Positions 1-64,000 of a stretch of 64,000 nt of DNA are shown here, one piece after another. The position numbers and the translations under genes are program-made. How positions within the stretch are numbered: position 1 is the stretch's first letter; every line of letters starts with the position of its first letter. The DNA comes from Shinisaurus crocodilurus (taxonomy: Eukaryota > Chordata > Lepidosauria > Squamata > Shinisauridae), in the NCBI GenBank assembly GCA_021292165.1, contig JAHFWL010000404.1, positions 28,843 through 92,842 of the forward strand, given 5' to 3'. The notes under the pieces are model-generated. The model was not told where the DNA came from. It did not search any database and saw only the letters and a program-made list of their open reading frames with translations.

Positions 1-340
1 ACAGATGAGGTGAGCTGATCTTGAGTTTTCCATTGAGAGCTGCTCTTTCGGTGTGTAGCCAAATGAGCTACATCCTCACATGTTCGCCTTCTTTTATCAT
101 ACCATCCTATGTTATTTCACACAACTCCATGTCAGTTCCCTGGGGTGGCAGACTCTGCCTTCATCCATCAGCCAGAGAACCAAGGGCCATTGAGGGGCTG
201 TACCCCATGCCTCCCAGGATTAACATCACGGCAAGGGGGAGACCAGCCTGACCCCATACATCGGCCAAAGAAGGAACAGCTGCAGGGAGCTGTTTTGCCC
301 TTCCCTGCCAGGAAAAAGACAAGAAAAAAACCCATCTTTA
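1..340. other. Unassigned sequence
   Basis: Mixed-composition sequence without a recognisable repeat, exon or RNA. Open frames here are short and carry no known motif. Confidence 0.4.
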
Positions 341-541
341 AGAACCTTGTAACTAAGAGCTGGTGCCTGAGTTGTTTTTTTCCCCCTCCTCCCTCCCAAT
401 CCCTTTTCTTTTTGTGTCATGTCTATTAGATTGTAAGCCTGAGGGCAGGGGCTGTCTAATATTAATCTTTGTAAGCTGCTCTAGGAGCCTGTTTTGGCTG
501 AAGAGCGGGGTAAAAATGCTGTAAATAATAAATAAATAAAG
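341..541 (+). repeat. LINE-type (L2/CR1-like) 3' tail
   Basis: Contains the phrase 'gattgtaagcctgagggcag', then 'gtaagctgctctaggagcc' and ends in AATAAATAAATAAA. The same tail recurs at 18310, 27180 and 54290, so it is a dispersed 3' end. Exact clade is not certain. Confidence 0.65.
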
Positions 542-661
542 TTCTGCAGTTAAATCTGCAGGTGTGAGAAGAACTTCTAGAACCACCATATTTCTGGTGC
601 TTCTAGACTACAAAACCCATAATGCAGTACATCGTAGTAAGGTAAGGTAATTACCTTATCC

Positions 662-1745
662 GTTGTGGAACTTCAGTATGCTGATGATAATGTGGTCTCC
701 GCACATTCAGAGGATGATCTCCAAACTATCTTAAATGCTTTTGCAGAAGCATACGAAAAACTTGGTCTCTCACTTAACATCAAAAAAACCAAAGTGCTTC
801 ATCAGCAAGTGCAAGCTAACCCTTTGATGACGCCATCTATCCAGCTTGGCGGGACAATACTGGAAAATGTTGATCATTTTCTCTATCTTGGCAGCTATCT
901 TTCTGTTACAGCTAACATCGAGAGTGAAATCCAGCATCGTTTGAGCTCCGCAAGTGCCGCGTTTTCTCGAATGAAACATAGAGTGTTCGAGGATCGGGAT
1001 ATTTGTAAGAAGACCAAAACACTGGTTTATGAAGCCATTGTATTACCAACTTTATTGTATGCCTGCGAAACATGGACTGTCTATAAACGTCACCTCCAAC
1101 TCCTTGAAAGATTTAATCAACGTTGCCTCCGGAAAATCCTGCGAATTACTTGGGAAGATAGGCGAACAAATGTCAGTGTACTGACTGGAAGAAGCAAAGA
1201 TTACTAGTGTTGAAAAAATGATCCTTCAATGCCAACTTCAGTGGACCGGTCATGTTGTTCGAATGCCTGACTGCCATCTCCCAAAGCAGTTACTTATTCC
1301 CAACTCAAGGATGGAAAGCGGAATATCGGTGGTCAATATAAGAGGTTTAAAGATGTTTTTAAGGCTAATCTTAAAAAATGCAATATAAACATCGAAAACT
1401 GGGAAGCTCTGGCCCATGAACGATCTAACTGGAGGTTGGCCTTTCACAAAGGTTCTATGTACTTTGAAGAAGCCCGAGTGCAAGGTGAAAGGGAGAAACA
1501 TGCTAAGTGAAAAGCACGTCAAACGAATCCTTTACAGGACCATCTTCCATCTGGTAACCTGTGTCCTCACTGTGGGAAGCTGTGTGGATCTAGAATTGGC
1601 CTCCACAGTCACTTACGGACGCATCGCTAGAGTCTACACAATTTTTCTTTAGAATTTCCTCCTTTTAAAATTTCCTTTTTGTAAATTTTTATCCTGGAAG
1701 ACAATCTTACTCGGTCACGAGTGATCGCCTGATGATGATGATGAG
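662..1745 (+). pseudogene. RTE-like non-LTR retrotransposon, 3' part of ORF2 (broken)
   Basis: The frame starts inside the reverse transcriptase at the catalytic box (LQYADDNVV) and runs through the thumb-type segment (LLYACETWTVYKRH) to about 1207, where a frameshift ends it. Coding resemblance continues in another frame (QWTGHVVRMPDCHLPKQL) and after an in-frame TGA near 1507 it ends in a C-terminal C2H2-like finger (CPHCGKLCGSRIGLHSHLRTH) at about 1560-1625. The 3' UTR ends in a TGATGATGATGA tail. The element is 5'-truncated and dead. A second copy lies in reverse at 28953-29388. RTE or RTEX affiliation is from family resemblance only. Confidence 0.8.
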
Positions 1746-2555
1746 TATGAAATATACCAAGAAAAGACCTGGGCCCGGTTCCAGCTTGAGTTACACATTG
1801 TATGAGGAGCCACACATACCTATTTATATTCTAACACCAATGGGGAACTCCATCCCTCATCCACATGTGTGTGAACCCTGCAGTGCAAATACCAAATGCA
1901 TTGCATTGGATGCCTCACATCTGTATTCTTACTCCAGTACATCTGGATGTACATCCACATATACTTAGCCTACAATGGCCTGTAAAATGCAATATTTCCC
2001 TTGTTTGTAATAGAACTCTTTAATACATCACCATGGACAGTTCTTTAATTGATTCTGAAGCAGTTTTGCCTTTGTCTACTGGTCTGCCTTTCTTCCTTTA
2101 TGTCCACTTTCTTTTTTGTTTTCAATCTCAATCCATCAAGGCAAACTCTCTCTGGATACAGCACAGTTAAATTAACATTCCCAATTTCACCCCATTGTAC
2201 TTGACATATTATCAAGGACATTTAAGATTGGATTTCAGGCAGTGTTTGCCTCCTGTGCAAACCAGTGTGTAATCAGTTACTGATCGTAGAGTGGCCTGTT
2301 CTTGCTGGCTTTTCCCGCCAATGAGTAGGACCATACTTGGCATTCAAAGACACATGAAAAAGAACCAGCTTTGTCCTGGATATTTTGAATGGGATATCTT
2401 ACCCTTGGGAGTGGAGGCTGTAATTGCAGCCATTACTTATGCAATTTGCGCAAATTTCCTTACTGTTGAAAAAAAAGATGCGCAAACTACGGCCTGTCTT
2501 AGAGATGGAGGTCTGCGGAGAAACCCGACTTGGCTCACTGTTCTGATCATCAGGT
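1746..2555. other. Unassigned sequence
   Basis: Single-copy-looking, AT-moderate sequence. No motif, long frame or known repeat recognised. Confidence 0.4.
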
Positions 2556-3062
2556 TGGAAGTAGGGGTATATGACTCTCCTCGCAGCAGGCGTAGCGGGC
2601 CGAAATCGACCCCGCTCACGCCTGCTGCGAGGCTCGCGGGGCCTTGCCTGGTCCCGTGGTGGCTCGCCTCTCTGCAGCGAGCCGCCCGCGCCGCCCGCGC
2701 TGGTCCCAGTGCGTCAGTTCCGGCAGGCCGGAAGTGATGCGACAGGACCCTGCGCCGGTGCGCTGGAGCCCCGTGCTACGTTTTTATGCGGAGAAACCAG
2801 GGCAACAGGGCTTAAACAGCCCTGTTGCCCTGGTTTCCCTGTAAAAAAAACGTAGCGCAGGGGTCCAGTGCGCCGGCGCAGGGTCCCGTCCCGTCAATTC
2901 CAGTGTGCCGGAAGTGACGCGACGGACCAGCGTGGGCGGCACGGGTGGCTCACCGCGGAGAGGCGAGCCGCCGGTGGATTCAGGTAGGCCCGCGCAAGCC
3001 TCGCGTGGGTGTGAGCGGGGCCGATTTCGGCCCGCGAGGCAATGCAGTCCACCCCTAGTTTA
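2556..3062. mobile_element. GC-rich palindromic non-autonomous DNA element (G family)
   Basis: Flanked by TAGGGGT on the left and ACCCCTA on the right, which are inverted. The outer arms share 'gcgggccgaaatcgacc' and its approximate inverse near 3020. The centre (about 2795-2840) is a hairpin built from CCAGGGCAACAGGG and its reverse complement. GGAAGTGAYGCGACRGGACC blocks appear on both sides. Same architecture as the elements at 4251, 7147, 9994, 11983, 28165, 40868 and 63437. No clear target duplication. Confidence 0.65.
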
Positions 3063-3290
3063 GGGAAGCTCTATCGCTGCTGCCCATTTGGCAGTGGAAA
3101 ATGAATGTTCAAAGGACAGAGGCTTAGGGTGCAGTCCAATCTGGATGCCTGTAGCCCTCCAAACTTGGAGGATTATGGGCATCCTATACAGGGCGGGAGG
3201 AGATCAGAGGCGAAGGTCATCTCTGCGCTCCTCGCACCCTGCAAAACACTTAGATGGTCAATTTTGGCCATCTAAAGGCACAATCCTGTA
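3063..3290. other. Unassigned sequence
   Basis: No recognisable feature. Confidence 0.3.
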
Positions 3291-3292
3291 CA

Positions 3293-3400
3293 AGTTTAGA
3301 CAGAAAAAAGGCCTACAACTCCCAGCATGCCCCAGCCAGCTCTGCTGCCTGGGGCATGCTTTGAGTTGTAGGCCTTTCTCTCTCTCTAAACTTGCAGAAG
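3293..3400. repeat. Hairpin element related to the TACAACTCCCAGCATGCC family
   Basis: Inverted arms: AAGTTTAGACAG...GGCCTACAACTCCCAGCATG on the left and ...GAGTTGTAGGCC...CTAAACTTG on the right, meeting in CCAGCCAGCTCTGCTGCC. A broken relative lies at 54120-54240. The central block is shared with the hairpins at 7935, 22416, 29991 and 38069, but the termini differ. Confidence 0.7.
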
Positions 3401-3420
3401 ATTGCACCCCAAATGTTGCA

Positions 3421-3696
3421 CCTTGGAGTGGCGTAGTGGTGAGAGTGTTGGACCGGGACTCGGGAGATCCGGGTTCGAGTCCCCGCTCGGCCATGAAACC
3501 CACTGGGTGACTTTGGGCCAGTCGCTGACTCTCAGCCTAACCTCCCTCACAGGGTTGTTGTGAGGATAAAATGGAAAAGAGGGCTAACCATGTAGGCTAG
3601 CCTATTGGAGGAGGAGGACTATGTAAGCTGCCTTGGGTTCCTTTTAGGAAAGAAGGCGGGGTATAAATATAATAAAATAAATAAAAAATAAATAAG
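3421..3696 (+). mobile_element. tRNA-derived SINE (Sauria-SINE type), near full length
   Basis: The tRNA-like head has an A-box-like GGCGTAGTGGTGAG and a B box GGTTCGAGTCC. The body includes 'ccactgggtgactttgggcc' and 'cacagggttgttgtgagga', and the 3' end is AAGGCGGGGTATAAAT with an AATAAA-rich tail. This matches the known layout of squamate Sauria SINEs. It is a retroposon, not a functional tRNA gene. Confidence 0.9.
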
Positions 3697-3828
3697 GAGG
3701 TTGGGGCACCACCAGGATACTTCGTACTGCGGCAGCACCTGTCTGCTCCCCACCCACCCACCCAGAATGTCCACTCACCCCCTTCCTTGAGGTTGCTTTT
3801 GCTACCTTGGAGAAGCAGTCAGTGCTGT

Positions 3829-4048
3829 TTATTTATTTTATTTATTATATTTATACCCCGCCTTTTTTCCTGCAAGGAACCCAAGGCGGCTTACATAATC
3901 CTCCTCCTCCTCCTCTCCACTTTATCCTCACAACAACCCTGTGAGGTAGGTTAGGCTGAGAGTCAGTGACTGGCCCAAAGTCACCCAGTGAGTTTCACGG
4001 CCGAGCGGGGACTAGAACCCGGATCTCCCGAGTCCCAGTCCGACAGGA
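3829..4048 (-). mobile_element. tRNA-derived SINE (Sauria-SINE type), head truncated
   Basis: Reverse-strand copy of the 3421 element: starts with TTTATTTTATTTATTATATT (the tail), then the CACAACAACCCTGTGAGG and CACCCAGTGAGTTTC blocks, and stops at 'gagtcccagtccga' within the tRNA head. About 130 bp separates it from the forward copy. Confidence 0.88.
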
Positions 4049-4242
4049 TGGGGAAGGAGCACCAAGCTCGGATTCGCAGCTCTGCCTTGGAGCAAGTTTC
4101 TGAGATTGGAGCTGGGATTCCAAAATATCCTATATGGCTGTCTAGATGCAGTCTAGTGGCCATAGGATTGCACTGTTACTGTATCCTGCCCCCAAAGCTC
4201 TTAAGAAATTCTTGCTCCCTCCCCTCAAATTACTGAAATGGC
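4049..4242. other. Unassigned sequence
   Basis: No recognisable feature between the SINE and the target duplication of the next element. Confidence 0.3.
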
Positions 4243-4250
4243 CTCCCAAA

Positions 4251-5447
4251 TAGGGATGTGTGAAGATTTCGTTTGGGGGGTGGAAGTCCTGCAAACTCTC
4301 CGGGTTCAACCCCACCTCAAACTCCGTCCCACTTACCTGCTTCCCTGGTTCGACTCGCGTTCTCCCAAGCTGAGCTGGGGAAGCGACTTCCAGGTTCCCG
4401 TCAGGCCGTTTTTTACGTAGAAAATGCAGTAAGAGATGCCAAACAGGGCTGCAATTTATTTATTTATTTAATTCATTTATTCAGTTTATATCCCGCCTAT
4501 ACACAAATGCCCTAGGCGGAATACAAAATCATAATCAAACCAAACAAATATACAGCAATATGCAATTAAAACTGGCTAATACAATTAAGCATAAAAACAG
4601 AATGAAAATTCCATAAAATTCCACAAAAATTGATAAAGGTGTAATAAAAGTGTAATAGATAGAATGCTAGAAAAGAAAGGCCTGCCAGAATAATAAAGTC
4701 TTCAGTGCCTGCTTAGATACCTTCAAAGACGTCAGCAGACGCATTTCAGTCGGCAGATCATTTCCCACAACTGTGGGGCAGCAAAGGAAAAAAGTCCTTC
4801 AATGTAGAGCTGCCAGTCTCACATCGGGCAGCTGCAACAGCTGACCCTCAGAGGACCTTAAGTGGCGTGGTGGAACATAATTTGCGCAAGTTACTCACAT
4901 TGCGGCTACTTTTAACGTATCTCATGCCATTTTCTACATAAAAAGCAGCCCGCCGGGAACTAGATGTGGAAATAAGGCTGGGCGCGCTGCCCGAGCCTTA
5001 TTTCCCCCCTCCCCGCCTCGTTTTTTCGAGTGGCGCACAGCACCACTCAAACGATTTTCTTACCCTGTCCGACGCTTTCGGGCCCGGAAATGGACCCCTG
5101 CGCAGGCGCAGAACGGTCCCGTCGTGTCATTTCCGGTCCCGGAAGTGACACGACGGGACCGTTTGAGGAGAGCGGGCGGTTCTCCGCCAGAACGAGCGGC
5201 GGGGGCAGCTCTCCGCAGAGTGCGCGAGCCGCCCCGAAGACAAGGTAAGGCCTCGCTGGGGCGTGAGCAGGTCCATGTTCGGCCTCGTTCGGCCCTGGCA
5301 AGGCTCGTTTGTACAACCCTACCGGGAACCCAGAAGCTCGACGAGCGGCTCGACGTGCGTCTGTTTTTGGCTCGGCTCGGCAGGTGCCGCAGCAGGTGTC
5401 CACTGAGCCGGAGGCGGGTCGGGTCCCTGCCGGGCTGCCCACCACTG
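4251..5447. mobile_element. hAT-like palindromic element (G family), split by a LINE tail
   Basis: Starts TAGGGATGTG and ends CCACCACTG; flanked on both sides by the identical 8-mer CTCCCAAA (4243-4250 and 5448-5455), the target-duplication length of hAT elements. Its AT-rich core around GCGCAAGTTACTCAC is split by the insertion at 4459-4878. The right half is very GC-rich, with CGGTCCCGTCGTGTCA and CACGACGGGACCG inverted around 5110-5162. No transposase is encoded. Confidence 0.82.
4459..4878 (-). mobile_element. LINE 3' end inserted in the G-family element
   Basis: Begins with an ATTTATTTATTT tail read in reverse, then 'tatatcccgcctatacacaa' and a long AT-rich 3' UTR, ending in a C-terminal-like coding relic. 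The host element resumes with ATTTGCGCAAG, so the insertion is younger than its host. L2-like, clade not certain. Confidence 0.65.
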
Positions 5448-5515
5448 CTCCCAAATTCCCCATTGCCAAATTTGATGGTGAATTGGGTGGCAGCGTGTTA
5501 GCTCAGTGCTGGATT

Positions 5516-5542
5516 TGTGTGTGTGTGTGTGTGTGTGTGTGT
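5516..5542. repeat. (TG)n microsatellite
   Basis: About 13 uninterrupted TG units. Confidence 0.97.
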
Positions 5543-5569
5543 TATAATTTGTTCTGTTTTTAATGTTTG

Positions 5570-5930
5570 AGTCATTTGTCACCAAAATGGTCTATGTGGA
5601 GGCTTTTAATCATTAAATGGTATATGGTGGGGTGGTAAATTGGTTTTAGCAGTCGTGTTTTCATTAACTTGTTCTTTTAAAATAAATTAATTGGTTTTAA
5701 AAAATTTCATAATGTTTTAATTATATTTTTAACTGTGTTTTATTGTTTGCTTTTAATTATTGTTGTACACTGCCCAGAGAGCTTCGGCTATTGGGCGGTA
5801 TAGAAAATGAATAAATAATAATAATAATAATAATAATGATAATAATAATAATAATTATTATTATTATTTGCTGTTAGCCACCTTGGGTTTTCTTGCAAAG
5901 TAAGGCGGGATATTATTTTTTAACCAAATT
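5570..5930 (+). repeat. L2-like LINE 3' end, then a SINE-tail fragment
   Basis: AT-rich UTR ending in 'cccagagagcttcggctatt' and GGGCGGTATAG, followed by an (ATA)n tract at about 5813-5868. Just after it is CACCTTGGG...AAGGCGGGATAT, the 3' signature of the tRNA-SINE. Confidence 0.7.
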
Positions 5931-6560
5931 AATACACAAAATGATTGTGCACTAAAGTAAGGACCAATGAGAGAGAAGCTTTCCACGCATGGAACACGTG
6001 ACAAAGAAGACACATTCTCCTGGTTTGGGTCAGTCTTCCTCAGCATCCGAGTTTCTCCAGTTCTGTCCCTCTGTCGCTCTTCTAACGAGTTGGACAGGGA
6101 CGCCTCTCGCCAAAATTATTGGATCTGGAGGAGGTTATTTGCTTAGCTGAGCTGCATCAGCAGCCTGTGTTGAATAAAGCAAAGATGTGTTTTCTTTGCC
6201 GCCTGTCTCGTTTATTAGAGATATTGCAGACGGCAGGTTGGAGGGCATGTTTGCGTGCTAAGGAATGATAAGGCAGCTGCCTGGGGGGGTGAAGGGAAGG
6301 CAAGCAAATATGACAGATGGGGCTGAATGTTATCTGAGCAGCTCCAACCATAACATCTAACCTGCCTGCCTATCGGTTGTATCATAGATATGACAGTCGC
6401 ATATCTATATCTGTTGACATCACTGGGTGCCGTTCAGCTCCTTTCCTCTGCTTCTCTGGCCTCCTCGGCCTCAAATGGCACAGTCTGTTCTCTTCCTGTC
6501 AAAACACAGACCCTTCCCTGTTCACTCTTCCTGGGGCTTGTGCTGGAGTGGAGGGGGAAT
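5931..6560. other. Unassigned sequence
   Basis: No repeat or coding signal recognised. Confidence 0.35.
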
Positions 6561-6784
6561 TTATTCGGTTTGCATGTTAATGTGAACGGACCTGATTTTG
6601 CACAAACAAGCCAACGCATGAACCAAAACTCAGTTCTCCTTCAAATTTCGCACTTCTCCAAATTTTGCAATGGAGTTTCCACCTATTAGGGGAGAGTGCA
6701 CATAAAAGTGTGCATATTAGGGGAAATGATGTTAAATTGTATTGTGTTAGGGGAAATTGCTTGAAAAAACGGTGACTATTTTAA

Positions 6785-7005
6785 AACTGTTTTAAATTCT
6801 TTACTGCATTTTAAATCTCTGTACTGCTGCTAGGTTTTATTTCAGCTTTCACTTCGATTTTACACTGTAGTTTTAATTTTTTTTTACAATTTCTGTACTG
6901 TTTTTTGTGTTGTATTTTGTGTTTGTGGACGTTGTGAACTGCCCAGAGAGCTTCAGCTATTTGGCGGTATAGGAATGTAATAAATAAATAAATAAATAAA
7001 TATTG
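6785..7005 (+). repeat. L2-like LINE 3' tail
   Basis: UTR ending in 'cccagagagcttcagctatt', TGGCGGTATAGGAATG and (AATA)n; inserted in the B-family element. Confidence 0.75.
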
Positions 7006-7146
7006 GGGAAACAATTGTTTGGGAAAAAATTCATGTATTAGGAGAGGTGTGCGCACAAAAAATGTGTACACATCTTCATGCGAGGGACCAACCAAACGTA
7101 AAGCTGGAAAAATGCTCAACGTTCAGAACAAATCAATCATGACGTA

Positions 7147-7490
7147 GGGATGTGTGAGGATTTCATTTGGGGGGTGGCAAACTCGCCGGGCTCAACCCCC
7201 CCAAACTCTGTCCCTCCTACCTGTTTCCCCAGCTCGACTCTCATGCTCCCGAGCCGAGCCGGGGAAGCGACCTCCTGCCTCCCAGCGGAGTGCTTTTTGT
7301 GTAGAAAATGGCATAAGAAAGAGACATTAAAAATGGCCGCAATTTGTGCAAGTTACGCAAATCACGGCTGCTTTTAATGTATCTTAGGCATTTTCTATGT
7401 AAAAAGTACTCCGCCGGGAACCTGGAAGTCCAGAGAGTGGCTCGGCTGGCGCTCGCTTTCGGCCTGGCTCAGCGGGTCACCCACCACTAA
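7147..7490. mobile_element. G-family palindromic element
   Basis: Begins TAGGGATGTGTGAGG and ends CACCCACCACTA. The core pairs AAAATGGCATAAGA with the inverse near 7380-7400, around GCGCAAGTTACGC-like sequence. It interrupts the B-family element; a clean target duplication is not visible. Confidence 0.7.
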
Positions 7491-7551
7491 GATTGGAAGT
7501 GAATTAGGAACTGAGGGAAACTGAAATTGACTGATTAGTCCATCCCTAGTT

Positions 7552-7886
7552 TTTGTGGAAACCCCCTTCCCAGCCCCATATCCCCTCAGCTCCATCTCTT
7601 TCTCTGCCAGACTCCTGCCTCCTCCCGCCAGGTACCCAGGGAACCCGAATCAGGGCTTCTAGCAGCAGGGAAGAGGCACCATATTCCCTGCACCAGCTGG
7701 GCAGTTCACTGACAGGGGGCGCTCTTGGCCTGATATCCTGCAGCAGCAGCACCCCCCCCCCACTGGTACTTTTGGCATTTTGTCCCTGCCCCATTTTGCC
7801 TTTGGCCCTGCTGGAGTGCGGCCCTCGAGAGCTTTTCTGCAACTGAATTTGGCCCTCAGGCTGAAATAGGTTCAACACTCCTGTGC
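7552..7886. repeat. hAT-like element fragment (E family)
   Basis: Ends with 'ggctgaaataggttcaac' and ACTCCTG. The same terminal block recurs at about 32640 and 61180. Its left end is not defined. Confidence 0.5.
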
Positions 7887-7934
7887 CGAGCCATATAGGG
7901 CTTTTAAAGTCAAAACCAGGACTTTGAATTAGGC

Positions 7935-8069
7935 CAGTGTTTCTCAACCTTGGGTCCCCAGATGTTTTTGGCCTACAGCTCCCAGCATGCCCCAGCCAGC
8001 ATAGCTGGCTGGGGCATGCTGGGAGTTGTAGGCCAAAAACATCTGGGGACCCAAGGTTGAGAAACACTG
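7935..8069. mobile_element. Hairpin hAT MITE, perfect 8-bp TSD
   Basis: Almost perfect palindrome starting CAGTGTTTCTCAACCTTGGG, ending in its reverse complement. Flanked by AATTAGGC at 7927-7934 and 8070-8077. The arm contains CTACAGCTCCCAGCATGCC. No coding capacity. Confidence 0.92.
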
Positions 8070-8077
8070 AATTAGGC

Positions 8078-8765
8078 ATACTAGTAGATTCCTATCAACA
8101 TTTTTGTCTTGGATGGCCTCTACCGGAAGGACGGCGAGGAGGGTACTACGCTGCAACAGGCAGTGCAGTGAACCTTCACAGCATCCGGAAGCCAGGATAG
8201 TTTCTTGGCGCCGCGCCAGGGCCTTGCATATAGCCTCAGCTTGTTAGGAAGAGCACCAGAGATAATTGCCTTGAAGCTGTTTTCCTGAATTACATTCCTT
8301 AGAATAAGGGCTGCTTTTGCAGTGAGAAACAAAACTGTTTCCTTTACTCAAGCCGCTTCTCCCCCTTGTCTCCCAGGAGGGGTGGCTCATGTTTGGCTTA
8401 CTGACAGCCTCTGAAACAGGGGGAGAGAGGAACGTTGTAAAATGCATGGCAAGGAGCGTTGTCCTTTGGCTTTTCCGCTTCGGACGAGGAGCGTCCAAGT
8501 GTCCAAGCAACCTACCTAGTGCCCCAGGAGTGATGTCCGTGATATCAGGAAGCCCTTCCACTGGGGGGGACCCATGTGTAAGCTTTGCTTTGCTTGTTTA
8601 TTGATAACCTGCATCCGTATTTCTTCAATTTATGTATTCAACAAACTGCACGTTATCTTTCACACAAGTGGTTTTATTTCTTCCTGATTATCCTCGAATC
8701 TGAAGTGAGGTGCCTTGGCTGGGCCAGGCCCCTGGGCTAATACAATGGGGGGAAAGCCGGACAGC
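8078..8765. other. Unassigned sequence
   Basis: Mixed-composition sequence without a recognised repeat or coding motif. Confidence 0.35.
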
Positions 8766-8769
8766 CTTT

Positions 8770-9120
8770 TCGATGGCTACACCTAGGCTCTGAAACTCCC
8801 TTCCAAGGGAGGTGTGTCTCATCTCAATAATGGCCTTCCGGAAGCCGGTAAAGACCTTACTTTTGGGGAGTGCATCCAGTATGTCATTTCAATTTGTGTT
8901 TTTACTTGATCTCTATTTATATTTATATATATATATATATATGGCTTTGATGGCCGTTGCATTGTTTTATGTTGCTGTTCTCATGTTTTATGTGCTGTTG
9001 TAAATGGGAAAGGCTGTTTTTCGTTGTTAAATTGTTGGCTTTGCTGTAAGCCACCTAGAACTCTTCAGAGTCATGGTGAGGTAGAAATGCTTTTAAATAA
9101 AATGAAATGAATAAATCTAT
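8770..9120 (+). repeat. L2-clade LINE 3' end
   Basis: Short ORF2 C-terminal relic (TCTGAAACTCCCTTCCAAGG) then a T-rich UTR, a (TA)n run at 8922-8942, GTAAGCCACCTAGAACTC and AAATAAAATGAAATGAATAAA. Confidence 0.75.
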
Positions 9121-9169
9121 GTTTTTCTTCTCTCCCACAGTTCTGGGCAGGCACAGGAAATATGTACAA

Positions 9170-9925
9170 ACTTGTATGGGTCACTTTAAGACAACATTAG
9201 ACAGTACTAAGGCTGGAGTCCTGGGTTCAAATCCTTAATCAGCTATGAATCTCTAGGGCAGGGCTCTCCGACCTTGGCTCCCCAGATGTTGCTGGACCAC
9301 AGATCCCAGAATCCCTTGCCGTTAGCCATGCTGGCTGAGTATGCTGGGAGCTGTAGGCCAGCAACATCTGGGGACCCAAGGTTGGAGAGCCCTGCTCTAG
9401 GTGAATTCGAGCACTCTCTCTCACCCTGACTTACCTCACAGGGTTGCTAGTGAGGATAAAAGAGAGGGCTTAAAATGTACCAACCGCAATTTAAAAAGAA
9501 AATAGATCATTTCCCTTAGAAAAACAGGATCCATAGACACACTTTGCCACCAGCTAATTAATGTTTCGGGCCCATACTCCGAAAATGTTGGTTGAAAAGC
9601 TTCCGTTGCTAATGAGTTCCATCACATCTTTGCTAATTCTTTCCAGTTTCACTGCCAGCTCAATTATCACGCTATTGTGCTACTACTGAAAAGCTAAAGT
9701 GAGTGAAAGGCAGTTCCTTTGCTTTAAGTGACTTGTAAGGGTCACCTTGAGACAACATTAGACAGTACTAAGGCTGGAGTCCCGGGTTCAAATCCTTAAC
9801 AAGCCACAAATCTTTAGGTGAATTCGAGCACTCTCTCTCACCCTAACACGGTTGCTAGTGAGGATAAAAGGGAGAGCTAAAAATGTACCAACTGCATTTT
9901 TTTAAAAAAAGATCATTAAAAAAAT
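9170..9925. repeat. Local duplication of an old tRNA-SINE-like unit
   Basis: Two copies of a unit share 'acaacattagacagtactaa', GGTTCAAATCC and 'gtgaattcgagcactctctc'. One spans 9175-9500, the other 9730-9915, about 550 bp apart. The first copy is interrupted by a hairpin element; the second preserves the uninterrupted site. The B-box-like GGTTCAAATCC and GAGGATAAAA blocks suggest a degenerate SINE inside the unit. Confidence 0.75.
9259..9394. mobile_element. Hairpin hAT MITE with an empty site nearby
   Basis: Palindrome with CAGGGCTCTCC termini. Flanks are CTCTAGGG and CTCTAGGT (7 of 8 match). The duplicated unit at 9810 reads straight through (TCTTTAGGTGAATTC), confirming an insertion. Confidence 0.92.
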
Positions 9926-9993
9926 ATATAGATCAAAGTCTGAAAGTCAGGAATAGAAAAAAACACACCCCATAATCAACAGGCATCAAAAGT

Positions 9994-10490
9994 AGGGGTG
10001 GGCGATCCACCCACCCCCCGACTCACCACACGCTCAGCGAGCATTGCCGCCGCATCTGTTGAGCTGGACCAAAAGCAAGCGCCAGCCGAGGTGCTCGCCA
10101 AACTTCTGGGTTCCCGCCTTCCCGGTGCTACGTTTTATATGTGGAAAATGGCATAAGATACGTTAAAAGCAGCTGCGATTTGCGTAACTTGCACAAATTG
10201 CAGCGGTTTTTAACATATGTTACGCCATTTTCTACGAAAACAGCGTAGCGCCGAGAACCCGGAAGCCACTTTCCCGGCTTGGCTCACAAGAATGTGAGTC
10301 GAGCCGGGGAAGCAGGTAAGGCGATCAGAACTTGGGGAGGGGTTTGAGCCTGGCGAGTTTGCCGGACTTCACCCCCCTGCATTGAGCAGGGGGTTGGACT
10401 CGATGGCCTTGTAGGCCCCTTCCAACTCTACTTTTCTATGATTCTGTGATTCTTCCACTCCCCCCAATCGAGCTCCCTGCACATCCCTAC
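9994..10490. mobile_element. G-family palindromic element with CR1 tail inserted
   Basis: Starts TAGGGGTGGGCG and ends GCACATCCCTA. Core hairpin at about 10139-10243: AAAATGGCATAAGATACG pairs with the inverse around TTTGCGTAACTTGCACAAA. A CR1 3' end lies at 10380-10452 inside it. Confidence 0.75.
10380..10452 (+). mobile_element. CR1 3' end
   Basis: 'gttggactcgatggccttgt' and 'aactctacttttctatg' end in ATTCTGTGATTCT, the short-octamer terminus typical of CR1 elements. Inserted in the G-family element. Confidence 0.9.
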
Positions 10491-10708
10491 AAAAAAGGCA
10501 CTACAGCCCAAGAGTATGTAGATCCCCACTGGACTCATCCAACACAGGCATGCTACCCAGACAGATTAAAAATTAGAAGAGGAACTCAACTAATCCTCCT
10601 CTCATTCTTAACTGTTTAGGCAGACCGTGGGCTGTACTTCCAAAATGGCTGTGGGGTGGGGGAAGTTATGAAGGGCAACAAAGCTGAGACTCACTGCAAG
10701 GACCTAAA
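10491..10708. other. Unassigned sequence
   Basis: No feature recognised. Confidence 0.3.
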
Positions 10709-10711
10709 AGA

Positions 10712-10764
<53 letters not shown>
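10709..10764. repeat. (TAA)n microsatellite
   Basis: About 18 uninterrupted TAA units at the 3' tail of the following reverse-strand LINE fragment. Confidence 0.97.
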
Positions 10765-10765
<1 letters not shown>

Positions 10766-11165
10766 TTTTATTTCTTACCCGTCTCTCCGTCTAGATCGAG
10801 GCGGGGAACAACAAAAATATAAAATACACAATACATACTATTAAAACATCTTAAAACATATTAAAAACATCATAAAAACATCATAAAAACATCATTAAAA
10901 TATCATTAAAACATCGTAAAAACATCTTAAAGGCAACCTAAAATTCCGCCGGATAGGCCTGCTGGAAGAGATCAGTCTTTATGGCTTTTTTAAATTCCAA
11001 AAGACTGGTGAGCTGACGAATCTCCTCCGGCAGAAAAGAAAGATGGGTTAAGGTAGGGGGCGTCACACTTCTTTCAGCCCAAGGGCCAAATGCCTTTTTG
11101 GAGAAGCTCTCGGGGGTCGCATTCCAGAGGTGGGTGCGGCTGATGGCAAAAGAAGTGGGTTCCAG
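10765..11165 (-). repeat. LINE 3' end (reverse) with adjoining E-family fragment
   Basis: 'tagatcgaggcggggaac', tandem AAAACATCTT-like units and the coding relic 'cagcccaagggccaaatgcc' (the last belongs to the E family). Clade uncertain. Confidence 0.55.
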
Positions 11166-11235
11166 GGCCAAAATTACAAAGAAACATCAGCAGATTTTAG
11201 CTTCAACTTCTTACGGCCGCCGGTAACTAAGGCTC

Positions 11236-11497
11236 AGGAGAGCCAGTGTGGCGTAGTGGTGAGAGCGTCGGGCTGGGACTCGGGAGACCCGGGTTCAAGT
11301 CTCCCGCTCGGCCATGAAGCACACTGGGTGACTCTGGGCCAGTCCCTAACTCTCAGCCTAACCTACCTCACAGGGTTGTTGTGAGGATGAAATGGAGAGG
11401 AGGATTATGTAAGCCGCCTTGGATTCCTCGCAAGTGGGGAAAAGGCAGGATATACATGTAATGATTAATAATAAATAAATAAATAAATAAATAAATT
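11236..11497 (+). mobile_element. tRNA-derived SINE (Sauria-SINE type)
   Basis: Full head from GAGCCAGTGTGGCGTAGTGG with B box GGTTCAAGTC, body and (AATA)n tail. Close match to the copy at 3421. Confidence 0.9.
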
Positions 11498-11744
11498 CCA
11501 ACCTTTTAGAATTGGGGACTGGAGGAAACTGTGCCAAACCTAGGATACCACTGAACAATTGGGGACTGGAGGAAAGGGGGCAGGGCATGGGGCACGGGGC
11601 ATGGCTGACTGGGGAATCCCAGAGAGCCAGATTGGAACCCCAAGTGGGCTGAATTTGGCCCATGGGCTTGAGCTTCAACCTCCCTATTCCAATCCATACC
11701 AAATGGAATACCCCTTCTCATACGTACCTACCCTTGCCCTAAGC
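11498..11744. other. Unassigned, contains a short direct repeat
   Basis: ATTGGGGACTGGAGGAAA occurs twice (about 11511 and 11559), suggesting a small local duplication. Confidence 0.45.
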
Positions 11745-11880
11745 CAGGGCTCTCCAACCTTGGGTCCCCAGATGTTGCTGGCCTACAGTTCCCAGCATAC
11801 CCAGCCAGCATGGCTAATGGCAAAGGATTCTGGGAGCTGTAGTCCAGCAACATCTGGGGACCCAAGGATGGAGAGCCCTG
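11745..11880. mobile_element. Hairpin hAT MITE
   Basis: CAGGGCTCTCCAACC...GGAGAGCCCTG palindrome with arms carrying CTACAGTTCCCAGCAT. Flanks agree only in part (CCCTAAGC, GTCTAAGA). Confidence 0.85.
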
Positions 11881-11904
11881 GTCTAAGATCATCAGTAGAG
11901 AGGT

Positions 11905-12715
11905 ATGGTCATGGTAAAATCCATTCCGACTACTTTTCATGGATTGTCAGGCAGCTTTCATTCCATCGTCTGCTCATTGACGAGGCACATGCGCGGAGCT
12001 TGTTTGGGGTGGTGGTGGATGTCTGGCGAACTCGCCGGGCTCGACCCCCCCCAAGCTCCGCTTGCCCTACCTGCTTCCCCGGCTCGACTCACGTTCTCAC
12101 AGGCCGAGCTGGGGAAGCGACTTCCAGGTTCCGGGGCTATCTTGTTTACATAGAAAATGGCATAAGATACATTAAAAAAAACGGCCGCGATTTCTGTAAC
12201 TCATGAAAATCGCGGCCATTTTTAACATATCTTATGCCATTTTCTATGTAAACAACGTCGTGCCGGGGACCCGGAGGTCCAGTGAGCGTCTCGGCTGGCG
12301 TTCACACTTGGCTCGGCTCATGTGGCAGCAGCGCTTGCTCACATGCCTTGTTCACCCACCCCTATTCAGACATTGACGGAATCAGATTTTGCACAAATCC
12401 GTTCCTAAAATGCTCAAATCCCCCCAACATATGCAATCCCCCCACCATGTGTATTTTCACACTTTAGCCTAAGGGGGAAATGCACATTTTTGATTGGTGT
12501 TTTTTTTTTTAAAGTTTTCCCATTTTTCTATGACTAAATTTGCATAAAACTATGGAAAATAATCAGAATAATAATAAGAATACACTCTGCAAGTCCATGG
12601 AATCCACATGACTTTGGAAAAGCTGGCCCACTGCAGAATCTGTGGGTCAGATTCTTAGAAATTCAAACTCATTTGAGCCTGTTGTGGATTTTTCTGACAC
12701 CCCTTATCATCAGTT
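11905..12715 (-). mobile_element. Non-autonomous element (D family), split by a G-family insertion
   Basis: Left part 11905-11982 and right part 12371-12715 together match, in reverse, the elements at 20100-20522 and 44255-44550: shared blocks include 'attccatcgtctgctcattg', ACGGAATCAGATTT and 'ggatttttctgacac'. The interruption is defined at 11983-12370. Confidence 0.8.
11983..12370. mobile_element. G-family palindromic element, 8-bp TSD
   Basis: Flanked by CATTGACG at 11975-11982 and 12371-12378. Comparison with uninterrupted D copies shows CATTGACG is single there. Core AAAATGGCATAAGATAC pairs with the inverse beyond the centre TGTAACTCATGAAAATCGCGG. The right edge has a few extra bases (ATTCAGA) before the duplication. 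Confidence 0.85.
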
Positions 12716-12769
12716 GAAGCCCTTTCCTCACTGACTTCTAATTTGATATCAGAGACTGCCCGCTAGGGA

Positions 12770-13060
12770 AAGGAAGGCTGTCTTTGGTGGTGCACCCCTC
12801 ATGTGTGGAATGGTCTCCCAAGAGTGAGACCTGGAGCCCACTTTAGCATCTTTCTGGTGCCAGGCAACAGCATTTTTATTCACCCGCACTTTTTAACCAC
12901 CATGGTAAGGCCGTGTGATTATCGGTCTCTGTTGATGACAGTTCGTGACTGTTTTTGTTTTGTTTTATGTGATCGATTGACTTTTTTACCTGTGCTGGCA
13001 TTTGGTTCATTCCTTTGATTTTAGATCCAGATTTTATTGTGAATAGCTGCATTTTTATAG
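12770..13060 (+). repeat. L2-like LINE 3' UTR fragment
   Basis: Coding relic 'gtgtggaatggtctccc' resembles the L2 'LWNSLP' region, then a T-rich UTR. Boundaries are soft. Confidence 0.5.
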
Positions 13061-13918
13061 CTTCAGTCTAGTGTGATGTTTGATTTTGTGCAGAGTATAT
13101 TGGAGCAGAGTACTTGGAGAGTATATTTTACTATGTGATGAACACATAAGAACCAAATCCAATAAACATGCAAATCAAATGCCCATCGCCTTAATTCAGT
13201 GCAGTCCTTCCCAAACGCAGACTTCGGATCTGTGGGGAATGACATGGGCTGCCATGTCGTTCCTCTTCTCTCAAATAGCTATGCTGCCACTGACGCATTT
13301 TCTTCTGTTGCCCGCTCTTTAATATTTACCCTTGGACCACAGGGGGGGTCATTTATCTTCCACTGTGTACAATGAAATGAATAGGACCTGAATAGCAGCA
13401 GGGGTGGACAGTCTCTGGCAATGAAGGCAAATGAGGTTACCGTAGCGCAATTAGATTATGCCCGAAGTACCCTAGTCAGACGAGGAACAAGGAGATGCGG
13501 TGCATTATTCAATTAGGCAGGATGCTCATGGATGGACCTTGGTGATGCAGCAGGTATCAGTGGATGAAATTATTAGGCAGTAATTTTGGAGGTGGTGGGG
13601 AGACACGGTTGAGAATCACGGCGCAAATGATGATCTGGAAGGTAATCTGGTATCATTCACACACACAGCAGAGGAGATGATGAAATTGTTCCAGGACTCC
13701 ACCGATGCAAACTGCAGGGTGTGTGTGTGTGTGTGTGTGTGTGTGAGCCGGCCTGATTGAGTGACTCTCCATCTTAAAAAAAACCCAACCCTTAACCCTG
13801 CATCTGGAACAGTAAATATTGGAGAGAAGGATCCTAGGCTAGCTTGCTCACTGACATGCTGGTTTTGAATATCCAGGAATATATGTACTTATTTTAATAG
13901 GGAAGCATTAATCTATGT
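13061..13918. other. Mostly unassigned; (GT)n at 13721-13745
   Basis: Apart from the dinucleotide run no repeat or exon is recognised; looks single-copy. Confidence 0.4.
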
Positions 13919-14276
13919 CAGGGGTAGGCAATGTGGTGCCCACACACACTAATACGCCCCCCATACACCTTTCTTGGAAGCCACCAAGGTGCCCTATTAC
14001 TCCCACTTTTAAAAATGGATACATCACATTTTCTTACCGGCAGCTGGACTTTGTGGGCTTTGCGGTGAAATAGGTTTCTGTTGGTTCTGAAAAGTGTGGG
14101 CTCAAAGGAGTTATTTAGTCTGTTGGGGTTCAGACTCCACCTCTGCCTTATGCTCAGACTTTTGGGCATGTGTTACTTGTACTTTCCCACACCTCCCATG
14201 GCAGCCATTTTGCGCTGGTGCCCAGCCTCTCAAATGGCCAAACATGCCCACAGGTCAAAAAAGTCACCTGCCCCTG
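13919..14276. mobile_element. hAT-type non-autonomous element, near-perfect TSD
   Basis: Ends CAGGGGTAGGCAA and TCACCTGCCCCTG are inverted. Flanked by ATCTATGT and AGCTATGT (7 of 8). No transposase frame. Confidence 0.82.
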
Positions 14277-14307
14277 AGCTATGTGATTCCTAAACTACCA
14301 TCTCTTT

Positions 14308-14440
14308 CCTGTTTGTTTATTACAAATGTTTTATGCCAGCTTTCCACCAGAGTGCCGAGGTATCTAACAACAATAGCAGCACAATACAATAGTAAAAAAG
14401 AAAAGGAAAGGGGGAAAAAAGCAGGGTAGAAAACTAAATC
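14308..14440 (-). repeat. LINE 3' end fragment
   Basis: Reverse-strand T-rich tail (TGTTTGTTTATTAC) and 'ccagctttccaccagagtgc', resembling an L2-type terminus. Confidence 0.5.
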
Positions 14441-14447
14441 TCTACTG

Positions 14448-14582
14448 CAGGGCTCTCCAACCTTGGGTCCCCAGATGTTGCTGGCCTACAGCTCCCTGCA
14501 TACCCAGCCAGCATGGCTAATGGCAAGGGATTCTGGGATCTGTGTCCAGCAACATCTGGGGACCCAAGGTTGGAGAGCCCTG
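14448..14582. mobile_element. Hairpin hAT MITE
   Basis: CAGGGCTCTCCAACC palindrome, flanked by CTCTACTG and CTCTACAG (7 of 8). Confidence 0.9.
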
Positions 14583-14895
14583 CTCTACAGTATGACCAAG
14601 TTCAAACTCATGCCCCAAAGCAAGAGTCTATCATGTACATAAAGGAGGAGTATCAAATCTCTTTTGGCTTAAGGGCCGACTTCAGTTTTGGAAGAGTTTT
14701 CAGGGGCTGCATTCCAGTGGCAGGTGGGGTAGAAGGCAAAAGGGACTGGGACCAAAATACCCCCCAAATGCCAGCAATTCTCCCTGGCACCCAGGCCAGG
14801 GATCCAAGTAGCAGGAAAAGGAAAGCAAGACTGGTTTGTAGTGGGAGAAAGATGGAAGTATGATGGATGGGCCAGCCTCCATGACCTCCATTGAA
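14583..14895. repeat. E-family fragment and unassigned sequence
   Basis: CTCTTTTGGCTTAAGGGCC resembles the E-family end; the rest is unassigned. Confidence 0.4.
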
Positions 14896-14903
14896 AAGAA
14901 AGG

Positions 14904-15069
14904 CAGGACCGGTGCAAGGCAGTTTGGTGCCCTAGGCAAGATCAGATATTTAGTGCCCCCCCTTCCCACTTTAGAGCGCTGTATTTTTTTTTCAAGGCGT
15001 TTCTGGCGCCCTCTTTAGCCCTGCGCCCTAGGCAGCTGCCTAGTTGGCCTAATGGTAGCACCGGCCCTG
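14904..15069. mobile_element. hAT MITE (C family), perfect 8-bp TSD
   Basis: Starts CAGGACCGGTGCAAGGCAG, ends GCACCGGCCCTG. Flanked by AAGAAAGG at 14896-14903 and 15070-15077. Internal half-palindrome CCCTAGGCAGCTGCCTAG. Nearly identical element at 55848; a longer relative at 62349. Confidence 0.95.
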
Positions 15070-15077
15070 AAGAAAGG

Positions 15078-15394
15078 GAATGACTTTAGATCCACCTGAA
15101 AAGAAGTGAGATGGGATCTCCCATCTCATCATCCTGCATTTTGTGTGCATCAGACCACCCATGGGACGGACAGAGAGAGAGAGAGAGATCCACCCTTCTG
15201 CTGAGATAACAATTGGATCCAAATTAGGAACCTTCCTCCATCTTTGTGGTAGATGTATGTTGTACTCATATTCTCCCACTGGTCATGCCACACAGGGATA
15301 ATCCATTTCCCAGTGATAATGATGATGATGAATGAACAGCCCCTCAATGGCAGCCGTGGGGGGAATTGTGTGAATGCTCTATCTAATGTCTCAA
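15078..15394. other. Unassigned, with (GA)n at 15171-15187
   Basis: No repeat recognised other than the short purine run. Confidence 0.35.
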
Positions 15395-15635
15395 AAGGCT
15401 TCAGGGCCCAAAGAGACATGACTTTCAATCTTTTCCATCAGCTACATCTTTTGTTCATTTTCACTCTACAGTAGGTGCAGGGGGCTCTATCCATACCTAC
15501 CCCCACCCCCATGCTAGGGTCCCAATCCAAACTGGTGGACCTGTGCCTACTGTATAGTAAAGAGGAAAAAAGAAAAGAGAGATCGCTGCTAGGCACAGAT
15601 TGAAAGTCATGTCTGTTTGGGGCCTCACTCAGTCT
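15395..15635. repeat. Imperfect inverted repeat, about 240 bp
   Basis: 'agacatgactttcaatc' at 15412-15429 is inverted as GATTGAAAGTCATGTCT at 15598-15614, and CTACAGTAGGTGCAGG is inverted as CCTGTGCCTACTGTA. Probably a foldback or MITE relic. Confidence 0.65.
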
Positions 15636-16147
15636 TTGCTGAGGCAGAGAGTGACATGGCCTCACTTTGTGTCATGTCTCCTGTTGCCAAGAGTAGGAAG
15701 GATGTCTATGCTGTTGCTATGGAAACTGCTAGAGGTGGGCCTCTTTCCCATGGCTGCGTGCACCTGCTCGGAACCAGGAGTCAAAAAGAATTTGAAATTA
15801 TAAATTTCGAAGGGACATTTTCTGTTCCAAAACTGAATGTGATGGTCAAAATTTAGGGGGTAGGGTTTGGATGGAAGGTTGAGATGTAGGCGTGGGTCCC
15901 CTCGCTTGTTCCCCTCCGGCACCTGAGTAGGCCTCAGAGGATCCCACTCTGGTTTAGATGTACGTCCTCCTGGTATCCAGAAAGACTGCCTTAAAACTGG
16001 AGTGCTCTCTGTATCACTGGCTAGGCCCACTTACTATAATCCCACTGACAGCGGGCGGTCCATTTGAAGTCTCTTCCCTCAGTATTGGAAGTATGAGAGA
16101 TCCTTTATTCTGCCAACCCGGGTGGAGGATGTCGGGTGCACAACCTG
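15636..16147. other. Unassigned sequence
   Basis: No recognised repeat or exon. Confidence 0.35.
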
Positions 16148-16990
16148 TGTCGTAGGCCACCCCTGCCTCCCACGGAGACAGGACAGGGGTTTGCAATTCG
16201 AATCAACACGCTTTTTATTATGTACAAAGTTACAAATGAGCCAGTCTTGCTTCAGACCGACACACAGCAGGTCGTCTTACAAACAATGGCTATGAAAGGG
16301 TCGAGCTGTTTTTAGCATCCTGCAAAAGTTCGCTCCTTAAGCTAATGCGGCGGGATAGAGAATTGAAACCAAACTGCTGGGAAGGGAATTGTTAGAGCCC
16401 TCCCGTTCGGGCCTGGCCTGCTAATGAAGCCCTGCCTTCAAGGAGGATCCTTTCCCTGAGGAATCTCTTGGGCAGCCAAATCGTATTACTCTGCGCGCTG
16501 CTCCTCCCTCCTCATTCGATGCCTAACCCTGGGATCTCTAATGCCTACTCCCTCCTCCGTCTCCTCTCCGCTCTGGCTCGGCATTCCCACAGTTTCAGAA
16601 GGGCCTCATGGACTATCTGTGCCATTCCCACCTATCTCCAGCTTCTGTGGCCTTGAGGCCTCAGCCACCTCTCCCCTCTCCACGTCTGAGTCAGAATCAG
16701 ATCCCACGTCTTCTTGAGGCACCTCTGCAGAGATGCTGGGCCCAACCCCTACATCCCGGAGGGGAAAGCCCTCCACTGGAGTTCCCTCTTGGCTTCGGCT
16801 CACTCCCAGAATGCCCCCTCTGCTTCCCAACTCCAGGAGTCTTGGGCTACAATAGAAGCCATAGAAACCCCCCCAAAAAACAAGCAAATAAAAACTCCCT
16901 GCCCTCCCAAAATGTTTCCCTTTTCCTTGGCCTACACAACTCAAGTTTCACCCTTGACTTCTGGTCCTCAACCCTAGGCCCTGCCTAGGT
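16148..16990 (-). repeat. Possible LTR-element fragment (reverse)
   Basis: A candidate reverse LTR edge (TGTCGTAGGCC) is followed within 80 bp by 'gctttttattatgtacaa', which in reverse reads as a polyadenylation signal. No target duplication, primer site or pol frame found, so this is a weak call. Confidence 0.35.
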
Positions 16991-17399
16991 TTTTATTTTT
17001 TAAAAAAACATTTTGATTAGTTTTTAAAACTGAAATACACCAGAACAAAGAAACTCCATAGAAAGGGGGGCGGGGAAATGAAGGAAAGAAGGCGGGAAAT
17101 ATTCTTACAGTGATCTAACTGGATCCATTACAGTAAATATGTATGAAATATATATGTTCATAAGTTTCAAGAAGTATATAGTAATGCAATTATCAATAAA
17201 AAATAGTTATGCATAAACATCAGAAAAAGCAGACCAAATATCTGCCTAGGTAACAGATTCCCGTCTTTGGAGAATTGGCGATCCCATGACATCACGAGGC
17301 CCTGCAAGCCCCACGAGGCCTGGCACCCCTATGCGCTGCAATATAATGACACTGTATGAGTGGTTTGCCATATAACACCAGGCCAATACAACAACAACA
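16991..17399. other. Unassigned AT-rich sequence with (AAC)n at 17388-17411
   Basis: No recognised feature besides the short trinucleotide run. Confidence 0.35.
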
Positions 17400-17424
17400 A
17401 CAACAACAACACCCCCGCAATATC

Positions 17425-17822
17425 AATCAAACAGCCTCTCTATTGTCAGAAGACAGAACCCTTGAGTTGAATGTGTAAACACATGTTTGCCTACTCACGA
17501 AAAGAAATAAGGGGTTTACACACCCACCCAAAACTGTGCTGTAGCAGCCTGTCAGACCCCACTGTTTGCCACCACCTGTCAGACCGCCCCCCCCTGTGAT
17601 TCGAACCCATAGCTTTACTACGGTCAAATCCCAACGCTGCCACCACCTGTCAGACCTCCTTCCGCCTTGCTCCTTTGCCCAGCCCACCACCTCTGTAAGC
17701 GCTTCAAATATCGACACTCTTAATCTCCTCCGCTGCCACCAACCCCTTCTGGCTGGGTAACTAACTCAGACCACTCCTTTTCAGTTTTAAAAGGAAACGA
17801 GTTTATTTATTTACAATTAATT
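17425..17822 (-). repeat. Possible gypsy-like LTR-element 5' fragment
   Basis: In reverse the sequence gives AATAAATAAACTCG followed 80 bp later by TGGTGGCAGCGGAGG, similar to the junction after the LTR in some vertebrate gypsy elements. Three copies of CTGTCAGACC lie within it. Low confidence. Confidence 0.3.
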
Positions 17823-17915
17823 TTGGACTGCAACTCCCATCATCCACGGCCATTGGTCAAGCTGGCTGTGGCTGATGGGAGTTGTGGTCCGGAACATCTG
17901 GAGGGCACCACATTG
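17823..17915. repeat. Diverged hairpin element relic
   Basis: 'ggactgcaactcccatcatc' pairs with the inverse GATGGGAGTTGTGGTCC. Older relative of the hairpin MITEs. Confidence 0.7.
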
Positions 17916-18057
17916 GGGGGAGACTCCTATGTGACTCCCTGTTATTTTAAAAACAGGGTTCTGCTGTTTGGAAAAACAATTGAAATGTCACATGTTCAAT
18001 ATTCCAGTCTAGAATACTTTGAACAGAAAATGATTATGCATCAGTTTTGTATCCCAT

Positions 18058-18166
18058 TATTTATTTATCTGCCTTTTTTCCTGCAAGGAACCCAAGGCGG
18101 CTTACATAATCCTCTTCCTCCCCCCCCTCCATTTTACCCTCACAACAACCCTGTGAGGTAGGTTAG
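18058..18166 (-). mobile_element. tRNA-SINE, 5'-truncated, 14-bp TSD
   Basis: 3' part of the Sauria-type SINE in reverse, flanked by GTTTTGTATCCCAT at 18044-18057 and 18167-18180. The tail and long duplication show LINE-mediated insertion. Confidence 0.93.
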
Positions 18167-18309
18167 GTTTTGTATCCCATCATGTCCCCATTCCACTCAG
18201 ATGTGCATTGCGTTTCTGGTCAATCCTCTGCAATGTAATTAGAAACCTTTTGAATATATTAATATTTTTTGTCATATTTAGGAAATATTTTTTATTAAAA
18301 AGCATTGTT

Positions 18310-18435
18310 AGACTAATTGTTTAGATTGTAAGCCTGCGGGCAGGGACTGTCTTGTTAATCGCTGTAAACCGCCCAGAGAACTTCGGCTATTGGGCGGTGT
18401 AGAAATGAAATAAATGAAATAAATAAATAAATTAA
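18310..18435 (+). repeat. L2-like LINE 3' tail
   Basis: 'gattgtaagcctgcgggcag', 'cccagagaacttcggctatt', GGGCGGTGTAGAAATG and (AAAT)n. Confidence 0.75.
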
Positions 18436-18465
18436 GGGTAGGGAAATAGATCATGTTCACAGATT

Positions 18466-18632
18466 CACAGATCATAGATTTGGAAGGAGCCTACAAGGCT
18501 ATCGAGTCCAACCCCCTGCTCAATGCAGGAAACTAGAGGAGGGGGTCTCCCATCCAAGTCATAACCAGGCCTGACCCTGCTTAGCTTTCCACACACTCAG
18601 ACAAGCTGAGCCAGCGTGAGCCACAGGCCTGT
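18466..18632 (-). mobile_element. 5S-rRNA-derived SINE with CR1-like tail
   Basis: Reverse copy of the element at 19909: the 5S internal-promoter-like block AAGCTAAGCAGGGTC is present with one change, then ACTTGGATGGGAGACC, then the CR1-like 'gttggactcgatagcctt'. Confidence 0.85.
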
Positions 18633-18639
18633 TAATAGA

Positions 18640-19908
18640 TTCTAAACCCCCCCCTCTCTCTCTCTCAGCCAATCAGCAGACATCTCAACATTCCACACTC
18701 CTCTCACACTTCCCCCTCCCCTCACATGCTTACAGCTATAACGCTTTGCCCATGGGCAGGGGCATGTCACAGCCGCACGACGTTGTCAGCAACACTCTGT
18801 CGCTCGCAGAGCAGGGACCTGTAACAAAATGCTGCAATGGGGTGTGCTCCTGTTCAGGATTCTTTGTTCCATTTCTCACCCCCACCCCCTTAGGTCGTCG
18901 TCCCCCCCCCACTCGAGATTTTTTTTTTTTTTTTGTACCTGGGTTTCCCCCAAAGCCTACTGATCTCTCCCTCTTGCGTGCGGGTGTTGCCGTTTGGGCT
19001 AGGCATGCAAGCAAGGCCAGTCACTTCTAAAACTCGGTAATATTGGGGATGGGGAAGACGAGCGATGTTTGACACTTTCTTTTCTTCCTTTTTAATGCAG
19101 ATGTCAGTTACTTGCGCAGAGTGTCCGTCGTCTGTTTTGTGGTTATGGTCACAAGGTAAAACAACTAAGCAAACGCATTTTAAAATAAGCTTCAGGGGGG
19201 AAAAAAAAGAAGCTTTCATGCACCTGCTTTCGGCAGACAGGCCTAATGGCAGTTCCCTGTCTAAGAGCCAGACATTCCCCAGCCGAGCCTTGGACAAGAC
19301 GCAAAGTACCTCCGGAACTACCCAGGTATAAGACACAAAAGGAGAAAAAGGTTTTTTTTTAATTTTATTATCAACGTGCATGACCCGCTTTCCCCTAAGA
19401 TATCCAAGGCGGCTCGCAAACACTGAAATGCACAAACAGTCTGAAAAAGCCATGGTGGGGACCGGCACAAAAAGCTCCCCCTGCTGGCAAGACTTGGAAC
19501 TGCCTTGGCCGCGCCGTTGATCAGCCTCGAACTGTCCCTCAGAGCCTGCTTTCCATCTCTCCTTTTCTGATTCAGACTCCAGCTGTCAGTGTCGGTCCGT
19601 GATGACTTTTACTAGGAAATCGGCTCCTGGTGTGCCGGTAACGAACACATCGCCATGCTGCTCTTGTTTCCTAGACAGCTAGTGACATTCTGCCTCTCGA
19701 AGTAAGCAAGTGAATAATATATACAGGCTTTTGTGAGAAGTCCACCCAGTCAATGGTCAATTGGACTGGAACATGCAGCCTCATCCAGGGCACAGTGATT
19801 CCTCCTCCCCATGTAACAAAATGCTGCAATGGGGTTTATGATCTACTCTTGGCCTTGGTTCTGATCTCTCTTGATCCCCAGTGAATATTATGGCTATGCA
19901 ACATCATG
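18640..19908. other. Unassigned, with an L2-like fragment near 19350-19450
   Basis: Contains a C-rich/T-rich run at 18901-18935 and a reverse LINE-tail-like stretch ('ttttattatcaacgtgcatg'). A 24-bp exact match to 19813 is noted in the findings. No exon recognised. Confidence 0.4.
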
Positions 19909-20090
19909 ATCTGTGGCTCACACTGGCTCACACTGGCTCACGTTGTCTGAGCGTGGAAAGCTAAGCAGGGTCAGGCCTGGATATGACTTGGATGGGAGAC
20001 CCCGTCCTCTAGTTTCCTGCACTGAGCAGGGGGTTGGACTCGGTGGCCTTGTAGGCCCCTTCCAACTCTATGATCTATGAAATCTATGAT
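19909..20090 (+). mobile_element. 5S-rRNA-derived SINE with CR1-like tail
   Basis: Head reads GTCTGAGCGTGG, AAAGCTAAGCAGGGTCAGGC, ACTTGGATGGGAGACC, matching the A-box to C-box internal promoter of 5S rRNA. It is joined to 'gttggactcggtggccttgt', 'aggccccttccaactcta' and a TCTATGA-repeat tail, as in CR1. No tRNA head or Deu core is seen between them. Confidence 0.88.
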
Positions 20091-20099
20091 GATAATCAA

Positions 20100-20522
20100 A
20101 ATTGGGTTGTCGGAGAATTCTGCAACGGATTCAAATGAGTTTGGACTTGTATGAAATCTGACCTGTGGATTCCACAGCGGACCGGCTTTTCTTGAGTCAT
20201 GCAGGTTCTGCGGACTTGCGGACCGGTTTTTCACTGGTGGTGGGGGGATTTGCACTAATTCGCATGAGCACAAGAGTGCATTGTCTGCATTTCTTCATGT
20301 GAATTAGTGTTAATGCAGAGTATCTAGTGCAGATCATCGCATTCGCACAAGTGTGTATTGGCGTTTATGCACATCAACGTTCATATGCACGAGCTCAAGA
20401 AAAGCAATATTCGGGGGGGGGGGGATCTGATTCCATCAATGAGCAGATGATGGAATGAAAGACTGTCCTGACAATCCACAAAACACAGATGGAACGCATT
20501 TAACACAATTTGTACATCCCTG
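20100..20522 (+). mobile_element. Non-autonomous element (D family)
   Basis: Shares CAACGGATTCAAA, GCGGACTTGCGGACCGG and 'gatgatggaatgaaaga' with the copies at 44255 and 11905. Right end TTTGTACATCCCTG resembles hAT-type termini. A G-run lies at 20415-20425. Confidence 0.7.
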
Positions 20523-20769
20523 AAAAAAAAATGTTGCAGCGTGTAGAGCTCCAGGATTCCAGCCACCTGCATTCCATACCCTTTCTCCCTCAGTTTCCCA
20601 TTCGTTACCCCATTTGGCAGCCTTCTGTAGACACTGAGTATGTTCTGTCTTCATTGGGCTGTGGTTTGGGGGCTCCCCCACCCCTCTAGGGTTTGTTTCT
20701 AAATATTTTTTGTGCTTCTGGAAATCCCTAGGGTTCCGCAAAGCATCCTGATATCTCCCTCTTTTGCAC
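20523..20769. other. Unassigned sequence
   Basis: No feature recognised. Confidence 0.3.
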
Positions 20770-21580
20770 AGGGATGTATGAGAATTTTGTTTCTGTTTGC
20801 AAATCATTTGAACATCCTGATGAAAATCATTTTTTAAATTTATTTAAAATAATAAATACAACAACAAAAAATACAACATAAACATTGTGCACCCCCCCCC
20901 CCCACCTCTTGGGACCAAGTTATATTTCTCACCCCAATCTTTTTATTTTATTTTTTTTTTTGTATGTGTATATATACAAGCTATTATTCTATATTCCAAA
21001 AAAAATAACAAATCTTGACAAGGTTTATTCCCCCTCCCCTTTACCAACACATAATCCAAAAATTTGCCCCAAATGTTCACAAAGGTGTCTTTCTCCAATT
21101 GTCCTTTTTGACACTTAATATTACAAGTTAATTTATCATTTAACGCGATATCCCATACCTCTGTATACCATTCATTAATTGAAAACACATGTTGAACCTT
21201 CCAATTCCTAGCTATCATTAATTTTGCTGCTGTTAACAATGAACATCCCTGTTTGCAGCCCAAAATGAGATTGCAAACAGGAGCACTTTTAAAAAAAAAT
21301 AAAAATAAAATAAAAATCCCCACATTTTCACACTTGAAGCAGCATTCAAAAAAAATATGTATTTTTCTTTTTAAAAAATAAAAATTGAAATGCAGATTTT
21401 ATTACTACTACAACGACACATTTTCATGCTTTAGGCAATGGGGTGGGGGAGTGCTTTTGAAAAAAACTGCACAGAGATGTGCACAATTTCCCCATCTGAC
21501 TGAACTAAAAAAAAAGGGTCGCAAATGAAAATGGGAGGGAAGGGAAGTTTGGAGGATTTTGTCGAGCTTGTACATCCCTC
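20770..21580 (+). mobile_element. AT-rich hAT-like element (B family) with LINE insertion
   Basis: Starts CAGGGATGTATGAGAATTTT and ends GCTTGTACATCCCT. Interrupted at about 20832-21250 by a reverse LINE fragment. Subterminal A/T tracts and GGGTCGCAAATGAAAATGGG are shared with 30215. Confidence 0.7.
20832..21250 (-). repeat. LINE fragment in B-family element
   Basis: AT-rich reverse-strand sequence with 'tgtataccattcattaattg' and 'aattcctagctatcattaat', typical of squamate LINE 3' regions (possibly L1). Clade not resolved. Confidence 0.45.
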
Positions 21581-21689
21581 GTTCTCCCACATCTACTTGT
21601 GCATTTTGGTCACATAAGATAAGCCATGGCACTCACAGGCTGGACATTGGAATGGTGATCAATATTAGTAGAAGTTGTTGTTGCCAACG

Positions 21690-22085
21690 TCCCCCTGTTT
21701 TGCTTCCCTTATACAAATCTGTGTGGTGCAACCTCACTTGGAATATTGTGTACAGGTCTGGTCACCGCAAACTAAAAAAGGATATTGTAGAGTTGGGGAA
21801 AGTGCAGAGAAGGGCAACTGAAATGATCACGGGGCTGGAGCCGCTCCCCTACGAGGGAAGGTCACAACATCTGGGATTGTTTAGCTTAGAAAAAAGATGA
21901 GTAAGGGAAGACACGATAAGAGGTGTACAACATTATGGATGGTGTGGAGAAAGTGCACAGGGAGACATTTTTTTCCCTCCCTCTCTCATAATGATAGGAC
22001 CTGGGGTCATCTCATGAAGCTGATTGGTGGGAGATTCAGGACAGGTACAAGGAAGGACTTCTTCACACAGCGCAGAGTTATACTC
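21690..22085 (+). pseudogene. CR1 LINE, ORF2 C-terminal fragment (broken)
   Basis: Frame encodes KKDIVELGKVQRRATEMI, LPYEGRSQHLGLFSLEKR, the conserved end region of CR1 reverse transcriptase ORF2. After a stop the remnant continues to 'ggacttcttcacacagcgca'. 5'- and 3'-truncated. Confidence 0.9.
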
Positions 22086-22099
22086 CAAACAGGTTCACA

Positions 22100-22415
22100 C
22101 TGACAAGGCCTCCTGGAGTTGCTCCTCCATCTTCACCATGGCAACCTGCTTGCTCACCTGTCGCTTCGCTCTGGCCCAAGACAACGGTGGTGGTGAGGAG
22201 CATACAGCAGAAGATGGCACGGCCTACTTGCTCACTCCCTCTTTGCCTGCTTAAGCAAGCAATTGCTAGCAGTGATGAGGAAGAGGAGGAGGAGGAGGAG
22301 GAGGAGGAGGAGGAGCAGCTGGTGACAAGAGCACCGAGAAGGCAGACGTACTGGAGGGGGTCTTGCCCAAGGGCCCTCCAAAACCTGGAGCCACCACTGC
22401 ACTTTGGCACTACAG
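22100..22415. other. Unassigned, with (GGA)n at 22278-22314
   Basis: A glutamate/serine-coding trinucleotide run; no gene recognised. Confidence 0.4.
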
Positions 22416-22536
22416 CAGTGTTCTCCAACCTTGGGTCCCCAGATGTTTTTGGCCTACAACTCCCAGCATAGCTGGCTGGGGCATGCTGAGAGTTGTAGGC
22501 CAAAAACATCTGGGGACCCAAGGTTGGAGAACACTG
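22416..22536. mobile_element. Hairpin hAT MITE, perfect 8-bp TSD
   Basis: CAGTGTTCTCCAACC palindrome flanked by CACTACAG at 22408-22415 and 22537-22544. Arm contains CTACAACTCCCAGCAT. Confidence 0.95.
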
Positions 22537-22544
22537 CACTACAG

Positions 22545-23700
22545 TACAGTTACTTTCCACTTAACAGCTAACTGGACTTAAGATGGTTAGTTTGTTAGAC
22601 TTGTGCGCCATCAGTCTCAGTTCTCTGCTGGGGGGGGAAAGGTGTGGCCTCTACTGCCTCATCTAGACACCCTCCACTCCAGTCAGGCCCCTCCCCCCCA
22701 TTCTGGGGTGAAAAAGGCCAAGTTTGGGGATAGGATTGTGCCACGGGCACCTGTCCAGATCATGCCGCTGCACGCCCCGTCCCTTTCCTGCCCTTGAGCG
22801 CAAAATGAGAGATGCCTCTGATTCTTCAAAACGGCATCTGTCAGCCAGCCTCAGCCTTGGGAAAGGAGTTTTGCAGCAGTGTGTTTACGACGGTGTCCAA
22901 ACTCACGCTGCCTCAGAAGGACCATACGCAGCTCATCAGCAAACCAAATTTAAAAAAAGAGAAAACAAGCGAGCCACAGACAGATACTCTGCACGCCGGC
23001 GTGCAGTTGATGATGCCCTTGACTGATCTAACCTTAACAAATTGCTACACAGGCGGAATCTGCACAAAATAACAGCAGCAGTCAGAAAAGGCACCCAGCT
23101 CCGCTGAACAACAAAACAGAGCCCACAACCCCTCTCCCTTCCTCACCAAAGTATAGTTGCGGCAGCAGGACTCTTGTCCAAGCAGGAAGGAGCTGCTTCT
23201 TATGCAGAAAACAAATAAACAGACAAAAAAAAAAAAATATCAGCGGCAACCTAGGCCAAGTGACTGGGATCCATCCAGTCCAGGCAGGTGCCAGCCTGGT
23301 AGCTCACTTGCCAGTGCAAAGGCCTCTGTTGCCCTCCTGAGTCCCTAATTGGTCTGTGGTATCCAAAAGAATCCATTAACCAGCCCTGTCAATCTTTGCT
23401 CCCCTCTTCCACGGAGCTCCTCTTCTTCCTCCACTGTTTCTTCATGGGTGAGATTACCAGCATGATCCATGAAGAGCCCTCCCTCCCCTTGTACCCTTAA
23501 GGGGAAAAGAAATCTATGCCTGTGAGCCTTTTTAGGGAGGGATGTACCTGCTGAGTTCCATCTTGGCTGACTAAGGAGGAGGCTGGCAGAGCCTGCTACC
23601 CCCTGGCCTGGTGGATCAAGAAAGGAGGCAAGCAGGAAGTGGATGAGAGGGCAGCCTGAGCCTGGTGGATCAGTGCCCCATTCACCCTAATGGGCCAGCC
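22545..23700. other. Unassigned sequence
   Basis: Over 1 kb without a recognised repeat, exon or RNA. Poly-A run at 23225-23237. Confidence 0.4.
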
Positions 23701-23704
23701 TCCC

Positions 23705-26574
23705 TTGGCCAATAACTTTATTATTTATTTATTATTTTTTTATTATTAATATTTATTTATCGCCCATCTGGCCGGCAACCGGCCACCCTGGGCGATGTAC
23801 ACACAATAAAATACATAAATACAATAAAATACATTAAAACAATATAAAAATTTTAAAATCTTAGCCCACCCCATATTCCCGCCTGAACAACCAGGTTTTT
23901 AATGAGCGACGGAAGCTCATCAGAGAGGGGGCATGGCGGAGGTCACTCGGGAGAGAGTTCCACAGTACGGGGGCCGCCACAGAAAAGGCCCTCTTCCTCG
24001 TCCCCACCAGTCTAGCTGCTCTGGCTGAAGGGACAAGGAGAAGGCCATCCGTGGCAGATCTTGTTGAGCGGCCCACTTGGTGTTGCTGGAGACGCTCCTT
24101 GAGATAAACTGGACCAGAGCCGTATAGGGTTTTAAAGGTCAAAACCAACACCTTGAATTCGGCTCGGCAAGCAACTGGTAACCAGTGCAAATCCTTCAGC
24201 ACTGGCGTGATGTGATCCCGGCGGCGGCTGCCTTTAACCAGGCGAGCCGCCGCGTTCTGTACCAGCTGCAGCTTCCGAACCGTCTTCAAGGGTAACCCCA
24301 CGTAGAGCGCATTACAGTAGTCTAGGCGAGAGGAGACCAAGGCATGAACCACTGATGGGAGCAGGTGATTAGGAAGGTAGGGGCGCAGCTGCCGTATCAG
24401 ATGGAGTTGATACAGCGCCGCCCGGCTCACAGCTGCCACCTGAGCCTCCATGGACAGCTGGGAGTCTAGAATGACCCCCAAGCTGCAGACCTGGTCCTTC
24501 AGGGGTAGATGTACCCCATTCAGCACCAGGTCAACATCCCCTAACCTTCCCTTGTCCCCCACCAGAAGTACCTCAGTCTTGTCGGGGTTCAGCTTCAGCA
24601 TGTTCCTTCCCATCCATCCAGCCACTACCTCCAGGCACTTGGACAGGGTCTCAACGTCCAACCTCGGTGAGGACTTGAAACAGAGGTAGAGCTGCGTGTC
24701 ATCCGCATACTGATGACACCGCACCCCAAACCTCCTGATGATAGCTCCCAGCGGCTTGAGGTAGATGTTGAATAACATCGGGGAGAGGATGGAACCCTGC
24801 GGCACTCCACAAGTGAGCAGCCGAGGGTCCGAAGCCTCCTCCCCGAGAACTACCCTCTGGTACCTTCCAGAGAGGAAGGACCGGAACCACTGCAATACAG
24901 TGCCTCCCAAGCCCAACCCCTCCAGGCGGTCCAGGAGGATACCGTGGTCAACGGTATCAAAAGCCGCTGAGAGATCGAGGAGGACTAGAAAGGAGCATTC
25001 GCCCCTATCCAAAGCCCTCCTCATATCATCCACCAAGGCGACCAAGGCCGTCTCCGTCCCATGTCCAGACCTGAAGCCCGACTGGCACGGATCTAAATAA
25101 TCGGCTTCATCCAAGTGTGCCTTCAACTGAGCACCCACCACCCGCTCGATCACCTTGCCCAGAAATGGTAAATTGGAGACTGGGCGAAAGTTGTTTAAAT
25201 CCTGGGGATCCAAGGAGGGCTTCTTTAGAAGCGGTCTTATTACTGCCTCCTTGAGGGCTGATGGCATCACTGCCTCCTCGAGGGAGGCATTCATCACCGC
25301 CTTGATCCCCTCACCCAATCTCTCCCTGCAGCTCATTATGAGGCAGGACGGGCAAGGATCAAGCAAGCAGGTGGTCGGCCTCACAGATGAAAGCACCTTG
25401 TCCACTTCATCAGAAGGAAGAAGCCGAAACCGATCCCACAAAACCGGTCTGCCATTGGCCTCCTCCCGCTCACTCCCTGTATCCACGACGCATGATATCC
25501 CACTCCTAATCCGATCGATTTTATCTGCTAAGTGCTTCGCTGAAGCCTCACAGGAGGCTCTAGACTGTTCCAATGGGTCCGGAGCGACTGGACCGACCAG
25601 ACTCCGGACCACTTGGAACAGCCTCCTGGGGCAGCACTCTGCAGATGCAATGGAGGCAGCATAGAAATTCTTTTTTGCTGCCTTCACCGCCACCCGGTAG
25701 GCTGAAGATGCAGCTCTAACCAGTGTTCGATTGTCTTCGGAGCGGGAATTTCGCCATCGGCGCTCTAGCCTTTTCACCTCTTGTTTCAGAGCACGCAGCG
25801 ATGGAGTGAACCATGGCGCCGCGCGCGCTCTGTTTAGGCGAAGAGGGCGCTTCGGAGCAACTCGGTCTAATGCCCTGGTGATTGCAGCATTCCAGTCGTC
25901 CACCAGGGTCTCGACCGAGCTACCGTTTGTGTGCTCCAATTCCCCAAGCGCGTACAGGAATCCATCCGGATCCATAAGACGCCTGGGGCGGACCATCCTA
26001 ATAGGTCCCTCACCCCTGCAGAGGGGTTGTGGCATCGAGAAATCCAACCCCACCAGATAGTGATCTGACCATGACAAGGGGATGGCGGATATACCGATTT
26101 CCAGATCATTTCCCCCCTCTCCAGAAACAAAAACCAAGTCCAGTGCATGACCGGCTACATGGGTAGGTCCAGTTAATACAGGGTGCAGCTCCCAGGAAGC
26201 CATGGTCTCCATGAAGTCCTGAGGTGCCCCCGTGAGGACAGCCCCCGAATGCACATTGAAGTCCCCCAGCACCAATAGCCTGGGGGACAACACACGCACA
26301 TCAGAGACCACCTCCAGCACCTCGGCCAGGGAGTCTGTCATGCAGCGGGGTGGACGGTACACGAGCAGAATCCCCAGACTGCCCTTGGGACCCAACCTCC
26401 AGTACATGCACTCAATAAACTTGGTCTCCCGGAGAGGGAGTCTGGTAAGGACCAAGGACTCCCGATAGATAACAGCCACTCCCCCTCCCCGTCCCCCAAC
26501 CCTTGGCTGCTGGGCATACGAGAAACCAGCCGGACACAAGGCCGCCAGAGTTGGAGCAGTGGCCTCGTCCAGCC
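23705..26574 (-). mobile_element. L2-clade LINE, 5'-truncated, long open ORF2
   Basis: From its AT-rich 3' tail (reads ATTTATTTATCGCCCATCTG in reverse) to a truncation inside the endonuclease start. The upper boundary abuts another L2 3' fragment in opposite orientation. A short reverse relative lies at 50205-50290 and a longer one at 35580-36138. Confidence 0.93.
23861..26539 (-). CDS. L2 ORF2: endonuclease-reverse transcriptase, N-terminally truncated
   Basis: Open for 892 codons without a stop. The endonuclease part has GDFNVHSG (about residues 92-99), THVAGHALDLV (126-136) and SDHYLV (158-163). The reverse transcriptase part has FRPVSNLPFLGKVIERVV (451-468), QSGFRSGHGTETALV (486-500), DLSAAFDTVDH (522-532), GVPQGSILSP (578-587) and the catalytic YADD (611-614). 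The protein would nick target DNA and reverse-transcribe its own RNA. The frame continues upstream of the TTG used here to the junction at 26574 (WLDEATAPTLAAL), so no true start remains. An undamaged frame suggests a fairly young insertion. L2 rather than CR1 is judged from the RT motifs. Confidence 0.92.
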   Translation of the reverse strand: MCPAGFSYAQQPRVGGRGGGVAVIYRESLVLTRLPLRETKFIECMYWRLGPKGSLGILLVYRPPRCMTDSLAEVLEVVSDVRVLSPRLLVLGDFNVHSGAVLTGAPQDFMETMASWELHPVLTGPTHVAGHALDLVFVSGEGGNDLEIGISAIPLSWSDHYLVGLDFSMPQPLCRGEGPIRMVRPRRLMDPDGFLYALGELEHTNGSSVETLVDDWNAAITRALDRVAPKRPLRLNRARAAPWFTPSLRALKQEVKRLERRWRNSRSEDNRTLVRAASSAYRVAVKAAKKNFYAASIASAECCPRRLFQVVRSLVGPVAPDPLEQSRASCEASAKHLADKIDRIRSGISCVVDTGSEREEANGRPVLWDRFRLLPSDEVDKVLSSVRPTTCLLDPCPSCLIMSCRERLGEGIKAVMNASLEEAVMPSALKEAVIRPLLKKPSLDPQDLNNFRPVSNLPFLGKVIERVVGAQLKAHLDEADYLDPCQSGFRSGHGTETALVALVDDMRRALDRGECSFLVLLDLSAAFDTVDHGILLDRLEGLGLGGTVLQWFRSFLSGRYQRVVLGEEASDPRLLTCGVPQGSILSPMLFNIYLKPLGAIIRRFGVRCHQYADDTQLYLCFKSSPRLDVETLSKCLEVVAGWMGRNMLKLNPDKTEVLLVGDKGRLGDVDLVLNGVHLPLKDQVCSLGVILDSQLSMEAQVAAVSRAALYQLHLIRQLRPYLPNHLLPSVVHALVSSRLDYCNALYVGLPLKTVRKLQLVQNAAARLVKGSRRRDHITPVLKDLHWLPVACRAEFKVLVLTFKTLYGSGPVYLKERLQQHQVGRSTRSATDGLLLVPSARAARLVGTRKRAFSVAAPVLWNSLPSDLRHAPSLMSFRRSLKTWLFRREYGVG

Positions 26575-26865
26575 TTCTCCTTGTCCCTTCAGCCAGAGCA
26601 GCTAGACTGGTGGGGACGAGGAAGAGGGCCTTTTCTGTGGCGGCCCCCGTACTGTGGAACTCTCTCCTGCGTGACCTCCGCCATGCCCCCTCTCTGCTGA
26701 GCTTCCGCTGCTCACTAAAAACTTGTCTGTTCAGGCGGGAATATGGGGTGGGCTAAGATTTTAAAATTTTATACTGTTTTAAATGTATCTTATCCTGTTT
26801 TTATCTTATGTACATCGCCCAGGGCGGCTGGTTTGCCGGCCAGATAGGTGATAAATAAATGTTGT

Positions 26866-26911
<46 letters not shown>

Positions 26912-26912
26912 A
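26575..26912 (+). mobile_element. L2 3' fragment, head-to-head with the previous copy
   Basis: Encodes the last 66 residues of the same L2 ORF2 (LLLVPSARAARLVGTRKRAF to FRREYGVG), then the 3' UTR and a (GATGAT)n run at 26862-26912. Confidence 0.92.
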
Positions 26913-27051
26913 ATAATAATATTTTATTCACAGGTAAGTGGATATAGGAGTGCTTTAGAGTGGAAAATTCCTTGCATTCATGTTCCAGACAGACCCTATG
27001 AGGTACACCACTTTAACAAGTAAAAATGTGGCAATTCACTACCTGGGGAGC

Positions 27052-27084
<33 letters not shown>

Positions 27085-27265
27085 GGAGGTACTATAACTT
27101 TAAGATATAGTGCTTTGATAATGCTGGCACTGGATTAGCATCAAATTATTATTAGCATAATAACAGTGTTGCTGTTTTTTTTAAAAAAAATCTTTGTAAG
27201 CTGCTCTGGGAGTCTTGGCTGAAGAGTAGGAGAAACATGTTTTGAATGAACGAACGAACGGACAG
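26913..27265. repeat. (GT)n at 27053-27082 and an L2-like tail at 27180
   Basis: 15 GT units, then 'ctttgtaagctgctctggg', the same tail type as at 341. Otherwise unassigned. Confidence 0.6.
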
Positions 27266-28164
27266 ATGAGCCAATAATGTATTTAGTTGCCTTTTCCTTT
27301 AAACTAAGTGACAAAGCATAAGTAAATGAGGCTGCCCTGTAGTATGAGTTGAAATGGCAGTGAAATTTCACCTAAAGCAATATTTGAAACAAAACACTGG
27401 AGGATTTTCCAGAAAAGCTAAATGGGTTTCAATAGGAGTTTCCTATCATTCTGTGTGTCTTCTGCACACCCCCCCCAAGGGTGCCAGTAGATTTTGCCTA
27501 AAGCAAAATTGGAGGCAAATTTGAATATTCTTTCCCCACTGTTTAAACATGTGAGGAATTTGGATGAGACTGTAGGTGTTCCGATAAGAATAACTATATG
27601 CATGCATGCACGCCTGTATGTATGTATTTGTTCATTTATTCATTTATTTGCCCTTCCTGAAGAATGAGAACCCAGTGAACATGCCTCACTAGCCATATCA
27701 CATTCGTAGTTCCAACAAATCCTACTGAGCCTCTCGGGAAATTCCAAAATGCGGTTGTTTGAAATACTAAGGATGTAGGACCAAGGACAGCTCCCTGGGA
27801 TTACTCATAGGCCATTCACAGAGAATTGTTTCTGTGGAATGATGGGAGAAATTTCCCTCGGATAGCCCTGTTCCTGCTTCAGCCATTTGATATCCGCACA
27901 AAGAAAATGAAGAAGGGGGGGTGGGGTGGGATTTGCTCAGGATGGTTAACTTTGTCAAGGGGAGGAAGAACCTCTTTACTACTCCTTCGTAAAGAAGCAC
28001 CGCCAGGTGTTAACACTGGTACTATTGTTTGCCACTTTGGGGGCCTTGCCAGAGAAAGGGGGGAAGGAGGGAGTGGGGGACAGAGAGGACTAGAATGTTG
28101 AAGAGCAGAGTTATATGGTTCAGAGCAAAAATCATATTTACAAAAAAATAATAATTTATTTTTT
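27266..28164. other. Unassigned sequence
   Basis: About 900 bp with no recognised repeat or exon. Confidence 0.4.
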
Positions 28165-28695
28165 ATAGGGTTGTGCACTTACTGGGCTGCTCGCCTCGCG
28201 GGGCGCTCGCCTCGCACCCCTGCCACACAATGCGCTTCGCGCCCGCACGAGTGCCAGCTGAGGCGCTCGGCGAGGCACTCGGCAGACTTCTGGGTCCCCG
28301 GTGCTATACTTCTGGGTCCCCGGCGCTATACTTCCGGGTCCCCGGCGCCGCGTTATTTACATGAAAAACAGGGGAAACTTCCTTAAAACGGCCGCATTTT
28401 GCATAAGCGGCACTTTGTTTTTCATGTAAACATGATGAAAAACAAAGCACCGCTTATGCAAACCGCAGCCGTTTTAAGGTGATTTCCCCCGTTTTTCATG
28501 TAAATAACACGGCGCCGGGGACCTGGAAGTGAAGCGCAGGGGACCTGGAAGTTCCTTTCCCCGGCTCCTCTCGTGAGGACATGTGCCGAGACGGGGAAAG
28601 GTAAGTCGCGCAGAGCTGGGGTGTGTGTGTGTCAGATGGGTCGAGTTCGCCCCACTTCCACCCCCCCCAATCGAGCTCCGCACACATCCCTATTA
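28165..28695. mobile_element. G-family palindromic element
   Basis: TAGGGTTGTGCAC at the left and CACACATCCCTA at the right. Long inverted core: TTTACATGAAAAACAGGGG and CACTTTGTTTTTCATGTAAA pair with their inverse around 28420-28505. GGGTCCCCGGCGC repeats on the left and GGCGCCGGGGACC on the right. Confidence 0.8.
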
Positions 28696-28904
28696 AAAGA
28701 ACCTTTTTTTTTTTTTTTAATGGCAGGGTGTTACTCAGGAGGAATAGGTCACCTTGCACTATATATTTGTTTATAAGGAGCTACATCGAAGAGTGCTAAC
28801 CCTTTAACGCGCTTAAGGAAAACTTTCCAAACAGTGGCTCAACTGTTTGGGGAAGGGTGTGTGTGGGGTGGGTGGGAGCTGGACGGCCATCTGTCAGGGA
28901 TGCT

Positions 28905-28952
28905 TTGACCTGGATTCCTACATTGAGCAGGGGGTTGGACTCGATGGCCTTG

Positions 28953-28991
<39 letters not shown>

Positions 28992-29405
28992 GGCGATCAC
29001 TCGTGACCGAGTAAGATTGTCTTCCAGGATAAAAGGAGGAAATTCTAAAGAAGATTGTGTAGACTCTAGCGATGGGTCCGTAAGTGACTGTGGAGGCCAA
29101 TTCTAGATCCACACAGCTTCCCACAGTGAGGACACAGGTTACCAGATAGAAGATGGTCCTGTAAAGGATTCATTTGACGTGCTTTTCGCTTAGCACGTTT
29201 CTCCCTTTCACCTTGCACTCGGGCTTCTTCAAAGTCCATGGAACCTTTGTGAAAGGCCAACCTCCATTTAGATCGTTCATGGGCCAGAGCTTCCCAGTTT
29301 TCGATGTTTATATTGCATTTTTTTAGATTAGCCTTATGAACATCTTTAAACCTCTTATATTGACCACCGATATTCCGCTTTCCATCTTACTTTTCTATGA
29401 TTCTA
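28905..29405 (+). mobile_element. CR1 3' end split by an RTE-like insertion
   Basis: 'gttggactcgatggccttg' stops at 28952 and resumes with CTTACTTTTCTATGATTCTA at 29389. Compared with the CR1 tails at 10380 and 61506, about 19 bp (TAGGCCCCTTCCAACTCTA-like) are missing at the junction. Confidence 0.85.
28953..29388 (-). mobile_element. RTE-like LINE, 3' end
   Basis: Starts with a (TCA)n run (the TGA tail in reverse), then the UTR and coding end, including CPHCGKLCGSRIGLHSHLRTH. Nearly the same as the 3' part of 662-1745. Coding up to about residue IGGQYKRFKDV region then truncated. Confidence 0.9.
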
Positions 29406-29767
29406 TGATGGTGGTGGTGTTAGTGGGGAAAGAATCTGGTACTTGCCTCCAGCAGTGACATCACTGGCCCCATCCAGTAGGTGCTTGTGATACTTATACC
29501 AGGACATACACACCGGCAGGGCTGCACTGGGCATGTGGGCAGCCGTGCCTGATTCCAGATCCAAAGAGTGGTTCTTCCAACTCAGCTTCTCCAGTGTTGG
29601 CAACCTGAAGTGGAAGCTGCTGTAGCCGGAGACGGAAGCCTAAAGTGCCACATGAGCAGAAAGTCCTACTTCATTGACCAGGCAAAAGCAGGCAGGCAGC
29701 ATCATTATACTAGGCCTGGTCAATCAGGGAGCTTCCTACTGCCTGTAATCATAGAAGCTGTTTAATA
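29406..29767. other. Unassigned sequence
   Basis: No feature recognised. Confidence 0.35.
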
Positions 29768-30322
29768 GAGATGTGTGAGAATTTCATTTCTCACATTGTG
29801 TGAATGTGTCTTGTTGGCCATTCCAAATGAGAATGTGAGCGGGGTGGCACCTTTTTTTCTTTTCTTTTTAAAGAAATGTTGCCAAATTCCCAGTTGCAGT
29901 TGGAAAAATGTGTATTTTATTTTTAAATGTACGCTTTGAAATGTGCATTTAAAAAAAAGAAAGAAAACAAAACATTTTCATGCTCTAGTCCAGTGTTCTC
30001 CAACCTTGGGTCCCCAGATGTTTTTGGCCTACAACTCCCAGCTACGCTGGCTGGGGCATGCTGGGAGTTGTAGGCCAAAAACATCTGGGGACCCAAGGTT
30101 GGAGAACACTGCTCTAGTCAATGGGGGGGGGGAGAGAAGTGTGCACTGTTGAAAAATATGCAGAGAAATGCACAATTGTTATGTTCAAAACGTGCACTTT
30201 CCCCATCCAAACGAGCCGAAGAACGGGTCGAAGGTGAAAATGGGAGCGAGGTGACATGAGCTTCGAAGTGATTTTTGGAGAATTTAGGTGAGCTTGGAAA
30301 TGGCCATCTCTCCCATCCCTAG
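29768..30322 (+). mobile_element. B-family element with a hairpin MITE inside
   Basis: TAGAGATGTGTGAGAATTTC at the left, TCTCCCATCCCTA at the right. The hairpin element at 29991-30111 sits inside it, so it is the older of the two. Confidence 0.75.
29991..30111. mobile_element. Hairpin hAT MITE, perfect 8-bp TSD
   Basis: CAGTGTTCTCCAACC palindrome flanked by CTCTAGTC at 29983-29990 and 30112-30119. Confidence 0.95.
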
Positions 30323-30660
30323 GCCCAGCTGCAGTTGTGCATGTCTATTCTCTTTGGTGTCCAAAGACAGCTCTGAGAGAGTTCTGAGGGCACACCATCC
30401 TACGTCGTTCACCATGGGACAAAACATGCATTACTTCCCCCCACCCCACCCCCTTTTTTTAACTTTGGAGAAATTGCAGGGCCTCAATCTGGATCAAACC
30501 CCTGGCAGAGAGGGTATGTTGGATTTGTGGTGCTCGGAGATTTTACAATCCAATCTGTGTGCTATCCACTGCCTGGACTTCCACACACAGATCTTAGCAG
30601 AGCTCACCTCCCCTCGCAGCGCGCAGCGTGCAGAACCAGCCTTATCAGCCCAGCTTCCCT
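30323..30660. other. Unassigned sequence
   Basis: No feature recognised. Confidence 0.35.
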
Positions 30661-31809
30661 TGTTATGACACTTGCTTCCAGCTTCCCCATTGCAGATTAA
30701 TCCATGGAGTCAGGAAACACTCTGGAACACCACAGGTTCGAATACTACCTGTTTATTTACTTATCAAGTAAAGTTCTACAGAGTATACATTTCCTAGTTA
30801 CAGTCCATGTGCAGAGTATAAATGCATAGCAAGCATTAAGTCCAGTGGAGTAAGTTGAGCTTCACTCCACCTCAGCAAAGGCGTTACATTGTTGCAGAAA
30901 CAAAGGAAAAGAACAAGAAAGAGAAGAAGAAAACCTTCCCCTTAAAATGGCTTCTGCCTGAACAAGTTAGTACGTCATCAGAACATACAAACCATTTTAC
31001 AACATGATGTATCGTTGGTACCTAACTCCTGTGAAATTGGCTAAGATGTATAATAATGTGTCAAATGTATGTTGGAAATGTCAAAATCATGAAGGAACAT
31101 TTTATCATGTTTGGTGGACATGTAAAAAAGTGAAAACATATTGGGTACAAATACACACATGGATACAAAAGATATTAAAAGTGAATATTAAACTGAAACC
31201 AGAAATGTTTTTATTGGGTATAATGGACTTACAACTTGAGAAAGACTATGGAACATTACTACAATATATGATGACGGCAGCAAGAATAATATATGCTCAA
31301 AAATGGAAAGAAGCATCAATACCAACTATAGAAGACTGGCTGTTGAAAATGCTGGACTTAGCAGAGATGGTAAAATTGACTTGTTTAATTAGAGAAAAAA
31401 ATGTAACTTCATTCAAGAAAGACTGGAAACCTCTGGTGGACTTCTTCGGGAGGAGGGAAAGTGACTTAATAACTTTGGGTTTTGATTTCTGAATATTGGC
31501 AAGGTGATAGAAATTAGAAATTCTTTCTGTGAAAATAGAGGAAACTTAGATTGGATAAGGATTGGTAATGTTTGTCAGACAATGAGGCGGAAGCCAAATG
31601 TTGTTTTGGAAAATTCAATAAATAAAATAATAATTAAAAAAAGAACATACAAACCATGTGACTAGCTCGTTCCTGTCCCACAGATCTGACTCTCATGCCT
31701 GAGAATAGATTCTGTGGTCCAGACATAATACACCTGTTTACAGAGCCACACTGTACCTTCCATGTGTAAACAATGTACTGAAGCTTGTAAAGTGATACAT
31801 ATCACAACA
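30661..31809 (-). mobile_element. Probable solo LTR (reverse), split by an L1 fragment
   Basis: In reverse it begins TGTTGTGATATG and ends CAAGTGTCATAACA, with AAGTAAATAAAC as a polyadenylation signal near the 3' side. No matching 5-bp duplication is seen at the outer edges, and no internal viral genes are present. Confidence 0.65.
30996..31641 (+). pseudogene. L1 LINE 3' fragment, 16-bp TSD
   Basis: Encodes the C-terminal part of L1 ORF2: a zinc-knuckle-like CWKCQNHEGTFYHVWWTC, followed by a helical tail ending at the stop near 31490, then a 3' UTR with an A-rich end. AGAACATACAAACCAT flanks it at 30980-30995 and 31642-31657. 5'-truncated, so inactive. Confidence 0.93.
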
Positions 31810-31814
31810 GGGTA

Positions 31815-31908
31815 AGGGGGCTCAAGCTACCCAATCCTTTTTAGCTGGAGATGACACCTTCTCCGTGCAGAGCAGGTGCTCTAACCACTGAGCTACGGTC
31901 CTTCCCCA
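31815..31908 (+). repeat. Old tRNA-SINE fragment
   Basis: 'gcaggtgctctaaccactga' and GAGCTACGG resemble a degenerate tRNA-like SINE end seen again near 37300. Confidence 0.5.
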
Positions 31909-32081
31909 ATGCCACTTCCATTGTCCATCCTTACCCCCAGACCATCTCCCCAAACGACCAATTGGCCACACACTATCACTTTGAATGAAAATGGACCCTG
32001 GCTCTTCAGGCCATCTGAGAACGGCAGATCAGACTAGCGTAGCATTCAGTCTCTGGCACCAGTACCGCTTCGATTAAACCA

Positions 32082-32665
32082 GGGGTGTTGAACCTCAGGT
32101 GTGTGGGCCAGCCCACTTGCGATCCCAGTCGGCTCTCCGGGGTTCCCTAGTTGGCGGTGGGAGCTGGTTGCTCCAATGTGAGTGGGGCGGTGTATCCACT
32201 CTGGGTTGTAATCAAACTTTTAAGGAGATATCCATGGTGTTGAAGCTACCCTTTTTTGGGGGGGGGGGGATCTGGTTCAGCACCATGGAGAGGTCCTTTA
32301 AAGTTCAGACTACAACCCCAAGTGGATGCACCGCCCCACTCACATTGGAGCCACCAACCTCCACTGCTAGATGGCCATGCCCCCTTCCTATGGCTCCACC
32401 CCCTTTCTCCCAAAGGCCAATCATTTGGCAGTTTCCCTGGCTTTTGTGCAGTCTCCACCTCCGCCCCTTCTAAAAGGTTGAAGTGACTCTCCTGAAGCTG
32501 AGTTACTGGCAGGAAGAGCTTGAAGCTAAAACAGGCTGGTATTTTGACCCCTCCCCTATTCCTTTGGCTCCACCCCCTTTTACCTTTGGCCCCCCACCCC
32601 CGGAATGTGCCCCCCCAGACCTTCTCCAAAATTGAATTCAACCCTTGGGCTGAAAGAGGCATGAC
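32082..32665. mobile_element. E-family non-autonomous DNA element
   Basis: CAGGGGTGTTGAACCTCAGG at the left and CCTTGGGCTGAAAGAGGC at the right. Internal inverted repeats: 'ccaatgtgagtggggcgg' versus CCGCCCCACTCACATTGG. No coding capacity. Confidence 0.65.
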
Positions 32666-33265
32666 ACCCGCCCCTCCCCTTTGACTGCAGTGACCCCTTT
32701 GACAACTTCATTTCTCAGGAATCCACATACATAACAGGTGCATCCAATTGCCTCATTTTACGCTGGTATTTTCTTCTTGTAGTCCTTGAGGACCTGCCTG
32801 CCTGTCAGAATCTGCACAAGAGCGTCAGGGGACCATCGTCCTTCTGCCAATTGCCAACGTATAGGTTGAATAATTGTGTGGCGTCTGTTGCTGCTTGCTT
32901 GAGAAGTTTCTTTTCTTCAGCCACCTTCTGGAGCATTTGTTCCAACATCAAGTGGATTCCCAAGATGTTTCTTCCCCCTCATGAAAAGTGTGAGGATTTC
33001 TCGGCTATATGTTCATGAAGCAACACACACATCCTCCAAACCACACACACACACACACCATCTCTTTGCTTCTGAATACATTAATTTTAGCAGCAGGTAA
33101 AAGGATGGAAAATTAGAGGTGAGGAGGATGATATTTTAAGCTAAGTTGTTACTTGTTGTTTGGTAAGACATCATGTGGTAGAATCAAGGGCTGTTGTTCT
33201 TTTATTCAAACCTGTATAATAGAACATCTCTCAGCAGGGAACAACTCTCAATTTTATTTATATGA

Positions 33266-33304
<39 letters not shown>

Positions 33305-33362
33305 GTTGGGTTGTGGGCTGAGCTGCATCAATGGCAGGCACCAGGTCCAACATTTACCATTT
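32666..33362. other. Unassigned, with (CA)n at 33035 and (TA)n at 33268-33302
   Basis: Microsatellites only; otherwise no recognised feature. Confidence 0.45.
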
Positions 33363-33455
33363 GAAGCAGGGGTGAGGAACCTGTGGACCTCCAGATGTTG
33401 TTGGACTCTAACTCCCATCTGCCTCAGCCAGCATGGCCAATGGTCAGAGATGAAG
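33363..33455. repeat. Diverged hairpin-type relic
   Basis: 'cctccagatgttgttggact' and CAGCCAGCATGGCCAATGG match the older hairpin family; the second arm is lost. Confidence 0.6.
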
Positions 33456-33930
33456 TCTCAGATCCATGGTGACACCCAGTCGATTGCTGATCTCCCCTCC
33501 AGTCATGGCACCACCGCCCTGAACATAATCCACAGGATGTGAGCTACAGCAACAATAAAGAACACCAAACAGGGTAGGGGACGAGCCTGGGGAAGTTCCG
33601 GCCCATCTAGTTTAAGAGTCCACCTTCTTTTCAGGAGAAAAGGGGGAAGGCTCAGGAATGTCCAGCAGATAGAGTCTAAGGAACAACCAATGGGCCCACC
33701 CATTTGGAAGAAGCCTGTAAGAGCTGGCAGCTCAAGCAGAATGACTCTTGTCCACCTACAGGCCTACCTGTCTTCATGGTGGGCTCCAGAGATAACCTCA
33801 GGGAGCAACCCATCCTCTCTTGCTTGAGGCTGAGGAAGCTACCACTATCGAAGTTACGGGGACTAAAGGCAAGCAAGCTTGGGGAAGAAACTGGTTAGAA
33901 CCTTTCTAAACTCTTGAAAGCTTGTGGTAT
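33456..33930. other. Unassigned sequence
   Basis: No feature recognised. Confidence 0.35.
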
Positions 33931-33937
33931 AACAAAG

Positions 33938-34016
33938 CTTTAGCGGGCAGCTGGCTGGGGCATGCTGGGAGTTGTAGGCCAAAAACATCTGGAGACCCAA
34001 GGTTGGAGAACACTGT
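33938..34016. repeat. Half of a hairpin hAT MITE
   Basis: Right arm only: CTGGGAGTTGTAGGCC to GGTTGGAGAACACTG. The left arm is missing. Confidence 0.85.
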
Positions 34017-34375
34017 GTTAGTTGGTTCTGTTTTTTTAAGCCCCTCATAGGGGACTAATGGCTTAACTGGCTCCAGGATCTTTGTTACATCTGCGTGTTG
34101 CCAAGCAGATTGAGCCTGCAATGTTTGGGTTTTTTTTTTTTAAAGCAGAGTTTGGTCTCTGCCGAGAAATTGCAAGTGTCCCTCCATATCTTCTCTCCCA
34201 CGATGGTGGTGTTTCAGACACCTGGACCATTACACAAAACGAATGAAAATACAAATTTTCATGCAACTTTTTTTTTTCTTAGTATCAACATTCGGGACAA
34301 ACTGAACTTAGGACTTGAAAAATGAGAAATGGAGAGAAACTGAAATAAACAGATTCATCCATCACTGTCCTGAAC
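34017..34375. repeat. Probable non-autonomous element relic
   Basis: 'gagaaactgaaataaaca' and GATTCATCCATCACTG resemble the ends of AT-rich hAT-like elements. Weakly supported. Confidence 0.35.
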
Positions 34376-35464
34376 CCGTGATGCAATTTCCGTTGGATGG
34401 CCATGGCATGGGAGATAAAGACGTTGGGAAGGCAAACATTCTCCCAGGCTAGCAGGACAAGTGCTTTACCTGAACCCGAGTAGCTTTTTTGGATTCTGGT
34501 CTACTTCTCTTCAAATTGTGTAATTGAAAACCCCATTTTGAGAGGCGGATTCACCCTGTGGCATTTTGTGACAGCTTCAGATGTTGCCATCTAGGCCTGC
34601 AGTTTCAAAATTTGATTACCCAAACCAAACCATATACCTCAAATGCCCTTTCAAGTAGCATGGTCCAAGAGTGGTTTAAAGAGTGGTTTGAAAGGCCATG
34701 TTGCCCACTTTCTATAAATAAACCAAGGTCAGAAATTCCTATGGTGACATTGTTTTCATCCATGTATCAGCACCTAAGAGCCTGACTTCACGAATCCTTG
34801 ATCTTTCTAAAGTGGTGAAATGAAAAGTCTGTGTGTATATTAAGAGAAAGATGAGATGGTTTGGAGCTGGCACGTTAGACCCAAATTGGCCAATCGAAAA
34901 GCATTTCCCCCCCCCTCTGCCCGCTTCAGTAAACAGCCGCTGACCTTCACTTCTGCCTTCATCCATTTGTCAAGAGAATATTGAGGCTTCAAAGTTCCCT
35001 CGTGTGTATTTTCACGCTACAGAACCTTCTCATATTTCGTCCCCACTGTCCAATGATGTGTTATCTTTATCTTTATGAGTTGGACAAATAACAGGGGCAA
35101 GTTCATCTGTCAGGAAGCTGCCTTGTTCTTTGCAGCCGATGAGCCCTGTGGTCACAGTGAGGGCCTGGTGTCATGGGACACTTTGAGGTCCAGCTCACTC
35201 CGAGGATCCTGACCAAATTTTGAGTCAGATTTCCCAGAGAGACAGGAAACGGAGCAGCATCATTGGAGAGCTCTGAGTGATGCTGTGGCTGGAAGCCAGA
35301 CAGGCTTGCCTGATGTGCTGCTTGCTCGTGAGCCCTGCCTTCCCATTGGCTGAAACCGGAAGTGGCTGTGGTGTGGTGGCACCGGTACATTTATGACTAG
35401 TGTCCTCAGACACAGGGCACTGGTCCCTGGAGCCTTCCTGGACAATTAGGTCCAAAGAAGGTAG
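34376..35464. other. Unassigned, apparently single-copy
   Basis: Over 1 kb without recognised repeat or exon. Confidence 0.4.
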
Positions 35465-35546
35465 GGATTGTTTTGTAAACTGCCCAGGGAGCCTTTTGGC
35501 TGATGGGTGGTGAATAAATATATTAAATAAATAAATAAATAAATAG
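35465..35546 (+). repeat. L2-like LINE 3' tail
   Basis: GTAAACTGCCCAGGGAGCC, TGGGTGGTGAATAAAT and (AATA)n. Confidence 0.75.
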
Positions 35547-36428
35547 GGATAGATGAGAATTTTGTTTCAGTTCACAAATTATTTATTTATTTATTTATTA
35601 TTTATTTATTATTTACATTTATTTATCGCCCATCTGGCCGGCAAACCAGCCACCTTGGGCGATGTACACAAGATAAAAACAGGATAAAATACATTTAAAA
35701 CAGTATAAAATGTTAAAATCTTAGCCCACCCCATATTCCCGCCTGAACAGCCAAAGTTTTTAGTGCGCGGCGGAAGCTCAGCAGAGAGGGGGCATGGCGG
35801 AGGTCACTCGGGAGAGAGTTCCAAAGTACGGGGGCCTCCAAGAAAAGGCCCTCTTCCTCGTCCCCACCACCAGTCTAGCTGCTCTGGCTGAAGGGACAAG
35901 GAGAAGGCCGTGTGTGGCAGATCTTGTTGAGGGGCCTACTTGGTGTTGCTGGAGACGGTCCTTGAGATAAACTGGACCGGAGCCGTATAGGGTTTTAAAG
36001 GTCAAAACCAACACCTTGAATTCAGCTCGGCAAGCAACTGGTAGCCAGTGCAGCTCCTTGAGCACTGGCGTGATATGATCCCGCCGGCGGCTGCCTTTAA
36101 CCAGGCGAGCCGCCGCGTTCTGTACCACCTGTAGCTTGAAAATGCCCCTTCGCACCCCCAAATACGAATGGGAATGGGAGCGCACATTGTGCGAAAATGT
36201 TTGCAAATTCCCGAACTTGCGTTCACCTTTTGAAAAATGTGCACTTGGAAAATACACAACTTTCTCAAAATGCACAACTCTTGAAAAATGCACAAATCTC
36301 CCCATTCAAATGAACAACCACAACAACAAGAACCACAACCAGATTACAAATGAGAACAGGATACAGGAACGAGCCGAACCGAGCTCTGAAGGAATGTTTG
36401 GAGAATGCCAGCAAGCTTGAGCATCCCA
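35547..36428 (+). mobile_element. B-family element split by an L2 insertion
   Basis: TAGGGATAGATGAGAATTTTG at the left, AGCTTGAGCATCCCA at the right; the L2 copy at 35580-36138 separates them. Confidence 0.7.
35580..36138 (-). mobile_element. L2-clade LINE, 3' fragment
   Basis: Reverse frame matches the end of the 23861 ORF (LQVVQNAAARLVKGSRRRDH, then VYLKDRLQQHQVG), with a frameshift near the end (LVVGTRKRAF in place of LVGTRKRAF). Confidence 0.92.
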
Positions 36429-36737
36429 GCTTCTCCCATCTGTATAAAAGGAAGTGGGAACCCCATGACACCCTTCTGTAACTGAGCCATCCGGATCCAT
36501 TAACTCAGGAGCCTCATCCTCTGAGGATGAGGGGTCAGGGTCCTGGACCATGATACTACTAGGCCAGACTCTTTGTCCATTCAGCCCAGTGTTGTCAACA
36601 CTGACTGGTGGTGTCTTTCCGCAGTCTCGGGGAGAGGTCTCCTCAATCACCTGCTACCTGAACCTTTTTACTAGACATGCCAAGGACTGAACTTACACTG
36701 AGTTACAACAAGCACCTGTAAACTTTTCAAACTGTGA
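36429..36737. repeat. Old SINE fragment and unassigned sequence
   Basis: 'cattcagcccagtgttgtca' and CACTGACTGG resemble the body of the SINE at 37150. Rest unassigned. Confidence 0.4.
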
Positions 36738-37145
36738 GAAAATGATCATGGGGGAGAAATTCATTTGGTTCACATTTCAGCGCAAACTTACTGAATTTAT
36801 CACTTTTGAATCCTCTCTGCCAGCCGAAATCCAGTTCTGCTTTTCAGTTCCGTGCTTCTCTGAATGTTGTGACGGACTAGTTCTCCAATCAAAAAAGCGT
36901 AAAGCGTGGACAAAAAAAATGTGTACATGAGCGAAAGGAATGTTAACAATGCATCGTATTAGGCAAAATTGCTTGAAGAAATGTGCGTATTGGGAGAAAT
37001 GCATACAAAAGAGTGTGTACACATTTTTTTGAAAACTTTATTTTTTTTTTAAAGCTGAAATATGCGGAAGTAGGATGATCTGAATTTAAGATTGGAGAAA
37101 TGTGAAACAGAGAAATTGAAATTGACAGGTTTGTCCTCCCCCATC
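36738..37145 (+). mobile_element. B-family element
   Basis: Shares 'aattgcttgaagaaatgtgc' and the 3' block 'gagaaattgaaattgacagg' with 6561-7551. Confidence 0.6.
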
Positions 37146-37149
37146 ATGG

Positions 37150-37385
37150 ATCATCACTTTTAAAGGAAATATGATCATGTGAAGCTGCCTTATTATGTCT
37201 ATCTCTCAGATTGGCAGTGGCTGTCCAGTGTCATGGGTGAGAGAGATCTTCCCCCAACCCAGCTGCTTAAAACCCCTTTTTTTATACTGATGCCAAGAAC
37301 TAGACCTGCAAAGCATGTGCTCTAGAACTGAGCTAGGGCTCTACCATAGCTAGGCCTCTACCACTGAGGTATGGCACCTCCAGTA
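37150..37385 (+). repeat. tRNA-like SINE, old
   Basis: 'gatcatgtgaagctgcctta', CCAGTGTCATGGG and 'catgtgctctagaactgagc' follow the layout of a widespread reptile SINE. Adjacent to a small tandem repeat. Confidence 0.55.
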
Positions 37386-37443
37386 AACATTTGGAAGGAG
37401 CCTGAGGTATGGCACCTCCAGTAAACATTTGGAAGGAGCCTGA
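37364..37443. repeat. Tandem duplication of a 38-bp unit
   Basis: GAGGTATGGCACCTCC...GGAAGGAGCCT occurs twice back to back, virtually identical. Confidence 0.9.
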
Positions 37444-37512
37444 AAAAAAGAGGTATAGTTTCAGGAGCACCTGCCTAATCAGGAGAACTGAAGACTGTAA
37501 TCCTATACTCAT

Positions 37513-37750
37513 GTATTTATTTATTATATTTATATCCCACCTTTTTTTCCTGCAAGGAACCCAAGGCGATTTACATAATCCTCCTCCTCCTCTCCATTTT
37601 ATCCTCACAACAACCCTGTGAGGTAGGTTAGGCTGAGAGTCAGCGACTGGCCCAAAGTCACCCAGTGAGTTTCATGGCCGAGCGGGGACTAGAACCCGGA
37701 TCTCCCGAGTCCCAGTCCAACACTCTCACCACTACGCCACACTGGCTCTT
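37513..37750 (-). mobile_element. tRNA-derived SINE (Sauria-SINE type), full length
   Basis: Tail, CCCACCTTTTTTTCCTGC, CACAACAACCCTGTGAGG, CACCCAGTGAGTTTCATGG and the full head to ACGCCACACTGGCTC, in reverse. Confidence 0.92.
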
Positions 37751-38060
37751 ACCTGGGAGTGAATCCTGTTGAACTAAGTGGGGCTTACAGTTGAGTAGGC
37801 ACATATGAGATGGCACTGTACGTTTCCCAGCATTTAATATATCAAGTTAAAGAGTTCTTTGCAATGTGCTTAAAATTAACTTTAATTTACTGAAACAAAC
37901 TTTCAAGTAATTCAACACAGTTGGGACAAGCAATATAAATCCCTTTCCTGCTGTCAGCTAATCTGACCTTCTGGGGAATACACGGACACATCACGGTTTC
38001 TTTTTAATCCTGCAACCAAACCATCCTTTGGTCCTTTGCTTTCAGTCTCAGGTATAGTCC
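37751..38060. other. Unassigned sequence
   Basis: No feature recognised. Confidence 0.3.
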
Positions 38061-38068
38061 CTTTAGGG

Positions 38069-38203
38069 CAGTGTTTCTCAACCTTGGGTCCCCAGATGTT
38101 TTTGGCCTACAACTCCCAGCATGCCCCAGCCAGCTATGCTGGCTGGGGCATGCTGGGAGTTGTAGGCCAAAAACATCTGGGGACCCAAGGTTGAGAAACA
38201 CTG
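38069..38203. mobile_element. Hairpin hAT MITE, perfect 8-bp TSD
   Basis: CAGTGTTTCTCAACC palindrome with CTACAACTCCCAGCATGCCC and its inverse; flanked by CTTTAGGG at 38061-38068 and 38204-38211. Confidence 0.96.
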
Positions 38204-38211
38204 CTTTAGGG

Positions 38212-38764
38212 TTAGTTGCAATAAATGGAGTGCCATCTCCAAAGAGATTAATTGTAGGGTTACAATCATTTTAGTCCTTTAATAAGTGGATTAGATCAGA
38301 TAGCCTTTGCCAGCATTTCTATGGAAGGGGCAAACTACAGCGGGTAAAGGAAGGAGAAGTTTATTTTGTACATCTGCACAGGCACAGCTTCATAAAAGGT
38401 GAGTTTAAGGCAGGGGTGACATCTTCTGGGTGCCCCCCCAAACCGACCAGGGGTTGCAGGAAACCCTTTTGCAGGGATGGAGCGTGTCAAATTCCGGACA
38501 AATGGGTGCGGGGGTTTCGTACAAGGAGCTGCCATTTTGCACACCTCCTGAATTTTCTGGTGCAGTTCTCACTGCAAACAGGATGTTAAAATGTTTATAA
38601 AATGCATATTTGGAGAGAAAATACTTAAGAGGATGTAATGAAATATGCATTTTCATGAAGATCTTTTTTTAAAAAAAATGGGACAAACTCATGTTTGTGT
38701 ACATCTGAAATGACACATACTGGAAATCGAGCTCTAGGGGAATTCATTTCTCGAGCACGTGTGG
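38212..38764. other. Unassigned; possible B-family relic
   Basis: 'aatatgcattttcatgaaga' and similar A/T blocks recall B-family interiors; termini not found. Confidence 0.35.
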
Positions 38765-39070
38765 TTTTTTGTTATTTATTTAAAATATTTATGTTCTACC
38801 TTCTAGTTACTACAAGAGCCTCCAAGGTGGCCTACAATATATGCAAAGCATATACAATAAAATCACAGCGATGTGACAATAAAATGAAAAAGAACTGAGA
38901 GTCGACAGAGCAGTAATAGAAAACAACAACAACACTGTAGCACAGTTAATGTCAAGCCTCACTTTCTTGCAACATCCACCAAAATACATGTTAAAGAAAC
39001 AGTGATCTCTTTTATTACAGCAGGACACAAACTCAGGCACCCCACAAGAGACCACCATGAATCAGAGTCA
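38765..39070 (-). repeat. LINE 3' end fragment
   Basis: Reverse tail TTATTTATTTAAAATATTT then 'tctaccttctagttactac', 'ccaaggtggcctacaatat'. L2-like. Confidence 0.5.
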
Positions 39071-39337
39071 TCAGTGAGCCCAATCTTAAAGAAACTCAGT
39101 TAATCCAAACAGGAATCAGAAACAGGATCTTAAATTCCAGCGCTATAACCTAAGGCACAATCCCAAGGCATGCAATAGTTCAGGGCTCAAGAGTAGTCCA
39201 GTACCAGTGACATCGAACCCACAAACCTCTTTTGCTTCTGTACCCACAAACCTCCTTTGCCCTGCTTTTATGCAGGGGCGGGGCGACCGGAGTTCCTCGC
39301 TTGTCAATCTTGCCCTACTGGAAATCTTGGCCTAGAG

Positions 39338-39475
39338 AGCAGTGGTTCCCAACCTTGGGTCTCCAGATGTTGCTGGCCTACAGCTCCCAGCATCCCTTGC
39401 CACTAGCCATGCTGGCTGGGTATGCTGGGAGCTGTAGGCCAGCAACATCTGGGGACCCAAGGTTGGGAACCACTG
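39338..39475. mobile_element. Hairpin hAT MITE
   Basis: CAGTGGTTCCCAACC palindrome. GCCTAGAG at 39330-39337 and 39476-39483; two extra bases (AG) lie at the left edge. Confidence 0.9.
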
Positions 39476-39483
39476 GCCTAGAG

Positions 39484-40267
39484 TCTAGTACTTCATCTAA
39501 TAGCGTGCTTTTCCTCGTGCCTTTTTAGGAGAAAATCCTGGGCCTGCCCCTCCCTCAGCCAATACTGCTTCCTCAGTGCTTATCAAAGAAGGTTCCCTCA
39601 ATCTGTGGTGGTTTGGGTGCCTTTCCCAAGGCCAACTGTGGCTGCAGCTGAGAAGGGGAGTTGCCTCCCCCCCTGACTGCAATCTTCCAAAACTAGCACA
39701 TAGCTTGGCAGTCCATACATTTTGAAGCCGAGAGAGGTTAGCAGCCTGAGGGACACACGGTCATATGTCTACTCTGGGGCAGCCCCCTCTCAAGGGAATG
39801 GACTGGAAGACCCCTCACTGAGGGACTATAGGGGTCACCTGGCAGGGGCCAGGCCGAAGGGTGCCAGCAGCTGTGCTTTCAATCAGATGGGGCGGGCACA
39901 ATGTGTCCAACTCTGACATCTGCCTACATTTGCTTAAAGGCTTTGCTGCATCAGACTAAGACCCCATTCCAAACCTGTGCGAAGCCGGGTCCGTTTGCTG
40001 GTAAATAATAAGATAACGTCCATCTCTCCTCGGCAACAAGCTTGGTATCGCTTCACCTCCAGCAGCAACTGAGCCCTTTCATGTACGCAATCCACAGTCT
40101 GTCCGGCCCCAACACGAGTCCCTCCCTCGGCCCATCCTGTGTATTAGCAGATGAGTTCTCAGTGCGGTGGACCATCAGCTTTTCGAGAACGCCTGATAAA
40201 ATCTGATTGGAATTTGTTCCGCTTCGTGGGGGCCATCACAAGATATTGGCGAATAATGATGTTACAG
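39484..40267. other. Unassigned, apparently single-copy
   Basis: No recognised repeat or exon. Confidence 0.4.
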
Positions 40268-41155
40268 CTCTACATCATTTGAAAGGTTGCGAGGCTGGAG
40301 GGAGAAAAACAACCCAGTCATGCAAGCCTTAATTACATCCCGTTTGGACTACTGCAATGTGCTCTACGAGGGGCTGCCTTCGAAAACTGTTCAGAAGCTT
40401 CAGCTGGTCCAGAATGCTGCAGCCAGACGGCTGACCGGTGCCGGTTGCAGGGAGCACGTGACTGCCACGTTAGTTGTTACAACAGCTTCACTGGCAACTG
40501 GTCTGTTTCCAGGCACAATTCCTAACGCTGGTTACGGCCTATAAAGCCCTCTACGACTTGGGACCAGGCTACCGAAAAGACTGCCTTCTCCCAGACGAGC
40601 CTGCCCAGGTCTCATGATGTTTGGGAAAGGCCCTTCTTTCAAGACCGTTGTCTTCGGAGGCACTGTGAGAGAGGGCTGCCACAGTGGCCGTTCCCAGCCT
40701 GTGGAACTCCCTGCCAAGGGAGTCTAGCTTCACTCCCTCTCAGCTGTCCTTCCACTGGAAGTCATAGGCCTTTTTATTCAAGCAGGCCTTTGGCGTGTAA
40801 GCAGGTCTGTTGGCCATGCTGTTTTTATCCTGTTATTGTTGTGTTTTTAATGATGTTTAATTTTATAGGGATGGTAACTGAGCTTACCTGCTTGGGGTGG
40901 TGGTGGTGCTCCCGAGCACCCTCCGCCCGCTCTCACCGTGCTCGCTCCGCTCGCAGCGCCAGGGAACCGGAAGTGACACGACGGGTTCCCCATCGCATCA
41001 CTTCCGGTTCCCTGGTTCCCTAGTTTTAATACATTTGTTTTATTATTGTTTTAATCAAGTTTTATCCATGATTGTATGTCATGCTGAGTGCCACTTTTCT
41101 CAGCTGAAAGGCAGGGTACAAATCAAATCAAATCAAATCAAATAAATAAATAAAC
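40268..41155 (+). mobile_element. L2-clade LINE 3' part, second subfamily, split by a G-family insertion
   Basis: Frame encodes QALITSRLDYCNVLYEGLPS, KTVQKLQLVQNAAARRLTG, then breaks; relic continues to WNSLP-like sequence near 40705. The 3' UTR is interrupted at 40868-41022 and ends in (AAATC)n and (AATA)n. Differs from the 23861 subfamily in sequence and tail. Confidence 0.88.
40868..41022. mobile_element. Short G-family element
   Basis: TAGGGATGG at the left and TTCCCTA at the right; inner arms CAGGGAACCGGAAGTGA and TCACTTCCGGTTCCCTGG pair around CACGACGGGTTCCCC. Interrupts the L2 UTR. Confidence 0.78.
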
Positions 41156-41192
41156 CTTCCATCCTAGGGGAAAGATGAAAAAGGGATTGAAA

Positions 41193-42410
41193 AAATATAC
41201 ACATTTTTTGTGCTGAAAAATGCCCCCCTCGACTTATAAGTGGGTCAGCGCTCCCCCAGGACCCCCGCTGCCACCGCCAGGCACCCCCCTCCACCCCCAG
41301 GACCCCTGCTGCCACCCCCAGACACCCCACCCCCACCCCCGTACCTGCACCCGCCGCCGCCGAAGCCCCTCCCCCGTCGAAGCCGCGCCGCGCCGCAGCC
41401 CCCCCATGCCACCCCCATGCCACCCCCACGCTACCCCCCAGACACCCCCAAGACACCCCCCGTCACCGTACCTGCTCCCACCGCCGTAGCCCCACTTCGG
41501 AAGGGGAGGGGCGCGAGCGATCCTCTTCCCGCCCGAACCTGCGCCTTTCGCGGCCGGCCGGCCGACTGGCCGGCCGAGCTGGCTGGCTGACTGGCTGGCG
41601 GGGGCCAGCTCGGAGCGTGGTGCCATCGCGCTGGGGGAGGGCGGATTGGAGGCCCCCTCTCCGCCACTCTCCACCAGACACCAGATCCAGGGGGGCGCCT
41701 GAAGTTTCCTTCCCCCCCGCCGGCGCCTCTCTCTCTATTTTTCTTCCGGCGGGGGGCGGCGTTTGCTTTCCTCCCTTCCGCCGGACGGTCCTCCCGGGCG
41801 CTGCTTGAGCGGAAGGGAGGAAGGACGGACCGTCCGGCGGAAGGGAGGAAAGCAAACGCCGCCCCCCGCCGGAAGAAAAATAGAGAGAGAGGCGCCGGCG
41901 GGGGGAAGGAAACTTCAGGCGCCCCCCTGGATCTGGTGTCTGGTGGAGAGCGGCGGAGAGGGGGCCTCCGTGCGCCCTCCCCCAGCGCGATGGCACCGCA
42001 CTCCGAGCTGGCCCCCGCCAGCCAGCCAGCCAGCTCGGCCAGCCAGCCGGCCGGCCGCAAAAGGCGCAGGTTCGGGCGGGAAGAGGATCGCTCGCGCCCC
42101 TCCCCTTCCGAAGTGGGGCTACGGCGGCGGGAGCAGGTACGGTGACGGGGGGTGTCTTGGGGGTGTCTGGGGGTAGCGTGGGGGTGGCATGGGGGGGCTG
42201 CGGCACGGCTTCGGCGGGGGAGGGGCTGTGGCAGTGGCGGGTGTAGGTAGGGGGGTGGGGGGTGTCTGGGGGTGGCGGCGGGAGTCTCCCCTCGTACATT
42301 TCCCACCCTAGACTTATACTGGGGGGCAATAAGTTTTCCCAGTTTTGGGGGGTGAAATTAGGGGCCCCGACTTATGTTAGGGCCGACTTAAAGTCGAGTA
42401 TATACGGTAA
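41193..42410. mobile_element. Large GC-rich inverted repeat, probable foldback DNA element
   Basis: Arms of about 450-470 bp (roughly 41330-41790 and 41826-42280) are reverse complements around a spacer of about 35 bp. The outer ends carry CTTATAAGTCGAG-like (left, in reverse) and ACTTAAAGTCGAGTATATAC (right) termini. Very CpG-rich. All long frames here are mirror shadows of each other, except for the short exon-like segment noted separately. Confidence 0.85.
41990..42136 (+). other. Exon-like segment: ATG to splice donor in the palindrome arm
   Basis: CGCGATGG start, 49 codons (MAPHSELAPASQ... to VGLRRREQ), then CAG|GTACGG. The mirror arm has the same start region (MAPRSELAPASQ) but shifts frame. 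No family recognised; GC-rich sequence can produce such frames by chance. Confidence 0.3.
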
Positions 42411-42897
42411 TCAAGCCCTCAGAAACAGTGCCAGCTACAGGTTTTTGAAGGCCCATGGGCAAGAAGACATCCTCAATGGGCCTTCTCCTTCAGCGAGTCG
42501 ACCTTCTCTCAGCCAGTGTCAACAGCTGCTATTGCTTCTCATCCTCTTTCTCACTGTTGCTCCCACTTGATTGCTTGCTGAACATAAAGCCAATGAGCAA
42601 GTAGGCAGCGGCATCTTCTGCTCCTTCTCCTCACCACCAGCATTGTCTGGGCCAGAGCAGGAGGCAGGTGAATGAGCAGGTTGCAAGGGCAAAGAGGAGG
42701 AGCACAACCAGGAGGCTCTTGTCAGTGGCCCCCTGCTGGGATGTGGGCCCTTGGCAGGTGCCCGACTACCTTTGATGCCAGCTCTGCTCAGATATCTCCC
42801 TATTAATAATACAGGTAATATCTAGGTGCTGGTAACTGGTAGGATTGACCTCCAAATCAAATGTTGCTATTGTTTCCTTAACTGAGAAGCTCATAGG
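42411..42897. other. Unassigned sequence
   Basis: No feature recognised. Confidence 0.3.
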
Positions 42898-43136
42898 TTT
42901 CTTCTTCTTCCTCTTCCTCTTCCTCTTCCTCTTCCTCTTCCTCTTCCTCTTCCTCTTCCTCTTCCTCTTCCTCTTCCTCTTCCTCTTCCTCTTCCTCTTC
43001 CTCTTCCTCCTCCTCCTCCTCCTCCTCCTCCTCCTCCTCCTCCTCCTCCTCCTCTCCTCTTCCTCCTCCTCCTCCTCCTCTTCCTCTTCCTCTTCCTCTT
43101 CCTCCTCCTCCTCCTCCTCCTCTTCTTCTTCTTCGG
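42898..43136. repeat. Polypyrimidine (TTCCTC/CCT)n satellite-like tract
   Basis: About 240 bp of C and T only on the + strand: (CTTCCT)n, then (CCT)n, then mixed. It abuts a LINE fragment and produces long poly-Glu and poly-Leu/Ser frames. Confidence 0.97.
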
Positions 43137-43500
43137 TTTAAAATGTTTATATACTGCTCCACATCTAAACAGATTCTGGAGTGATGAAAAATAAAAGGAT
43201 AAAACACCACATTAAAACATATAGAGAATAAAACAACATATTAAAAGTTTTTTTAAAAACAGAATACCAATAAAAACTGTGACTGGCCAATCAAGGAAGG
43301 CTTCTTGAAATAAAGATGTCTTCAGCAGGCAACAAAAACCAACACAGTGTTGGTGCCTGCCTGACTTCCAGAGGCAGGGAGTTCCACAGGAAAGGGAACC
43401 ACCACACTGAAGACTCTACTCCGGATGGATTCCAACCAGGCCATGTTCCATGCGGAGCCACCAGGAACATCCCATCTGATGACCGCCGTGACCAGGCATA
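43137..43500 (-). repeat. LINE 3' part, reverse
   Basis: 'tatactgctccacatctaaa', A-rich UTR, and a coding relic (CTTCCAGAGGCAGGGAGTTC in reverse reads LWNSLPLEV-like). Confidence 0.6.
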
Positions 43501-43639
43501 AGGGAGGAGGGAGAAGGTTTTGCTGCTAACGTGGCAGTCTCATTGGAAGAAAGGGCTCCTGACCAAAGTTGCCAAAGATTCTTATCTACTAATCATGAAT
43601 TCATTCTCCAAGTGAGGATTCTTATGTTGCCAAGACATT

Positions 43640-43935
43640 AACAAGTGGGAGGCATCAGTAGGCCCAGGGAAAACCCAAGGTTTGTGGAAGTACAAAGAAA
43701 TCATTAGAAAGAAAAACCCATGGGGGAAAAGAACCCCCCAAATGGCCCAGTGCATGCTCAGTGGCCATGGACTTCTGTCTGATTTTTGCAGGGGTGGGGT
43801 GAGGGAAATTGAGGGGAGGGTCAATGGAATAGAGTATCCTGGAAAAGAGCATGGCTGGCTGGAACCTGAACAGGAGCACTCACCATGGCCAACCTATTGT
43901 TGCAGGTCCCACATGTTAGGTTTAAAGCAAAAATC
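43640..43935. repeat. Unclassified dispersed repeat (pair with 48120)
   Basis: Shares 'tggctggaacc', 'gttgcaggtcccacatgtta' and GGAGGGTCAATGGAATAG-like blocks with 48120-48360. Confidence 0.55.
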
Positions 43936-44019
43936 AAAGCCAGTTGCAAGGCTCCTTCTCAGAAAACACCAGAGGAGTTTTAAGATAAGATAAACGGGGC
44001 TCCTTATTTCCTCCCAGGC

Positions 44020-44250
44020 CTGTCCGTACACTACGATCATCATCGGAGCAGGCACTTCTCCAAGTGCCTGCTCCAACGGAGATTTGGAGGATGGGGAAAC
44101 GGGAGAGGCCCTTCTCAGTGGAGGCCCCCTGATTATGGTACACTCTCCCCAGGGAGGTCCACCTGGTGCCAACATTGTCATCTTTTCAGCACCAGGTTCT
44201 GAGCTTCCTCTACTTCCAGGCATGTGGCAGCATAGGATAGTGTTTTTAAC
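44020..44250 (+). repeat. L2-like LINE ORF2 C-terminal relic
   Basis: 'gaggcccttctcagtggagg' CCCCCTGATTATGG corresponds to the RKRAFSVAAPVLWN region of L2. Confidence 0.6.
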
Positions 44251-44254
44251 AGGT

Positions 44255-44550
44255 CCTGGGATTTGGGATGTGTCAGAGAAAAATCCACAACGGATTCAAA
44301 CGAGTTCAGATTTCTATGAACTGGCTTTTTTTCCCGGTTTCGCACAGATTGCGTGGACTTGCGGACCAGTTTTTTTTTTTTTTTTACTGGGGACGGGGGT
44401 GGATTTCTGTAAATGCAAACGTGCAAATGAACGAAATTCTCATATAAAACATCTGAGTCCGTCAATGAGCAAATGATGGAATGAAAGATTTGTGACAATC
44501 CACGAAGCACAGATGGAATGGATTTAACAAAATCCGTATATCCCTACTTG
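44255..44550 (+). mobile_element. Non-autonomous element (D family)
   Basis: 'gtcagagaaaaatccacaac', CGTGGACTTGCGGACCAG, 'cgtcaatgagcaaatgatgg' and end ATCCGTATATCCCTA. Matches 20100 and 11905. Confidence 0.75.
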
Positions 44551-45265
44551 AGACACCCAGTCAGTTTGTGGGGACCAAGCCAGAGGCGGGTTGCACATTG
44601 CTAGTCACAAGCTGAACAGTCCTGGCCTTTCCCTCTCCATTGTCATTAGGCAAACTTCTGCTCCTCTCACAATCATCGGCGGCTGTTTCACAATCCTCGC
44701 TGCCAAAAGAAAGATAATGTGTCTGGTTCTGAAATGACCTTCCCGTCTCTCTTCAAAGGGTGCTTTTGATTTCGGCTTTCTTAGCTCATGAGCTGTATTC
44801 ACGGTGACTGATCAATCCATTTTAGTGCACCTAGAAGACTGGAATGATATGCCTGCCTTTGAAATATCGAGGAGGGACCTCTTGAAATCTGAAATGAAAA
44901 CAGAGAGCCGAGAGGGGAGCCTGTTGTGAAGTGGTTGGGATTTATAATTGCCCTTTCGATTTATATTTGTACTTTTAAAAAAAATGTGTGTGAGAGGGAT
45001 TCACTCCACTTGTACCTGTTAACCAGGAATACTCCCTATTTTCTGTCACAGGTCCCTGGGAAATCACGATCTCTGTTTTGTTTTGAGATATTTAATTCAC
45101 TGACTTGCTGCTGTCTTGGTTCCAGGTTGTTATTGGTGTTGGTGGTGCGAGCTGGGAAGATGATTTCATTCTGAGTACACCCACCTCCTCACTGCCACTT
45201 ATGCCACTGTCTCTTGCTTGTCGCTCTACCTGGCCCCAATCAGCACCACCTCCCAGGTGGACAAT
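44551..45265. other. Unassigned, apparently single-copy
   Basis: No recognised repeat or exon. Confidence 0.4.
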
Positions 45266-45267
45266 TA

Positions 45268-45700
45268 GCAGAAGAACATAAGAACATCAGAAGAGCCCTG
45301 CTGGATCAGACCAAGGGTCCACCTAGTCCAGCATTCTGTTCACACAGTGGCCAACCAGCTGCCCACGGGATCCCACAAGCAGGACATGAGTACAACAGCA
45401 CCCTCCCGCCCATGTTCCCCAGCAACTGGTGTGCATTGGCATACTGTCTCTGATACAGTAGATCAGAGCCATCGGAACTAGTAGCAAAGAGCCATCGGAA
45501 CTAGTAGGCATTGTTAGCCTTCTCCTCCAGGAATTTGTCCAATCCCCTTTGAAAGCCCTCCGGACTGGTGGCCGTCACGACATCTTGTGGAAGTGAATTC
45601 CATAGTTTAGCTCTGCGCTGTGCGAAGAAGTCCTTCCTTTTATTGGTCCTGAATCTCCCACCAGTCAGCTTCATGGGATGACCCCGCTGGGTTCTAGTAT
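45268..45700 (-). repeat. CR1 LINE fragment
   Basis: Reverse of 'agaaggacttcttcgcacag', 'gggtcatcccatgaagctga', and the CCTTTGAAAGCCCTCC region; typical CR1 3' third. A short tandem repeat of AGAGCCATCGGAACTAGTAG is seen near 45465-45500. Confidence 0.88.
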
Positions 45701-45880
45701 GATGAGCAGCAGGAATGAAAAGGAGAAACAGGATCACAAGGCAGGGCCCCGTTTACTGCGGCAGGGGCCTTGGCAGATGCCAGACAATGCTGACCCCCGT
45801 CGCTGGTCCTGCCACCTTGCCCATGTTCCTTACATATAGAAAGGCAGGAAAGAAGTGTTGAAGTGAAGGAAGAATACGGT

Positions 45881-46471
45881 TGTGAGGGATTGAGGCCTAC
45901 ACAGGATTGGGTTTGTTGAGGCCTACACAGGCTTCAGTTTGTTGAAGCCTGAAGGCCCAAACACTTGGATGGGAGGGGGAGTTTGAGAGTTTTAGTTTAC
46001 CCAATAGAAGTTAAGAATTAGATCTCCTATTCAAGGTCACATGATTATAACCTTCCATTCCTGGGAAGGCTATATATATATGTGTGGGGTGTGGTCAGCT
46101 AGCAGCAGTGGGAGCCTGACTGCAGAAGCAGAAAGAGCAGAGAGAGAAGCAGAGAGGGAGAGACTGGCTGCATAGGAGATAGGTAGTCTGAAGTTAAACT
46201 AGAGAACGTTGGATTGGTTGTTTGTTTGTTTTTTTCATACTTGCTTTTGGATTATAACCACTCTATTAAGTAAATACCCTAATATTATAAGTAAAGTGCT
46301 GTTGTTTACCCTGAAAGTTTGGAGTGACTTATTCACCACGTCTACAGCCTACACCCATGCTATTGGAAGCTGTAAAAGGACTTGATCTCCTGGAACGGGA
46401 GGGGCTTTGAGGAGAGGCAGAGATCTCCCAAAGACAGGTTAAGGGGTCCCTGCAGTAGCGGAACCTTGACA
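45881..46471 (+). mobile_element. Solo LTR, perfect 5-bp TSD
   Basis: 591 bp from TGTGAGGGATTG to CCTTGACA, flanked by ACGGT at 45876-45880 and 46472-46476. Contains a TATA-like CTATATATATATG near 46070 and a probable R/U5 region downstream. No internal genes; the classic product of recombination between the two LTRs of a retroviral or LTR element. Confidence 0.92.
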
Positions 46472-47235
46472 ACGGTAAATAACATTTTAGAGGTGGCTTC
46501 AAAAACAAGCAAAAAAGCTTGCTAGTGCACACACATCCAGGCGCTAGGCTTGTCAAAGCATTCAGACATGTAAATCTTGTTTGAGATTTGAAAAGACCTG
46601 TTTTGTCCCAGCTGGAGCATTGATGCTGCAGTGTACTCTCAGCTGGTGCAATTTGGCAGTATTCCACCAAGGGCGCCAATCTATGCCAACTGCAGAGCTG
46701 TCCAACAAGTGGAATGGCGTTTGGAGAGGGTGGGCCCCCGTAGACTCCGATTTTTTTTATCTCTCTCTTTATAGAAGATGAGGAGATGGGGTTTCTGTCT
46801 CCTGATTCACCTAACAGCTTGCATCTTGCTCTGATAACACCCGTCTCAGCTTCATCACCAAATCGCAAGCAAAATGGCCTTCTTGAGAAAATAGATTGCC
46901 AGCAGAATGGCATGAAGCACCTTCCCAGATGTTACCATAGCAATCAAAGTTCACGATGCAAAAAGGTGACAGCAATAACAATAATAAGAATAACCCCCCC
47001 CCAAAAAAGATAAATAAAAATAAAACATGATGAAACACAACACAGTGGCCAGTTGTCATGGCAACTGGAAGGCTTATCTTTCAACTCCCTCAATTAAACA
47101 TCAAAGATGATCACTAGAGATTTAAGATTCTGGGATTTTTGTCCACATTTTATGAAGTTTCCGATTGTCTCATTGGTCTTGCAACCACTATGCCGCTGGT
47201 ATTACTGGATTAAAAGGATGTGATTTCGGGAGAGT
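46472..47235. other. Unassigned, apparently single-copy
   Basis: No recognised repeat or exon; short A-rich run at 47000-47030. Confidence 0.4.
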
Positions 47236-47239
47236 GGGG

Positions 47240-47640
47240 GGGGCAATTGTAGTTCTTGAGAGAGTGCATTCCACAGTTTGGGAGTGACACAGGAGAACGC
47301 CTTTTCATGCATGCTGAACAAACGGGCCTCTGTGGGCCCCTGGTGTCCTCAAGAGGGCCTCTCCTGCAATTCTTACTAACTGGGCATGTTCATAATGAGA
47401 CAGGTAGTCCTTTAGATAGCCAGGTCCTAAGCTGTCTAGGGCTCTACAGGTTAAAACAAACACCTTGAACCAAGGCCGAAAAGCAATTGGCAACCAGTGC
47501 AGGTCTTTCCAGATTGGTATAATATATGGCCCTAATACCGTGCACCAGTTATCATCCTAGCTACCTAATTTTTCACCAATTGAAGTTTCCAGACAATCTT
47601 CAGGGGTACCCACCCACCCCGAGCACATTGTTATCTCGGC
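47240..47640 (-). repeat. L2-clade LINE fragment
   Basis: Reverse: LDSLGPGYLKDYLSHYEHAQ and a TFKAL-like relic; CACCTTGAACCAAGGC and GCAACCAGTGCAGGTC are L2 ORF2 blocks. Confidence 0.85.
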
Positions 47641-47645
47641 TGGGT

Positions 47646-47758
47646 TCAGACAACACGATAACCCATGTTTCAACAACAACCCACGGTTCAACAGCAACCC
47701 ACACTCAACCCATACTCAACCCTTGAGTGCGAGTTATCACGTTGTCTGAACCTAGTCA
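47646..47758. mobile_element. Palindromic MITE
   Basis: GGGTTCAGACAACACGATAA and its inverse TTATCACGTTGTCTGAACC; A/C-rich centre with CAACCCA units. Superfamily not resolved. Confidence 0.75.
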
Positions 47759-48119
47759 GAAGATCAGTTTGGCCTAATGTCAATTCAAACGATATTAAGT
47801 GAGACATATAAACAAACAAACAAACAAACAATTTCTTTATTTGAGGCTTGTTTGTTTGTTTTTACACTTAACCAATTACAACGGTTGGTTGAATGTAATT
47901 AAATGCAATTAAATGCAATAAATTGTGTTTTTGAATCCTAAGGAAAGTCCTATATAAAGACAAGTAACTTTGCCTGTTCTGTATCGCTGAAGTTCAACCA
48001 TCACTCCCTCTAACAGCGAACTTCGGCAGTGAGTGCCAAGAGGACTGGAGCCAAATTGGGGACAATGAGAAACATGAAGGTACTATCAGCACGCTACAGG
48101 GAAACTGTAGTGTGCAGAA
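47759..48119. other. Unassigned, with (CAAA)n near 47810
   Basis: No recognised repeat or exon besides the tetranucleotide run. Confidence 0.35.
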
Positions 48120-48460
48120 GTACAAAAATTCCTTTAAAAAAATGTAGGTGGGCAAGCCCTGCCCCCCAAACCTAGCTCAATGGGTACCGAGCATATTCAG
48201 CAGCCATAGGATATTGGGGAAAGAAATTGGAGGGAGGGACAGGCAGGCATGCCCTGCTTGAAGAGACTGTCTGGCTGGAACCCTGAAGAGGAGTACGCTT
48301 GATCATAGGGAGTACCCTCTGCAACATGGTATTGCAGGTCCCACCTGTTACTACCTGAATCCCCCTGGGCTCTGGTGGTTGAAGCTGACACGTAGGGATG
48401 GTGGTGACACTGAGAAAGTTGATCCACTTGCACTTGGTGGATTTTCAGCACCTTGCTGAC
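48120..48460. repeat. Unclassified dispersed repeat (pair with 43640)
   Basis: Same blocks as 43640-43935 with about 60-70% apparent similarity by eye. Confidence 0.5.
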
Positions 48461-48479
48461 TTGAGAGCCGAAAGAGGGC

Positions 48480-48845
48480 AGAGTCAGGTCTCCCCCCCCC
48501 CCGCCCCCGCCCAGCTTCCACTTTTAAAGCAGGCTGCGATTTGCGTGTTGTTGTTTAAGACAGGGCATTTTTCATAAATTCTGGCTGCAATTTGTATAGA
48601 ATGCAGCCACAATTGGCGCAAATTGTGGCTGGAATTTGCGCAGATTTCCCTGGCTTAAACCGCCCCCCCCAAACAAACCCAAATTGCAGCCTGCTTTAAA
48701 AGCAGAAGACCTCGTGCTGGCTGGCTTGACTCACATCAGAGCAAGTCAGCACCGGCGCTGGGTTGATGGGCTGGATCTGGGGGACCAAGCCAGGCCAATG
48801 TGCTGCATGTTGACCCCCCCAAACCAGATTCCTCACACGTCCCTG
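48480..48845. mobile_element. G-related palindromic element
   Basis: AGCAGGCTGCGATTTGCG and GCAGCCTGCTTTAAAAGCAG are inverted; the centre is GCGCAAATTGTGGC. Right end CTCACACGTCCCTGG approximates the family terminus. Confidence 0.55.
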
Positions 48846-48934
48846 GCTGATGGGGAATTCAGATGCTTGGCAACTGACACCCACCAGAAAGGGGCAGCTG
48901 GTAAGAGCTCAGCAGTTCTGAGTCTGGTCAGCGA

Positions 48935-49007
48935 GTGTTGCCCAGAGTGGCCGGTTTGCCGGCCAGGTGGGTGATCCATAAATGCGACAAATAAATAAAT
49001 AAATAAA
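48935..49007 (+). repeat. L2 3' tail
   Basis: CCCAGAGTGGCCGGTTTGCC, CAGGTGGGTGATCCATAAAT, (AATA)n; same tail as 26815. Confidence 0.85.
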
Positions 49008-50204
49008 TGTGCCCTGTATTCTCCAGTTTTAATTTTCAGGCCCCAAAAGAGGTGTTCCGGGGGCATAAATATTTCTTGGAAAAGGCCAAATTGTACAAAT
49101 ATATCCTCCCTCCCCCCACAATCCTGCTCTGCGACATTCCTCCCCTCCCTCCCGTTGCTCCACCTTCGCTGCTGTCATCCCCCCCCTTCTTCCCGGATTA
49201 GTCACATGGGCGACTCCAGCCAGTCAGACCTCTGCAGTAGAGGACAATGCGAAGCCCATCAGGTTTAGCTACAGGATGACATCATCGCTGGGGGCCAGTG
49301 AAGTCAATTGATAGCCGGGGTGGTGCTAGGTACTGAAAAGATCTGGGGCTCAGGCCAACGGGACCACAAAAAAAAAAGCACAAATTTGCATATGCTAATT
49401 TCCATATGCTTTAAAGTGTGTGTGTGTGTGTGTGTGTTTGTCTTTCAAGGGCCCTGTCTCCTATTTGTTAAAAAGGATGTATGGACTGGGGAGAGGAGGG
49501 CATTTGATTTCAGAAAAAAACCTCAGGCAGAAAGATTCAAAGGGGGGTAGCAGGAGGTGAAGCAAATGTGGGCAAAAAGCCAGCTCATCCAGAGGGATCA
49601 GATGCAACAGAGATCCTCAGGGACCCTGTAGCTTTATTTCAGCAAGTGCCCGCGGAGAGCAAGGTGGTGGGGCAGATGGCCTCCCAGAGATTCGGGGCTC
49701 CAAATGAAAGACTTGGGGCTCCAGCCCTGGTGGGGCTCCCCTTAACACTGCCTCTGGGGGAGGGTTACAGAAAGATCCGCATATTAAAGAACAGATAAAG
49801 ACCCACAAGTTGCTACCTTTTTGAAAGGTTTCTTGGATATGAGGAAATGATATTTTGCAATAGTTGCTTTGCTCATAAATGAAAAGTTTAAATCAATAAT
49901 GTCCATTTACACACACACACACACACACACACACCTGTCAGTAAATTGCTTACTATTTTCTCCCAGTGCACTGGGTTTTACAGGTATTCTTACTGTTTCC
50001 CATTTCATAAGAAATATTACATGTCATCTCCTATTTAACTCTAATCTCCACTGAACAAAGAGAAAATGCCAGCGCCACCTATATCCACGTGCCACTATCA
50101 GTTGCAATTTTGGTAGAATGATAGCTTCTGATCATCAGGTCGGACGCAGGCAGGAAGTCTGTCGAGGTCAAACGAGCCAGACTTGCCAATGTCGGCACAT
50201 CCCT
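49008..50204. other. Unassigned, with (TG)n 49415-49438 and (CA)n 49911-49935
   Basis: Two dinucleotide microsatellites; otherwise no recognised feature. Confidence 0.45.
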
Positions 50205-50290
50205 ACAACATGATAAAATACAGCATAAAATACATTTAAAACAGTATAAAATTTTAAAATCTTAGCCCACCCCATATTCCACCCATATTA
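50205..50290 (-). repeat. L2 3' UTR fragment
   Basis: 'ttttaaaatcttagcccacc' CCATATTCC matches the end of the 23861 copy. Confidence 0.85.
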
Positions 50291-50619
50291 TTATACAAAT
50301 AATAGTGATTTGTATTATTAGTGCTATTATTATATAGCACCATCGCTGTCTATGGCATTTTATACAGTAATTTTCAAGGCAGGAGCTGAGCTGCAGCCAG
50401 GGCCGGATTAAGAGCATTATGGGCCTGGTGCTGAGGATTTTGGTGGGCCTTTTTATGGAAATAAATAAAATGAAGACGCAATTTTATATTAAAACAAATT
50501 AAATATTTTAGTCAGCAAAGAAGAACAGTCAGCAAAGAAGTTACACAGTCAACAAAGTTAAGGTCATTCACAAACTCCAAATATTGCTTTCAACTAGCAT
50601 CAAGCAACCTGCATTTAGC

Positions 50620-50720
50620 CTTCACACCAGCAACTGGTGTACATAGGCATACTGCCTCCGATACTGGATAGCATAGAGCCATCAGGACTAGTAGCCATTG
50701 ATATCCTTCTCCTCCATAAA
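50620..50720 (-). repeat. CR1 fragment within the outer hAT
   Basis: 'cagcaactggtgtacatagg' and 'gactagtagccattgatatc' match the CR1 copy at 45420-45530. Confidence 0.8.
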
Positions 50721-51356
50721 TTTGATGGGGGAAGTGTGTGCAGGGCCGGATTAAGCTAGGGGCTGTTGGAGCGACAGCTCCAGGCCCTTAACAGAAAATA
50801 GGCCCGCAATTATAGGGACACGTGGCGATTTTTCCCCCCTTCGGAGTTAGCTCTGATCGTTATCATTCAGCATAATTAATGATTTTTTCAAGATTAGAAA
50901 GGTGTTCTAAGCACATCTGCATTACAGGCTTGAGGCAAGACCTAGCAAGAACTGTTGTTCTCAAATTAGCATTTCAGTAGCTTTGCATTTCAATCACTGT
51001 TACTACATTTCTTTGTGAGAACTTCTAGCACATGGGGGGCTTGCTAGGGTCTGTAATATTCAGATTTAGAAGGGACCTCTCTCTCCAGCCGCGAGCAAAA
51101 GATCTTTCTGATTCGCAGCTCAATTGTTCAAATGCTAGTTTAACAAAAAAACAAAAACGAAACAAAGCAACAAGAACAACACAATTATTCTTGGTCAAGC
51201 AAAGCTTCCTGGCTTTTGTTGTGGCTGCTTTTTTTTTTTTTTAATAAATAATTTGGGGGAAATTGGGAAGACCCTTACTGATGAGCTGCAGGAGTTTTTG
51301 AGTTTTTGCCCCGTCAAGCGACCCCTCTCTGCCCACCCGCCTCCAAAATCTCCACC

Positions 51357-51435
51357 ATGACTTCTGCTTGCTATGGGACAAACCTCTGGGATGGTCTTTA
51401 CCTGCCGCTGGTCCTGATGGCCCTCCTCTGCACAG
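51357..51435 (+). other. Captured first-exon candidate: signal peptide plus splice donor
   Basis: TCCACCATGA start context, then MTSACYGTNLWDG and a hydrophobic LYLPLVLMALLC core, 26 codons plus one base, ending ACAG|GTAAGG. A phase-1 donor after a secretion signal is the usual first exon of many cell-surface and immunoglobulin-superfamily genes. It lies in the hAT element ahead of, and in the same direction as, the transposase remnant. No family is recognised from the peptide. No counterpart is expected in a ZMYM1-like hAT transposase. Confidence 0.55.
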
Positions 51436-51627
51436 GTAAGGTTCAAAAGTTTGACTCTTTTGATCTGCAAGTTCTCCTTCTCCTTCTCCTTTTTTTCTGT
51501 AAAAGGGCTTTCCCTCTTTTGTGAGCCAAACTGAACGTAGGAGAGGGCTGTGTGTTTGTGGGTATGGGTGTCTGCCTTTTGGGGGTGTTGATCCTCCTGC
51601 CGCCTGCAAAATGTCACCTGCTTGGCT

Positions 51628-51630
<3 letters not shown>

Positions 51631-51668
<38 letters not shown>
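51631..51668. repeat. (TG)n microsatellite
   Basis: About 19 TG units, in the probable captured intron. Confidence 0.97.
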
Positions 51669-51669
<1 letters not shown>

Positions 51670-51759
51670 ACGTGCGCTTTCATGGGGAATTGTGTGGCAT
51701 TTTAAGTTTTATTTTGAAAAACCCCAGAGAACAGAGTTCACCAAATATCCCTCTTGGAT

Positions 51760-51880
51760 ATTTTGGACTACAGTTCTCATTTGCCTCAGGCAGCATGGCC
51801 AGTGGCTGGGGAAGATGGGAGCTGGGGCCCCAACATTTGGAAGGGCCCCGGTTGGGGAAGACTGCCCTAGAGGTTAAAAA
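51760..51880. repeat. Diverged hairpin-family relic
   Basis: 'tttggactacagttctcatt', GGCAGCATGGCCAGTGGC and 'ggttggggaagactgcc' are the older hairpin-family blocks. Confidence 0.7.
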
Positions 51881-51894
51881 ACATGGAGGTACTT

Positions 51895-53473
51895 ATCATC
51901 AACGATATGTGATGAGTTTATTGAACTGATTGGTCAGCAAGTGCTGCAGCAAATCATAAACGAGATAAAAGAAGCCAAATATTATTCAATTTCTGTTGAC
52001 TCCACCCCTGACATAGCACATTGTGATCAACTAACAATTATATTTCACTATGTACTACCTAGTGGTCCAGTGGAGCGTTTTACGAAATTCATTCCAATGC
52101 ACGGACACACTGGTATGGAGCTAGCAAACATTATTTTGCAGTTCATGGATGAAAATGGAATTTCCATCAAAGACTGCAGGGGTCAGTCTTACGATAACGG
52201 ATCTAATATGAGTGGCAAATATAATGGTATGCAGGCCTTAATTTGGGGGGGGGGGAAACCCACTTGCTGAATACATTCCTTGTTGTGCACATTCACTTAA
52301 TCTTGTTGGACAAAATGCCGTAAACAGCTATCCAGTTGCAGTTTCGTTCTTTAATTTTGTGCAGCAGTTGTATTGATTTTTTCTGCTTCAACTCATCGAT
52401 GGAATCTGTTAACAGATAGTTTCAAACTATGTGGTATACCGACATTAAAAAGGTTATCTGATACACGTTGGTCTGCTCACCATGATGCTGTGAATGCCTT
52501 ACAAAAAGGCTATAGTACTATCAGAGATGTCCTTTCAAATATTATGAATGATGAATCCACAAAGGGAGAGGTCTGTTTACAAGCAAAGGGCCTAAATAAT
52601 GTCATGGATCAATTGGAAACTGGAATAATGATTGTTGAAGTATGGTCTGTCATTTTACCAAGGATTCACAGAACCAGTCAGTGTCTCCAAGATGCAAAAT
52701 TAGATCTGCATACAGCAACAGACATGCTGAACTCTCTAAAGGATTTTGTGCAGTCTCTCCGTTCTAGATTCTCTGAATTTGAACAGCAGGGTAAAAATAT
52801 TTCCGGCTGCGAGGAGTACCAGCTACAACGTGGAAGGAAAGTGAAAAGAAATAGGAGGTGGGACTATGGTGATGCAGAAGATGCTAATGCTGATATGACA
52901 CCCTCTGAGAGGTTTAAAGTGCATACCTTTTATCCTATAATTGACCAATTGACAGAATCACTGAGGCACAGGCAAGCAGCATACAATATAATTCAAGAAA
53001 GATTTGGATTTCTATCAGAAATATGCACTCTAGCAGCTGATAGTCTACGTTCCAGAGCCACTACACTAGTGTCAAAATATCCTGAAGATCTTGAACCCCT
53101 GTTTGCAGACGAAATTGTACAGTTTTCATCTATTTTCAAAATGTACCAATCTTCCACTGCAAATCAAGACATTCATGGGAGTCAAGAAACACAAATGTAC
53201 AAGTTTATGATTGCACAATCTCTAGTCGGTGCATTTCCAAATACATTTGTGACCCTCCGCATGTATTTGTGTTTAATGGTCAGCAACTGCAGTGGTGAGC
53301 GTTCATTTTCAGCATTAAAACGTGTGAAAAATGAACTAAGGTCTTCCATGGGTCAGGAGCGTTTAAATGCGCTCTCTCTGTTGTGCAGTGAAAATGGTTT
53401 GCTGAACGAGCTTAATCTTGATTCTACAATTGAGGAATTTGCAAGTAAAAAAGCAAGAAAAGTTAATGTGTAA
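51895..53473 (+). pseudogene. hAT transposase, ZMYM1-like, N-terminally lost and frameshifted
   Basis: Coding resemblance begins near YLSSTICDEFIELIG (51895) and reads EIKEAKYYSISVDSTPD, RFTKFIPMHGHTG, then QSYDNGSNMSGKYNG to a G11 run at 52244-52255. Two frame changes between 52240 and 52380 break it; similarity goes on with CCAHSLNLVGQNAVN-like sequence, then opens again for 366 codons from 52373 (STHRWNLLTDSFK, RLSDTRWSAHHDAV) to the C-terminal dimerisation region (NCSGERSFSALKRVKNELRS, ERLNALSLL). The DNA-binding N terminus of a complete protein is absent. Inactive; it would need a partner elsewhere for transposition. Confidence 0.92.
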
Positions 53474-53629
53474 TTTTATTTTAATCTACCAGCTTGATTC
53501 ATTTAGTTTAAATGCAGGTTAGAGTTCAGTGAATAACCTGTTTGTGTGTTTAAAACTAGTGGTTGCTATTTATTTCAAGAGTTACTCTCTGCACCATAAT
53601 CATAACGCAGGCTGTATTGATTATGATGC

Positions 53630-53631
<2 letters not shown>

Positions 53632-53664
<33 letters not shown>
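53632..53664. repeat. (TAA)n microsatellite
   Basis: About 11 units in the hAT 3' UTR. Confidence 0.95.
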
Positions 53665-53669
<5 letters not shown>

Positions 53670-53968
53670 TAAGGAACAAATTTTTATGAACCAAACATCA
53701 TACACTTATATTTAAATTGTTTATATGGTTTATGTTTATTTAAAAATGGTTGTTGTGAATGTTCTATTTATAACGGTTTTATTGAGTTAACAAGCTTATT
53801 GTTTACAAAAAAGAAATATTTTCAATATGTTTCTGTTTTGGCACTTTAATGGTAATTAAAATATTTAATTTGTTTTAATATAAAATTGCGTCTTCATTTT
53901 ATTTATTTCCATAAAAAGGCCCACCAAAATCCTCAGCACCAGGCCCATAATGCTCTTAATCCGGCCCT

Positions 53969-53969
<1 letters not shown>

Positions 53970-54036
<67 letters not shown>
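53970..54036. repeat. Inverted (TG)n-(CA)n tract
   Basis: About 14 GT units, a GAGAGA centre, then about 16 CA units: self-complementary halves. Confidence 0.95.
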
Positions 54037-54038
<2 letters not shown>

Positions 54039-54119
54039 TAATCCAAGTCTTTTCCCTAGTCAAAATTGCACCTGAAAAAAACATGTTCATGCTCATTAGC
54101 CCCCAAGGAGAAAAAGGTC

Positions 54120-54235
54120 CTATGCAAGTTTAGACAGAAATAAGGCCTACAACTCCCAGAATACCTCAGCCAGCATGGCCAGCTGGCAGATGCTGAGACT
54201 TGAAGGACTTACTACTTCTGGCTAAAGATGCACAG
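54120..54235. repeat. Half hairpin element (relative of 3293)
   Basis: CAAGTTTAGACAG, 'aaggcctacaactcccaga'; second arm decayed. Confidence 0.7.
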
Positions 54236-54284
54236 GACTGCATTGTTATTTTTCATCCCTCATCCCTCCCTATTCCTTTTTCCT

Positions 54285-54425
54285 TGTGTGCTGTGTCTTT
54301 TTAGACTGTAAGCCTGCAGGCAGGGACTGTCTTCCTTTACTGATCATATGTAAGCCCCGCCAGGAGTCTATTTGACTGAGGAGCGGGATAACAATACTCT
54401 AAAATAAATTTAGTAAATAATTAGT
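54285..54425 (+). repeat. LINE-type 3' tail
   Basis: 'agactgtaagcctgcaggca', CCGCCAGGAGTC and AAAATAAATTTAGTAAATAA. Confidence 0.7.
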
Positions 54426-55677
54426 TTGAAATAAAGTCTTTAAAAAATAAAAAGATGAGCATCTATAACCGTGCACCTGCCCATACAGGTGCTCGCAGAG
54501 TATAAAATATTTTTTTTAAAAAAATAAGGAAGAAAAGGTGCTGCAGCAACCAGCACCAACCTCGATGGGCCCCAGCCTGTCTCCTGAGCAGGATACTGCA
54601 GTGGGCTTGGGAAAGGCGTATGATTAAAGTCCCCAAGCACCCTGCAAATGTTTTACTCAGAGGAAATGCTACTGCCAAGGCAAGGTAAGGGGGGGGCTGG
54701 CAGTGGGTAAGGGGGAGCCCAGCCGCCTCCCGCTGGCTTGAGAGAGCTCCGGCAAGGCCCCCCCGCCTCTGCTTGTGGGGCCCTCCGCACCGCTGCAGAA
54801 CCGTCAGCCCCGCTCCGGGCGACCAGCATCATGCCTGGGGCCACGGGGGCGTCCAGCGCACACGCACACACACACGCACACGCGCACACCCCGGCTCCCT
54901 TGCCGGCTCCCTTGCCTGCGCAGCAGAACCGGCTTGGCAGCATGGCCAACGGGGATGATGGGAGTTGCAGCGCAAGATGTCTGGAGGCCACCAGGTTGGC
55001 AGGGCGGGGGCGGAGTGTGGCTCTCGTGCCACCTTAAAACCCGCAGGCTGATGGCGGCAGGAGCTTCCGCAAAAAGCCCCCCCCCATCCCTTTGTCAGTC
55101 TTACGGGTGCCACAAGGTATCCCCCCCCCATGTGCAGAAACAGCCCCCACCCCCTGCCAGCCGGTCCCAGCTCCGAATCCGAACTGGGGGAGGGGGGGGG
55201 AGCGAGCGGCGTCGAAACAGGATGTCAGGAGAAGCCGCTCCCTGGACATGCGGAAATCCCCCGCCCAGTTCACAGCCGGCTGAAGCCTCCCGCTCCCTGG
55301 CCAAGTACTTGGGGAGAAGACGGAAAACAGCAACAACAACAACAACAACCATAATTACCTGGGCTCCAATGCCTCAAGCGACTCCCCCCCCCACGCCGCC
55401 AGCCAGCCTTCCCGTCTTCCAGACAACCCAGCCCATCATGCCCTTATAGGGAGAGCGAGGGCCTTTTCGCCTCCACCTTCCTCCGCAACTCTCTGGACTC
55501 TGGCGGGTCAGTCTCTTTCCCCCACCTCGGTCTCTGCGAATGTTTCCCACCCTGCCCAAATGGGCCCTCTGCCCGCGCTCGCGTTTCCCCAGCCGACGCC
55601 GCCTTTGGAAGCGATATCGGGAAAGGGGAAGAACTGCAGTTGCTGCTGGGAGTGGGGGGCGCCCAGCAGAGCACTCA

Positions 55678-55769
55678 CCTTTCCCTCCGTGGGCCGATTT
55701 CCGAGTCCCGGTTGCAAGCGTGGGACAGGCGAAAGAGCCCGGCCAACAGCAGCAGCAGCAGCAGCAGCT
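55678..55769 (-). other. Second exon-like segment: hydrophobic leader plus donor
   Basis: Read on the minus strand: a leucine run from CTG repeats, then AGLFRLSHACNRDSEIGPRR, then AAAG|GTGAGT, a near-consensus donor. Resembles a signal-peptide exon, but the start codon is absent (TAG precedes) and the leucines come from a trinucleotide repeat, so chance is a real possibility. Confidence 0.25.
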
Positions 55770-55847
55770 TCTAGCCGGCCGGGTCGTCGGACTCGCTTTA
55801 GGTGGAAGCTGGGCGGGTCTCCCTAGACAGGCTGCCTGCCCCTTGGT

Positions 55848-56012
55848 CAGGACCGGTGCAAGGCAGTTCGGTGCCCTAGGCAAGATCAGATATTTAGCGC
55901 CCCCCTTTCCCACTTGAGAGCGCTGTATTTTTTTTCAAGGCGTTTCTGGCGCCCTCTTTAGCCCTGCGCCCTAGGCAGCTGCCTAGTTGGCCTAATGGTA
56001 GAACCGGCCCTG
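55848..56012. mobile_element. hAT MITE (C family), perfect 8-bp TSD
   Basis: CAGGACCGGTGCAAGGCAG to AACCGGCCCTG, flanked by CCCTTGGT at 55840-55847 and 56013-56020. It interrupts the GC-rich segment just after the GARS1-like donor, inside what would be intron 1. Confidence 0.95.
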
Positions 56013-56027
56013 CCCTTGGTCCGTCAC

Positions 56028-56163
56028 CTGCTGCCACACCGCCTGCCTGAGCGGGGCCAAGAGCGCCTCGGCGGCGGGCCCGTCCATGCCGGGGTCTGGC
56101 GGGGGCGGCGAGGAAGAAGAGGAGGAGGACGCGGGGGCGGGACGGCGGGCGAGGGCTGTGCGC
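56028..56163 (-). other. GARS1-like first exon, captured in a hAT element
   Basis: On the minus strand an ATG at 56087-56085 opens MDGPAAEALLAPLRQAVWQQ and stops at CAG|GTGACG (donor at 56027-56026). This matches the start of the cytosolic form and WHEP domain of vertebrate glycyl-tRNA synthetase (known pattern MDG..AE..LAPLR.AV.QQ, about 14 of 20 identical from memory), with the donor where the first exon ends in other vertebrates as I recall it. The frame stays open upstream (PPPPDPG and a serine run), where GARS1 has its mitochondrial leader. GARS1 joins glycine to its tRNA in cytosol and mitochondria. No exon 2 or later exon is recognised anywhere in the window, the GC-rich block ends at the hAT terminus, and the exon is in sense with the element. 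Most likely a captured fragment, not a working gene. Confidence 0.75.
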
Positions 56164-56307
56164 CGCGCGTCCCTATTGGTGGGCCTATTTTTGGGGAGGG
56201 GCCTGGAGCTGCCGCTCCAATAGCCCCTATCTTAATCCGGCCCTGGCTGCAGCTGGGTTCCAGTTGTGACCCAGGTAAGTGAAGAAGTGATGGACTGGAG
56301 GCAGGAG

Positions 56308-56763
56308 TTAAGGATGCATGAGAATTTCATTTCAGTTTCTTTTTGTTCCAGATTTACCCAGTTCTCACCTCCCGGACCGAACATGGACTTGGACACAATC
56401 TACTGTCTAAGTCTGTATATTCCCGAGCTTGCAATGTGATCTGCAGACCAAAAAAAATTTTTTTTTAAATGTGTTTGACCGCATGCATACATTTGAAAAA
56501 TGCACTAGTAAAATGCATATGTTTGAAAAATATATGTGCAAACTTACTTTAATCAATGGGAGAAGAACGTGCTGATTTCAAAGATGCACAACAAATGGAT
56601 GCGTGCGTTCGGAAAAATCCACGTGACAGTCTGCACGCGTTTTGGTGCAAAAAGAAACGAACGGAGATTGTACACTGATACGGCCATGAGTCGGGACGAG
56701 CTTTGAGGTGGAATCTGGAGAACTTAGCTGAGCTAGAGTTTTGCTTGTGGGCACATCCCTAGG
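56308..56763 (+). mobile_element. B-family element
   Basis: AAGGATGCATGAGAATTTC at the left, GGGCACATCCCTAG at the right, with repeated GAAAAATGCA and ATGCATATGTTTGAAAAA units inside. Confidence 0.7.
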
Positions 56764-57734
56764 CCGCCACAGGAGACACGATCATGGATAGACTGGTGGT
56801 TGGATATACCAGGTCAGCTGAGCAGCTTCATAGGGGCTGGTGGGTCTCCGTTGGCTCATGAGGTCAACTGACCATCTGAGGGAACCATCCTATGGCCCCT
56901 AGACATCGTCAGGGGGTCGGTGGGTGGGCATAAGATATTTTGGATTCCCAGATCTTAGGTCAGAAACAGAGCTCTGACTTCAGAGCTGGGAATCTGTCTT
57001 TCAGCCCCCCCTCTCCCCACTTGCTGCTGGTGTGGAAAGAACTGCACCGGCTGCCTCTCCAAGGTCAGGAAAGAGCCCCTGGAGGGGGGCAAAGGGGGAA
57101 GGGAGGAGATTGTAGAGGCCAGGGTATGACATATCCTGTGTCCTCTGCAGCCTCTTTCCCTCCCACTCCAAAGTGCCCCAGCTAGATGGCCAAAAACAGC
57201 CATCTAGCAAAAGTGCAGAGCGGGAGGAGTGGGAAGGCACAGATCTCCTCCGCAGCTCCTCCTCCTGCCCTGCACTGGATGTTCGTCAGCCTCCGAGTTC
57301 AGAGGCTGATAATCATCCTGATAGGATTGTGCCCTTAGACAATGGAATCAGCTGACATTATTCAGGGCAGTACTGCAGCCTGGGCATCCTAGCCTATATG
57401 GCAGGCTGAGGGACTAGAGCCCCATTGGCTCAGGAGGTAAAAAAAATGAGAGACTGGCAGCCAGAGATCTCAGTTCAAGACCTCCCCCGCCCCAGTTGAC
57501 CTTATGGAAATATAAACAACAACAACAACAACAACAGCAACAGCAACAGCAAAAGCCATTGCCCCAGAGAGTTTACAATCATCATTTCAATGTTGGAATG
57601 GAAAATGGAGTGAAGGAAAGGGAGAGGAAAGGGCCAACTAACAAGGGTTGAATACAAGCAAATGTGTTACATGTATTATGGCTGGCTTTGGTTGGGGTAA
57701 ATGGTTAAGACAACCTGTCCCAATCTTGTTTTTT
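56764..57734. other. Unassigned; (CAA)n near 57508-57555
   Basis: No recognised repeat or exon besides the trinucleotide run. Confidence 0.4.
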
Positions 57735-58650
57735 CAGGTGTTGTTGGTCTATAATGGCCACCCCCCTTGAGCGTTTGCTATATTGGCTGGGGCTGATGAA
57801 AGTTGTAGTCCAACCAGGGATGGGGACTCGGACTCGAGGACTCGACTCTTGAGTCGGACTGAGTCCCCCCTCTGACTCGACTCGGACTCGAGTCCCAATA
57901 TTTTTAATGGGACTCGAGACTCGACTCGGGACTCGAGACTCGACTCGGGACTCGAGACCAATGACTTGTCAACATCCCTGGGCTGTTGACGAGTCTTCTG
58001 GCTGTGCCAGAAGGAGCGCGATCACCGGTGAAGAGCGCATGGAAGCGAGGCGCGCTGCTGCTCGGCCACTATGGACAGCTACCAGGAACGCAGCCCCAAC
58101 GATGTGTTGAGATTTATTTTGATTGATGTGTTGTTGTGGGGGGTTTGGGTTAGGGTCAGACATTTTGGGTTTGGCTGCCTCTGCCTGCCTGTCTGGGGTT
58201 CCCAGCCTCCTCTGCCTGCCTCGTCTCTTCTTGACCTGTTCAACAGTTGAATTGTCCAAGACAAAGGCCTCTGCCTGCCTGCTTTGGGGTTCCCTGCCTC
58301 CTCTGCCTGCCTGGTTATTTTGGGTTTGTCTGCCTGGTCTGTTCTTGCCAAAATCAGTTGCAGAGTTTTGAAATAAAAAGGCACACTTGTGCCTAGAATT
58401 TGTTTAAGCCACACATCTGAAGTAGCCTTATTTTGTTGGGGGGAAACCCCATTGATTTTAATAGGGACTCGTGGAGTCAGCTTTGGGAGTGACTCGTGAC
58501 TCGTGACTCGTGAGTCACCATTTTGGACCAAGGACTCGGACTCGGACTCGAGACTCGGGTCCAAAGACTCATGACTCGACTCGTGACTCGAGACCAAGGA
58601 CTCTTCAACATCCCTGAGTCCAACAACATCTGGTGACCCAAGGTTGGGAA
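57735..58650. repeat. Diverged hairpin element split by a GACTC-rich element
   Basis: Left arm 'ttggctggggctgatgaaag' TTGTAGTCCAAC; right arm 'caacaacatctggtgaccca' AGGTTGGG after the insertion. Confidence 0.8.
57815..58616. mobile_element. GACTC-rich hAT-type element, perfect 8-bp TSD
   Basis: CAGGGATGGGGACTCGG to TCAACATCCCTG, flanked by AGTCCAAC at 57807-57814 and 58617-58624. Both subterminal regions (57825-57960 and 58460-58600) are packed with direct and inverted GACTCGAG, GACTCG and GACTC units. The centre has two diverged copies of a CTCTGCCTGCCTG...GGGGTTCCC unit. An internal CAACATCCCTG at 57969-57979 mimics the right end. Confidence 0.93.
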
Positions 58651-59010
58651 GGGGTTAAATCAAAATCTTCACTGAAAAGATTTGAAGGGGGAGAGAAGGT
58701 GGCGTCATGCGGGTGTTCTGGAGAGTAGTTTCAGTCATGACAGGGAGCAAAAGAGTCATTTAAGGGAGGAGGAGAGTTTGGAGCAGCCGAGGGTAAATAT
58801 TTATCAGACAGAAAATAGGACTTTGATTTTGAAAACTCATTATCTCACCTGGGGATGGGCCAATTTGTCAGATTTGCTTTCTCCCACTTTGAATTTTTAA
58901 AATCAAAATCAAAATCAAAGAGTTCTTTCTCTCCCAAATATGAAGGACTTCGCAAATCCTGGTAAATTCATATTGAAAACAAACTGAAATGAAATTCTCA
59001 CTCATCTGCA
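58651..59010. repeat. Probable B-family relic and unassigned sequence
   Basis: (AATCAA)n near 58905 and 'gaaatgaaattctcactcat' CTGCA resemble a B-family end. Confidence 0.4.
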
Positions 59011-59102
59011 CCAGCCAAATTCCATGAGTACAGCTATTTCCAGCATAGAGAGGAACATGTTGTACCTGCCCACTGCATAGCTGTTAAAGATGAGGAGCTT
59101 GT

Positions 59103-59125
59103 CAAAACTAAAAAAAAAAAAAAAA
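59103..59125. repeat. Poly(A) run
   Basis: 17 or more A residues, then AGAGAGAG. Confidence 0.9.
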
Positions 59126-59290
59126 GAGAGAGAGGTGACAACTCTAATTCAACCCTAAACGTGTTGAATACACAGGGATTCAAAGCCAGGCGTTTAACAG
59201 CTAAGCACTCAAAAACACTGTGGTCTAGAAAACTGCATAGGTTGAACCACACAGGGCCAACGTATGCAGCCTGATTCCATCCATTGTTTC

Positions 59291-59292
<2 letters not shown>

Positions 59293-59328
<36 letters not shown>
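59293..59328. repeat. (CA)n microsatellite
   Basis: About 17 CA units. Confidence 0.97.
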
Positions 59329-59329
<1 letters not shown>

Positions 59330-59339
59330 ACATTCATAG

Positions 59340-60195
59340 AATGCTGTCATTTTTATCCAAATGTGGTTTCTCACAGGGTTCTTGTGTTCACAGCTCCCTC
59401 CCACAAAAGAAACCACACAATAATTTTTCATCACTCTTAATCGGTCACATGGAGCAGCATTCAAAAAACTGTTCATTAAAGAGCAGGCGATAAATATTTT
59501 CTCAATATACCATGACCTTATGAGACCATCTTGTGTGGCAAAGAAGTGGGGAGGGAATGCCGTAATTTGTTTTGTGTGATGATCAAGTGCAATTCAGCCG
59601 TGACGCGTGCCCTTCCTATATAATGGCGCGCATATATCATTGATGAGAGCCCGGCTGCTTTCTTTCATGCTCTTTCAGAATGACAACTTTGGAAAACAAG
59701 ATTACAGCTGGTGCTGTATTTTGTGGCTGGCTTCGTGCCTGATTCGCAGAAGGAGGGGGGGAAACCCTAAACAAAACGACACTGATAAGGAAAGAAAGGG
59801 AAAGAATCGGAGGCACACAATAACATCAGATCCAAGGCAACAGCTATGAATTTGGCCCAGAAAAAGTGCTGTAGACGTTAATTTTTCCCCAGGATGGAGA
59901 AGCTCTGTTACATAATTGGTTACGTAACAAAAATGAAATATTAACAGGCTCTTGATGGCAAGGAATAACAACAAACAAGAGGAGGAGGCATTCGGGAAGG
60001 AGATTTTGGGGAGATGTACAGCTGCTAGCCATGTTGTGCCACCTACTCGCAGGGTTTGATCCCTTGGCGTTACTCCACTATCCCTGGACTTTGTTCAGTT
60101 TGGGCCCAGTTCAGACAGCCAGTGGACACACGCAATGGACTCCAGAAGTGTGCAGAGGGCATTGTACTTGTGAGGCACCAGCTATATAATACAGG
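59340..60195. other. Unassigned, single-copy-looking
   Basis: Long AT-rich stretch with TAATTGGTTACGTAACA and TATAATGGCGCGCATATA but no repeat or coding match. Candidate for a conserved noncoding region, unproven. Confidence 0.4.
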
Positions 60196-60196
60196 C

Positions 60197-60376
60197 CTGT
60201 GGCTCATGCTGGCTCAGCTTGTCTGAGCGTGGAAAGCTAAGCAGGGTCAGGCCTGGTTATTACTTGGATGGGGGACCCCTCCTCTAGAGACCCTGCATTG
60301 AGCAGGGTGTTGGACTCGATGGCCTTGTAGGCTCCTTCCAACTCTATAAATCTATGAAATCTATGAAATCTATGAA
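60197..60376 (+). mobile_element. 5S-rRNA-derived SINE with CR1-like tail
   Basis: GGCTCAGCTTGTCTGAGCG, AAAGCTAAGCAGGGTCAGGC, ACTTGGATGGGGGACC, then 'gttggactcgatggccttgt' and a TCTATGAAA repeat tail. Confidence 0.9.
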
Positions 60377-60640
60377 CCCAGCACTGCCACAGGGTGTCCT
60401 GATCCATTACAGATCATGCCGCAACAGGGAGGTGATGACCCAGGGAGACGGCAGGAGGCAACCCATGGGCTGGAGCCCACCTAAAGCAAGTGCATGGTCA
60501 GCCCCCTGGCCGGGACTAAAGGTGCTGTTCCAAAGATGAGTGCAGCCTTCCCCAACCTGGGACCCTGCATTGTCTCAGGAGGTTGGCAAATGAGACCAGC
60601 AAGGAATTGAGAATACAGAGCAATAGATTGTAAACGGAAC
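60377..60640. other. Unassigned sequence
   Basis: No feature recognised. Confidence 0.3.
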
Positions 60641-60657
60641 TGAGTGGGAACTACAGC

Positions 60658-60695
60658 GCCACTGAAGAAGGCCTGTGGGCCGAAACGCGTTTGGC
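60658..60695 (+). ncRNA. Hammerhead-ribozyme-like motif
   Basis: Core CTGAAGA (60662-60668) and GAAA (60682-60685) are present. Stem II is GGCC-TGTG-GGCC (60670-60681). Stem III is AC-GC-GT (60685-60690). Stem I pairs GCCA (60658-60661) with TGGC (60692-60695). Predicted cleavage falls after T60691 (GUU). One extra A (60669) lies between the core and stem II, unlike the canonical fold. Hammerheads are known in Penelope-like retroelements, which suggests the source. Activity is inferred only. Confidence 0.5.
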
Positions 60696-61058
60696 TTCGC
60701 CACCTAACAGCAGGAAAGCTTCTATGCTGAGGGGACTTATCTCGGGCAGCCACAAACAAAAAAACATTGGCACTAACAATACCACACCCAGAGATAAAAG
60801 CCCTCTAGTCCGAAAAGACATTCAAGATCATCCTCAGCCCTTGAGAAGCTGTATTTTACATGTCTATTTTCTGGTTTATACATGTTTTATATATATATAT
60901 ATATAATTTTAAAAAATATTTCTGTAAATCTTGATATTATAAATTAAGTCTATTTTACTATACCTTAATGTTTATATTTTTGGTTATCATTATATTACAT
61001 TTCTCCTGCCTTTTAAGTTTCTCTGTGTTGATGCCAACTCACATCATCCCCAGGCCAG
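60696..61058. repeat. AT-rich sequence after the ribozyme-like motif
   Basis: Possible remainder of the retroelement that brought the motif; (TA)n at 60888-60905. No coding match. Confidence 0.35.
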
Positions 61059-61059
61059 A

Positions 61060-61205
61060 CATGCCAACATATGCTGTTATTTTCGCCCCCCTTCCCCTTC
61101 CCCATTTGGCCGTTCCGCCCAACCACTGCAATGCAGTCCCCGAGAGCTTCTCTGAAACGGAATCCAGCCCTTGGCCTGAAAGAGGTTCAACACCTGTAAT
61201 CTACA
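61060..61205. repeat. E-family element end
   Basis: 'agcccttggcctgaaagagg' TTCAACACCTG; same terminus as at 7840 and 32640. Confidence 0.6.
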
Positions 61206-61218
61206 TTGACTGGCTGTC

Positions 61219-61837
61219 ATAGGGTTGTGCAAATCAGCAAACTGGAGCTCAATGAAGTTCTCTGAATTCCATCTTGAAGCTCTTTCCAACTTGACTCCAT
61301 ATCAGATTGTGAGTTGGTTTTTTTGGGGGGGCGGGGTCTTTTCTTTTCACATGGAAATCTCTGCGTGTACTTTTATGAAGATTTCCCCAAATGTACACAT
61401 CAGTTGTGCACATCCTTGAAAAGCCACATCCTTCTCCCATTTAAGTGTATTTGTGCACATTTTTCAAAAGTACACATTTTTCATGCTCATTTTCATATGC
61501 ATGCATAGAATCATAGAAAGAATCATAGAAAAGTAGAGTTGGAAGGGGCCTACAAGGCCATCGAGTCCAACCCCCTGCTCAATGCAGGAATCTAGGTCAA
61601 AGCATCTCTGACAGATGTCTGTCCAGCTGCACCTTGAATGCCTCCAGAGTGGGAGAGCCCACGACCCCATGTTGTCCAATGCATGGGGGGGGGGTCCCAC
61701 ATATCACATTGCAAGTTCAGAGATGTACAGACTTGAACTGCAGATTGCATCCGAGTCCATGTTGGGTCGGGAAGGTGCGGACTGGGTAAATTCTGATCAC
61801 AAATGAACCAAAATGAATTTCTCATATATCCCTAGCC
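61219..61837 (+). mobile_element. B-family element with CR1 insertion
   Basis: TAGGGTTGTGCAAATC at the left and TTCTCATATATCCCTA at the right; A-rich GTACACATTTTTC blocks inside; CR1 inserted at about 61507-61672. Confidence 0.75.
61507..61672 (-). mobile_element. CR1 3' end
   Basis: AGAATCATAGAAAG octamer tail, 'agttggaaggggcctacaag', 'gccatcgagtccaacccc' and a CTTGAATGCCTCCAG relic. ATGCATG occurs at both edges (possible target duplication). Confidence 0.9.
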
Positions 61838-61857
61838 GCCGCCGCGACCCCGGCTCT

Positions 61858-62010
61858 CCAGGGTTTTAGACAGGAGTCTTTCCTCTCCTTTCCTGGTGAG
61901 AATTGAACCTGGGACCTCTTGCATTCAAAGGAAGTACTTTGACACCAAGCTGATCATGCAGACTGTTGCTGGATCTGGCATGCCTGAGGTTGCTTTGGAT
62001 TTGTGTTGCT
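61858..62010 (+). repeat. tRNA-like SINE fragment
   Basis: 'gagaattgaacctgggacct' and CTTGCATTCAAAGGAAGTAC match the head of a common reptile SINE. Confidence 0.5.
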
Positions 62011-62348
62011 TGAACATCGTATTGCATTGCAAACTTCTTATGGAGCAGAAGAGAATTTTCATCTGTTTGTGGTCTGGCACCCCATGGGGTTGTACCATTC
62101 CAATATTTAAACAATAAGCAATTCCATTCAGCTCATCTAGGCATCAGTGCTTCTGAAATGAATCTTGTCCTATGTTTACTTGAGGGAAAATGCTATGCAG
62201 GAGGAGGAGGAGGAGAAGGAGGAGGAGGCGGCCCTCACAAACGTGCTCTCTACAAAACTAAGATTCCTGTAACTTGTTTTATGAACCATTTTGAACTGCA
62301 GTCCTAAGTAAACTCTTAAACACCACAATCTTGGTTCCATTTGAGGGA
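62011..62348. other. Unassigned, with (GGA)n at 62199-62229
   Basis: No other feature recognised. Confidence 0.35.
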
Positions 62349-62799
62349 CAGGGCCGGCGCTACCGCTAGGCAGACCCAGGTGGCTGCCTAGGGCGCGTGG
62401 CGGAAGAGGGCGCAGAGTTTCTGCGCCCCTTCCTCGCCTCCGCGCGCTCCTGCCCTGCCTGCCGCCTCCGCCACGCCTCCCCCCCGCTTGCCGGCTGCTG
62501 CCGCCGCCGCCGCTGCACCTCCCCTCCACGCACGCGCGCGCGCCCGCCCACCCCCAACCACCTACCTACCTTCCCGTCGTAAAGCGTGGGGGTCCCATCG
62601 CGTCGGAGGAGGAGGCGGCGGCAGCAGCAGCAGCCGCCAGCAGCGGGGGCGGCGGAAGGTAGGTGGTGGTGGTGGCGGCGGCGGCACGGGGGGGTTGCAG
62701 AGCAGGGCTGCTTTGCTCCGGAGCCCCCCCCCCACGGCACGAGGGGGGGCGCTAAATATAATTTGGCCTAGGGCGCCAAACAGACCTGCACCGTTCCTG
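62349..62799. mobile_element. GC-rich hAT element (C family, long form), perfect 8-bp TSD
   Basis: CAGGGCCGGCGCTACCGC at the left and TGCACCGTTCCTG at the right, flanked by TTGAGGGA at 62341-62348 and 62800-62807. Its ends match the short 166-bp C-family MITEs at 14904 and 55848 in reverse, but about 300 bp of CpG-island-like sequence lies between. Confidence 0.92.
62577..62605 (-). other. Exon-like start codon plus donor in the GC-rich hAT
   Basis: Minus strand: GACGCGATGGGACC start, MGPPRFTTG, then GGAAG|GTAGGTAGG. A plus-strand donor GGAAG|GTAGGTGG lies at 62658. Too short to identify, and GC-rich sequence makes chance matches likely. Confidence 0.2.
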
Positions 62800-62807
62800 T
62801 TGAGGGA

Positions 62808-63434
62808 GAGTAATAAGACTTAAATTCTTGACAGAGCTGGTTGAGGGCTCAAGGGTGACAGCGAATAGAAAACAATTTGAGAGGGGAAAACACAGCAGCC
62901 TGTATGACAAACAGAAAAGAGATGTGTCCTCAGTGCTTGCAGCCCCAGTGCTGGGCCATCTGACTGCCCCCACCAGCAGGTATGAACCTGGATTGAAAGA
63001 ACTGAGTCATCGGGGACCCCTATGTCTCCAGAAACACTTGCTTCAGCTTGAAAGTGTCAATCACTGGGGTTCGAATGGGATCCCCGCTGTATGCATAAAG
63101 GAAAATGCATCTCCTATATGGCACATCAATGAAATGAAAGATCCATCTGGCGATATGGGTGGTTGTCTGTGCATAATGTGGAGCTGGCTGCAGAGCGCAC
63201 ACCTGAATGAAAAAGCCAGTTGAAAGCTGTTGTCAAAACTGGTTTTCATTCTTCCTTTCCCCGTTTGAATGCACAGTCAGGAGTCGGACTTGCTGACTCG
63301 CTCACTAAATGCTGTTCGATGGGTACCTTTCACATGCAGCCATTGAAAAAAATATATTTCTCTCCCTTTCTTTCTAGAGGAAATGTGGTTTACTTGGGCA
63401 GGCCACCCAGTAGGTAGGGATGGAAGAACCAGGG
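62808..63434. other. Unassigned; 131-codon frame of no known family
   Basis: A frame at 62828-63223 on the + strand has no recognisable motif, no signal peptide and no codon pattern I can defend as coding. Confidence 0.4.
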
Positions 63435-63436
63435 AT

Positions 63437-63805
63437 AGGGATGTACAAGGATTTTGTTCTGGGGGGTGGAAATCTGGCAAACTGGCCGGGTTCGACCCCC
63501 CTGAACTCCGTCCCGCTTACCGCTTACCCGGCTTGACTCATGTTCTCCAAAGTCAAGCCAGGGAAGAGACTTCTGGGTTCCTGGCGGGATGCTGTTTACG
63601 TAGAGAATGCCGTAAGATAGGCCAAAAGCAGCCACAATTTGCGTAACTTTGCTATTCGCGGCCGTTTTAAAGCTGGTTTTCTATCGAACTTAAATGAAAA
63701 GCGTGGCGCAGGGGTCCCGTCTTGTCACTTCCGGGTCCCCGGAAAGTCCGCTGGGAGCCTCGTGTCACCGCAAGAAGAGTCGGGCGGCTGCATGGAGGCT
63801 CCCGC
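63437..63805. mobile_element. G-family palindromic element, right end altered
   Basis: TAGGGATGTACAAGGATTTT start, GGGTTCGACCCCCCTG, core AATTTGCGTAACTTTGC, then GGTCCCGTCTTGTCACTTCC. The right terminus is not found; the L2 tail follows. Confidence 0.7.
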
Positions 63806-63812
63806 GAACCGG

Positions 63813-63905
63813 CTGGCGAAGGAGGTATAAATAATAAAGTCATCATCACTGATGATGACTTTATTATTTATTCCATTTCTAGACCGCCCAATAGCTGAAG
63901 CTCTG
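63813..63905 (-). repeat. L2-like tail with a perfect hairpin
   Basis: TTATTCCATTTCTAGACCGCC in reverse is an L2-like end. Just before it, AATAATAAAGTCATCATCA is directly followed by its inverse TGATGATGACTTTATTATT. Confidence 0.8.
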
Positions 63906-64000
63906 TTAAACAAAGGGAGGTGCAGTGGACACAGCTATTTGTCTGCACAGTCCCCAAATGAATTTGGAAATGATGCTCTCAGTTCCTGCTCTAAATGATA

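Follow-up and report, generated by a model that had tools for sequence, protein, structure and literature searches.

The stretch of DNA analysed here, 64,000 nucleotides from Shinisaurus crocodilurus (hereafter the window), contains two nested, oppositely oriented elements of one hAT family. Their 15-bp end, CAGGGCCGGATTAAG, has four exact occurrences in the window (0.13 expected from shuffles allowing at most two mismatches), with outer ends at 50398, 50741, 53969 (minus strand) and 56245 (minus strand), and the like ends of the two elements form the inverted repeats I1 (50398-50517 with 53850-53969) and I2 (50741-50812 with 56174-56245). Which of the four ends belong together is established by the TSDs, together with sister copies extending between the two end types. 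The outer element measures 2611 bp once the inner one and a single TSD copy are subtracted; it is found at five further loci (L010-L014), each with other TSDs, and in the window it carries a piece of the gene GARS1 in the following arrangement.

50390-50397: TSD of the outer element, GCTGCAGC, copy 1
50398-56245, minus strand: outer hAT element, with TIRs at both ends, an exact TSD and sister loci L010-L014
50398-50740, minus strand: 3' part of the outer element, severed by the inner element
50741-53969, plus strand: inner hAT element with the same TIR; TSD AGTGTGTG at 50733-50740 and 53970-53977
51357-51435, plus strand: first-exon-like stretch of the inner element, with an ATG, the signal-peptide-like MTSACYGTNLWDGLYLPLVLMALLCT and a CAG|GTAAGG donor
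51881-53473, plus strand: broken hAT transposase remnant (DUF4371 part at 51881-52267; C-terminal open frame with Dimer_Tnp_hAT at 52355-53473)
53978-54935, minus strand: remaining backbone of the outer element, common to the sibling hATs L053 and L054 (97-98%)
54936-55177, minus strand: fragment matching C2:299917888-299918129 (96% to L058:1189-1430)
55177-55289, minus strand: further GARS1 intron 1 (parental nat 5166-5277, 96%)
55290-55847, minus strand: fragment matching C3:102169422-102169996 (97% to L041:1033-1597, K2P 0.015)
55848-56012: 165-bp MITE, hAT-like by eye; TSD CCCTTGGT at 55840-55847 and 56013-56020
56024-56160, minus strand: captured piece of GARS1 exon 1 running into the start of intron 1 (parental nat 5025-5167), 94% to C5:9354333-9354475
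56026-56027, minus strand: GT of the exon 1 splice donor, CAG|GTGACG; DNA matching C3 joins two bases later
56087-56028, minus strand: cytosolic start of GARS1, 20 codons, MDGPAAEALLAPLRQAVWQQ (60 nt); the parental gene reads ...AVRQQ
56160-56245, minus strand: hAT 5' end of the outer element (outer 1-86), in all 19 elements of the detailed comparison and 84% to the end of the inner element
56246-56253: TSD of the outer element, GCTGCAGC, copy 2

The GARS1 fragment and its parental gene

Over the 137 bp at 56024-56160, the window is 94% identical to GARS1 exon 1 of this genome (E = 3.6e-55), and the MDGPAAEALLAPLRQAVWQQ frame within them lies on the sense strand of the outer element, the minus strand of the window. 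A first-pass annotation had read this frame, followed by CAG|GTGACG, as GARS1 exon 1 inside a hAT element flanked by an exact 8-bp duplication; the frame, the TIRs, the duplication and the DNA match all bear this out. The peptide had also been likened to the start of glycyl-tRNA synthetase. Five such sequences in PDB do align with it over residues 1-20, residue 1 to residue 1, at E = 1.2, a value that is not significant alone, and identity is settled by the DNA match to the parental exon 1, whose locus continues into GARS1 exons.

The parental gene lies at C5:9322888-9354475, away from the window contig. A whole-genome search with NCBIfam TIGR00389 returned 12 matches. Each lies either at C5:9.32-9.34 Mb or at C4:198.16 Mb, and the window contig has none; nine matches of exon size occupy the minus strand of C5:9322888-9341696. 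Upstream of them, locus L016 (C5:9349500-9359499; positions on its reverse complement are given as nat) contains exon 2 (GELVRKLKDEKAPQVDVDKAV...) and exon 1 (...MDGPAAEALLAPLRQAVRQQ|GTGAGG), with the cytosolic ATG at nat 5104 and an upstream ATG at nat 4828, which we infer to be the start of the mitochondrial form. This is the full GARS1 copy that had been anticipated elsewhere in the genome, and the window segment matches both its exon 1 and its intron 1. The same reading predicted that the window would not continue into exon 2 and beyond: the best match to the 105-bp exon 2 in the window is 11 bases long (E = 2.5), and among the 10-kb loci fetched exon 2 matches the parental L016 only, being absent from the 19 others (L009-L015 and L017-L028). 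A broken, intronless-looking, retrocopy-like GARS1, with three adjoining TIGR00389 matches and one TAG inside, was also seen at C4:198164374-198165474.

Other parts of the initial description had to be amended. The interval 55990-56253 holds the GARS1 piece together with the end of an unrelated MITE, and the GC-rich block assigned to GARS1 does contain it, as one component of a mosaic of GARS1, the C3 locus, the C2 locus and the MITE. The CAG|GT of the proposed donor is present, but GTGACG is a junction with DNA matching another chromosome; the parental GTGAGG scores 11.2 bits in an approximate donor matrix, and the window copy falls under the threshold of 8.5 bits. Finally, the claim that a promoter-side part of the gene was captured is not borne out. 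The upstream limit shared by the copies, nat 4907, is 79 bp downstream of the ATG at nat 4828, and because the fragment begins within exon 1, the upstream promoter was left out of the capture.

The 165-bp MITE that adjoins the GARS1 piece is found in L009 and not in the five sister loci, and is a later insertion into the outer element. Elsewhere in the window, a 963-aa open frame on the minus strand (23861-26752) is reverse-transcriptase-like and looks, by eye, like a LINE remnant.

Copies, joints and subtypes

A census with window positions 56024-56160 as query gave 42 matches among the best 40 of 42 candidates, corresponding to 35 loci, the parental one and 34 others, of which 22 were fetched. 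The detailed set comprises 20 copies: L010-L015, L017-L028, L056 and, counted as one with its duplicate L009, the window copy. Both hAT ends were recovered in 19 of them, as CAGGGCCGGATTAAG with at most one mismatch, the exception being L025, where no 3' end motif lies within the 10 kb fetched. An exact 8-bp TSD flanks 16 of the 20 (L010-L015, L017, L021-L024, L026-L028, the window copy and L056), and all 16 are different; at L020 the TSD agrees at seven of eight positions, and L018 and L019, which appear to be one duplicated insertion, show none. Since exact TSDs differ between loci, the element moved after the capture, which supports hAT transposition as the means by which the chimera spread. 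At L055, GARS1 nat 5093-5188 and 5251-6076 are present and no TIR occurs within the 2.8 kb fetched.

The window contig (C1351) aligns with L009 (C5:8471500-8481499) over 10 kb that extend into the flanking DNA, differing at 18 mismatches and 66 gap positions, and is probably an unplaced alternative haplotype. L018 and L019, on C7 at 63.49 and 63.59 Mb, are two occurrences of one GARS1-bearing hAT, oppositely oriented, separated by 98 kb and with the same flanks. Judged from these likenesses, the two pairs are duplicates of single insertions. As separate observations, parental GARS1 lies only ~0.9 Mb further along C5 from L009, and the flanks of L018 and L019 look, by eye, like the AACAGAGTTCACC stretch of the inner element.

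Joints between GARS1 and hAT DNA were compared in 19 elements, six belonging to the subtype of the window and 13 outside it. In nine of these 13, nat 4907 is the first aligned GARS1 base, and in the other four (L021, L026-L028) alignment begins at nat 4931-4943, within 36 bp of it; L056 also starts at nat 4907. A stretch that we call segment X (L018 element 87-357) is present in all 13, and its joint with GARS1 is alike in the seven printed. The shared start base, with the remaining starts so near to it, points to a single capture followed by rearrangement and reshuffling, a reading based on shared joints and not on a tree. The downstream GARS1 limit falls at nat 6076 in L015 and L055, at nat 5892 in L026-L028 and nat 5837 in L018, L019, L021 and L022 (both joined to transposase), at nat 5398 in L056, at nat 5277 in the window subtype, at nat 5193-5196 in L017, L020, L023 and L025, and at nat 5138 in L024.

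Divergence of intron 1 from the parent (K2P) is 0.011-0.032 in five copies over 614-647 bp and 0.004-0.010 in three copies over 501-502 bp; within the window subtype, K2P is 0.009-0.014 over ~3.06 kb in four of the six copies, the inverted L012 and the MITE-bearing window copy being omitted. The exon 1 part is less alike than the intron (85-98%, with many short indels), so that K2P from the intron only makes the copies seem younger than the whole piece may be. The 20-codon frame and its GT donor are intact in eight of 19 copies (L010-L013, L015, L018, L021 and the window), and in the other 11 the frame is shifted, the donor altered or the stretch interrupted. Breakage of the frame in 11 of 19 copies gives no indication of a coding function, and these comparisons do not support one for the captured exon.

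Further probable source loci and the inner element

GARS1 is the only identified gene among the captured sources, and the hAT family carries pieces of three extra loci, two of which, C3 (102.17 Mb) and C2 (299.92 Mb), are represented in the window copy. First, the C3 fragment directly follows the GARS1 donor (...CAGCAGGTGA^CGGACC), contains a donor-like site, AAG|GTGAGT, and has its other end at ~56013-56023, past the MITE. GARS1 resumes after it with GAGGCTTC, GA being repeated, and GCAGCAGG is found on both sides of the first joint. Second, the C2 locus is matched in the window and, over 631 bp at 94%, in the sibling element L053. Third, L026-L028 contain ~640 bp matching C8:1963451-1964090 (97% to L028) inside the GARS1 exon, with GG repeated, and a search with this piece gave four matches, the three elements and the locus at C8:1.96 Mb. 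Both the C3 and the C8 fragments sit within GARS1 sequence with a 2-bp repeat at their edges. No TIR motif was detected at the parental and source loci over the stretches fetched (10 kb at L016, 3 kb at L041, 3.4 kb at L057 and 2.3 kb at L058); because these stretches contain no hAT end, the C3, C2 and C8 loci are taken as sources, copied, as we infer, from locus to element. Palindromic repeats of 120-140 bp, 70-90% alike, occur in GARS1 intron 1 (L016 nat 5592-5730), near the C3 locus (L041 2609-2736) and in many elements; such shared palindromes could favour template switching.

The backbones are likewise exchanged. L053 and L054 (TSDs GGTTCAGA and GGAAGCAG) share with the window element its first 67 bp at 93% and its 3' half (outer 1069-2611) at 97-98%, and carry another GC-rich module of ~835 bp without GARS1; one 3' half therefore occurs with differing 5' contents, and the GARS1 part is found on different 3' halves. 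Two further modules were considered as captures and set aside. A search with segment X, which is GC-rich and has an AAG|GTAAGG site and at first resembled another captured exon, gave 174 candidates. Of the best 40, which were scored, 23 lie by position at loci that the GARS1 census does not include, so that the segment may belong to the hAT itself, as its 5' region or first exon, or stem from an earlier capture. The module of L024 also occurs at 13 other loci (90-99%) and was left uncounted.

The inner element belongs to a populous group: an 811-bp search yielded 1498 first-look candidates, which are not confirmed copies, and the best 40, which were scored, are 96-100% alike. Its first-exon-like stretch has an ATG in good context, by eye. 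The 181 bp around this exon gave 856 candidates, again not confirmed copies, of which the best 40 scored 99-100%; the frame and donor are kept in 11 of 12 other copies compared (L042-L052, picked from the 40 best matches, and L009, which is frameshifted). No parental gene of this MTSACYG exon was found among the best 40 of the 856 genome matches, nor did the exon have a PDB match at E 10 or a Pfam match at E 0.1; its capture is for that reason read from its anatomy. The inner family is possibly a Pack-hAT far larger than the GARS1 one. The transposase remnant of the inner copy contains DUF4371 (E = 6e-12) and Dimer_Tnp_hAT (E = 2e-8), with nothing in PDB at E 0.001, a combination that we take to mark hAT elements of the ZMYM/TTF-like label. 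The inner element has the 8-bp TSD, the TIR and the transposase domains of such elements, but in the copies read the transposase is never intact, other DNA having taken the place of part of it.

Origin of the mosaic and its place among known elements

Direct observation covers the captured DNA and its parental gene, the presence of many copies, the TSDs and the mosaic matches. On these grounds, we are confident that a hAT element captured GARS1 once, most likely via template switching, and that the chimera spread to ~thirty loci and was reshuffled into subtypes; for the repair mechanism, the mobilisation in trans and the order of steps, we propose the following. A hAT element would have taken up, once, ~1.2 kb of host GARS1, starting within exon 1 and reaching ~0.9 kb into intron 1, most likely during repair of a break inside the element that copied other DNA. 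Such template switching is in keeping with the short repeats seen at the joints and with fillers nested in other fillers. The chimera would have kept both hAT ends, allowing transposase supplied in trans to move it to ~thirty loci, and internal deletions, inversions, C3, C2 and C8 fillers and an exchange of 3' halves among related hATs would have given rise to several subtypes. For the window copy, loss of the upstream part, insertion of the C3 fragment at the GARS1 donor and joining to a backbone with the C2 fragment would all have come before it was struck by the MITE and by another hAT.

Capture could have been selected, if captured first exons provided a working promoter and donor and the element acted as an exon or promoter trap, a possibility that we judge unlikely from the sequences at hand. 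The four located sources are indeed GC-rich (0.63-0.74), and donors in the sense orientation score 11.2 bits in the GARS1 piece of L018, 12.2 in C3, 10.5 in C8 and 11.5 in the inner exon. Nevertheless, the GARS1 donor in the window's subtype (GTGACG or GTGATG) is below threshold, the modules of L053 and L024 have no strong donor, comparably strong donors are also present in antisense, segment X and the shared backbone included, the sense bias is not clean, and the GARS1 piece comes without the upstream promoter and mostly with a broken frame. The search, moreover, started from a GC-rich block, so that the sampling is biased. Equally doubtful is its broader form, in which the hAT 5' slot would repeatedly trap GC-rich first exons with their donors (GARS1, C3, C8 and the inner signal-peptide exon, which may exist in hundreds of copies) and these would supply transcription and a donor for fusion to element or host exons downstream; if true, it would amount to an exon-shuffling engine in a vertebrate.

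Somewhat less probable again is a composite transposon, whereby two flanking hAT copies carried GARS1 DNA by excision of a larger unit and template switching played no part. Adjacent hAT ends are in principle usable jointly and nested hATs are present in the window, but in L018 the GARS1 piece abuts the middle of the transposase (inner 2159) with no second inner TIR, and the C3 and C8 pieces are embedded in GARS1 sequence. Segmental or assembly duplication of a single GARS1-hAT locus, rather than transposition, would suit the window/L009 pair with its flanks and the L018/L019 pair on C7; as a general explanation it is most improbable given exact TSDs at 16 of 20 loci that differ from locus to locus. 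Finally, a processed pseudogene of GARS1 beside which a hAT inserted later can be dismissed almost entirely: the retrocopy-like GARS1 with its internal stop at C4:198164374-198165474 does exist, but in the elements exon 1 runs through the donor into intron 1, up to 0.9 kb of it in the longest copy, and exon 2 is absent, the reverse of a retrocopy.

The 8-bp TSD, the 15-bp TIR and a family-encoded transposase, here a broken remnant, are those of the hAT superfamily. The likeness to Pack-type elements noticed in the first-pass annotation is upheld by host DNA (GARS1, C3 and C2) between the ends, parental loci without such ends and mobilisation as a unit after capture, and the further hAT copies that it predicted exist both with the GARS1 fragment (the census) and without it (L053, L054). 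Pack-MULEs often combine pieces of several loci and prefer GC-rich 5' gene ends. In plants, DNA transposons are well known to capture and multiply genes, whereas such cases are rarely described in animals, and no paper on the present GARS1-bearing hAT family was found in the open-access literature, screened mostly by listings. A single genome here preserves a readable series of close source loci, intermediate subtypes, serial fillers and swapped backbones, which opens the capture mechanism, gap filling or template switching, to direct reading. In addition, a start codon has been inserted naturally at ~thirty loci, at some of them along with an intact donor, which provides material on possible chimeric transcripts.

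In maize, Pack-hAT elements form clusters of >100 annotated elements, and plant Pack-TYPE elements, in the sections of the source used here, resemble the present case in that members of known TIR families carry and multiply gene pieces, the difference being the plant hosts (Gisby and Catoni, 2022, PMC8903248). For animals, the passages of the Pack-TIR survey on which we draw (Tan et al., 2021, PMC8277862) name hAT as the commonest carrier (208 of 370), report, for 100 reference genomes, only four cases with multiple copies, three from frog and one from alligator, and describe multicopy Pack-TIRs with distinct TSDs, the fly family Ssk-FB4 in populations and the frog hAT-N8_XT (291 bp of CAPSL 5' UTR captured; frog multicopy example on three chromosomes). 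Gap filling or FoSTeST is the mechanism proposed there. Those cases and ours have in common host DNA enclosed by the ends of a single TIR element, a parental copy elsewhere and capture of an exon or 5' UTR, whereas here one capture is found at ~thirty loci and fragments in the family match at least four loci. Measured against those passages, this copy number and multi-locus content are unusual for an animal. The window element is a mosaic Pack-hAT, of a known kind and more amplified than the animal cases with which it was compared.
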